DNA of 42,644 nt from NCBI GenBank assembly GCA_003962895.1, contig RXKI01000023.1:1-42644 (forward strand), read 5' to 3'. The position numbers and the translations under genes were made by a program. The notes beneath the pieces are model-generated. The model did no database searches. It was given only the letters and a program-made list of their open reading frames with translations, and was not told where the DNA came from. Shown here piece after piece: positions 1 to 42,644 of the stretch (positions are counted from its first letter, which is position 1; every line of letters starts with the position of its first letter). The stretch is from Neisseriaceae bacterium (lineage in GTDB: Bacteria; Pseudomonadota; Gammaproteobacteria; Burkholderiales; UBA11063).

Positions 1-12
1 CATTGTATTCAA

Positions 13-2013
13 TCACTTAAACATTACTTCTTTTAATTTCAATAATTCATCACGACATCTAGCAGCATCTTCGTACTCTAGATTCAACGCATGTTCACGC
101 ATCCGTTTTTCAGTTTGCTTAATCAACTTAGTTAACTCTTTATCGGTTAATCCAGATAATTCAGTCGTTGAATTTACTTTAACTTTATCTTCACGATATA
201 CACCATCAATTATATCATTAATAGGCTTAACTACCGTTTGTGGCACGATATTATTTTGTAAATTATGTTCTTCTTGTTTGCTACGACGACGCTTAGTTTC
301 ATCAAGTGCTTTTTGCATTGAATTTGTTATTTTAGCGGCATAGAATATTGCCAATCCTTCGCTATTACGCGCAGCACGTCCAACTGTTTGGATTAATGAA
401 CGCTCAGAACGCAAAAATCCTTCTTTATCAGCATCTAGTATTGCGACCAAAGTAACTTCAGGCATATCAAGACCTTCGCGAAGTAAATTCACACCCACCA
501 AAACATCAAATACACCTAAGCGTAAATCACGAATAATTTCTACACGCTCAACTGTATCAATATCAGAATGAAGGTAGCGTACTTTAACTCCATTCTCAGT
601 ATAATACTCAGTCAATCGCTCTGCCATTTTTTTAGTAAGAGTGGTAACTAATACTCGCTGTGATTTACGCTTACGGATATTAATTTCGTGAAGTAAATCA
701 TCAACTTGAGTATCTACTGGGCGAACTTCAATTATAGGATCTAATAAGCCAGTTGGGCGAACAACCTGCTCAATCACAGCATCTTGATGCTCTTGTTCAT
801 AATGTGATGGGGTTGCAGATACCATTATCGTTTGTGGCATACGCGATTCAAACTCGGTAAATTTAAGCGGACGGTTATCCATTGCTGAAGGCAACCTAAA
901 ACCATAATCAACCAAATTTTGCTTACGCACTCTATCACCATTATACATTCCACCAACTTGCGGAATAGTTACGTGTGATTCATCGATAAACATTAAAGCA
1001 TGATTGGGTAAATAATCAATCAATGTCGGTGGTGGATCTCCTGGATTACGACCCGTCATATGACGAGAATAGTTTTCAATACCTTTACAAAAGCCAATCT
1101 CGGTTAACATTTCTAGGTCAAATTCTGTGCGCTGTTTAATTCGATGCGCCTCAATCATCTTACCCATAGCTTCAAATTCTTTGACACGCGACTCTAATTC
1201 AACTTTGATTTTGTCACATGCTTGCATAACTATTTCTCGTGGTGTCACATAGTGAGAAGATGGGAAAACTGTAAAGCGATGCACTTTTTGTAATATCTTA
1301 CCCGTTAATGGGTCAAATAACGATACACCATCTATCTCATCATCAAATAAGCTAATGCGTACGGCTTTATCATAATACTCAGCTGGGAAGACATCAATAG
1401 TATCTCCGCGCACACGAAATGTACCGCGCATAAAATCAGCATCAGCTCGTTGATATTGCATACTAGTTAATTGACGAATAATTTCACGCTGTGGATAAGT
1501 CGCACCTTCACGTAGATGTAAAATCATTTGTTGATAAGCTGCCTCATCACCAATACCGTAAATTGACGATACAGTTGCTACAATAATTACATCTTCACGT
1601 TCGAGAATTGATTTAGTTGCTGATAAGCGCATTTGCTCAATATGCTCATTAATTGCTGAATCTTTCTCGATAAATAAATCCTTATGCGGAACATATGCTT
1701 CTGGTTGGTAATAATCATAATAAGACACAAAATACTCAACTGCATTTTCAGGGAAAAATTCACGAAACTCTGCATAAAGTTGTGCAGCAAGAGTTTTATT
1801 ATGTGCAAGAATAATTGCAGGGCGACCGGTTTGCGCAATGACATTTGCCATGGTATAAGTCTTACCACTACCCGTCACACCAAGTAATGTCTGATATTGC
1901 AAACCATCAGTCAGACCTTCTACTAGTTTTTCAATTGCTTGTGGTTGATCTCCAGCAGGAGCAAAATTCTGGTGTAATACGAAATTACTATTGGGATATT
2001 TGATTTTTTTCAT
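13..2013 (-). CDS. uvrB: UvrABC system protein B (excinuclease subunit)
   Basis: UvrB is the damage-verifying helicase-like subunit of nucleotide excision repair; it is loaded by UvrA and recruits UvrC. The 666-residue product is the usual family length. The Walker A motif GVTGSGKT lies at residues 45-52. The Tyr-rich beta-hairpin around [10 protein letters not shown], which clamps DNA, is at about residues 98-110, and a DESH motif follows near the middle. The C-terminus ends in a UVR domain (about 625-662) that contacts UvrC. The start has no clear Shine-Dalgarno sequence. TATAAT hexamers lie at 2021-2026 and 2043-2048 on the minus strand, so the leader is very short. The gene is transcribed away from the lipoprotein gene and is alone in this window. 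Identity is secure. Confidence 0.97.
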
Positions 2014-2020
2014 TTATGAT

Positions 2021-2048
2021 ATTATATGTTATATTAAGTCTAATTATA
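2021..2048 (-). promoter_or_regulatory. Candidate uvrB promoter -10 elements
   Basis: Two perfect TATAAT hexamers occur on the minus strand, at 2048-2043 and 2026-2021. Neither has a convincing -35 hexamer. The upstream one would give a leader of about 20 nt. The nearer one would start transcription at or next to the uvrB ATG. Confidence 0.3.
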
Positions 2049-2233
2049 CTAAATTTTCTCAACCATAAAGCATAAAAATATAACTAACACAATACCGGAG
2101 GTCACGTCAACTAACCAGCTAATATAATTACAATTATCTATTGTTAGTCCACTATACAATGCATTTTAACAACAAAAGTAAATTCATTACAGATTACAAC
2201 CCATCTTACTTTACTTTAAATAGGAAACTTTGA

Positions 2234-2239
2234 TATAAT
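2234..2239 (+). promoter_or_regulatory. Candidate -10 element of lipoprotein gene
   Basis: A perfect TATAAT lies 117 bases before the lipoprotein ATG. The hexamer 17 bases upstream (TTACTT, 2211-2216) is a poor -35 match. The leader it implies is about 110 nt. Confidence 0.35.
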
Positions 2240-2355
2240 AAATTTTGAAAGTACCAATAGAGTGCTTTCATTTATGCTTTGAATGTCGATGTCGTATTTT
2301 GAAAGTTGCATTTAAAAATAAAGCACTCGAAATTAAACTTCTTAAAGGAAAAAAT

Positions 2356-3582
2356 ATGAAATTAAATAAATTATTAGTATCACTAGCTCTAGTGGCTACA
2401 GGTTCAGTTATGGTTGCTTGTGGTAGTGGTTCAACTGGTGGAAACTCAAATCCAGCTCCATCTGTTACACAACTTGAACCTCCATATGGAGCTGAGATCC
2501 CTCCTGGTTCTACTACTGGTGTTGCTGTAAATTTACAAGATGGTATAATTGCTGTGCCTAGTCAAGGTGAATACACTGCAATTCAATTAACTGCTGATCA
2601 AACAAAGTCTTTGATTCAATTTATGGGTCTTGGATCTCAATTAGAAAGCTTTGTGTTTAATCCGAGTGCCAATGGTAATGTTGTGGTTTATCCACGCGAT
2701 ATTGGACCTAACGGTTCGGTATTGTTAATTAGTCCAACTACTCAAAATACACAAGGTAAATCTTTAAAAAGTTTAAGCGCTACTATGTTGGTATATGCTC
2801 TTAGGAATTACACAGGATTGTCACCAATTACTCCAGTAGAAACAAGTGTTGGTAGTTCAGCTAAAGTTAATGGAATTATGTATGGAATTTCTGACCCACT
2901 TACATACACTCAAGGACTTACTTTGAGTGTTCCTAGTGCTCATATAAATATTCCGGTAAATAATTGTGCTGGCGCTACTGGTGGGGTGATATCAGCAGTT
3001 GCATATAAATTTAACGGCGTTGATTATGTTGGTTACGGTACCGATACAGGTTCTGTTTGTGTTGCATCTGGTGGTTCTATATCACAAGAGAATTTATCAG
3101 CAAAAGCTCCAACAACAAATGCAAATGCTTATTTACCTGCTCCTGTAACTAATTTAGGTTTTCCTACGCAAGCAAGTACAACAAGTAACTTAGTTGGTTA
3201 TTGGACTAATGAGAAAGGTATTTTCAAAGTATTTGGTAAATATAATGCTAAAAATGAGCCTACAGGTACTGGTTTCCTAAATGTTACATCAACAGAACCT
3301 CAAAAACAAAATGGCACTGCACAAACTACTACATTTAGTGGCAACATTCCGACGGTTACTAATATTAACTCAACTTACACCGATCCAAATGGTAATTTAT
3401 GGGTTGGTGTTAAGACAGGTGGTCAGGTTTATGTTTTACGTAATGGTCAAACAGCTTGGCGAGTACAACAAATTAAGTATATTACAGGTCAGGTTTATAC
3501 TGGTAGTGTAACTGTACAATCTGATGGTGCGAACCAAGGTGGCGTTGCAGTAACTAATGCTGGTACATTTGATATTGAATAA
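2356..3582 (+). CDS. Putative lipoprotein of unknown function
   Basis: The chosen ATG at 2356 has an AAAGGA ribosome site at 2344-2349 and begins a classic lipoprotein signal peptide (MKLNKLLVSL...). The lipobox-like MVAC has its lipidated Cys at residue 22. The frame stays open 37 codons further upstream, but that part lacks a signal sequence and a ribosome site. The 408-residue product is rich in Gly, Ser, Thr and Asn, and a low-complexity GSGSTGGNSN linker follows the Cys. Two further Cys residues (in NNCAG and GSVCVA) could form a disulfide. The C-terminal part repeats short strand-turn units with NGN and TGG turns, suggesting beta structure. I do not recognise the family. It is followed by a strong terminator and then by an outer-membrane barrel gene on the same strand, so the two may serve the same surface. 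Function is unassigned. Confidence 0.8.
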   Translation: MKLNKLLVSLALVATGSVMVACGSGSTGGNSNPAPSVTQLEPPYGAEIPPGSTTGVAVNLQDGIIAVPSQGEYTAIQLTADQTKSLIQFMGLGSQLESFVFNPSANGNVVVYPRDIGPNGSVLLISPTTQNTQGKSLKSLSATMLVYALRNYTGLSPITPVETSVGSSAKVNGIMYGISDPLTYTQGLTLSVPSAHINIPVNNCAGATGGVISAVAYKFNGVDYVGYGTDTGSVCVASGGSISQENLSAKAPTTNANAYLPAPVTNLGFPTQASTTSNLVGYWTNEKGIFKVFGKYNAKNEPTGTGFLNVTSTEPQKQNGTAQTTTFSGNIPTVTNINSTYTDPNGNLWVGVKTGGQVYVLRNGQTAWRVQQIKYITGQVYTGSVTVQSDGANQGGVAVTNAGTFDIE

Positions 3583-3601
3583 TTAATAATATCTTGCTAG
3601 T

Positions 3602-3631
3602 AAAAGTGAACATTTAAATGTTCACTTTTTT
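3602..3631 (+). terminator. Rho-independent terminator after lipoprotein gene
   Basis: A perfect 28-base palindrome (3602-3629) with arms beginning AAAAGTGAACAT is followed by T residues. It lies 20 bases after the lipoprotein stop codon. The arms are symmetric in A and T, so it could also work on the other strand. Confidence 0.85.
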
Positions 3632-3703
3632 AATCTTTTAGTGTATTTTAATGTAAATCCCCCATTGCTTGCAGCGTGGTAGTTTATTTATGAAGCTGAA
3701 ATT

Positions 3704-5227
3704 ATGAAAAAACCTTTATTATTGATAGTATCACTGCTAACAAGCCAATATGCCATAGCTGAGACAAACAATCAACCATTTCAACAGCTAGATAATACAA
3801 TAGGTATCGGATATAGTTTCAACTCAATGGACGCATATAATCCAAATAGCTCAAAAAGTCAAATAACAACCAATACAAGCAATTTCGTTGCGCACATCGA
3901 AAGATTATTTGATAATAATGTTTGGATGTCAATTGATGGCAGCTTTGCTTTTAAAGCTAACCAATATGGTAATGCAAGCACCGGTTTTAGCTATAATACT
4001 CAAAACTTTGGGTTCCCTGCATCAATTAGTGGGAAAGGCGGTTATTCTTTTAACTGGCCTAACATTGGATTACAAGTAATCCCTTATGCACAAATTGGCC
4101 GTGAATTGAATTATAATGGTATGGATGTTTTAAATAACGGTTTTGACAAAAGTTATCTAAATCAATTTGCATTTGGTGGCAGAATAGAATATTTATTTAC
4201 CACGCAATCAAGTATTTATTTCGACCAATCAATAGGGTATTTACAAGATCCTAATACAGGTGAATATAATCAGAGTGCCAATAATTTTATTAGTTTGCTT
4301 GGAATAAAATACAATGCCACTAATTCATTTCAAATAGCACTGCAAGGGATGATAAACCAAATTAACTTGATAAATGCAGATGTAATTAACTATGACCCTA
4401 TTAGTTACCAATATGGTAATACAAGTCAAACAACATATGGTGGCATGTTATTATTTAGCTATTTATATGACCAGGATAAATTATTTAATAATGGAAATAT
4501 TAATTCAATATCTACGAGTAAATATCCACATCTAACAACAAATTTTGACAATAGCTATTCAGTAGGTTTAGGTTTAGTAAATTCTACAGCTTCATATGAT
4601 GTTGGAAATAAATCAGATATTAACTCATCACTAAACTATCTCAATTTCAATATTACTCATGAATTTGAAAATAATGTATGGTCGCAGATCAACGCACAGC
4701 TGGTAAACTCAATAAGCCAATCAAATACTCCAACTGGTCGTACTAGTGCAATTACGCCAACTTATATTGGATTCCCAGGTAATGTAGTCACAAATGATGG
4801 TTATGCTTTTCACGGTGGAGGTAATTTTACCGTTATTCCTTATGGAAACTTTGGCGTCATAATGAATATCGCAAGTTATAACATTAAAGATAACTCAGGG
4901 CTTACAAGTGCAGTATCAAATGATATGTATATACAATATGGCGCAGGAGCACGTGTAGAATATGCTATAAATGACTTTTGGCAAATATATGCCGATCAGC
5001 TATTCGCAGGAATGAAAGATCGCTCGCCATTAGATATTAATGCATTTCGCTCAACTAGCAGCATAGGTGCAATAATAAACCCATATTCTCTTCTACAATT
5101 TGGAGCAAAAGGTTTTTATGATTCTATCAACCCAACAAATAGTACATACAACGCACAGTCAAATACATATGTACCAGCAAATCAAAACTCTCTTGGATTG
5201 CAATTAGACATTGGGCTAAGGTATTAA
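3704..5227 (+). CDS. Outer-membrane beta-barrel protein with tandem duplicated halves
   Basis: The 507-residue product has a Sec signal peptide (MKKPLLLIVSLLTSQYAIA, cut after residue 19). The rest alternates polar and aromatic residues in strands split by Asn/Ser/Gly turns, as in Gram-negative outer-membrane barrels, and it ends in an aromatic residue (LRY). Residues about 30-258 and 282-507 are homologous: FDNNVW (69) matches FENNVW (321), GFP (103) matches GFP (356), VIPY (125) matches VIPY (377), GGRIEY (158) matches GARVEY (415), and IYFDQ (171) matches IYADQ (428). The offset stays at 252-257 residues. I infer either one large barrel formed by duplication or two small barrels in tandem. 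No specific porin or transporter family is recognised. The ribosome site is weak. The gene lies between two strong terminators and so is probably transcribed alone. Confidence 0.82.
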   Translation: MKKPLLLIVSLLTSQYAIAETNNQPFQQLDNTIGIGYSFNSMDAYNPNSSKSQITTNTSNFVAHIERLFDNNVWMSIDGSFAFKANQYGNASTGFSYNTQNFGFPASISGKGGYSFNWPNIGLQVIPYAQIGRELNYNGMDVLNNGFDKSYLNQFAFGGRIEYLFTTQSSIYFDQSIGYLQDPNTGEYNQSANNFISLLGIKYNATNSFQIALQGMINQINLINADVINYDPISYQYGNTSQTTYGGMLLFSYLYDQDKLFNNGNINSISTSKYPHLTTNFDNSYSVGLGLVNSTASYDVGNKSDINSSLNYLNFNITHEFENNVWSQINAQLVNSISQSNTPTGRTSAITPTYIGFPGNVVTNDGYAFHGGGNFTVIPYGNFGVIMNIASYNIKDNSGLTSAVSNDMYIQYGAGARVEYAINDFWQIYADQLFAGMKDRSPLDINAFRSTSSIGAIINPYSLLQFGAKGFYDSINPTNSTYNAQSNTYVPANQNSLGLQLDIGLRY

Positions 5228-5230
5228 GTT

Positions 5231-5262
5231 AAAAATCACTCATATTAATATGAGTGATTTTT
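5231..5262. terminator. Bidirectional terminator between barrel gene and rho
   Basis: A perfect 32-base palindrome (arms AAAAATCACTCATATT) starts 3 bases after the barrel stop and ends 6 bases before the rho stop. It has A/T tracts on both sides, so one hairpin can end transcription of both converging genes. Confidence 0.88.
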
Positions 5263-5268
5263 CTTATC

Positions 5269-6525
5269 TTAGCGCATCATTGCTTGAATAAAGTCTGCAT
5301 TATTCTTTGTCTCTTTTATTTTCTCAAGTACAAAGCTGCTTGCTTCAATTGATTGCTTCTCAGAAAGATATTTTCTAAGCACCCACATCTTCTGTAATTG
5401 ATCTTTACTTAGTAATAATTCCTCACGACGAGTACCAGAGCGAAGTATATCAATAGCTGGATAAATACGACGCTGAGCAATATCTCTATCTAATTGCAGC
5501 TCCATATTACCAGTTCCCTTGAATTCTTCATAGATAACATCATCCATCCGCGAACCAGTTTCAATTAATGCCGTTGCAATAATAGTTAACGAGCCACCCT
5601 CTTCAATATTTCTTGCTGCACCAAAAAATCTCTTAGGGCGATGAAGAGCATTCGCATCTACCCCACCAGTTAATATTTTACCAGAAGCAGGAGCCACAGT
5701 ATTATATGCACGAGCTAGGCGAGTAATTGAATCAAGTAAAATAACCACATCTTTTTTACTCTCAACTAAACGTTTTGCTTTTTCTATCACCATCTCAGCT
5801 ACTTGCACATGGCGATTAGCTGGCTCATCAAAAGTAGAAGCAACCACTTCACCTTTAACCGAGCGTTGCATATCAGTAACCTCTTCAGGGCGTTCGTCAA
5901 TTAATAATACAATTAACTCAACCTCTGGATGATTGGCTGTGATTGAATGTGCAATATTTTTTAGCATCACTGTTTTACCAGTTTTAGGTGGTGCAACTAA
6001 TAACCCACGTTGCCCTTTACCTATTGGCGCAAATAAATCAATTATTCTGCCAGTAATATTTTCTTCACCTTTCATATCACGCTCAAGATGAAGTTGTTGA
6101 TCTGGAAATAATGGAGTTAGGTTCTCAAATAAAATTTTATGTTTATTTGATTCTGGTGTATTTCCGTTGACTTTTTCAACTTTAACTAATGCGCAATATT
6201 TTTCGCCATCTTTTGGCATACGAATTTCGCCATCAATCGAGTCACCAGTTTGTAAATTAAATCTACGCACCTGGCTTGGGCTAATATAAATATCATCATG
6301 ACTTGCTAAATATGAAGTGTCCGGAGAACGTAAGAAGCCAAAACCATCTTGCAAAACCTCCAGTACGCCACCACCAAAAATTGATTCGCCTCTTTCAGCG
6401 ATTTTGCGTAATATCGCAAAAATTAAATCATGTTTTCTAAAACGACTGGCATTTTCAATACCATGACTAGTTGCAATCTCAAGTAATTGCTTGACATGCA
6501 AATCTTTTATTTCAGATAAATGCAT
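5269..6525 (-). CDS. rho: Transcription termination factor Rho
   Basis: Rho is the hexameric RNA-dependent ATPase helicase that ends transcription of many operons. The 418-residue product has the usual length. The N-terminal helical domain starts [10 protein letters not shown], and an RNA-binding cold-shock-like fold follows (GFGFLRS at about 61-67). The Walker A motif APPKTGKT is at residues 178-185. The Walker B segment is followed by DERPEEV near 210, then the Q-loop region ([13 protein letters not shown]) and the R-loop region ([18 protein letters not shown]). The start ATG has TTGGA upstream. The gene lies downstream of trxA in the same direction, the trxA-rho order also known in Escherichia coli, but a terminator hairpin lies between them. 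Confidence 0.97.
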
Positions 6526-6611
6526 AAAATGAATCCAATAAAATGTTCACTTATTTTATGAAGAGTTAGAATTTTTATTATAAGAATTATAAAGAAGTGA
6601 AGTTAAGAAAA

Positions 6612-6643
6612 ATTGAAAAGGTTGCCTAAGACATAAGCAACCC
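6612..6643 (-). terminator. Rho-independent terminator after trxA
   Basis: On the minus strand the arms GGTTGC and GCAACC enclose an 11-base loop and are followed by TTTTCAATTTTT. It lies just downstream of the trxA stop. Confidence 0.7.
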
Positions 6644-6654
6644 ATAATAACTAA

Positions 6655-6981
6655 TTAAATTGCGCTATCGATAAACGCTGCAATTTGTCCTTTAGGTAAA
6701 GCACCTACTTTAGTACCAATAATTTCGCCATTTTTAAATAATAGCAATGTAGGAATCCCACGCACACCATAAGTAGCCGCAGAAACAGTATTCTCATCAA
6801 CGTTTAATTTAACGATTTTAACTTTACCAGCATACTCATTGTTTGCTAAATCTTCAAGAACAGGACCAATCATACGACAAGGACCACACCATTCAGCCCA
6901 AAAATCCACTAATACAGGAATTTCAGATTTAATTACTTCAGCTTCAAAATTAGCATCAGTAACATGTGTTAAATTACTCAT
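6655..6981 (-). CDS. trxA: Thioredoxin 1
   Basis: This is the small cytoplasmic dithiol-disulfide oxidoreductase that supplies electrons to reductases and keeps protein thiols reduced. The active site WCGPC is at residues 31-35 and the cis-proline motif GIPT has Pro77, both at standard spacing. The 108-residue length is typical. I chose the ATG at 6981 because a GAGAG ribosome site lies 7 bases upstream; the alternative TTG start at 6993 overlaps that site. The gene is flanked by its own terminator and by the rpoC terminator, so it is probably a single-gene unit. Confidence 0.97.
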
Positions 6982-7029
6982 AAATACTCTCAATGTAAAA
7001 TTAATATGAAATTATATCACAATAGACAA

Positions 7030-7063
7030 ATTCAAACAAGATGACTGCTTTTACACAGTCATC
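7030..7063 (-). terminator. Terminator of the rpoBC operon
   Basis: The minus-strand arms GATGACTG and CAGTCATC (7063-7056 and 7047-7040) enclose an 8-base loop and are followed by TTGTTTG. It lies 10 bases after the rpoC stop. Confidence 0.8.
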
Positions 7064-7072
7064 TATATACGA

Positions 7073-10000
7073 CTAGATTTCTTCGTTTTTCTCACGTAAA
7101 TGTTTAGCACGATGATAAGCAGCACCAGTTCCAGCTGGAATTAAGCGACCCATAATCACGTTTTCTTTCAGTCCACGTAAGTGATCAATACGACCAGCAA
7201 CAGCAGCTTCTGTAAGAACACGAGTTGTCTCTTGGAACGATGCCGCAGAGATGAATGAATCAGTATTCAATGAAGCACGTGTAATACCAAGTAATACATT
7301 TTTGTATTGTACTGGGCGTTTGTCTTCAGAAATTAATGCATCATTCTCATCTAATACTGCTGCGCGCTCAACCTGCTCGCCTTCTAAGAAGATATTGCTA
7401 TCTCCAGAATCCACAACTTCAACGCGACGTAACATTTGACGCACAACTGTCTCAATATGTTTATCACTGATCTTCACACCCTGTAAACGATAAACCTCTT
7501 GTACTTCATGAGCAATGTATTTAGAAAGTTCTTCAATGCCTTTCATTTCCAATAACTCACGAGGATCAACTGGACCATCTACAATCATTTGACCGCGTTC
7601 TACATACTCACCATCATTAACCAAGATGTTTTTATCTTTAGGAATTGACATATCGATTTCTTCACCAGTTGTTGCAGTGATTCTAATCTTATGCTTTCCT
7701 TTAGTTTCTTTTTGGAATACAACTGTTCCAGATAATGGAGCAAGCATACCAGCATCTTTAGGAATACGAGCTTCAAATAACTCAGCAACACGTGGTAAAC
7801 CACCAGTAATATCACGAGTTTTCATTGACTCTTGTGGTTTCTTAGCAATTACATCACCGGCATTAACCATTTGCTCATCACGAACAGTAATAATGTCCCC
7901 AATTTGGAATGAAATCATTACTGGCGCATCACTACCAAATACACGGATTTCATTACCAGATTCATCTAATAAACGCGCCATTGGACGTAAATTTTTGTCT
8001 TTAGCACGAATACCTTTTACTTTATTTGGATCAATAACTTTAAGTGCAGTTAAACCAGTAACTTCATCAGTTTCTTTTACTACAGTTAAACCTTCTTCAA
8101 CGTTCTCTAAACGAACAATACCACTATGTTCAGAAACTACTGGACGTGAATGTGGATCCCAACTTGCAAGTTTAGTACCAGCTTCAACTTTTTCATCTGG
8201 AGTAATATGTAATGTAGCACCATAAGGAATCTTATGTTGTTCACGTTCACGGTTATGTTGATCTAGGATAACTAACTCTGCAGAACGAGAAACAATTACT
8301 TTTTCACCATTTGGCTTAGTTACATAACGTAATTCTTTATAACCCACAGTACCCGATGATTTAGCTTCAATTTGACTAACTGCAGCAGCACGAGATGCAG
8401 CACCACCGATATGGAATGTACGCATTGTTAACTGTGTACCAGGCTCACCAATAGATTGAGCAGCTACAATACCAACTGCTTCACCAATATTCACCAAATA
8501 ACCACGAGCTAAATCACGACCATAACATTTAGCACATAGACCATATCTTGTTTCACAAGTTAATGGAGTACGTACTTTAAGCTCATCAATATTAGTTCTT
8601 TCAATCGTTGTAATAATACGCTCATCAATCAACGTACCAGCTTCAACAATAGTTTTCTGTGTATCTGGATCAATAACATCTTCAGCAGTTACACGACCTA
8701 ATACACGATCCCTCAATGACTCAATTACGTCACCACCTTGGATGATAGAGCGCATAATAACGCCTTTATCCGTACCACAATCATCTTCTGTAATCACTAA
8801 ATCTTGTGTAACATCAACTAAACGACGAGTCAAATAACCCGAGTTAGCCGTTTTCAATGCTGTATCTGAAAGACCTTTACGCGCACCATGTGTAGAAATA
8901 AAGTATTGTGATACTGTTAATCCTTCACGGAAGTTTGTCGTAATTGGTGTTTCAATAATCTCACCTGATGGTTTAGCCATCAAACCACGCATACCAGATA
9001 ACTGTTTAATCTGCGCAATCGATCCACGGGCACCTGAGTCAGCCATCATGTAAATTGAATTAAATGAATCTTGCTCAACTTTATTGCCATCAGCATCAAT
9101 AATTTCTTCTTTTGATAATTCATTCATCAGAGTCTTAGCGATATCATCACCACAACGACCCCAAATATCAATAATCTTATTATAACGTTCGCCATGAGTT
9201 ACTAGACCTTCGTTATATTGTTGAGTAATTGCCTCTACTTCTTTTTGAGCTGCAGCAACTTTACTATGCTTAGCTTGTGGTATATGCATATCATCTACAC
9301 ATACTGAAATACCACCACGAGTAGAATATCTGAAACCAGTATACATTAATTGATCAACTAAAATTACTGTCTCTTTAATTCCACATTCACGGAATGAAAC
9401 GTTAATTAATTTCGCAACTTCTTTTTTCTTCAATGGACGATTAATTAAATCAAAGTCCAAACCTTTTGGTAGTAACTGAGCTAAGATTGAGCGACCGATA
9501 GTTGTTTTACGACGAACTGTGCGTTTTACAAATTCACCAGAACCATCTTTATACCAATCATCTAAACGAACAGTAACTAAAGCATGTAACCCAACTTGGT
9601 TAGTTTGATATGCTCTTTCTAATTCTTTAAAGTCTTTGAAGATTAGACCTTCACCTTTATCATTAATTTTTTCGCGAGTCATATAGTACAAACCAAGAAT
9701 AATATCTTGTGAAGGTACAACAATCGGCTCACCATGAGCAGGAGACAATACGTTATTAGATGCTAACATTAGTGTACGCGCTTCCATTTGAGCTTCAATA
9801 CTCAATGGAACGTGAACAGCCATTTGATCTCCATCGAAATCGGCATTGAATGCAGAACAAACTAATGGATGTAATTGAATTGCTTTACCTTCAATTAAAG
9901 TCGGTTCAAATGCTTGAATACCAAGTCTATGTAATGTAGGCGCACGGTTTAATAAAATTGGATGCTCGCGAATTACTTCTTCTAAAATATCCCAAACTTG

Positions 10001-11254
10001 TGGATGCTCTTGCTCAACCATACGTTTTGCGTATTTAATTGACGATGCTAAACCAAGTTTTTGTAATTTATGGAATACAAATGGTTTGAATAATTCTAAA
10101 GCCATAATTTTTGGCAAACCACATTGATATAAACGTAAAGTAGGACCAACTGTAATTACAGAACGACCAGAATAATCTACACGTTTACCCAATAAGTTTT
10201 GACGGAAACGACCAGATTTACCTTTAATCATTTCTGATAATGATTTTAATGAGCGTTTATTCGCACCAGTAATTACTTTACCGCGTTTACCATTATCAAA
10301 TAATGAATCAACTGCTTCTTGTAGCATACGGCGTTCATTACGTAAAATAATCTCTGGAGCACGTAATTGAATCAATTTACGTAAACGATTATTACGGTTA
10401 ATTACACGACGGTATAAATCATTCAAATCTGATGTAGCAAAACGACCACCATCAAGAGCAACTAATGGACGTAAATCAGGTGGCAATACAGGAATTGCAT
10501 CCATAATCATCCACTCAGGTTTCATCTCTGAACGTTTAAAGCCTTCTAATACTTTTAAGCGTTTTGCGTATTTTTTAAGGTTAGTTTCTGAACGAGTTGA
10601 TGCCATTTCTTCTTTAAGAGAAACGATTTCATTCTCAACATCAATACCCTGTAACATTCTTCTAACCGCATCAGCACCAATACCAACTTCTAATTTATCA
10701 GCTTCATCATTTTCAACTAAAAAGTTGTATTGTTCAGGAGATAAAATATCCCCTTTTTTAATTTCTGTTTTACCATCTTTAGGGTGTACAGGTGGATCCA
10801 TACGATCCAATACACTAATTACTGCATATGCTTCAAAGTATAGTACATGTTCAATATCACGTAATGGCATATCCAAAACCATACCCATACGAGATGGTAA
10901 TGATTTCAAGAACCAAATATGTGCAACAGGTGAAGCTAATTCAATATGACCCATGCGTTCACGACGAACACGTGTCAACGTAACTTCTACACCACATCTA
11001 TCACATACTACACCACGGTGTTTAATGCGTTTATACTTACCACATAAACATTCATAATCTTTTACTGGGCCAAATATACGTGCACAGAACAATCCATCCC
11101 GCTCAGGACGAAGAGTACGATAATTAATTGTTTCAGGTTTCTTTACTTCACCATATGACCACGAACGAATTTTATCTGCTGAAGCTAATCCAATACGAAT
11201 AAAGCCACCGCGTTCATTGTTAGTTTGCTGAAATAGAGTGTTAAAATCAAACAT
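7073..11254 (-). CDS. rpoC: DNA-directed RNA polymerase beta' subunit
   Basis: RpoC is the largest catalytic subunit of RNA polymerase. The 1393-residue product begins like betaproteobacterial RpoC, with [20 protein letters not shown] near residue 21. The N-terminal zinc site has Cys69, Cys71, Cys84 and Cys87. The catalytic magnesium-binding motif NADFDGDQM is at residues 470-478. The second zinc site ([15 protein letters not shown]) lies in the C-terminal third. A GGAG ribosome site stands 7 bases before the ATG. It follows rpoB by 89 bases, and a terminator ends the unit. No truncation or frameshift is visible. Confidence 0.98.
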
Positions 11255-11298
11255 TGCGTCACTCCAAAATATTTATCTAAATTTAAAAATAAGCAGGT

Positions 11299-11326
11299 GA
11301 AGCCACCAACATTTGTCAGTAGCTTC
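11299..11326 (-). other. Hairpin between rpoB and rpoC
   Basis: On the transcript the arms GAAGCUAC and GUGGCUUC can form 8 pairs, one of them G-U, with a 12-base loop. No uridine tract follows directly, so it is more likely an RNA processing or spacer structure than a terminator. Confidence 0.4.
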
Positions 11327-11343
11327 GTTAATAATTTACTAAA

Positions 11344-14300
11344 TTATTCTTCTAATTCCATATCTAAGCCAAGAGCTCTTACTTCACGAGTAAGTACTCT
11401 AAATGCTTCTGGCATTTGAGCTGAAATACGATGATCACCTTCTAATAAGCGCTCATACATTTCTGTACGGCCTACTACATCATCGGATTTAACTGTTAAC
11501 ATTTCTTGTAATGTATAAGCAGCACCATATGCTTCTAATGCCCACACCTCCATCTCACCGAAACGTTGACCACCAAATTGAGCTTTACCACCCAATGGTT
11601 GTTGCGTTACTAATGAGTATGGACCAGTTGAACGAGCATGTACTTTTTCATCAACTAAATGGTGTAAGCGTAACATATACATATAACCAATTGTTACAGT
11701 TCTATCAAATGGATCTCCAGTACGACCATCATACAACTGAACCTGACCGCTTGATGGTAAATCTGCTAAAGTTAATAATTCTTTAATTTCAGACTCTTTA
11801 GCACCATCAAATACAGGAGTTGCAAATGGAACACCTTGACGTAAATTATTAGCAAATTCATTAAATTCTTTAGCATTCAATTTACTTAAATCTTCTGGCT
11901 TACCAAATGACGAGTAAATTTTCTCGATAAATTCTTTAACTTCTGCTTTATTTTTCTGTTCGCGCATCATACGGTCAATCTTATCGCCAAGACCTTTTGC
12001 TGCCAAACCTAAATGCACTTCCAAAATCTGACCAATATTCATACGAGATGGTACACCTAATGGATTTAATACGATGTCAACTGTGCGACCATCTTCCATA
12101 TATGGCATATCTTCAACTGGTAAAACTTTTGACACCACACCCTTATTACCATGGCGTCCTGCCATCTTATCACCAGGTTGTAAACGACGTTTTACCGCTA
12201 CGAATACTTTAACCATCTTAATTACACCATTAGGTAAATCAACACCCTGTTGTAATTTATCTTTTTGTACATTAAAGCGTAACTCTAATTCTGCACGTTT
12301 TTCTTCAATAGCTTTGTTAATCATCGCTAATTTATCGTTTACAGAATCTTCTTTAACTTGAATAGCTAACCACTCACGTTTAGATTCATATTTAGCTAAT
12401 GCTTCTTCAGTTAATTTAGATTTACCAGATTTTAATGTTTGGCCAATCAAATCAGCTTTAATACGATCTGCAGCATCTTCTTCAATAATCGTCATTTGAT
12501 CACGAATATCTTGACGTAAACGCTCTAATTCTAATTTAATATTTTCTAAAGCGCGTGGATCTTTTAATGCTTTTTCACCATCACGGTTAAATACTTGTAC
12601 ATTAATTACAGTACCACTCATTCCAACTGGAACACGTAATGATGTATCTTTAACATCTGATGCTTTTTCACCAAAGATTGCTTTTAACAATTTTTCTTCT
12701 GGAGTAAGTTGAACTTCACCTTTAGGTGTAACTTTACCAACTAACACATCACCTGGTTTAACTTCAGCACCAATCGCAATAATACCGCTCTCATCTAAAC
12801 GACCTAATTGGTTTTGAGATAAGTTAGGAATATCACGAGTAATCTCTTCATCACCTTGTTTAGTTTCACGAGCAACTACATTCAATTCTTCAATATGAAT
12901 TGATGTATATACATCACGAGCAACTAATTTCTCAGAAACTAAGATTGAATCCTCAAAGTTATATCCATTCCATGGCATGAATGCTACTAGTACGTTTTGA
13001 CCAACAGCTAATTCACCCATATCTGTAGCAGATCCATCAGCTAATACATCGCCTTTAGATATTACATCACCAATTTTAACGATAGGTTTTTGATTCAAAC
13101 AAGTATTTTGATTAGAGCGTTGATATTTAACTAAATTATAAATATCAATACCTAAATCATTACCTAAAATTTCTTTTTCATTTACTTTAATGATAATGCG
13201 GCTACCATCAACATAATCAACTACACCACCACGTTTTGAAATGATTACTGTACCTGAATCAATTGCAGCAACACGCTCCATACCAGTACCAACTAATGGT
13301 TTAACCGCTCTTACACAAGGAACACCTTGGCGTTGCATGTTTGAACCCATCAATGCGCGATTGGCATCATCGTGTTCTAGGAATGGAATAAGTGATGCAG
13401 CTACTGATACGATTTGATTAGTTGCCACATCCATATAGTTAATTTCACTATTGTGAACTAATGCTGTCTCACCCTTTTTACGTGCGAACACTAATTCATC
13501 AGTAAAACTACCATCTTTATTTAATTTTGCATTAGCTTGAGCAATAACGATTTTGTTTTCATCAATTGCTGATAAATACTCAACTTTATCACTAACTTTA
13601 CCATTTACCACTTTACGATATGGAGTTTCTAAGAATCCATGCGCATTTGGTTTAGCATAAACTGATAATGAGTTAATCAAACCAATGTTTTGACCCTCTG
13701 GAGTTTCAATTGGACATAAACGACCATAGTGGGTAACGTGAACGTCACGTACTTCAAAACCAGCTCTATCACGAGTCAAACCACCAGGACCTAATGCTGA
13801 AATACGACGTTTATGCGTGATTTCAGAAAGTGGATTAGTGTGATCCATAAACTGTGATAATTGACTTGTTGAGAAGAAATCTTTTAAGCTTGATGTAATT
13901 GGTTTTGCACTAATTAATTTATTAGGCATCAAATCTTTTTCTTCAAGAGGTTGACCTAATTTATCTTTAACAGCTTTTTCAATACGAGATAAACCAATTC
14001 TAAATTGATTTTCAACCAATTCACCAACACCACGAATACGACGATTACCTAAATGATCAATATCATCTACAATTCCACGTCCATTGCGTAATTCAATTAG
14101 AATAGCCAAAGACAACATAATGTCTTCTTTATTTAATACAACTTGCTCACCATTTGGCTCTTTAACAGAAGCAATTATTTCTTTAAACCAATGTGGCGCA
14201 CGATTATCAAACTCGCTTGAGTATGTACGTGAATTAAATTTGAAGCGACCAACCTCTGATAAATCATAAGTATCTGGGCTAAAGAATGTACGATTAAATA

Positions 14301-15480
14301 CTGTATCAGCAATTTCTTCAGAATATGGTTCACCAGGACGCATCATTTTGTAAATTTGATGAATAGCTTCAATTTGGTTTGTTGCTGTTTCTTTAGATGC
14401 TTCTTCATCACGTAAAGTATCAGCTAAATATGAACCGTGCTCTAAATCATTTATGAATAGCGTTTTAATTTCTTTAACTGCGCCTAATACTGCCTGTCTT
14501 ACTAATTCTTCAGTCAATACAGTATTTGATTTAGCGATTACTTCACCAGTTTCTAAGTCAACTAAATCAGCGCCAAGAATACGACCTTCAAGCTCTTCAA
14601 TAGGAACTTCAATTTGTTTTAAGCCAGCTTTTTCAATATCACGGATATGTTTTGTAGTAATTTTTTTATCTTTAGCTACAATTACTTTGCCTTCTTTATC
14701 GCAAATATCAAAACGTGAAGTCTCACCTTTTAAACGGTCTGAAACTACATGTTTATATATATGACCTTTTTTCAATGAGTATTGATCTTTATCATAGAAT
14801 AAATCAATAATTTGATCACGAGAATACCCAATAGCTTTTAATAATAACGTCACATTCATTTTACGACGTTTATCGATACGGAAGTAAATCAGATCTTTCG
14901 CATCAAATTCTAAATCAAGCCAGCTACCACGGTAAGGAATAATACGTGAAGAATATAATAATTTATTTAATGAATGGTTTTTACCATGATCATGCTCAAA
15001 ATAAACACCAGGTGAACGATGTAATTGAGAAACAATTACGCGCTCATTACCATTGATAATAAATGATGCAGTATCCGTCATGAATGGGATTTCACCCATG
15101 TAAACTTCTTCTTCTACACTATGTAATACTGTTTTATAATCATTTTCACGATCGAACAAAGTAGCACGCACTTTAGCATGTAATTTACCAGCATAAGAAA
15201 CGCCACGTAATAAACACTCATGTACGTCAAATATTGGTTTTGTAATGCTATAGCTAATATAATCTAATCTAATTGCACCACTTGCTGACACTATCGGGAA
15301 AATATCATTAAACGCTTTTTGTAAGCCTGTATTCTTTCTTTTGCTTGCTACAACATAGTTTTGCATGAATTCTTCATACGAATTTTTTTGCATATCCAAC
15401 AAATAAGGCACTTGCAATGAAACTGGTTGCTTAGCAAAGCTTTTACGAATACGTTTTTTTTCTGTAAAAGAATAGGTCAT
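11344..15480 (-). CDS. rpoB: DNA-directed RNA polymerase beta subunit
   Basis: RpoB forms the catalytic cleft with RpoC. I chose the ATG at 15480 ([17 protein letters not shown], the standard betaproteobacterial opening). A GGAG lies 8 bases upstream, and it sits inside the longer GTG-started frame from 15498. The product is 1378 residues. The rifampicin-binding region ([20 protein letters not shown], then [10 protein letters not shown]) is at about residues 538-567 and keeps the Asp, His, Arg and Ser residues of susceptible enzymes. Residue 597 is Gln where Escherichia coli has Pro (TPEGQNIG). The C-terminal flap and clamp segment includes [15 protein letters not shown]. The gene follows rplL after a 174-base gap containing a hairpin. 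Confidence 0.98.
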
Positions 15481-15600
15481 ATGTAAAGCTCCGGACACTA
15501 AAAGTAAATGAAAAGATAACTAAAATAACCACTTACAAAACATTAATTCAAGTTAATAATTTGGAAATGACTATTTAATATTACCCTAAATATTATCAAC

Positions 15601-15634
15601 GCCAAAAGAGGTAACATATTTGTCACCTCTTGGC
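15601..15634 (-). promoter_or_regulatory. rplL-rpoB intercistronic hairpin
   Basis: The transcript can fold a long stem with arms GCCAAGAGGUGAC and GUUACCUCUUUUGGC, interrupted by a 2-base bulge. It lies 20 bases after the rplL stop and has no strong uridine tract. In Escherichia coli this gap carries a partial terminator and an RNase III site that set the ratio of L7/L12 to polymerase. I infer a similar role here. Confidence 0.55.
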
Positions 15635-15654
15635 TTTGAAAAATCAAATAAAAA

Positions 15655-16029
15655 TTATTTAATTTCTGCAGTAGCACCTGCTTCTGTGATTTTCTTAACA
15701 AGAGCTTCAGCATCAGCTTTAGAAACGCCTTCTTTAACAGCTTTAGGTGCAGACTCAACTACAGCTTTAGCTTCAGCAAGACCTAAACCAGTAATTTCAC
15801 GTACAACTTTAATTGCTGCAACTTTATTTGCACCAGCACCAGTTAAGATAACGTCAAATTCAGTTTTCTCTTCTGCAGCAGCACCGCCACCAGCAGCAGG
15901 AGCACCAGCAACTGCAACTGCAGCAGCTGAAACGCCAAACGCTTCTTCCATCTCTTTAACTAATTCTGACAATTCCATAACTGTCAACTTACCAACTGCT
16001 TCAATAATTTCTGCTTTAGAAATAGCCAT
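15655..16029 (-). CDS. rplL: 50S ribosomal protein L7/L12
   Basis: L7/L12 forms the flexible multi-copy stalk of the large subunit that recruits translation GTPases. The 124-residue product has an N-terminal dimerisation helix region (about 1-35), an Ala/Gly hinge ([15 protein letters not shown], about 41-55) and the globular C-terminal domain with [20 protein letters not shown]. The ATG has a TAGGAG ribosome site. It follows rplJ, which encodes its anchor L10, by 63 bases and precedes rpoB. Confidence 0.98.
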
Positions 16030-16092
16030 TATAGACTCCTAATAATATCTTAAAATTTGTTAAATTATAAATAAACTACACTACTAAATGTA

Positions 16093-16590
16093 TTATGCAG
16101 CTTCGTTTTCTTTTTTGTCTTTAAGCGCAGCAACAGCACGAACAAAACTTGCAGGAACTTGTTGCATAACACCCATAACCATAGCCAATAATTCTTCACG
16201 ACTAGGAATCGCAGCTAACTGTTTAACCCCAGCTACATCTAGTAACTGCTCGTTATACATACCAGCAACAATTTTCACTTTATCGTTAGCTTTAGCAAAA
16301 TCACTTATAACTTTTGCGGCAGCTACTGGATCATCAGAAACGCTGTATATTAACTGACCAATCATTTTGTCAGCTAATGGAGCAAATTTAGTACCTTGAA
16401 CTGCGATACGAGCTAAAGTATTTTTTACCACGTGTAAATAAACACCTTTGCTACGAGCTTCTTTACGAATTGCAGTCATTTTCTCAACAGTTACGCCAGC
16501 ATATTCGGCAACAACTACTGTTTGAGCAGTACTAATCGTTTCTGAGACCTGAGCAACAACAACTTTCTTGCTATCTAGATTTAAACTCAA
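16093..16590 (-). CDS. rplJ: 50S ribosomal protein L10
   Basis: L10 anchors L7/L12 dimers to the ribosome, binds 23S rRNA beside L11, and in complex with L7/L12 represses its own mRNA in well-studied bacteria. The 165-residue product opens MSLNLDSKKVVVAQVSE and contains VVKNTLARIAVQGT and IPSREELLAMVMGVMQ, closely resembling Neisseria L10 as I recall it. The start codon is TTG at 16590, with TAGGAG 7 bases upstream and no in-frame ATG nearby that keeps the conserved N-terminus. A 217-base structured leader separates it from rplA. Confidence 0.97.
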   Translation of the reverse strand: MSLNLDSKKVVVAQVSETISTAQTVVVAEYAGVTVEKMTAIRKEARSKGVYLHVVKNTLARIAVQGTKFAPLADKMIGQLIYSVSDDPVAAAKVISDFAKANDKVKIVAGMYNEQLLDVAGVKQLAAIPSREELLAMVMGVMQQVPASFVRAVAALKDKKENEAA

Positions 16591-16795
16591 GGCTCAACTC
16601 CTAAAATAAGTAGTGGAATCAATTTTGATATTATCGTCTTGAAAACTTTAATTTTTCTCAGAGACCACTATCTGCGTAGGATTAATCATTTAAGTCATCG
16701 AGATGACTCCTACGGTCTTTGATAATGTAAGGCAAAGTGTCTTACCCCAATGTTGCACAGAAGTGCAACTACGGTAGCAACGTAGTTACTACCAT
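16591..16795 (-). promoter_or_regulatory. Structured rplJ leader (probable L10 leader)
   Basis: The gap between rplA and rplJ is rich in inverted repeats on the transcript. In order they are: an 8-pair hairpin GUAGUAAC/GUUGCUAC (16792-16774); a hairpin UUGCAC/GUGCAA (16767-16752); a 7-pair stem CGUAGGA/UCCUACG (16714-16708 with 16681-16675) enclosing a hairpin AGUCAU/AUGACU; and a long-range UAGUGG/CCACUA pairing near 16670 and 16611. The position matches the L10-L7/L12 autoregulatory leader known from many bacteria. Assignment rests on position and structure, not on a covariance model. Confidence 0.6.
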
Positions 16796-16807
16796 AAACT
16801 CTTTGTA

Positions 16808-17503
16808 TTACTTAGCTGAAATGCTAGAAACTTCAACCTTAACACCAACACCCATAGTACTAGAAACAGTAACACGTTTCATGTATTGGCCTTTAGATGA
16901 AGCTGGTTTAGATTTAACTAAAACATCTACTAATGCAGCCATGTTTTCTTGCAATTTTTCAGCAGAGAATGATGCACGTCCAATTGTTGAATGAACGATA
17001 CCATTTTTATCTGTACGATATTGTACTTGACCTGCTTTAGCATTCTTAACTGCAGTTGCAACATCAGCTGTTACAGTACCAACTTTTGGATTTGGCATTA
17101 AACCACGAGGCCCTAAAATTTGACCTAATGTACCAACCACACGCATAGTATCTGGTGTTGCGATAACTAAATCAAAGTTCATAATACCTTTTTTAACATC
17201 ATCAGCTAATTCTTCTAAGCCAACGATATCTGCACCAGCAGCTTTAGCCGCTTCCGCTTGAGGACCTTGAGCAAAAACTGCAACACGTACAGTTTTACCA
17301 GTACCATTAGGTAATACGATTGAACCACGAAGCATTTGATCTGATTTACGAGGATCAACACCTAAATTGATAGCAACATCTACTGACTCATCAAATTTTG
17401 CAGTAGCAGCTTTTTTTACCATATCGATAGCTTCATTTGCAGCATAGTTTTTTGTAGTATCAAAACTAGCCACAGCCTTTTGGCGTTTTGTTAATTTAGC
17501 CAT
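16808..17503 (-). CDS. rplA: 50S ribosomal protein L1
   Basis: L1 forms the mobile stalk at the ribosomal E site and represses its own operon by binding the mRNA leader. The 231-residue product has the typical opening [10 protein letters not shown] and the signature [20 protein letters not shown] at about residues 126-145. The ATG overlaps the last base of the rplK stop (TAATG), and GGGAG lies upstream, so the two genes are translationally coupled. No anomalies. Confidence 0.98.
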
Positions 17504-17937
17504 TATTTCACTCCCTCAACTTCAAGACCCATGCTACGCGCAGATCCAGCAATTGTACGAACAGCAGCATCTAAATCAGCAGCAGTTAAATCTGGCTCTT
17601 TAGTTTTTGCAATTTCTTCTAATTGACTACGTGTAACTTTACCAACTTTATCTGCATTTGGACGTGAGCTACCGCTCTTGATTCCAGCAGCTTTTTTTAA
17701 TAGAATTGAAGCAGGAGGTGTTTTTAATTCAAATGTAAAACTTTTATCAGAATAAGCTGTAATCACAACAGGAATTGGAAGACCAGGTTCCATTGATTGT
17801 GTTTTAGCATTAAATGCTTTACAGAATTCCATAATATTTAGACCACGTTGGCCTAGTGCTGGACCAACTGGAGGTGAAGGATTTGCTTTACCAGCACCAA
17901 TTTGTAGCTTAATAAAGCCAATTACTTTTTTTGCCAT
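17503..17937 (-). CDS. rplK: 50S ribosomal protein L11
   Basis: L11 forms the GTPase-associated centre with 23S rRNA and is needed for RelA-dependent stringent signalling. The 144-residue product has the Pro-rich N-terminal domain ([23 protein letters not shown], about 16-38), which contacts release factors and thiopeptides. Its C-terminal RNA-binding domain ends near [14 protein letters not shown]. An AGGTG ribosome site precedes the ATG. It is the first gene of the ribosomal block. Its upstream neighbours are tadA and recG rather than secE and nusG. Confidence 0.98.
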
Positions 17938-17956
17938 TTATTAGACACCTTTAAAA

Positions 17957-17990
17957 CGGGTCAACGCCATGTTTTTGCATAGCTCCCCAA
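17957..17990 (-). promoter_or_regulatory. Probable L1-binding site in rplK leader
   Basis: The transcript carries GGGGA, a 6-pair stem GCUAUG/CAUGGC with loop CAAAAA, then GUUGA and CCC. So GGG/CCC closes an asymmetric internal loop below a short hairpin. This resembles the L1 site on 23S rRNA and the L11-operon leader, where L1 represses translation. It ends about 19 bases before the rplK ATG, next to the ribosome site. Confidence 0.55.
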
Positions 17991-18016
17991 TTAAACAAAG
18001 AATAGTTTAGTCCGCG

Positions 18017-18025
18017 ATTATAACA
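18017..18025 (-). promoter_or_regulatory. Extended -10 promoter of the rplK operon
   Basis: The minus strand reads TGTTATAAT, a perfect -10 hexamer (18022-18017) with the TG extension. The -35 region is weak. It gives a leader of about 70 nt containing the putative L1 site. Confidence 0.55.
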
Positions 18026-18080
18026 TAGTTAATTTACAAAAATAAACATAATTGCAATAACTTAACTAAGAGCTCAGAAT

Positions 18081-18791
18081 TTAACTACGCTTAGCAGAAA
18101 AGAAATTTTGCATTAATTCAGTACATTGCTCAGCCATTACACCGCCTAGCACTTCAGTGTGATGATTTACTACACGATTATCAAATACTCGATATTGACT
18201 ATCACACGCACCAGTTTTAGATTCTTTTGCGCCATAATAAACACGCTTTATTCGGCTATTAATAATTGCACCACTACACATTAAGCATGGCTCAAGGGTT
18301 ATAAATAAATCACAATCTTGCAAATATGTGGAATTAAGATGTTTCTGTGCTTCTTGAATTGCAATTATTTCAGCGTGCAGCATGCTTGACACACCACTAC
18401 GCGTTTGATTGAAACCACGCCCAATTATTTCATTTTGGTATACAACAATAGCACCAACTGGAACTTCATTATTATTAAATGCTATTAATGCCAAATCGTA
18501 AGCTTGTTGCATAAACAATGACACCTCACTATTTTCACGCGGCTTGTATATTGGAGTTAATACATTAAATTTATCTCTAAGCATGTTTTGCTCATTTATG
18601 TCTGGGTATGTACCGCTATTAAATTGAGCATATAAATCATACAACCCACGCACAGCCAAACTTGGGAAATATGCTCGTAATAATGCAAACAACTCTAAAA
18701 CATCATTTTCTGAATTGACTGGATAATCAGCAAGATTTGCTTCATGAATTTTCTTAGATAAATAATATGGTAAATTTTCGTACAGCATCAT
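18081..18791 (-). CDS. tadA: tRNA-specific adenosine deaminase with N-terminal TfoX-C-like domain
   Basis: TadA converts A34 to inosine in the tRNA-Arg anticodon. The catalytic zinc and proton-shuttle motif HAE is at residues 139-141, and the zinc ligands of PCLMC are Cys169 and Cys172. The 236-residue product is about 70 residues longer than Escherichia coli TadA. The extra N-terminal part (about 1-75) has the helical pattern of TfoX C-terminal domains (an LLRAYFPSLAVRGLYDLYAQF segment in place of their RLK..G..VSLNLLYAL). I recall similar extended TadA proteins in Neisseria. The ATG overlaps the recG stop by 4 bases (ATGA), so translation is coupled. An alternative ATG is the very next codon. 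Confidence 0.93.
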   Translation of the reverse strand: MMLYENLPYYLSKKIHEANLADYPVNSENDVLELFALLRAYFPSLAVRGLYDLYAQFNSGTYPDINEQNMLRDKFNVLTPIYKPRENSEVSLFMQQAYDLALIAFNNNEVPVGAIVVYQNEIIGRGFNQTRSGVSSMLHAEIIAIQEAQKHLNSTYLQDCDLFITLEPCLMCSGAIINSRIKRVYYGAKESKTGACDSQYRVFDNRVVNHHTEVLGGVMAEQCTELMQNFFSAKRS

Positions 18792-20833
18792 GCGCCCAAA
18801 TATTGTTTCTCATGAAACCACAGTTTAATTATTTCATCAGCTGATTTATGGTGATTCTCTATTAGCTCAGCTGCAACATTCTTTGCCGTATGTAGCATAT
18901 CCAAATCTTCTTCTAAATTAGCAAATTTGAGACTAGGTAATCCACTTTGTCTTTGACCCAATAACTCCCCGGGACCACGAATGAGTAAATCTTGTCGCGC
19001 AATTTCAAAACCATCCGTAGAACCTGTAATTGCTTTGAGTCGTTTTTTAGAGATTTCACCCAAGGCATACTCATCGTATAAAAGCACGCACTGACTAGCA
19101 ATGCTACCACGTCCAACACGACCGCGTAATTGATGAAGTTGTGCTAATCCCATGCGCTCACTATGTTCAATTACCATAATACACGCATTTGGCACATCTA
19201 CCCCAACTTCAATCACTGTCGTTGCAACCAACACCTGCGTCCAATTAGCCTGAAAATCAGCCATTACCTCAGCTTTTTCTTTGGCTTTCATTTTGCCATG
19301 AACTAAACCAACTTTTATTGGCGATAACATTTCACTTAATTCTTCATACACTTTTTTAGCATTTTCCAGTTCTAATTTCTCAGACTCTTCAATCAATGGG
19401 CACACCCAATAGATTTGATGCCCAAGACTTGCATGCTCTTTCACAAAATTAATAATTTCTTTACGTCGTGAATTTTTTATGAGCAGTGTCTGAATTGGCG
19501 AGCGATTTGGCGGTAATTCATTAATAGTCGATACATCTAAATCAGCATAATAACTCAAAGCTAATGAGCGTGGGATTGGCGTTGCTGACATCATTAATTG
19601 ATGTGGATAAACTTCACCATCCTTTACACCTTTATTAACTAATAACAAGCGTTGTTCGACACCAAATTTATGTTGCTCATCGATGATAATTAGACCGAGG
19701 TTGTTAAATTCAACTTTATCTTGAAATACTGCATGAGTACCAATAATAATTTGTCCAGTCGTTTGGCACAGTTCAATTGATGCTGCTTTTTGTTTAGCTG
19801 TCAAGCTACCTGATAACCATACTATATTTATATCAGTATCAGATAACAGATCGCGCGTTTTTAGATAGTGTTGTTCAGCCAATATCTCAGTAGGTGCCAT
19901 AATCACAGCCTGAAAACCATTTTCAATTGCAGCTAATGCACAGATAGTTGCCACAATAGTTTTACCGCTACCCACATCACCTTGCAGCAAGCGATTCATT
20001 TGGGTAGGCTTTGCCATGTCTTGCAGAATTTCTTTGATTACTTTATTTTGTGAATTAGTTAGACTAAATGGTAATTTTTTCAGCAACTCAATAATATATT
20101 TATGTGTTGGTGTAATTATACTTGCTTTGTTTTTGTGTTTATTTAGATAAATATTATGCATTAATAATTGTTGTGCTATCAGCTCATCAAACTTTAATCG
20201 CTCTAATGCTTTCAGATGGTAGTCACTCTCATATTGCTTAGGCGTCAATTTATGCAAAGTAAGCAAGGCTTGTGGCAATGATAACTGCTCATGGTTTTTA
20301 ATAATTGAATGCGGTAAATAGTCTTCTATTTCACAATGTTCGAGCACCGTATCAACTAATTTAATTACATCGCCATTAGTAAGCTTATTGGTAATTGGAT
20401 AAATTGGCGTAAATGTCTTTGCTAACCCTTCAGCTTTCTCATCTTTGACAGTTTGAATCTTGGGGTGAAACATGGTCTTATTACCAAAATAATCAACACC
20501 AACTTCACCAAAAACGCGAATCTCTTTACCAACTTTATACTGCGTGGCATAGCTTGGGTAAAAATGAAAAAATATTAACGATAAAATCGAGCTACCGTCA
20601 TCAATACGTACGATAAGTTGCTTACGTTTTTTATACACCACTTCACAACCAATAATTGAGCCTTGCAACAAAACAGTTTGCCCAGCCTTTGCATCAACAA
20701 TTGGATACAGCTTAGTTAAATCTTCATAGCGTAGCGGCAAATGCAGTAACAAATCCCAATTAGTTTCTATGCCTAATTTGGAAAATAATGGAGTTAATTT
20801 GTCTGAACAATTCAGCTTATCAAGTAATTTCAT
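18788..20833 (-). CDS. recG: ATP-dependent DNA helicase RecG
   Basis: RecG is a double-strand DNA translocase that reverses stalled replication forks and branch-migrates Holliday junctions. The 681-residue product has an N-terminal wedge/OB domain (about 1-200), the Walker A motif GDVGSGKT at about 285-292, the DEQH box (IIIDEQHKFGVEQR), and motif III MMSATPIPRSLAL. The C-terminal helicase part includes QLRGRVGRG. I chose the ATG at 20833; a TTG two codons upstream extends the frame. Neither has a clear ribosome site. It is followed by tadA with a 4-base overlap, and a terminator separates it from rsmA upstream. Confidence 0.96.
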   Translation of the reverse strand: MKLLDKLNCSDKLTPLFSKLGIETNWDLLLHLPLRYEDLTKLYPIVDAKAGQTVLLQGSIIGCEVVYKKRKQLIVRIDDGSSILSLIFFHFYPSYATQYKVGKEIRVFGEVGVDYFGNKTMFHPKIQTVKDEKAEGLAKTFTPIYPITNKLTNGDVIKLVDTVLEHCEIEDYLPHSIIKNHEQLSLPQALLTLHKLTPKQYESDYHLKALERLKFDELIAQQLLMHNIYLNKHKNKASIITPTHKYIIELLKKLPFSLTNSQNKVIKEILQDMAKPTQMNRLLQGDVGSGKTIVATICALAAIENGFQAVIMAPTEILAEQHYLKTRDLLSDTDINIVWLSGSLTAKQKAASIELCQTTGQIIIGTHAVFQDKVEFNNLGLIIIDEQHKFGVEQRLLLVNKGVKDGEVYPHQLMMSATPIPRSLALSYYADLDVSTINELPPNRSPIQTLLIKNSRRKEIINFVKEHASLGHQIYWVCPLIEESEKLELENAKKVYEELSEMLSPIKVGLVHGKMKAKEKAEVMADFQANWTQVLVATTVIEVGVDVPNACIMVIEHSERMGLAQLHQLRGRVGRGSIASQCVLLYDEYALGEISKKRLKAITGSTDGFEIARQDLLIRGPGELLGQRQSGLPSLKFANLEEDLDMLHTAKNVAAELIENHHKSADEIIKLWFHEKQYLGA

Positions 20834-20851
20834 AATCAATATAATAACACA

Positions 20852-20880
20852 ATAAAAAAGCTATGCACAAAAGCATAGCT
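20852..20880 (-). terminator. Rho-independent terminator after rsmA
   Basis: The minus-strand arms AGCTATGC and GCATAGCT enclose a 6-base loop and are followed by TTTTTATTG. It lies 22 bases after the rsmA stop and ends about 18 bases before the recG start. Confidence 0.88.
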
Positions 20881-20902
20881 AGAAATGGAACCTATTCCAC
20901 CA

Positions 20903-21658
20903 TTATAATAATTCACTAATTTTTATAAAATCATCAATAGCAATATTTTCAGCACGTAAACTAGCATCAACCCCTAGAGACTGAAGTTGCTCAGCGCTAA
21001 TTAATCCTTTAAGGCTATTACTAATCGTTTTACGGCGCTGGTTAAATGCTTTACTCACAACCAAATTTAATTTCTCTTCATTTACCTGACTATAATCATA
21101 ATCAGTACGCGGTGTTAATGAGACTATTGCTGAATCAACTTTTGGTGCTGGATAAAAGCTCTCTGGCGGCACATCCAAGAGATAGCGACATTTGAATTTA
21201 TATTGCAACATAATCGATAATTTACCGTAATCAGAAATGTTTGGCTTTGCGCAAATTCTTTCCACTACTTCTTTTTGGAGCATAAATACCATATTTCTTA
21301 CATTCACAAATTGGCTTAAGTGAAATAAAATTGGCGTCGAAATATTGTACGGTAAATTACCTACTACGCGCACATCACCAAATTCAGCAAAATTAATTTT
21401 TAGTGCATCACCTTCGACAATTGTTAATTGCTCTGGCGTGAAATTTTTTTTGAGAAATTCGATGATATCACGATCAAGTTCAACCACAGTTAACTTATCT
21501 AAACTTTCAATAAGCGGTTTAGTTAGTGCAGCAAGACCTGGGCCAATCTCAACTATATTTTGATTTCGCTGTGGATTAATGCACTCAATAATCTTATGAA
21601 TGATTGATTGATCTTGCAGAAAATTCTGCCCAAAGCGTTTACGTGGAACATGTTTCAC
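20903..21658 (-). CDS. rsmA: 16S rRNA dimethyladenosine transferase
   Basis: RsmA (KsgA) dimethylates the two adjacent adenines near the 3' end of 16S rRNA during 30S maturation; its loss gives kasugamycin resistance. The 251-residue product starts with the family motif RKRFGQNFLQD, has the S-adenosylmethionine loop VEIGPGLAALT (about 36-46), an acidic residue at the end of beta-2 (VVELD), and the catalytic motif NLPYNIS (101-107). The C-terminal domain contains FNQRRKTISNSLK. It follows the NIF3-family gene by 38 bases and has its own strong terminator. Confidence 0.97.
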   Translation of the reverse strand: MKHVPRKRFGQNFLQDQSIIHKIIECINPQRNQNIVEIGPGLAALTKPLIESLDKLTVVELDRDIIEFLKKNFTPEQLTIVEGDALKINFAEFGDVRVVGNLPYNISTPILFHLSQFVNVRNMVFMLQKEVVERICAKPNISDYGKLSIMLQYKFKCRYLLDVPPESFYPAPKVDSAIVSLTPRTDYDYSQVNEEKLNLVVSKAFNQRRKTISNSLKGLISAEQLQSLGVDASLRAENIAIDDFIKISELL

Positions 21659-21696
21659 TAAAGTCTCAATTTATGTAAATATTTCTCAAGACAACA

Positions 21697-22443
21697 TTAT
21701 ATCGGATTATAAAGCTCAATAAATTGAGAAGAAACCCCTAAATTATCATTAAGGTATTTGCTCAATGCTTGAATGCCATATCTCTCAGTCACATAATGTC
21801 CACCTGCGATATATGCTACATCACTCTCTAAGCTTTGCGCCATGATGTTTTCTTTTACTTCACCAGTAATATATAGATCTATATCATGAGTTGATGCTTC
21901 ATTAAACAATGAAACCGCCCCACCAGTACAAAGGGCAACTTTCTTAATTTTTTGTTGTGAATGCGCAAAGTAAATTGGCTTATGATTGGTTAATTTTTGA
22001 TAAACCTCAGCAAATTGCTCAATAGTCATAGTTTGAGCTAACTCACCAAACCACAGCAAATTCTGCTTATCATTCTGCCGAATATTTTCAAATTTCAGTA
22101 ATTTAGCAAGTTGAATATTATTACCTAAAGTAGCATGATTATCTAATGGCAAATGATAGGCAATTAAGTTTATATCATGTTTGATTAATTTAGCAATGCG
22201 CTTATATTTATAACCAGTTATCCGATAGTCATCACCATTCCAAAATACTCCATGGTGTACGATAATTGCGTCTGCTGATTGTTCAACTGCTCTATCAACT
22301 AACTCTTCAGTCAATGAAACACCACATACAATATTACCTACCTCAGATTTACCTGCAATCTGTAAACCATTTGGACAATAATCTTTAAATAAATTTGGTT
22401 GGAGTAATTCGTCTAAGTGATTTACTAACTCTTTAATCAACAT
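21697..22443 (-). CDS. NIF3/YbgI family metal-binding protein
   Basis: This is a member of the NIF3 family (Escherichia coli YbgI; often labelled GTP cyclohydrolase 1 type 2). These form hexameric toroids with a di-metal site, and their physiological role is unsettled. The 248-residue product has the opening D-x-CPNGLQ motif (DYCPNGLQIAG, about 21-31), the metal-ligand motif VHHG (near residue 62), YHLPLDNH and, near the end, GGHYVTERYG, in which His and Glu complete the site. The ATG at 22443 is preferred over a GTG two codons earlier; both have poor ribosome sites. It follows the HXXEE membrane gene by 26 bases and precedes rsmA, so all three may be co-transcribed. Confidence 0.92.
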   Translation of the reverse strand: MLIKELVNHLDELLQPNLFKDYCPNGLQIAGKSEVGNIVCGVSLTEELVDRAVEQSADAIIVHHGVFWNGDDYRITGYKYKRIAKLIKHDINLIAYHLPLDNHATLGNNIQLAKLLKFENIRQNDKQNLLWFGELAQTMTIEQFAEVYQKLTNHKPIYFAHSQQKIKKVALCTGGAVSLFNEASTHDIDLYITGEVKENIMAQSLESDVAYIAGGHYVTERYGIQALSKYLNDNLGVSSQFIELYNPI

Positions 22444-22469
22444 AACCACAAACTTTCATATTTCAAATA

Positions 22470-23045
22470 TTATGTACGGCTCATTACTAACTTAAATAAC
22501 AACACATGTGCAAGAATGGAAAAAACTATTGTTGCCAACCACCATTCAAGTACATAGCTCATTCCGCTTTGACTAATTTTAATCGCGGCATATATAGAAA
22601 TCACAAATTGAATACTTGCCATCACTAGGCCTGGATTCCAACATTTGCGAACAACGGCTTCTTTTATATGAGTCAAACAGTTCATAATGCTAAATACAAT
22701 AATTCCCAGCCCAAACCCTAAATTAACAAAGCTTAACGCACCAAAAACAACAAATGCTAACCAAACCATCAGAATATTAATCCAGAACACTTTTATATCT
22801 GTCAAAGATTCTTGACCGACAGGTAAGCTTAAAACTTTTTGATTAATAAAATCTTTAAATCCACCTGGAATATAGTGCTCTTCGGTCTGATGAAATAGAT
22901 ATAATGGAATGTTTATCAACGCCCAAAAATGTGGATTAGACAAGTCAAAATACTTAAAAAGTAATATTAAACTAATAATACCCATCCAAGGCGTTGCCTT
23001 TGCCCAATTTTGTTTATCTGCTAATTTCAAATAAATTGACTCCAT
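22470..23045 (-). CDS. HXXEE-motif integral membrane protein
   Basis: The 191-residue product is strongly hydrophobic, with about five predicted membrane segments (near 20-32, 40-51, 87-105, 108-120, 140-185). Between the second and third segments is HQTEEHYIPGGF, with His52, Glu55, Glu56 and His57. This is the defining motif of the uncharacterised HXXEE domain family. A second polar site (NCLTHIKEAV, about 121-130) lies after a later helix; together these could bind a metal, but that is inference. No enzymatic role is established. It lies between the peroxiredoxin terminator and the NIF3-family gene and probably leads a unit with nif3 and rsmA. Confidence 0.75.
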   Translation of the reverse strand: MESIYLKLADKQNWAKATPWMGIISLILLFKYFDLSNPHFWALINIPLYLFHQTEEHYIPGGFKDFINQKVLSLPVGQESLTDIKVFWINILMVWLAFVVFGALSFVNLGFGLGIIVFSIMNCLTHIKEAVVRKCWNPGLVMASIQFVISIYAAIKISQSGMSYVLEWWLATIVFSILAHVLLFKLVMSRT

Positions 23046-23111
23046 TATTACACTCTCAAACTAATGATAAACCTTAATAACTTTAGTATAGCATTTTTCA
23101 ATGTGCAATTC

Positions 23112-23149
23112 ACAAATAAAAATCTCACCATTTTAAATGATGAGATTTT
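23112..23149 (-). terminator. Rho-independent terminator after peroxiredoxin gene
   Basis: The minus-strand transcript forms AAAAUCUCAUCAU/AUGGUGAGAUUUU with one G-U pair, followed by UAUUUG. On the plus strand the same position would be a C-A mismatch, which supports the minus orientation. Confidence 0.82.
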
Positions 23150-23169
23150 CGTAATCATGCCAAACTAGA

Positions 23170-23802
23170 TTATAGTTTGTCAGCGTGATTTGCTAAGTAA
23201 TCAGCAACACCTGATGTAGATGCTTTCATACCTGCTTTACCTTTGTTCCAACCAGCTGGACAAACTTCACCATGTTCTTCAGTGAATTGTAAAGCATCAA
23301 CCATGCGTAACATTTCATCAATATTACGGCCTAATGGTAAATCATTAACAACCATGTGACGCACTACACCACTCTTATCAATTAAGAATGATCCGCGGTA
23401 AGCAACACCACCAGCAGCCTCAACACCAAAGCTTTGGCAAATTTCGTGTTTGATATCAGCAACTAATGGATAACCAACTTGACCAATACCACCTTGATTA
23501 ACTGGAGTATTTCTCCACGCAGCATGAGTGAAATGAGAATCAATTGATACACCAATTACTTCTACGTTTTTAGCTTTGAAGTCAGCTAAACGGTGATCAA
23601 ATGCGATCAACTCTGATGGGCATACAAAAGTAAAATCTAAAGGATAGAAAAATACTACTGAATATTTACCTTTTGTAGCTTCTTTAAAATTAAAGCTATC
23701 AACGATTTCGCCACTACCTAATACAGCAGCAGCTGTAAAGTCAGGAGCTTCTTGACCTACTAATACTTGAGGGTAAAAAAAGTTATTATCACAACATTCC
23801 AT
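23170..23802 (-). CDS. Typical 2-Cys peroxiredoxin (AhpC/Prx type)
   Basis: This enzyme reduces hydrogen peroxide and organic peroxides. The peroxidatic Cys61 sits in DFTFVCPSE and the resolving Cys181 in GEVCPAGW, the pattern of typical 2-Cys peroxiredoxins. Thr58 and the conserved Arg in YRGSFLID complete the active site. I chose the ATG at 23802 (MECCDNNF) because TAGGAG lies 7 bases upstream; the frame open to 23856 lacks any such site. The product has 210 residues. No ahpF neighbour is present, so the reductant may be thioredoxin. The extra Cys pair at residues 3-4 is unusual. The gene has its own promoter candidate and terminator. Confidence 0.94.
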   Translation of the reverse strand: MECCDNNFFYPQVLVGQEAPDFTAAAVLGSGEIVDSFNFKEATKGKYSVVFFYPLDFTFVCPSELIAFDHRLADFKAKNVEVIGVSIDSHFTHAAWRNTPVNQGGIGQVGYPLVADIKHEICQSFGVEAAGGVAYRGSFLIDKSGVVRHMVVNDLPLGRNIDEMLRMVDALQFTEEHGEVCPAGWNKGKAGMKASTSGVADYLANHADKL

Positions 23803-23846
23803 TTTAGTTCTCCTAGAATAATAATTTACTAAAATACTCAACCAAT

Positions 23847-23876
23847 ATTGTAGCACTACTACCTAATAAATAGCAA
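23847..23876 (-). promoter_or_regulatory. Candidate peroxiredoxin promoter
   Basis: On the minus strand, TTGCTA (23876-23871) is followed after 18 bases by TACAAT (23852-23847), which has an upstream TGC extension. It implies a leader of about 37 nt. I could not recognise an OxyR site with confidence. Confidence 0.45.
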
Positions 23877-24015
23877 AGCAATATAGAATGATTTTAACCA
23901 AAAATGTAAAAACACCACACTACACATAATCATAAAATACAAATATAAAACAATATAATATAAACTCAACTACAGCATACTATCAAATTTTATAATGCAG
24001 CGCAATAAATTTTAT

Positions 24016-24045
24016 TTGCAAAATAATAGTGCACTACAGTAGAAT
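24016..24045 (+). promoter_or_regulatory. Candidate promoter of small Ala/Lys-rich gene
   Basis: TTGCAA (24016-24021) and TAGAAT (24040-24045) are separated by 18 bases. The transcript would have a leader of about 115 nt before an AAAGGA ribosome site. Confidence 0.4.
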
Positions 24046-24168
24046 AGCGCATATTCGTATCATTTTGTATGTGCGAGCAACTATTTTACATAGTTCACGC
24101 ATGAGTAAAATGCTAGGACTATTAAAATTTTTATTTAAAGTTAACGTTAAATTTCAAAGGAAATTATT

Positions 24169-24369
24169 ATGAAAAAATTATTAGCTGTATTAATCGCTGG
24201 TGCTTTCGCTACTTCTGCTTTTGCTGCTGAGGCTTCTGCTCCTGCTGCTCACGAAGCTAAACCTGCTGCTTCTCATGCACACAAAAAAGCTGCTGCTAAA
24301 AAATCTCCTGCTAAAAAATCTCACAAAAAAGCTGCTTCTAAAACTGAAAAAACAGAAGCTTCTAAATAA
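24169..24369 (+). CDS. Small Ala/Lys/His-rich exported protein (Asr-like)
   Basis: The 66-residue product has a clear signal peptide (MKKLLAVLIAGAFATSAFA, cut after Ala19) and a mature part of about 47 residues made of Ala, Lys, Ser, Pro, His and Glu in short repeats such as KKAAAKKSPAKKSHKKAA. Composition and layout resemble the acid-shock protein Asr of Escherichia coli, an intrinsically disordered periplasmic protein. Homology cannot be proven from such biased sequence. An AAAGGA ribosome site precedes the ATG and a strong terminator follows. The long leader suggests regulated expression. Likely cell location is the periplasm. Confidence 0.8.
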   Translation: MKKLLAVLIAGAFATSAFAAEASAPAAHEAKPAASHAHKKAAAKKSPAKKSHKKAASKTEKTEASK

Positions 24370-24400
24370 TTTCTGCGCAATATCTGCGCTTAGAGATTTA

Positions 24401-24440
24401 AAAACCGAGAAATTTATCTCGGTTTTTTCTTTTTATTTTT
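24401..24440 (+). terminator. Rho-independent terminator after small exported protein gene
   Basis: The arms AAAACCGAGA (24401-24410) and TCTCGGTTTT (24417-24426) enclose a 6-base loop and run into a T-rich tract. It lies 31 bases after the stop and 22 bases before the greA start. Confidence 0.9.
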
Positions 24441-24462
24441 ATGAATTATTAGGCTTGATTTT

Positions 24463-24939
24463 ATGCAAAAATTTCCAATGACTGTAAACGGTGCAAAACT
24501 CTTAAATGAAGAACTCGCAAGATTAAAAGGTGCTGAACGTAGCCAAATTATTCAAGCAATTGCAGAAGCACGTGCACATGGAGACATCTCAGAAAACGCT
24601 GAGTATGATGCAGCTAAAGAAAAACAAGCATTTAATGAAGGTCGTATAGCCGAGATTGAATCTAAATTGTCACAAGCTCAAATTATTGACGTTACAAATA
24701 TGATCAATGATGGTCGAGTGATTTTTGGCGCTACAGTAAATTTATTAGACCTAGAGTCAGATGAAGAAATCACCTATCAAATTGTTGGGGATGACGAAGC
24801 TGATGTAAAAATTAGGAAAATTTCAGTTAATACACCAGTTGCACGTAGTCTGATTGGTAAACAATCTGGTGACGTAGTTGAGGTCAAAGTACCTAATGGT
24901 ACAAAAGAGTACGAAATATTAGACGTTAAACTCGTATAA
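24463..24939 (+). CDS. greA: Transcription elongation factor GreA
   Basis: GreA enters the RNA polymerase secondary channel and stimulates cleavage of backtracked transcripts. The 158-residue product has the N-terminal coiled coil with the acidic tip motif [20 protein letters not shown] (about 36-55) and the C-terminal FKBP-like domain with [18 protein letters not shown]. Length and motifs are typical. The start ([11 protein letters not shown]) aligns with other GreA proteins, although the ribosome site is modest. The gene converges on the recombinase gene with only 2 bases between stops and no hairpin. Confidence 0.97.
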
Positions 24940-24941
24940 CA

Positions 24942-26075
24942 TTAATCTTTCTTATTACCAAATTTATTTAACGTTTCTTCATGGCGTGAATCTGATTCAG
25001 TATGCTGATACTTCATTGTAGTTTCTAGCATTGAGTGACGTAAATTTTCTTTAACCACCCGAATATCAATTCCAGCATCCACTTGATGGGTAGCAGATGT
25101 ATGGCGCATCCAATGCGTTGATACTCGCTCGATCACAAAACTACTTGCTGGGTCACTAAATTTTAACTCTTCAGCTAAACCGCTACAAGTATTCTTGACA
25201 ATTTTATAGATCATTGAATCAGATATTGGCTTTAGTACACCGTATTTATTAAATATGATTGGTATGTTTGTTTCTGTTGGATTTGGGTAATCACTAAGCC
25301 CAGCAGCACGACGAAATCTAATTAATGCCGCAAGTAATGCATTTGGTACAGGTATTTCGCCATATTTATTACCTTTACCGATTACTTTAAACCACCACTG
25401 ACTACGCTTATTAATAAAGTCTGCCATTTTAGCGTTAGTCACTTCACTACGACGACAACCAGTTAGATAGAGTAAATTAAATATCCACAGAGTACGCTCA
25501 TAATTAAAAATTGCTTTTGGCGTGTCTTTAGGTAAATTTTCAATATAATCTAAAATATACTGCCACTCGCGATGCGTTAAGAAGCGCTCAACACTCGCTG
25601 TATTGCGTTTACCTTTTTGCCTAATTAATCTAAATGGGTTACGTGCTAAGTACCCTGCTTCAATCAAATATTGAAACATGCTACCAAGTATTTGCAAGTT
25701 TAATCTAACGCTTGATACCGCCAACCCTTTAACAAATGGCTTCCACTCAGCATGCCCACGAGGTTTTGCTGAACCACACCAAACATCTGTTGGAGTTGGT
25801 AGCTTTAGAAAATCTTCGTAGTCTTGAATCACTTCACGAGTCACATCATGAAGCTTTAATTTTTGTTGGTACAACCACATCATAAATCGTTCAGCAGTTT
25901 GTCTGTATGATGTAAAGGTATTTTCACTACCGATAAATTCACGTAACCAAACACGTATAGCATCTATATCATTATTCGCATCGATACTCTGTGCTTGTTG
26001 CTGCACGCGCTGAATATCAAGTGACTCTGCAACTTGATGAATCATTAGTGCATTATTTTCAGTCATTGTATTCAT
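24942..26075 (-). CDS. Tyrosine recombinase (XerC/phage integrase family)
   Basis: The 377-residue product has an N-terminal SAM-like core-binding domain (about 35-150) and a C-terminal catalytic domain. The catalytic residues are all visible: Arg208 (TGCRRSE), Lys234 in the beta-hairpin (GKGNK), His321 and Arg324 (HWMRH), His347 (LRHS) and the nucleophile Tyr356 (MKYQH). It is longer than XerC/XerD (about 300) through an N-terminal extension and an insert near 95-115. It starts 7 bases after the ABC-F stop, so the two are likely co-transcribed. No phage or transposon genes flank it and I saw no attachment-site repeats. It could be a stable chromosomal recombinase or a relic of an integrated element. 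ATG codons 1 and 4 are both possible starts. Confidence 0.9.
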   Translation of the reverse strand: MNTMTENNALMIHQVAESLDIQRVQQQAQSIDANNDIDAIRVWLREFIGSENTFTSYRQTAERFMMWLYQQKLKLHDVTREVIQDYEDFLKLPTPTDVWCGSAKPRGHAEWKPFVKGLAVSSVRLNLQILGSMFQYLIEAGYLARNPFRLIRQKGKRNTASVERFLTHREWQYILDYIENLPKDTPKAIFNYERTLWIFNLLYLTGCRRSEVTNAKMADFINKRSQWWFKVIGKGNKYGEIPVPNALLAALIRFRRAAGLSDYPNPTETNIPIIFNKYGVLKPISDSMIYKIVKNTCSGLAEELKFSDPASSFVIERVSTHWMRHTSATHQVDAGIDIRVVKENLRHSMLETTMKYQHTESDSRHEETLNKFGNKKD

Positions 26076-26082
26076 AAATAAA

Positions 26083-27894
26083 CTACTCTAATACTGCTAT
26101 TTGCTCAGAAATATCCAACCACTCAGACTCAGTCTCTTCAAGTTTTGCTGAAATATAATCAATTTGTTCTTGAATTGTCAGCATAGCATTTGCATCGCCA
26201 ATATCATTAGCAGCAAGTAACTCATCATTTAATTTATTTCTTGTCTCAGTATATTTAGCAACCTCTTTTTCGACTTTATTTAAACGAGAAGTTAATTGGC
26301 CTTTTTGTTTACTGTTATCAACATTTTTATTGCTCTTGTTATTTTTATTTGATTTATTATTACTAGATTGTAAAGCCGATGCTTCTTTTTCCTGAGCAAA
26401 CAAATACTGATAGTAATCATCTAAATCACCATCAAAATATTGCAATTTATTATTATCAATCAGATAATACTCATCCACCACACTTTGTAACATAAACTGA
26501 TCATGTGATACCAATACCAGAGCACCGGAGAAATCTTGCAAAGCTTCAGCTAATGCTTCACGCATTGCCATATCCAAGTGATTGGTCGGCTCATCTAAAA
26601 ATAAAATATTTGGCTTCTGTAGTACGATCATTGCAAATGCCAGACGCGATTTCTCTCCACCAGAAAAATTTACAATAGTATTATTTACCACATCCCCATG
26701 GAAACCAAACTTACCAAGGAAATTCATGATAAATTGATGTTTAAGTGTCTTATCAACTCGACTAATCAAATTAAATGGAGTGTCATTCACATCAAGCATA
26801 TCCACCGTATTTTGCGCAAAGTAGCCAATTTTAGCTTTCTCGCTAATCTCAACCACTCCAGATAAAAGCGCATCATTACTAATGATTGATTTGATTAAGC
26901 TACTTTTACCACGTCCATTTTTACCAAGTAAGCCAATTCTAGCACCTGCAAATAATTGGAAATTTACTTTGTCAATTAGTACTTTGTCACCATAACCAAT
27001 ATTTGCATCAATAATACTGAGTAATAGATTTGGCAATGCCTCTGGCTCAAAAAACTCTACCTGATAATTATGCTCGCTATATAAACTTGATGAAAATTGT
27101 AATTTCTCAATCATTTTCATACGGCTCTGCGCTTGTTTAGCCTTACTAGCTTTTGCTTTAAACCGGTCAACGAATGATTGTAAATGCGCAATTTTGACAC
27201 GAGCTTTATCTTCGTGTTTTTGTTGTAATTCAAGTTGTTCTGCTAAAGTACGCTCAAACGTAGAATAATTACCACCATATAATTTTATCTTTTGATTAGC
27301 AATATGTAGCGTGTGTGTTGCAACATTATCCAAAAACTCTCTATCATGTGAAATCACAATCGCCAAACCAGAATAACGTAGTAACCATTTCTCTAGCCAC
27401 ATCACTGTTTCAATATCCAAGTGATTGGTCGGCTCATCAAGCAACAATAAATCACTCGGACAAAATAATGCTTTTGCCAAATTAGCACGCATTTGCCAAC
27501 CACCAGAGAAATTACGTAAAGGTAACTCTAACTCATTTTGTTTAAACCCTAGACTAATTAGTAGTTTTTCAGCATTTGGACGAAGCTGGTAGTACTCGGG
27601 TAAATAGTCGTGACATTCACGATAAACCTCATGTGAATTAAGTACGTATTCAATCAAAAGCTCATCAACATTAGCGATTTCTTGTTCAATATGGCTAACT
27701 AATATATTTGCAGGTAAAGAACACTCACCTTTATCAGCATGAATCTCATTTAAAACTAATTTAAAAAACGATGTTTTACCAGCTCCATTTTTACCAACTA
27801 AGCCAATTCGTTGATTTTTATAAAGCTGTACTGAGACATCTTGAAAGAGTGTTTTATTACCATAACCAAGTGATAAATCTTTTAACTGTAGCAT
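26083..27894 (-). CDS. ABC-F family ATPase (YheS-like)
   Basis: ABC-F proteins lack membrane domains and act on ribosomes as translation factors or antibiotic-protection proteins. The 603-residue product has two nucleotide-binding domains: Walker A GKNGAGKT (about 34-41) with signature FSGGW and LLLLDEPTNHLD, then Walker A GKNGRGKS with signature FSGGEKS and LFLDEPTNHLD. Between them is the interdomain linker containing AHLQSFVDRFKAKASKAKQA. A low-complexity Asn/Lys/Ser linker and a C-terminal coiled coil follow the second domain. The arrangement matches Escherichia coli YheS. An AAGGA ribosome site precedes the ATG. Its target is not shown by the sequence. Confidence 0.93.
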   Translation of the reverse strand: MLQLKDLSLGYGNKTLFQDVSVQLYKNQRIGLVGKNGAGKTSFFKLVLNEIHADKGECSLPANILVSHIEQEIANVDELLIEYVLNSHEVYRECHDYLPEYYQLRPNAEKLLISLGFKQNELELPLRNFSGGWQMRANLAKALFCPSDLLLLDEPTNHLDIETVMWLEKWLLRYSGLAIVISHDREFLDNVATHTLHIANQKIKLYGGNYSTFERTLAEQLELQQKHEDKARVKIAHLQSFVDRFKAKASKAKQAQSRMKMIEKLQFSSSLYSEHNYQVEFFEPEALPNLLLSIIDANIGYGDKVLIDKVNFQLFAGARIGLLGKNGRGKSSLIKSIISNDALLSGVVEISEKAKIGYFAQNTVDMLDVNDTPFNLISRVDKTLKHQFIMNFLGKFGFHGDVVNNTIVNFSGGEKSRLAFAMIVLQKPNILFLDEPTNHLDMAMREALAEALQDFSGALVLVSHDQFMLQSVVDEYYLIDNNKLQYFDGDLDDYYQYLFAQEKEASALQSSNNKSNKNNKSNKNVDNSKQKGQLTSRLNKVEKEVAKYTETRNKLNDELLAANDIGDANAMLTIQEQIDYISAKLEETESEWLDISEQIAVLE

Positions 27895-28036
27895 AAAATC
27901 CTTCTTTAGTATAACATCCTAAATTGTATACTAATTTTAATACAAAATTCATTCCATTTAACTACATAACACAAAGGCAAAGACACATTTATATCTATTT
28001 ATTGCGCTGCATGTATTTAGTTAATAAGCAAATGAT

Positions 28037-28042
28037 TATAAT
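28037..28042 (+). promoter_or_regulatory. Candidate -10 element of kbl operon
   Basis: A perfect TATAAT lies 38 bases before the kbl ATG, without a clear -35. A TTGACT at 28046-28051 lies too close to the gene to serve with a visible -10. Confidence 0.3.
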
Positions 28043-28079
28043 CCCTTGACTACAATAACATTATGGAAATTCAGGTATT

Positions 28080-29276
28080 ATGAATAAAAATTATTATGCT
28101 CACATTGATAATCAAATCAAAGAAATTACAGATAATAAATTGTTCAAACATGAACGCATTATCGTTAACCCGCAAAATCCTCAAGTAATTCTAAAAGATG
28201 GTAAAGAATTATTAAATTTCTGTGCCAATAACTATCTTGGTTTAGCTGATGATGCTGATGTAATTAAATCAGCAAAAGATGCGCTAGATAAATATGGTTA
28301 CGGAATGGCATCGGTTCGCTTTATTTGCGGTACAAACCAAATTCACTTAGACTTAGAAAAAGCAATTAGTACGTTCTTAGGTTTCGAAGATACAATTTTA
28401 TTTAGCTCATGCTTTGATGCAAATGGTGGATTATTTGAAACTATGCTAAGCGCTGAAGATGCGGTTATCTCAGATGAATTAAATCATGCTTCAATTATTG
28501 ATGGCGTACGTCTATGTAAAGCAAAACGTTTCCGTTATAAAAACAATGACATGGCTGATTTAGAAGCACAATTAAAAGCTGCTGATGAAGCTGGTGCTCG
28601 CTATAAATTGATTGCAACTGATGGCGTATTCTCAATGGATGGAATCATTGCTAATTTAAAAGCTGTTTGTGATTTAGCAGATAAATATAATGCCCTTGTG
28701 ATGGTAGATGATTCACATGCAACAGGGTTTACTGGTAAGCATGGTCGTGGCACACCTGAATATTGTGGTGTTGAAGGTCGCATTGATATAATGACAGGAA
28801 CTCTAGGTAAAGCTCTGGGTGGTGCATCTGGTGGTTATATTTCTGCTAAGAAAAATGTAATTGATTTATTACGTAATCGCGCACGCCCTTATTTATTCTC
28901 AAACTCTCTTGCGCCAACAATCACTGCAGCAACGCTTAAAGTATTAGAAAAAGTTACTCAAGCTGATAGTTTACGCGAGCAATTAGAGCGCAATAAAAAA
29001 CAATTCCGCGATGGTATGGCAAAAGCTGGTTTTGATTTAGTTCCTGGTGAACATGCAATTATTCCTGTAATGTTATATGATGAAAAATTAGCAGTGGAAT
29101 TTGCACAAAAATTACTTGATCATGGTATCTATGTAATTCCATTCTCATTCCCAGTAGTACCAAAATCTAAAGCGCGTATCCGTACACAAATGTCAGCTAA
29201 GCATACGCCTGCACAGATTGATAAAGCAATTGCAGCGTTTACTGCGGTTGGTAAAGAACTTGGTATCGTTAAATAA
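28080..29276 (+). CDS. kbl: 2-amino-3-ketobutyrate CoA ligase (glycine C-acetyltransferase)
   Basis: This pyridoxal-phosphate enzyme cleaves 2-amino-3-ketobutyrate with CoA to glycine and acetyl-CoA, the second step of threonine breakdown. The 398-residue length equals that of Escherichia coli Kbl. The cofactor lysine is Lys244 in [14 protein letters not shown]. Other alpha-oxoamine synthase motifs are present: [12 protein letters not shown] (131-142) and VDDSHATGF (209-217), whose Asp and His contact the cofactor. An AGGTATT stretch precedes the ATG. The gene is followed by tdh after 18 bases, giving the complete two-step pathway, and is divergent from the ABC-F gene. Confidence 0.97.
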
Positions 29277-29294
29277 TCAAAAAGAGTAATAAAA

Positions 29295-30365
29295 ATGACT
29301 AAAATGAAAGCATTAATAAAAGAGCGCCCAGAACCAGGAATTTGGATGGGTGAAGTTGATAAACCAACAATTGGTGAAGACGAGGTATTAATTAAAATCA
29401 AAAAAACTGCAATTTGTGGAACAGATTTACATATTTATAAATGGGATGCTTGGGCTCAAGCAACAATTCCTACACCTATGCATGTTGGACATGAATTTGT
29501 TGGTGAAGTTGTTGAAATTGGTAAAAATGTTCGTCAGAAAAATTTAAAAATTGGTGATAGAGTTTCTGGTGAGGGTCACCTAGTTTGCGGTACCTGCCGT
29601 AACTGTCGCGCTGGACATTTCCATTTATGCCCAAATACAATTGGAGTTGGTGTAAATCGTCCTGGATGCTTTGCTGAATATTTAGCTATTCCTGCATTTA
29701 ATGTATTCAAGCTACCTGATTATGTATCTGATGACGTAGCAAGTATGCTTGACCCATTTGGTAATGCTGCTCACACTGCACTATCATTTGATTTAATCGG
29801 TGAAGATGTTTTAATCACAGGAGCTGGTCCAATTGGCTGTATGGCAGTTGCGATTTGTAAAAAAGTTGGTGCTAAAAATGTTGTGATTACTGATGTGAAT
29901 GACTATCGTCTGGAATTAGCAAAATCAATGGGTGCTGATGCAGTAGTTAATGTAAGTGATTGCAAAAACGCTGAACAAATTGATGCCAAACTTCGTAAAG
30001 CAATGGATGAATTAGGTATGGATGAAGGATTTGATGTTGGACTTGAGATGTCTGGTATCGAAGACGCAATTCATTCAATGATTGATTTGATGATCAATGG
30101 TGGAAAAATTGCTATGCTTGGGATTTCATCAAAACCTGTTGCTCTTGATTGGAATAAAGTAGTGTTCAAGAGCCTATACCTAAAAGGTGTTTATGGACGT
30201 GAAATGTTCGAAACATGGTACAAAATGGTGTCATTAGTGAAATCAGGATTGGATGTAAATCCAGTGATTACTCATGTATTACCAGTACAAGATTACATCA
30301 AAGGTTTTGAATTAATGAAATCTGGAACATGTGGAAAAGTGATCTTAGACTGGACAACACTCTAA
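29295..30365 (+). CDS. tdh: L-threonine 3-dehydrogenase
   Basis: This is the zinc-dependent, NAD-linked medium-chain dehydrogenase that oxidises L-threonine to 2-amino-3-ketobutyrate, the substrate of Kbl. The 356-residue product has the catalytic zinc site with Cys41 (AICGTDLH) and the HEFVGE motif, the structural zinc site with four Cys ([15 protein letters not shown]) and the nucleotide loop GAGPIG. The C-terminal [12 protein letters not shown] segment is typical of threonine dehydrogenases rather than general alcohol dehydrogenases. It lies 18 bases after kbl and 37 before the permease. The ATG at codon 4 is an alternative start. Confidence 0.96.
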
Positions 30366-30402
30366 TTAGTACAAAAACAATTATATTTTAAAGGAAAATA
30401 TA

Positions 30403-31941
30403 ATGGCACATATTGGCAACATGAGTAAAACTCCAAGCCTATTCTCTGCAATTTGCATTGGGGTTGGCTCAATTGTAGGTAGCGGATGGTTATTCGCAAG
30501 TTATTATGCAGCAAAAAATGTAGGCCCTGCATCAATTATTTCTTGGGTAATTGGCGCTGCAATTGCATTATTGCTTGCATTGCTATTAGCTGAAATTGCA
30601 ACAATGTATCAAGAGACTGGTTTGTTCTCTCGACTACTATCAATTACACATAATAAAGATTATGGATTTATTATTGCCATCTCCAATTGGTTTGCAATGG
30701 TAGCAATTATTCCATCGGAAGCTGTTGCAACTATTGAGTATCTGGGTAATGCGTATGTGCCAATCAAAGACGTCATGTTTGATCAAGCTGGATCACTAAC
30801 CATAGTTGGACTAGCTGCCGTATGGGTAACTATCACGATTTATGGATTCTTAAACTACTGGGGTATTCAACTTTTAGCTAAAGCAAATAACTTTATTACC
30901 ACGATCAAATTAGTGGTACCTACAGCTACTGGTTTTATCTTTATGTTTGCTGCATTTCATCCAGAGAATTTTACTGCATACAAAAATACTTTTGTGCCTT
31001 ATGGTGTTGGTAATGTATTTACAGCTATTGTATCGTGCGGTATTTTCTACGCATTCTACGGTTTTAGCTTAATTACAGTATTTGCCAAAGAAATTAAAAA
31101 TCCTCAACGTAACCTACCATTGGCATTAATGGGTTCTGTTGCTGCATGTTTAGTGATTTATTTAATCTTACAAGTGTCATTCTTAGGTGCAATGGATCCT
31201 ACTACTATTGCAACTCAAGGTTGGCATACATTAGATTTTAAATCTCCATTAGCAAATGTGGCTGCATTACTTGGTATCAATTGGTTAGTAATATTATTGT
31301 ATGCTGATGCCGCTCTTAGCCCTTCTGGATGTGGTAGTATTTATTTAGGTTCAGGCGCTAGGATGTTACAAGGTATGGCTGAAGATAAACAAATGCCTGG
31401 AATATTTGCTAAGATGAATCGTGAATTCATGATTTCTCGTACTTCATTGATTTTCACACTTGCAATTTGCTATGGTATCTCAATCTTCTTTGATAGCTGG
31501 CAAAAAATCATGGTAGTTGTAACAGTGTTCCAATTAATTTCATGTGTTGCAGTGCCTATTGCTTTTGATAAATTAAGAAAAGAAAAACCAAATGAATCTC
31601 GTACATTCAAATTACCAATGGGTCGTACTGGAAGTATCGTTGCATATATGGTAGTTAGCTATTTATTAACGCAATGTGGCTTAACTCCATTATTATTGTC
31701 ATTAGGAATTCATGTATTATTCATGGTAATTTACTGTGCAACAGCATATAAAATGAATCCGACAAAAACATTAAAAAGCATCTTATCTTCATGGTCAATG
31801 TTTGCATACATGATGGTAATGAGTGCCTTTGGTTATTTACAAGATATTGGTAAATTAAATACACCTGTTGGATTATCTGCATTCTTTATCGTATCTACAT
31901 TTATCTATATATTCTTGGTAGAACAAAAAGAATACAAATAA
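30403..31941 (+). CDS. APC-superfamily amino acid permease
   Basis: The 512-residue product has about twelve hydrophobic segments and the APC signature in the first helix, IGVGSIVGSGWLF, where the unwound GSG part binds substrate amine and carboxylate. AKEIKNPQRNLPLAL is the conserved loop after helix 6. An AAGGA site stands 7 bases before the ATG; a second ATG at codon 7 is possible. Directly behind kbl-tdh, it plausibly imports threonine for breakdown or exports glycine, but substrate cannot be read from the sequence. A hairpin at 31965-31989 separates it from the next transporter gene. Confidence 0.88.
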   Translation: MAHIGNMSKTPSLFSAICIGVGSIVGSGWLFASYYAAKNVGPASIISWVIGAAIALLLALLLAEIATMYQETGLFSRLLSITHNKDYGFIIAISNWFAMVAIIPSEAVATIEYLGNAYVPIKDVMFDQAGSLTIVGLAAVWVTITIYGFLNYWGIQLLAKANNFITTIKLVVPTATGFIFMFAAFHPENFTAYKNTFVPYGVGNVFTAIVSCGIFYAFYGFSLITVFAKEIKNPQRNLPLALMGSVAACLVIYLILQVSFLGAMDPTTIATQGWHTLDFKSPLANVAALLGINWLVILLYADAALSPSGCGSIYLGSGARMLQGMAEDKQMPGIFAKMNREFMISRTSLIFTLAICYGISIFFDSWQKIMVVVTVFQLISCVAVPIAFDKLRKEKPNESRTFKLPMGRTGSIVAYMVVSYLLTQCGLTPLLLSLGIHVLFMVIYCATAYKMNPTKTLKSILSSWSMFAYMMVMSAFGYLQDIGKLNTPVGLSAFFIVSTFIYIFLVEQKEYK

Positions 31942-31964
31942 TTTATTCTTAATTAATTTTCTGT

Positions 31965-31989
31965 AGCTTGTATAATTTATATACAAGCT
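31965..31989 (+). terminator. Hairpin after the permease gene (weak terminator or attenuator)
   Basis: The arms AGCTTGTATA and TATACAAGCT form a perfect 10-pair stem with a 5-base loop, followed by ATTTTATT. The tail is short and runs into the ribosome site of the following gene, so it may only partly stop transcription. Confidence 0.5.
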
Positions 31990-32007
31990 ATTTTATTGGA
32001 AAATCAG

Positions 32008-33222
32008 ATGAAATATAATATTCGCAAATGGAATCCTATATTTATTGGAATACCTGATATTGGCATTGGGATGTACTGGACAGCTCTTGGGAGTGTTGTA
32101 GCATTCTTTGCCTACAAATACACTGAATCAAGTGCTGATGTTGCTAAGATATTCTCAATAGCGGCATTAATGGGTGTAATTACTCAGGTCGTGGTTGGCA
32201 TACTCAGTGATAAAACTAAACACAAATGGGGTAAACGCTCTCCATGGCTAGTTTATGGCATGATACTTGCTGGACTTAGTCAAATGCTCTGGGTATTTGC
32301 ACCAAATTTCATTGTATTACTAATCATATCTGGATTTACTTTTACCATGGTAAATCTAGCCCAATGCGCATACTATACGATGGTGATGGAGGTGGTTGAT
32401 AAAGACCAGATCGGTTATGCAAATACTGTTGCACGTACTACTGCATGTCTTGGTGCGCTCGCGATGTCGAGTATGGCGGCTTACATTTGGAATAAAGATT
32501 TACCAATTATTACTTTTGCTATTATGGCTGCAATTTTAATTATCCCAACTGTTCTTATAGTGCCAACAGTAGTTAAAGAGCGTCCAGAAAATTATTCAAC
32601 TCAACCGAAAATGAGCTTTGGTTTTGGATTTTTAAAACACCCTGAAGTAATCAAATTATACACTGCAACATTCTTTTGCTTTGCTGCACATACTGGTATT
32701 GGCAATATGGGTGCTCCACTCTTTGTGAAAAATTTACATTTTAGTGAACATGTATTCTCTCAAGCTTTGATGTGGCAAACTGTTGCTAACTTAATCTTTG
32801 GTTTTCTAGCATTTAAAATTGTTGATATCTATAGCCGCAAATATATAATGGCTTTTGCAATGTTATTCCTAGCAATATTTACTGGATTTGCATTATTTAT
32901 TTTAGAAGATGGTGTTTCTAGTTATTACTTATGGGGCTTTATGTTCTTCTATGGTTTAGCATGGCTGGCTGGTAATATTTGTATGTACACATTATTATCT
33001 ATGGTATCACCTAAAGAATCTCTTGGTGAATTTATGGGTTGGTTAAATGTCTTTATTGCATTACCACAATTTATTTTTGCGAATATATATGGTTATATAC
33101 TTGATACTGGGCACATGAATTGGGTGTTTATTATAGTTTCAGCTTCATTTATCATTGCTTTTATTGTTGTATGTTCAATGAAAGTGCCACATCATAAATC
33201 ATTAGTAACTACCAACGGATAA
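32008..33222 (+). CDS. MFS transporter, GPH/SLC45-like (probable glycoside carrier)
   Basis: The 404-residue product has about twelve membrane segments. The cytoplasmic loop after the second segment reads GILSDKTKHKWGKRSPWL, the form seen in sucrose and glycoside carriers of the GPH/SLC45 type (SD followed by a basic GKR motif). I chose the ATG at 32008, which has TTGGA upstream; a TTG four codons earlier lies inside that site. The stop is 4 bases from the start of the GH3 gene, so the pair is one transcription unit. I infer import of a beta-glucoside or other oligosaccharide that the next enzyme cleaves. Confidence 0.85.
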   Translation: MKYNIRKWNPIFIGIPDIGIGMYWTALGSVVAFFAYKYTESSADVAKIFSIAALMGVITQVVVGILSDKTKHKWGKRSPWLVYGMILAGLSQMLWVFAPNFIVLLIISGFTFTMVNLAQCAYYTMVMEVVDKDQIGYANTVARTTACLGALAMSSMAAYIWNKDLPIITFAIMAAILIIPTVLIVPTVVKERPENYSTQPKMSFGFGFLKHPEVIKLYTATFFCFAAHTGIGNMGAPLFVKNLHFSEHVFSQALMWQTVANLIFGFLAFKIVDIYSRKYIMAFAMLFLAIFTGFALFILEDGVSSYYLWGFMFFYGLAWLAGNICMYTLLSMVSPKESLGEFMGWLNVFIALPQFIFANIYGYILDTGHMNWVFIIVSASFIIAFIVVCSMKVPHHKSLVTTNG

Positions 33223-33226
33223 CAAT

Positions 33227-35440
33227 ATGTCAAACATAGAAAAAGAGATTGCAGAACTAGCACACCCTGAATTACCAAATCACAACGATGAAGAATGCTT
33301 AGCACTTGCAGAAAAACTAATGTCACAAATGACACTAAAAGAGAAATTTGGTCAGTTATTTCAATTGGCACCAAGTAATGCCAATATCGAAGGTCTGCAA
33401 TGGCAAGAAACTAATGACTTTAATGATTTAATTAAGCAAGGATTAGTTGGATCAATTTTAAGCGTTGCTGATATTAAAGAAATATACCAACTACAAAAAA
33501 CCGCAGTTACACAATCACGCCTTGGTATCCCATTATTTTTTGGTTACGATATCATCCATGGATGCCATACTGGATTCCCAATTAATTTGGCTATGGCATG
33601 TAGTTTTGAACCCAAATTAATCGAGCGTGTTGCTCAAGTAATGGCATTTGAGGCATCACATAATGGGATAACTATGACCTTTTCACCAATGGTTGATTTG
33701 GTGCGCGATCCTCGTTGGGGGCGTGTAATGGAGAGTAATGGCGAAGATCCATATCTAAATAAATTAATGGGTCAAGCTTATGTCAAAGGATTTCAACAAG
33801 ATAGTTTAAGCTCATATAACAGTATTGCGTCATGTTGTAAGCATTTTGCGGCGTATGGGATGGTAGAAGCTGGTCGTGAGTACAACACCGTTGACATGTC
33901 TGAGCGTGAACTTCGTCAATATCACTTACCTGGATATAAAGCATGCTTGGATGCTGGTGCAAGCTCAATAATGACATCATTTAATATTTATAATGGTGTT
34001 CCTGCGACTGCTAATAAATTCCTGCTTCGTGATATATTACGTAACGAATGGGGTTATTCTGGCTTCACAATTTCTGATTATACGTCGAGCTATGAAATGC
34101 TCGATCACAAAACCTCAGCAAATGAACGCGAAGTTGCTAAACAATCAATATTGGCAGGTCTAGATCATGAGATGGTTTCAACTACATATATCAAATATTT
34201 AGAAGAGTTGATTACTGCAAATGAGGTAAATGAGGCATTGATTAATGAAGCTTGTCTACGCATGCTAACATTTAAGTATAAATCAGGACTATTTGATAAT
34301 CCATATAAAAATATTTATGCTAATGTTGACCAATACTATCTAACTAATAATTCACGACAACTAGCTAAAGAAGCAGCTATCAAATCTATAGTATTACTCA
34401 AAAATGATAACCAGACACTACCACTTAAACCCACAACAAAAATTGCTTTAGTTGGTCCACTAGGTAAAACTAATGAGTTAGTCGGTGCTTGGGGTGGCTT
34501 AGTTAAGAATGAAAGTTGTGTAACTGTATATGAGGGATTAGTTAATCAATTTGGACAAGCTAATGTGCAGTTTGCAGAAGGCTGTAATATTAATGACAAT
34601 GATAGTTCATTATTTGAGCAAGCTTATGAAGTTGCTAAAAACTCTGATGTGATTGTGCTTGCTATTGGCGAATCACAAACTATGTCAGGAGAGGCAAAAT
34701 CTCGTGCTTATTTGAATATACCAGGCGTGCAAAATGAGCTCGCTAGGAAATTGAAATCTCTAGGTAAACCAATTATCGCTATTGTATTTGCGGGTCGCCC
34801 ACTTGAGCTTGAGTGGTATCAAAATAACGTTGATGCAATTCTTTTTGCATGGTTTTTAGGTAGCGAAACAGGTGATTCTATTGCAGACATAGTTAGTGGT
34901 AAGGCAAACCCAAGCGCTAAATTAGCAATGTCATTTCCTTACACTGTTGGGCAAGTTCCTGTATATTACAACCAATATAAAACTGGTCGCCCATCAGCAA
35001 CTGGTAAGTATTCAGAGTTTCGTTCATGCTATATTGATGTACCTAATTACCCATTGTATAGTTTTGGCTATGGGTTAAGTTACAGTAAATTTGAATACAG
35101 TAATTTACAGTTAAGTAAAAAGCAAATCTCAGGTAAAGAGAAGTTAGTTGCTAAAGTAACGCTAACAAATACTAGTAGCATTGATGGAGTCGAAGTAGCG
35201 CAACTATATATTGAATGTAAATCATTTAGCGTAGTACGCCCTGTTCGCGAATTAAAAGCAATTCAAAAAATTTCACTTAAAGCACATGAATCAAAAGAGT
35301 TGACCTTTGAAATAGGCGCTAACGATTTAGCTTACTATAATATTGATATGGAGTTTACACCTGAAGACACCGATTATATAATCTATATCGGTGGATGCTC
35401 TAATGCTAATATTTCAGATAATTTTAGCTATAACAGCTAG
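33227..35440 (+). CDS. Glycoside hydrolase family 3 beta-glucosidase
   Basis: Family 3 enzymes are retaining exo-glycosidases. The 737-residue product has the TIM-barrel domain (about 30-345) with FFGYDIIHG, SPMVDLVRDPRWGR (153-166), SCCKHFAAYG (202-211) and the nucleophile Asp284 in GFTISDY. The alpha/beta sandwich domain follows, with AIGESQTMSGEAKSR, whose Glu residues are acid/base candidates. A C-terminal fibronectin-III-like domain (about 620-730) is also present. There is no signal peptide, unlike periplasmic BglX, so the enzyme should be cytoplasmic and act on imported sugar. It lies 4 bases after the MFS gene. Exact substrate is not evident. Confidence 0.92.
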   Translation: MSNIEKEIAELAHPELPNHNDEECLALAEKLMSQMTLKEKFGQLFQLAPSNANIEGLQWQETNDFNDLIKQGLVGSILSVADIKEIYQLQKTAVTQSRLGIPLFFGYDIIHGCHTGFPINLAMACSFEPKLIERVAQVMAFEASHNGITMTFSPMVDLVRDPRWGRVMESNGEDPYLNKLMGQAYVKGFQQDSLSSYNSIASCCKHFAAYGMVEAGREYNTVDMSERELRQYHLPGYKACLDAGASSIMTSFNIYNGVPATANKFLLRDILRNEWGYSGFTISDYTSSYEMLDHKTSANEREVAKQSILAGLDHEMVSTTYIKYLEELITANEVNEALINEACLRMLTFKYKSGLFDNPYKNIYANVDQYYLTNNSRQLAKEAAIKSIVLLKNDNQTLPLKPTTKIALVGPLGKTNELVGAWGGLVKNESCVTVYEGLVNQFGQANVQFAEGCNINDNDSSLFEQAYEVAKNSDVIVLAIGESQTMSGEAKSRAYLNIPGVQNELARKLKSLGKPIIAIVFAGRPLELEWYQNNVDAILFAWFLGSETGDSIADIVSGKANPSAKLAMSFPYTVGQVPVYYNQYKTGRPSATGKYSEFRSCYIDVPNYPLYSFGYGLSYSKFEYSNLQLSKKQISGKEKLVAKVTLTNTSSIDGVEVAQLYIECKSFSVVRPVRELKAIQKISLKAHESKELTFEIGANDLAYYNIDMEFTPEDTDYIIYIGGCSNANISDNFSYNS

Positions 35441-35504
35441 AAAATCCTAGTGCACTTTTAATGTTAAAATACATCTATAAATTTGTAACACCATAGGACG
35501 AATA

Positions 35505-36866
35505 ATGGATTTATTTAATCTAATCCAGCTTGGCTTAAGTATCATAATAATTTTCATTTTAGTGATGATTTATCTAAAAAGCAACTCATCATCAGATGAT
35601 AGTAATGTATTACGAGAAATTGCCAATTTAGAAAAACGATTACGCGATGAATTTACTAGTTCACGCAATGAAGCTAGTAATCAAAACCAACAATTACGTA
35701 AAGAATTATCAGACAATTTAGCTAGTTTGTTCAAAGATTTCGCTGCGCAAAAGACATGGTTTGTCGAACAATTTAATAAAGAGCATAATATTATTGAAAT
35801 GCAGTTCAATGCTAATAAAGATAAAATAAATGACTTAATTGAAAAAAATCGTGAATTGATTGATAAGCTAATTAATAAAATTGATGGACGATTAAAAGAA
35901 TCAAGCACTCAAGTGGAAAATAGCATTAAAACTCTACAAGAAAAAAATGAGCGTAAATTAGAAGAGATGCGTATTACAGTTGATGAAAAATTACAAGGAA
36001 CACTAGAAAAACGTCTTGGGGAATCATTTAAATTAGTGAGTGACCGCTTAGAACAAGTCCATAAAGGACTTGGAGAGATGCAGACTTTAGCTAGCGGTGT
36101 GGGAGACCTGAAAAAAGTCCTTACTAATGTAAAATCTCGCGGCGTATGGGGCGAAATGCAACTAGAAAATTTACTTGAACAAGTAATGAATCAAGAACAG
36201 TACGTAAAAAATATTGTAGTAAAAAATGGTTCTCGAGAGTTAGTTGAATTTGCCATAGTATTACCTGGACAAGGTTTAGCGGACAAAATTTATTTGCCAA
36301 TTGATGCCAAGTTCCCTATCGAAGATTATCAGCGCTTGCTTGAAGCTCAAGAAATTGGTGATTTGATAAGTATAGAGTCTAGCACTAAAGATTTAGAGCG
36401 ACGCATTCTTGATGAAGCAAAAAAAATCAATGAGAAGTATATCAATCCACCAACTACAACTGATTTTGCCATCATGTATTTACCAACTGAGGGGCTGTTT
36501 GCTGAAGTAATGAAACGCGCTGGGTTAATTGATAAAGTACGTAATTTAAAAGTAGTCATCACAGGACCAACGACATTGTGGTCGGTACTCAATAGCTTAC
36601 AGATGGGCTTCAAAACTCTTGCAATCCAAAAACGCTCTAGCGAAGTATGGGAAGTGCTCGGTGCAGTGAAAACCGAATGGGCAAAATATGGCGATGCTCT
36701 AGAAAAAGTGAAGAAAAAGCTAAGTGAAGCATCTAACGTAGTTGATGCAACTCAAACTCGAGTAAATGTAATTGGACGTAAACTTAATAACGTTGAAGCT
36801 TTGCCTGAGCATGAAGCAAATACACAGCTTGGTCTAAATGAAATTTTAAATAATGATGATGAATAA
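35505..36866 (+). CDS. rmuC: DNA recombination protein RmuC
   Basis: RmuC limits recombination at inverted repeats in Escherichia coli and has a restriction-nuclease-like fold; its biochemical activity is poorly defined. The 453-residue product has an N-terminal membrane anchor (about 8-25), a long coiled coil (about 35-200) and the RmuC domain (about 210-410) with NVKSRGVWGEMQLENLLEQV, LPIDAKFPIEDYQ and TTDFAIMYLPTEGLFAEV. Length and motifs match the family. It is preceded by a 64-base gap after the GH3 gene and followed 11 bases later by the heptosyltransferase gene. Confidence 0.95.
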   Translation: MDLFNLIQLGLSIIIIFILVMIYLKSNSSSDDSNVLREIANLEKRLRDEFTSSRNEASNQNQQLRKELSDNLASLFKDFAAQKTWFVEQFNKEHNIIEMQFNANKDKINDLIEKNRELIDKLINKIDGRLKESSTQVENSIKTLQEKNERKLEEMRITVDEKLQGTLEKRLGESFKLVSDRLEQVHKGLGEMQTLASGVGDLKKVLTNVKSRGVWGEMQLENLLEQVMNQEQYVKNIVVKNGSRELVEFAIVLPGQGLADKIYLPIDAKFPIEDYQRLLEAQEIGDLISIESSTKDLERRILDEAKKINEKYINPPTTTDFAIMYLPTEGLFAEVMKRAGLIDKVRNLKVVITGPTTLWSVLNSLQMGFKTLAIQKRSSEVWEVLGAVKTEWAKYGDALEKVKKKLSEASNVVDATQTRVNVIGRKLNNVEALPEHEANTQLGLNEILNNDDE

Positions 36867-36877
36867 AGAGAATTGCA

Positions 36878-37840
36878 ATGAAAATATTAATAATTAGATT
36901 ATCAGCGATTGGCGATATATTTCATACTTTTACTATATTACCTGACATACGCAAAGTATTTAAAGACGTACAAATTGACTGGCTAGTTGATGAGAGCTTT
37001 GTTGAAGTTGCAAAATTATCCCCGCTAATTGATAATGTAATTCCTATACCATTAAAAAAATGGAAGAAAAGTAAATTATCATATTTACCAAATCTAATTA
37101 AATACAAAAAATCCTTACCTAAAGTAAATTATGATTACATAATTGATACTCAAAGTCTTATCAAAACTGCTGTACTTAGTAAATTTTTATTTAATGGTGA
37201 TATTTATGGACTAGATAGAAATTCTGCGCGTGAGCCATTAGCTAGTTTATTTTATGATTATAAATATAATATCAATCAAGATAATATTGCTGTAATTCGA
37301 CTGCGTGGACTCATTGCGAAAATATTTAATTTAAACCATAATTTACGCGAATTTAATTTTGAAGTAAAACCTAAACCGTATCTACCTAATTTTGATAGTA
37401 AATACATATTATTTTTACATGGTACATCTAAAGAAAACAAAAAATGGGCAATTGATAACTGGGTAGACTTAAGTCTATGGATTATCAGCAATACTGACAA
37501 ACAAATTGTCGTGACACACAGTAATGATAGCGAATATCAATTCACTCAAGATTTGAAAGATAAATTAAACTCATCTCGATTAACGGTTATAGATAAATTA
37601 AAGTTTGCAGAGTTTGTGGATGTAGTAAAGCATGCAAGTTTGGTAGTCGGTGTAGATACTGGATTTACTCATTTAGCTAATTTACTGCATATACCAACAA
37701 TTGCAATATACCAAGCGAGCGATCCAAATTATGTTGGTATGCTTGAGTCGGATATTGCAAAAAATCTTGGTAATAAGGAGAGTAAAGTTACTTCACCTCA
37801 AGTAATCAGTTGCATACAACGCATCCTCTTAGAACAATAA
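36878..37840 (+). CDS. waaC: Lipopolysaccharide heptosyltransferase I
   Basis: This family 9 glycosyltransferase adds the first L-glycero-D-manno-heptose to Kdo in the lipopolysaccharide inner core, at the cytoplasmic face of the inner membrane. The 320-residue product opens MKILIIRLSAIGDIFHTFTI, with the acceptor-site Asp near residue 13, and has HGTSKENKKW (about 182-191) and the ADP-heptose-binding motif GVDTGFTHLANLL in the C-terminal half. These features fit WaaC better than WaaF. AGAG lies upstream of the ATG. The product is Lys-rich, as expected for a membrane-surface enzyme. It is likely co-transcribed with rmuC. Confidence 0.9.
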   Translation: MKILIIRLSAIGDIFHTFTILPDIRKVFKDVQIDWLVDESFVEVAKLSPLIDNVIPIPLKKWKKSKLSYLPNLIKYKKSLPKVNYDYIIDTQSLIKTAVLSKFLFNGDIYGLDRNSAREPLASLFYDYKYNINQDNIAVIRLRGLIAKIFNLNHNLREFNFEVKPKPYLPNFDSKYILFLHGTSKENKKWAIDNWVDLSLWIISNTDKQIVVTHSNDSEYQFTQDLKDKLNSSRLTVIDKLKFAEFVDVVKHASLVVGVDTGFTHLANLLHIPTIAIYQASDPNYVGMLESDIAKNLGNKESKVTSPQVISCIQRILLEQ

Positions 37841-37876
37841 ACTAAAAAACATATTAAGATAAAATTTTCACAAATA

Positions 37877-38752
37877 TTATGGAATATCATGCCCAGTATA
37901 AGCTGTCCAAATTTTAAACCAATCATCACGAGTTAGCTTTATCTGCTGACTCATTAATGTTTGACGAATCCGTTCAATTTTTCCACTACCAATAATTATC
38001 TGAAAATTTAATGGATGAGTTAAAAGCCAATCAATTGCAATTTGCTCGATATCAGCATTATGTTTATCGGAAATTTCTTGCAATACCTTTCTTACGCGTG
38101 CTGACTTATCACTCGTATCATTAAGAACTCTACCACCTGCTAATGGCGACCATATTTGAGGGCGAATACGTAATTTATGCAAGTGATTGATATTACCGTT
38201 ATCAAAATGCTCATGCGATAACACAGATGCTTCAATTTGATTGGTAACTAGAGGGAACTCTAAATAGGATTGAAGTAAATCTAATTGATGAGGTAAGAAA
38301 TTTGATACACCAAATTCACGTACTTTGCCATCATTTTTTAGTTGATTAAACGCACGTGCAATTTCTTCTGGATTCATCAGCATATCTGGGCGATGAATAA
38401 GTAAAGTATCAATATAATCGGTCGCTAGATTTTGCAAAGAGCGATTAACCGACTCAATAATATGCTCATAGCTAGTATCATAAATATGCGTATAATCTGG
38501 AAATTTACTTGAGGGTAATTTAATCCCGCATTTAGTGGTGATTTGCATTTGCTCACGAATTGATGGTTTTAATTTTAACGTATTACCAAAAATTTCCTCA
38601 CAAATATACCCACCATAAATATCGGCATGGTCAAATGTCGTTATCTTAAGTTCAATTAATTGTTCGATAAATTTGAGCAACTCTTGTGAACTAAAACCCC
38701 AAGAGTCAAGCCGCCAAAAACCTTGAATAAATGTATTGTTTTGATTAAGCAT
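37877..38752 (-). CDS. Aldo/keto reductase (YdhF-like oxidoreductase)
   Basis: This NADPH-dependent (beta/alpha)8-barrel oxidoreductase has the AKR catalytic tetrad visible: Asp41, Tyr46 (FDHADIYGG), Lys74 (TTKCG) and His120 (LLIHRPD). The 291-residue length and the segments GKVREFGVSNF and SPLAGGRVL resemble Escherichia coli YdhF, whose substrate is not firmly known. A strong GAGGTGG ribosome site lies before the ATG. It is transcribed against waaC, with no clear terminator in the 36-base gap, and divergently from the acetyltransferase gene. Confidence 0.92.
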   Translation of the reverse strand: MLNQNNTFIQGFWRLDSWGFSSQELLKFIEQLIELKITTFDHADIYGGYICEEIFGNTLKLKPSIREQMQITTKCGIKLPSSKFPDYTHIYDTSYEHIIESVNRSLQNLATDYIDTLLIHRPDMLMNPEEIARAFNQLKNDGKVREFGVSNFLPHQLDLLQSYLEFPLVTNQIEASVLSHEHFDNGNINHLHKLRIRPQIWSPLAGGRVLNDTSDKSARVRKVLQEISDKHNADIEQIAIDWLLTHPLNFQIIIGSGKIERIRQTLMSQQIKLTRDDWFKIWTAYTGHDIP

Positions 38753-38826
38753 AAACCACCTCTAAAATATAATGATAATTGTACTTGGATTACCAATATT
38801 CGTCAAAATTAAGTTGCTTATGATTA

Positions 38827-38835
38827 TGGTACAAT
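38827..38835 (+). promoter_or_regulatory. Extended -10 promoter of the acetyltransferase pair
   Basis: TGGTACAAT gives an extended -10 (TACAAT at 38830-38835) about 30 bases before the ATG. No clear -35 is present. Confidence 0.4.
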
Positions 38836-38866
38836 TAGCAATTAATATTGTTTTAATTTATAAAAT

Positions 38867-39502
38867 ATGAAAATAAATACTACTACCAAATACCCGATTA
38901 ATGGCATCACTCGACTAGGCTACTTAAAAAATTTTATTACCAATCCAAACATAATAGTTGGTGAACATACTTACTATGATGACTCAAATGGATTAGATAA
39001 TTTCGAAACAAATAATGTGTTATATCACTTTGATTTTGTTGGCGATAAGCTTATCATTGGTAAATTTTGTCAAATAGCAACTGGTGTGAAATTTATCATG
39101 AATGGTGCAAATCATGGTCAGCAAGGTTTTACTACATATCCATTCAAAGTATTTGGTGGCGAGTTTGCTGATTTGCCATTACTAAGTGATAATAAAGGCG
39201 ACACCATTATCGGCAACGATGTATGGATTGGCAATGATGTTACTTTTATGCCTGGAGTGAAAGTTGGTGATGGTGCTATTATTGCTTCAAAAAGCGTTGT
39301 TACTCGTGATGTGCCAGCATATACGGTAGTTGGTGGTAACCCTGCGCAAATTATCCGTAAGCGTTTTGATGATGAAGCAATCGAGCAATTACTTAACCTA
39401 AAATGGTGGGATTGGTCAGTTGAGAAAATTGCAGAACATGGCGAGCTGCTATTAGATGCAAATACCAGTAAATTAGCTCAATTTATTAAGAGTTGTAAAT
39501 GA
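38867..39502 (+). CDS. CatB/Vat-type xenobiotic O-acetyltransferase
   Basis: This is a trimeric left-handed beta-helix acetyltransferase of the hexapeptide-repeat class that includes chloramphenicol (CatB) and streptogramin (Vat) acetyltransferases. The 211-residue product has the characteristic GVKFIMNGANHGQQGFTTYP stretch with the catalytic His83, hexapeptide turns such as IGNDVWIGNDVTFMPGVKVG, and the closing segment VVGGNPAQIIRKRF. The family often is chromosomal and not proven to confer resistance, so drug specificity is unknown. The ribosome site is weak. Its stop overlaps the next gene by 4 bases. Confidence 0.92.
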   Translation: MKINTTTKYPINGITRLGYLKNFITNPNIIVGEHTYYDDSNGLDNFETNNVLYHFDFVGDKLIIGKFCQIATGVKFIMNGANHGQQGFTTYPFKVFGGEFADLPLLSDNKGDTIIGNDVWIGNDVTFMPGVKVGDGAIIASKSVVTRDVPAYTVVGGNPAQIIRKRFDDEAIEQLLNLKWWDWSVEKIAEHGELLLDANTSKLAQFIKSCK

Positions 39503-40011
39503 TGAATGGATTTGAATTATTAAAAGTCTTGAGTAAAAAAGATATATGTGAGTTGGTCATATTAACCAAAGAGGCTACAAATAACAATGCATCTATAGGG
39601 TTTTTGTATGATTCTATAGATATGCAATACCTAGACTATTGGAATAGCGTAGCAAATAGTTTATGTGAAAATCATTTTATTTTTGTAAAAAAAGAAAATG
39701 ACAAAATAATTGCTACAGTACAATTAATAAAGTCAACTAAAATAAATGGCAACCATCGAGGCGAGATTGCAAAATTACTTGTCAGCAGTGAATATCAAAA
39801 CCGTGGACTAGCTAGAGGGTTAATGCGGCATGTAGAAGACTATGCTAGAAATATCAAGCTCAACCTTTTGGTGCTTGATACTCAGGAAGGTTCAAGTGCT
39901 GAAAAATTTTATATTAAGGATAACTGGACGTTATCAGGAGTAATACCAAATTATGCAAGGTCTCCAGATGGTATTATGAAAAGCACAAGTACCTTTTATA
40001 AACAGTTATAA
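39499..40011 (+). CDS. GNAT family N-acetyltransferase
   Basis: The 170-residue product has the acetyl-CoA-binding motif A with EYQNRGLARGLMRHV (Q/R-x-x-G-x-A form, about 94-108), preceded by the beta-4 strand EIAKLLVSS, and motif B near AEKFYIKDNW. The N-terminal half is Asn/Lys rich. Its ATG overlaps the stop of the preceding acetyltransferase (ATGA), so expression is coupled. Such genes often act on antibiotics, amines or protein N-termini; substrate is unknown. A second ATG directly follows the first. Confidence 0.85.
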   Translation: MMNGFELLKVLSKKDICELVILTKEATNNNASIGFLYDSIDMQYLDYWNSVANSLCENHFIFVKKENDKIIATVQLIKSTKINGNHRGEIAKLLVSSEYQNRGLARGLMRHVEDYARNIKLNLLVLDTQEGSSAEKFYIKDNWTLSGVIPNYARSPDGIMKSTSTFYKQL

Positions 40012-40092
40012 ATAAATAAAATTAATTATTTTTATATATTAAAAATTGAATTACTCTAATCATCTCTGGTAATCTATATTCTTATAATTATA

Positions 40093-40551
40093 AAGGTAAA
40101 TAATTTTGCGAAGTGGGCAACTGATCTAAAAGACAATAGGATGCAAACTGTATTTTATCCAACAGTTGCCAAAGAAAATTTATTTAAAGAAGATTATATA
40201 GCGTACAAATCTGGGCATAGTCGTGGTAGTACCGTGGACTTAACAATAGTGCCATTAGATAGCAAAATTCCGTCAATTAATCCAAATAAAAAATATGCTG
40301 AATGTGCTACGGATGCCAAAAATCGTGCACCAGATAATAGTCTTGATTTTGGTACAGGATTTGACTGCTTTAGTCCAATTGCTCACCCAGAATACCAAAA
40401 TGTTTCGCCACAGGTAAAAGCAAATCGTTTATTACTTGCAACACTTATGCAAGAAGCTGGATTTAAAGCGATTGATAGTGAATGGTGGCATTTCACATTA
40501 AAAAATGAGCCATATCCAGATACGTATTTTGATTTCCCTGTAAATAAATGA
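40093..40551 (+). pseudogene. Truncated D-Ala-D-Ala dipeptidase (VanX/DdpX-like), 5' part missing
   Basis: The C-terminal part of a VanX-type zinc dipeptidase is intact. The zinc ligands are His26 and Asp33 (SGHSRGSTVDL) and His117, with the catalytic Glu114 in SEWWHF, numbered from the ATG at 40141. The closing motif EPYPDTYFDFPV is also present. Recognisable homology begins earlier in the same frame, at NNFAKWATDLKDNRM (40099-40143), with no start codon. An in-frame stop lies at 40057-40059. The N-terminal 80 or so residues of the family are missing, including the Arg of the DGYRP motif that binds substrate. The ATG at 40141 has no usable ribosome site. I conclude this is a decayed gene; expression of a short protein cannot be excluded. 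Confidence 0.8.
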
Positions 40552-40591
40552 TAGAATTATATAATAATTTATTTTGAGAATCCTTATTGAT

Positions 40592-41302
40592 ATGAATAAC
40601 CGCAGACAAAATCAACCATACCGTAATCGTCAAGACTATAATGACTATTCACATAATTATCCACGCAGAAATTCTATGCCAACTTGGGCGATTATACTAC
40701 TAAGTGTAGTTGGTACTGCTGTGGCTGGAGTTGGTGCATTTTCGTATTTCAATAAACCAGTTGAACAACAGCAAGCACCAATAGTCGTGCCAGATCAACA
40801 AACAAATAATAATTATCAGCCAAAACCATCAAATCAAAACTCTACAAACACAGTTAGTAGTATGGCAAAAGTTATCTCATCAACTGCAAATTATGAAACA
40901 GTTACTGAGCCAGTAAAATCGTGTCAAATGGTTACTAAAGACGTAAGCGTGCCAAATCCAAATAAAAACAATGGTACAACTGGCGCATTAATCGGTGCTG
41001 GTACTGGTGCTGTTGCAGGTGGTATTATTGGTAATCAAGTTAAAAATGGTAAAGGTACTGTTATCGGTGGATTGATTGGTGCTGCAACAGGAGCAGTTGC
41101 TGGCAATGAAATAGGTAAGGCTCAGCAACCAGCTACAATCACGAAGCAAGAGCAAGTTCAAGAATGTAATACAGTTGAAAAATCAGTGAAGAAAATTGTC
41201 AATTACACAACTACCTATCGTTACCAAGGTAATGTGGATACCGTGACGACTAAGAAACAATATAAGTCTGGCAGTTCAGTGAATATAAACAAATTACACT
41301 AA
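40592..41302 (+). CDS. Glycine-zipper 2TM domain membrane protein
   Basis: The 236-residue product has an Asn/Arg/Tyr-rich cytoplasmic tail (1-29), one membrane anchor (about 31-52, MPTWAIILLSVVGTAVAGVG), a Gln/Asn/Pro-rich linker, and then a glycine-zipper hairpin (GALIGAGTGAVAGGIIGNQV and GTVIGGLIGAATGAVAGNEIG, about 131-175). Single Cys residues flank the zipper symmetrically (VKSCQMV and VQECNTV), suggesting a disulfide. Glycine-zipper 2TM proteins are common envelope proteins in betaproteobacteria with unclear role. Here a non-cleaved anchor replaces the lipoprotein signal of SlyB-type relatives. I chose the ATG at 40592; a TTG six codons upstream also opens the frame. Ribosome sites are weak for both. 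Confidence 0.82.
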   Translation: MNNRRQNQPYRNRQDYNDYSHNYPRRNSMPTWAIILLSVVGTAVAGVGAFSYFNKPVEQQQAPIVVPDQQTNNNYQPKPSNQNSTNTVSSMAKVISSTANYETVTEPVKSCQMVTKDVSVPNPNKNNGTTGALIGAGTGAVAGGIIGNQVKNGKGTVIGGLIGAATGAVAGNEIGKAQQPATITKQEQVQECNTVEKSVKKIVNYTTTYRYQGNVDTVTTKKQYKSGSSVNINKLH

Positions 41303-41341
41303 TAGCTAAACTTTAATCCAGACATCTTGATAGGCGTAACG

Positions 41342-41370
41342 TTGCTACTCTTAACAAGAGTTGATATAAA
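41342..41370 (+). promoter_or_regulatory. Candidate metH promoter
   Basis: TTGCTA (41342-41347) and TATAAA (41365-41370) are spaced by 17 bases. The transcript would have a leader of only about 30 nt, too short for a cobalamin or SAM riboswitch. A small ACTCTT/AAGAGT inverted repeat lies within the spacer. Confidence 0.4.
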
Positions 41371-41408
41371 TTAATACATAATAAACTATAGTAAGAAATA
41401 AAAACTTA

Positions 41409-42644
41409 ATGAAACAATCACCGATAATTAATGAATTACAACAAACACTAATCAAACGCATCATGTTTATGGATGGTGCAATGGGTACGATGATTCAATC
41501 GTATAAATTAACTGAAGCAGATTTTCGTGGTAATGGTAATCAATTTACCGATCATACTCATGACCTCAAAGGTAATAATGATTTATTGGTACTCACTCAG
41601 CCTGAAATTATCAAAGAGATTCATAAAAAATATCTTCTTGCTGGTAGTGATATCGTTGAAACAAATACATTCTCCGCAAACCGTATTTCACAAAAAGATT
41701 ATGGACTTGAGCATTTAGCTAATGAAATCAATATAGCTGCGGTTAAAGTTGCACGTGCAGCATGCGATGAAGTAATGCGTGAGTATCCAGAACGTAAATG
41801 CTATGTAGCTGGAGCAATTGGTCCGACCAATGTAACGCTTTCAATCTCGCCAGATGTGAATAACCCAGAGTTTCGCACACATACATTTGATCAGTTACGT
41901 GATGTATATTATGAGCAAGTAAAAGCACTGGTAAATGCAGGTGCAGATATTTTGTTACCAGAAACATCATTTGATACATTGAATATGAAAGCTGCACTTG
42001 CAGCAATTCATCAGGTGGAGCTTGAGAATGATACCAAATACCCAGTAATTATTTCAGTAACGATTACTGACTTATCAGGGCGGACATTATCTGGACAAAC
42101 CATTGAGGCTTTTTGGTATTCCGTTGCACATGCTAAACCGTTAGCAGTTGGGATAAACTGCGCACTTGGTGCGAAAGACATGGCACCATATATTGCAGCA
42201 CTAGCCAAAGTAAGTGATACATTTATCAGCTGTTACCCAAATGCTGGATTACCAAATCCACTAGCACCAACAGGCTATGATGAAACACCTGAAATGACTG
42301 CACAATTTATCTATGATATTGCGAAACACAGCACGCTAAATATTATCGGTGGATGCTGTGGTACCACACCTGAACACATTAAAGCAATTGTTGAAAAGTG
42401 CAAAAACTTAACTTCACATGAAAGAAGTGCTGCCACATTTGGCACATATTTATCAGGGCTTGAACCATTAGTTATTGACAATATTCATAACCCTCAATTT
42501 TATATGATTGGTGAGCGAACTAACGTTGCAGGCTCTCCTAAATTTGCACGTCTAATTCGTGAAGGTAATTTTAGTGAAGCACTAGAGATTGCTAAACAAC
42601 AAGTTCAAAATGGTGCGAATGCCATTGATATAAATTTTGATGAT
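41409..42644 (+). CDS. metH: Cobalamin-dependent methionine synthase, N-terminal part
   Basis: MetH transfers a methyl group from methyltetrahydrofolate through cobalamin to homocysteine. The frame starts at ATG 41409 and runs unbroken to the window end (412 codons). The homocysteine-binding domain has the zinc ligands Cys251 (GINCALGAK) and Cys316-Cys317 (GGCCGTTP), spaced as in Escherichia coli MetH. The pterin-binding domain begins with MIGERTNVAGSPKF near 42500-42540 and continues to NAIDINFDD. So the two N-terminal modules are fused in one protein here; the cobalamin and activation domains would lie beyond the window. The ribosome site is weak. Confidence 0.95.
   Translation, partial: MKQSPIINELQQTLIKRIMFMDGAMGTMIQSYKLTEADFRGNGNQFTDHTHDLKGNNDLLVLTQPEIIKEIHKKYLLAGSDIVETNTFSANRISQKDYGLEHLANEINIAAVKVARAACDEVMREYPERKCYVAGAIGPTNVTLSISPDVNNPEFRTHTFDQLRDVYYEQVKALVNAGADILLPETSFDTLNMKAALAAIHQVELENDTKYPVIISVTITDLSGRTLSGQTIEAFWYSVAHAKPLAVGINCALGAKDMAPYIAALAKVSDTFISCYPNAGLPNPLAPTGYDETPEMTAQFIYDIAKHSTLNIIGGCCGTTPEHIKAIVEKCKNLTSHERSAATFGTYLSGLEPLVIDNIHNPQFYMIGERTNVAGSPKFARLIREGNFSEALEIAKQQVQNGANAIDINFDD

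Follow-up and report, generated by a model that had tools for sequence, protein, structure and literature searches.

A doubled barrel gene and its surroundings

The window, by which we mean the whole 42,644-nucleotide stretch of DNA that was analysed, carries a single uninterrupted ORF (3704..5227, +) that runs from ATG to stop, encodes 507 aa and probably specifies a two-barrel outer-membrane protein. The product begins with a putative signal peptide (residues 1 to ~20, MKKPLLLIVSLLTSQYAIA; 3704..3763, +), and a hydrophobic N-terminal stretch was seen by inspection to be common to the orthologues and to the single-unit relatives described below. Two putative barrel units, each with ten predicted strands, make up most of the remaining protein, the N-terminal one at residues 23-255 (3770..4468, +) and the C-terminal one at residues 279-507 (4538..5224, +). 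The linker between them (residues 256-278; 4469..4537, +) has no hydrophobic signal segment and is modelled with pLDDT <50 at residues 258-273; the linkers of the orthologues measure 20-27 residues, and no second signal peptide was seen in their sequences. The last strand of the C-terminal unit, LDIGLRY, terminates in an aromatic residue (Tyr) and is conserved in the orthologues. Both a signal-like N terminus and an aromatic C-terminal strand can thus be read in the double.

The initial annotation had noticed short landmarks recurring in the two halves at offsets of 252-257 residues, and the residue positions confirm this exactly: FDNNVW at 69 is matched by FENNVW at 321, GFP at 103 by GFP at 356, VIPY at 125 by VIPY at 377, GGRIEY at 158 by GARVEY at 415 and IYFDQ at 171 by IYADQ at 428. 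When the whole protein is compared with itself without gaps, the best diagonals likewise lie at offsets 252 and 257. The internal duplication proposed from these landmarks was borne out when residues 1-272 were aligned with residues 273-507 by BLASTP (E=3e-10, 45.1 bits; 204 columns at 26% identity). Half against half, the Smith-Waterman score was 166, the highest value among 2000 shuffles being 91. The two halves of the 507-aa protein are homologous, and the self-alignment and the shuffle comparison together establish that the duplication is real and extends over nearly the whole of each mature half. The window protein had no Pfam or NCBIfam match up to E=1. The suggestion that it belongs to no named family therefore stands for the double, but not entirely for its single-half relatives, some of which weakly match Pfam OMP_b-brl.

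Directly upstream lies a lipoprotein-like gene with a VMVAC lipobox-like motif (2356..3582, +). Searching the genus for the neighbouring genes by tblastn, we found it next to the double only among the closest relatives, five in number. It has a weak Pfam Reg_prop match that falls below the cut-off, and a second copy is present elsewhere in the same genome (G000:C47). A consensus scan placed one terminator-like hairpin between this gene and the barrel gene (3602..3629, +) and another, of 14 pairs, just past the stop codon of the barrel gene (5231..5262, +); four such hairpins were found in the region, compared to 1.5 expected in shuffles. With hairpins both before and after it, the double gene is probably transcribed alone. 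Since the two genes adjoin in the closest relatives alone, with a terminator-like hairpin between them, we set aside the upstream gene as a partner of the double and make no claim of partnership. Elsewhere in the window, an ORF of 136 aa (40141-40551, +) resembles by eye the C-terminal region of a D-Ala-D-Ala dipeptidase and may be truncated at its start.

Orthologues and free-standing single units

The genus sample comprised 23 genomes, and the family-level sample contains this genus alone. A double orthologue, full-length or at a contig edge, was present in 11 of the 23 genomes, and some member of the family in 22. Among genomes at least 90% complete, 8 of 11 have the double; the single-contig genome G017 is without it. 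The 10 further orthologues are full-length or nearly so and share 41-67% identity. Each half of the double matches the profile of a barrel family of ~235 aa that also occurs as stand-alone genes. The N-terminal unit scores 1e-67 and the C-terminal unit 3.3e-73, and the profile recovers both halves in 11 of 11 orthologues, each at ~1e-66 or better, together with 40-odd single-half genes; these E-values are not independent, as the recovered sequences also trained the profile. An alignment-based scan gave 13 loci, and a degenerate-pattern scan built from the single protein found nothing.

A profile search for single-half homologues had been proposed in the initial annotation, and it found them as stand-alone genes in nearly every sampled genome of the genus. 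We analysed 47 such genes, of ~250-290 aa, most of which are complete with their own signal peptide and an aromatic C terminus, the terminal strand being GLTY-like. They often occur in tandem, with four in L033 and six in L036, and the genome of the window has one, on another contig. Long frames of 515-603 aa that might have been taken for independent doubles were ruled out, as stop codons divide each of them into separate, adjacent single genes. At two places (L031:4268-4272 and L032:6769-6773) the stop codon of one single gene abuts the ATG of the next (TAAATG), an arrangement close to fused.

Pfam OMP_b-brl (PF13505) matches 18 of 39 single units at E<=0.1, the best at 7.2e-9; the first member scores below the curated cut-off (14.7 versus 28.7 bits). 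Among the 11 doubles one match was obtained (E=0.34), and the window protein gave none. A search of PDB sequences with the single-unit profile returned no match up to E=1, and no relative was found in viral contigs or plasmids. Beyond the genus, 300 sampled genomes from the order and 369 from the class yielded only weak matches, to distant barrel proteins of other families (best E ~4e-6). Within the sampled genomes, the double gene was found only in one genus of uncultured water bacteria; the UBA11063 lineage has been reported from treated water, with 35-37% GC (PMC7118179). The genus also has shorter barrel proteins, 222 aa long (L101:1212-1877 and L102:1385-2050), which have the FQxFxN start motif in common with the family and seem to be distantly related to it.

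Structure models, history and rival readings

The AlphaFold2 model of the full-length protein, built from the alignment of 11 orthologues, is of moderate confidence (pLDDT 71, pTM 0.48) and places ten strands in each half, at residues 32-254 and 284-506. Both halves are therefore predicted to share one and the same ten-strand pattern, and not to have different folds, the outcome that the initial annotation had named as evidence against its proposal. The modelled C half (residues 274-507) is most similar to the Neisseria adhesin OpcA (Z 19.1, rmsd 2.8, 198 residues aligned); next, at Z 16-18, come OmpT-type barrels (OmpT itself at Z ~16.6) and the Legionella Dot/Icm porin I. The model of a single-unit relative, from 17 sequences, reached pTM 0.73 with ten strands and an OpcA Z of 17.9. 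The C half and the single-unit relative are each predicted to be a closed, OpcA/OmpT-like ten-stranded barrel. Among the matches listed for the N half (residues ~25-255), one for each entry, were EstA, a COG4313 channel, FapF and OmpW, at Z 9-11, all closed barrels with strand numbers other than ten; the N half may close into a barrel of its own, but this is moderately supported at most and less certain than closure of the C half. We infer that the pTM of 0.48 would be near the value for two well-formed, equal halves whose relative position is not fixed.

In a maximum-likelihood tree of 69 units, the N halves form one clade (100/99), the C halves another (100/98) and the single units a third (100/99). 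The separation into three clades, each with 100% bootstrap, shows that the double arose a single time and that its halves then diverged. The branching of the double genes agrees with the RpoB tree in well-supported groups and the absences are scattered, a pattern that fits one early gain and several later losses, although some absences may be assembly gaps. In the single-contig genome, RpoB itself is found in two overlapping pieces (G017:C1:2734583-2738700), which suggests a frameshift error of assembly. One probable loss can be followed in L061 (G001:C98), where a lone C half with an internal stop codon occupies positions 2171-2860 and no N half lies upstream. This C half nests in the C clade beside L057, suggesting a decayed double and secondary loss; for the same reason we rejected it as a single gene that predates the fusion. 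The end of an apparent lipoprotein gene lies upstream of it. In the closest pair of doubles (L055/L056), dN was 0.044 against a dS of 1.51 in the N half and 0.033 against 1.09 in the C half; saturation of dS leaves the other pairs as no more than indicative. With dN far below dS in both halves, both are kept at the protein level.

The initial annotation had left a choice between a large barrel that arose from a small one and two joined barrels. The former would require the two halves to open and merge into one barrel of ~20 strands, the free-standing ten-stranded type of the ancestor being still present in the same genomes. Such a merge is topologically possible, since an even number of strands in each half keeps both ends periplasmic, and it has a counterpart in engineering: Arnold et al. 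(2007, cited in PMC6340704) reportedly obtained a functional pore by tandem duplication of OmpX, whose units are eight-stranded. That construct resembles our gene in the tandem doubling of a small barrel within one chain, but here the units are natural, ten-stranded and, in the models, apparently stay separate. The top whole-model Foldseek E-values do go to larger porins and receptors, yet these superpose badly on the model (TM 0.15-0.28, rmsd 16-26), whereas the C half alone fits closed ten-stranded barrels at 2.8 Å over 198 residues. The pTM of the full-length model suggests two bodies without a fixed relation, and single-unit relatives are predicted as stand-alone ten-stranded barrels. We therefore regard the merged barrel as unlikely; if true, it would be a natural and datable case of a large barrel made from a doubled small one. 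The models favour two joined barrels, with the reservation already given for closure of the N half.

How the two barrels came into one chain is a separate matter, and one reading compatible with the joined barrels is that already diverged tandem paralogues were fused and no duplication took place inside the gene. Diverged paralogues do lie side by side in the tandem arrays of L031, L033, L036 and L037. In the unrooted tree the N, C and single clades meet at one point, with long branches of 0.8 changes per column to the N clade and 0.5 to the C clade. Neither half groups with any single unit, however, and rooting with two distant barrel proteins of the genus makes the N and C clades sisters, though weakly (82/18). 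With so weak a root, in-gene duplication and fusion of diverged paralogues are inseparable here, and we hold the latter as a tentative possibility that falls somewhat short of an even chance. If true, the halves would have had different jobs from the start. That two neighbouring single genes were read as one through an error of assembly or frame might be entertained, given that spacing by nothing but a stop codon exists in the genus and that the assemblies derive from metagenomes. The same uninterrupted double frame in 11 genomes, the linker without a signal peptide and the two clades that the halves of the doubles form for themselves make this reading negligible, and we consider it refuted by the orthologues.

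Proposed origin, known systems and meaning

We consider it likely that the chain forms two ten-stranded barrels, a small outer-membrane protein having become a fixed dimer once in the genus. One origin, homologous halves, free-standing single relatives and two predicted ten-strand units make two joined barrels the simplest reading. A single-barrel gene present in two copies, head to tail as is still seen in relatives, would have become one frame, with loss of the second signal peptide at fusion; the single genes spaced by TAAATG in two genomes make this a plausible route. The chain would then be exported through Sec by its N-terminal signal, inserted by BAM through its aromatic last strand, and folded as two consecutive ten-stranded barrels joined by a flexible periplasmic linker of 20-27 residues. 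The resulting two-barrel unit may do the same basic job as the single proteins, as an adhesin-like surface protein or a narrow channel. The likeness to OpcA suggests the adhesin-like role, although a shared fold shows no function.

Multi-barrel outer-membrane proteins carry more than one complete barrel domain per chain, through lineage-specific fusion or amplification. Solan, Pereira, Ben-Tal and co-workers reportedly surveyed them in PNAS in 2021 (cited in PMC11494523). Such chains have repeated origins in separate lineages. The remark in the initial annotation that barrel duplications inside one gene are uncommon has to be softened on that account; what it said of a duplication in this gene is correct. 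Our protein resembles these proteins, GfcD included, in having more than one barrel-sized unit in one outer-membrane chain. In GfcD the two barrels differ in size, with 12 and 13 strands, and a periplasmic domain separates them (PMC11494523), whereas here the halves are homologous, predicted as 10 + 10 strands, separated by a short linker alone and confined to one genus.

Likenesses of the individual units were found with several known barrels. OpcA (PDB 2vdf, 1k24), a ten-stranded barrel, is the best structural match of both the C half and the single-unit relative, but identity is 8-12%, no Pfam match was obtained and OpcA is a single barrel, pointing to a shared fold and not to family membership. 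The omptins OmpT and Pla share the ten-stranded fold (Z ~15-18 with the predicted models); the window protein differs in having no Pfam match, and no histidine occurs in invariant or nearly invariant columns of the singles or the doubles, indicating that the catalytic His of omptins is absent. The relation to OMP_b-brl lies in the matches to 18 of 39 single-unit relatives, and the difference in the lack of one to the window protein.

The double is probably a new, lineage-restricted addition to the multi-barrel outer-membrane proteins, a clean case and not an unprecedented one, and current views are not overturned, since the repeated emergence of multi-barrel chains is already known. Extant genomes of the genus show a series of stages, namely single barrels, tandem arrays spaced by a stop and a start codon, the fixed double that resulted from fusion, and a decayed double of which the C half is left. 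The genus therefore offers a good small system in which to study how multi-barrel outer-membrane proteins arise, whether each of their barrels remains closed, and what leads to a fixed dimer being retained or lost.
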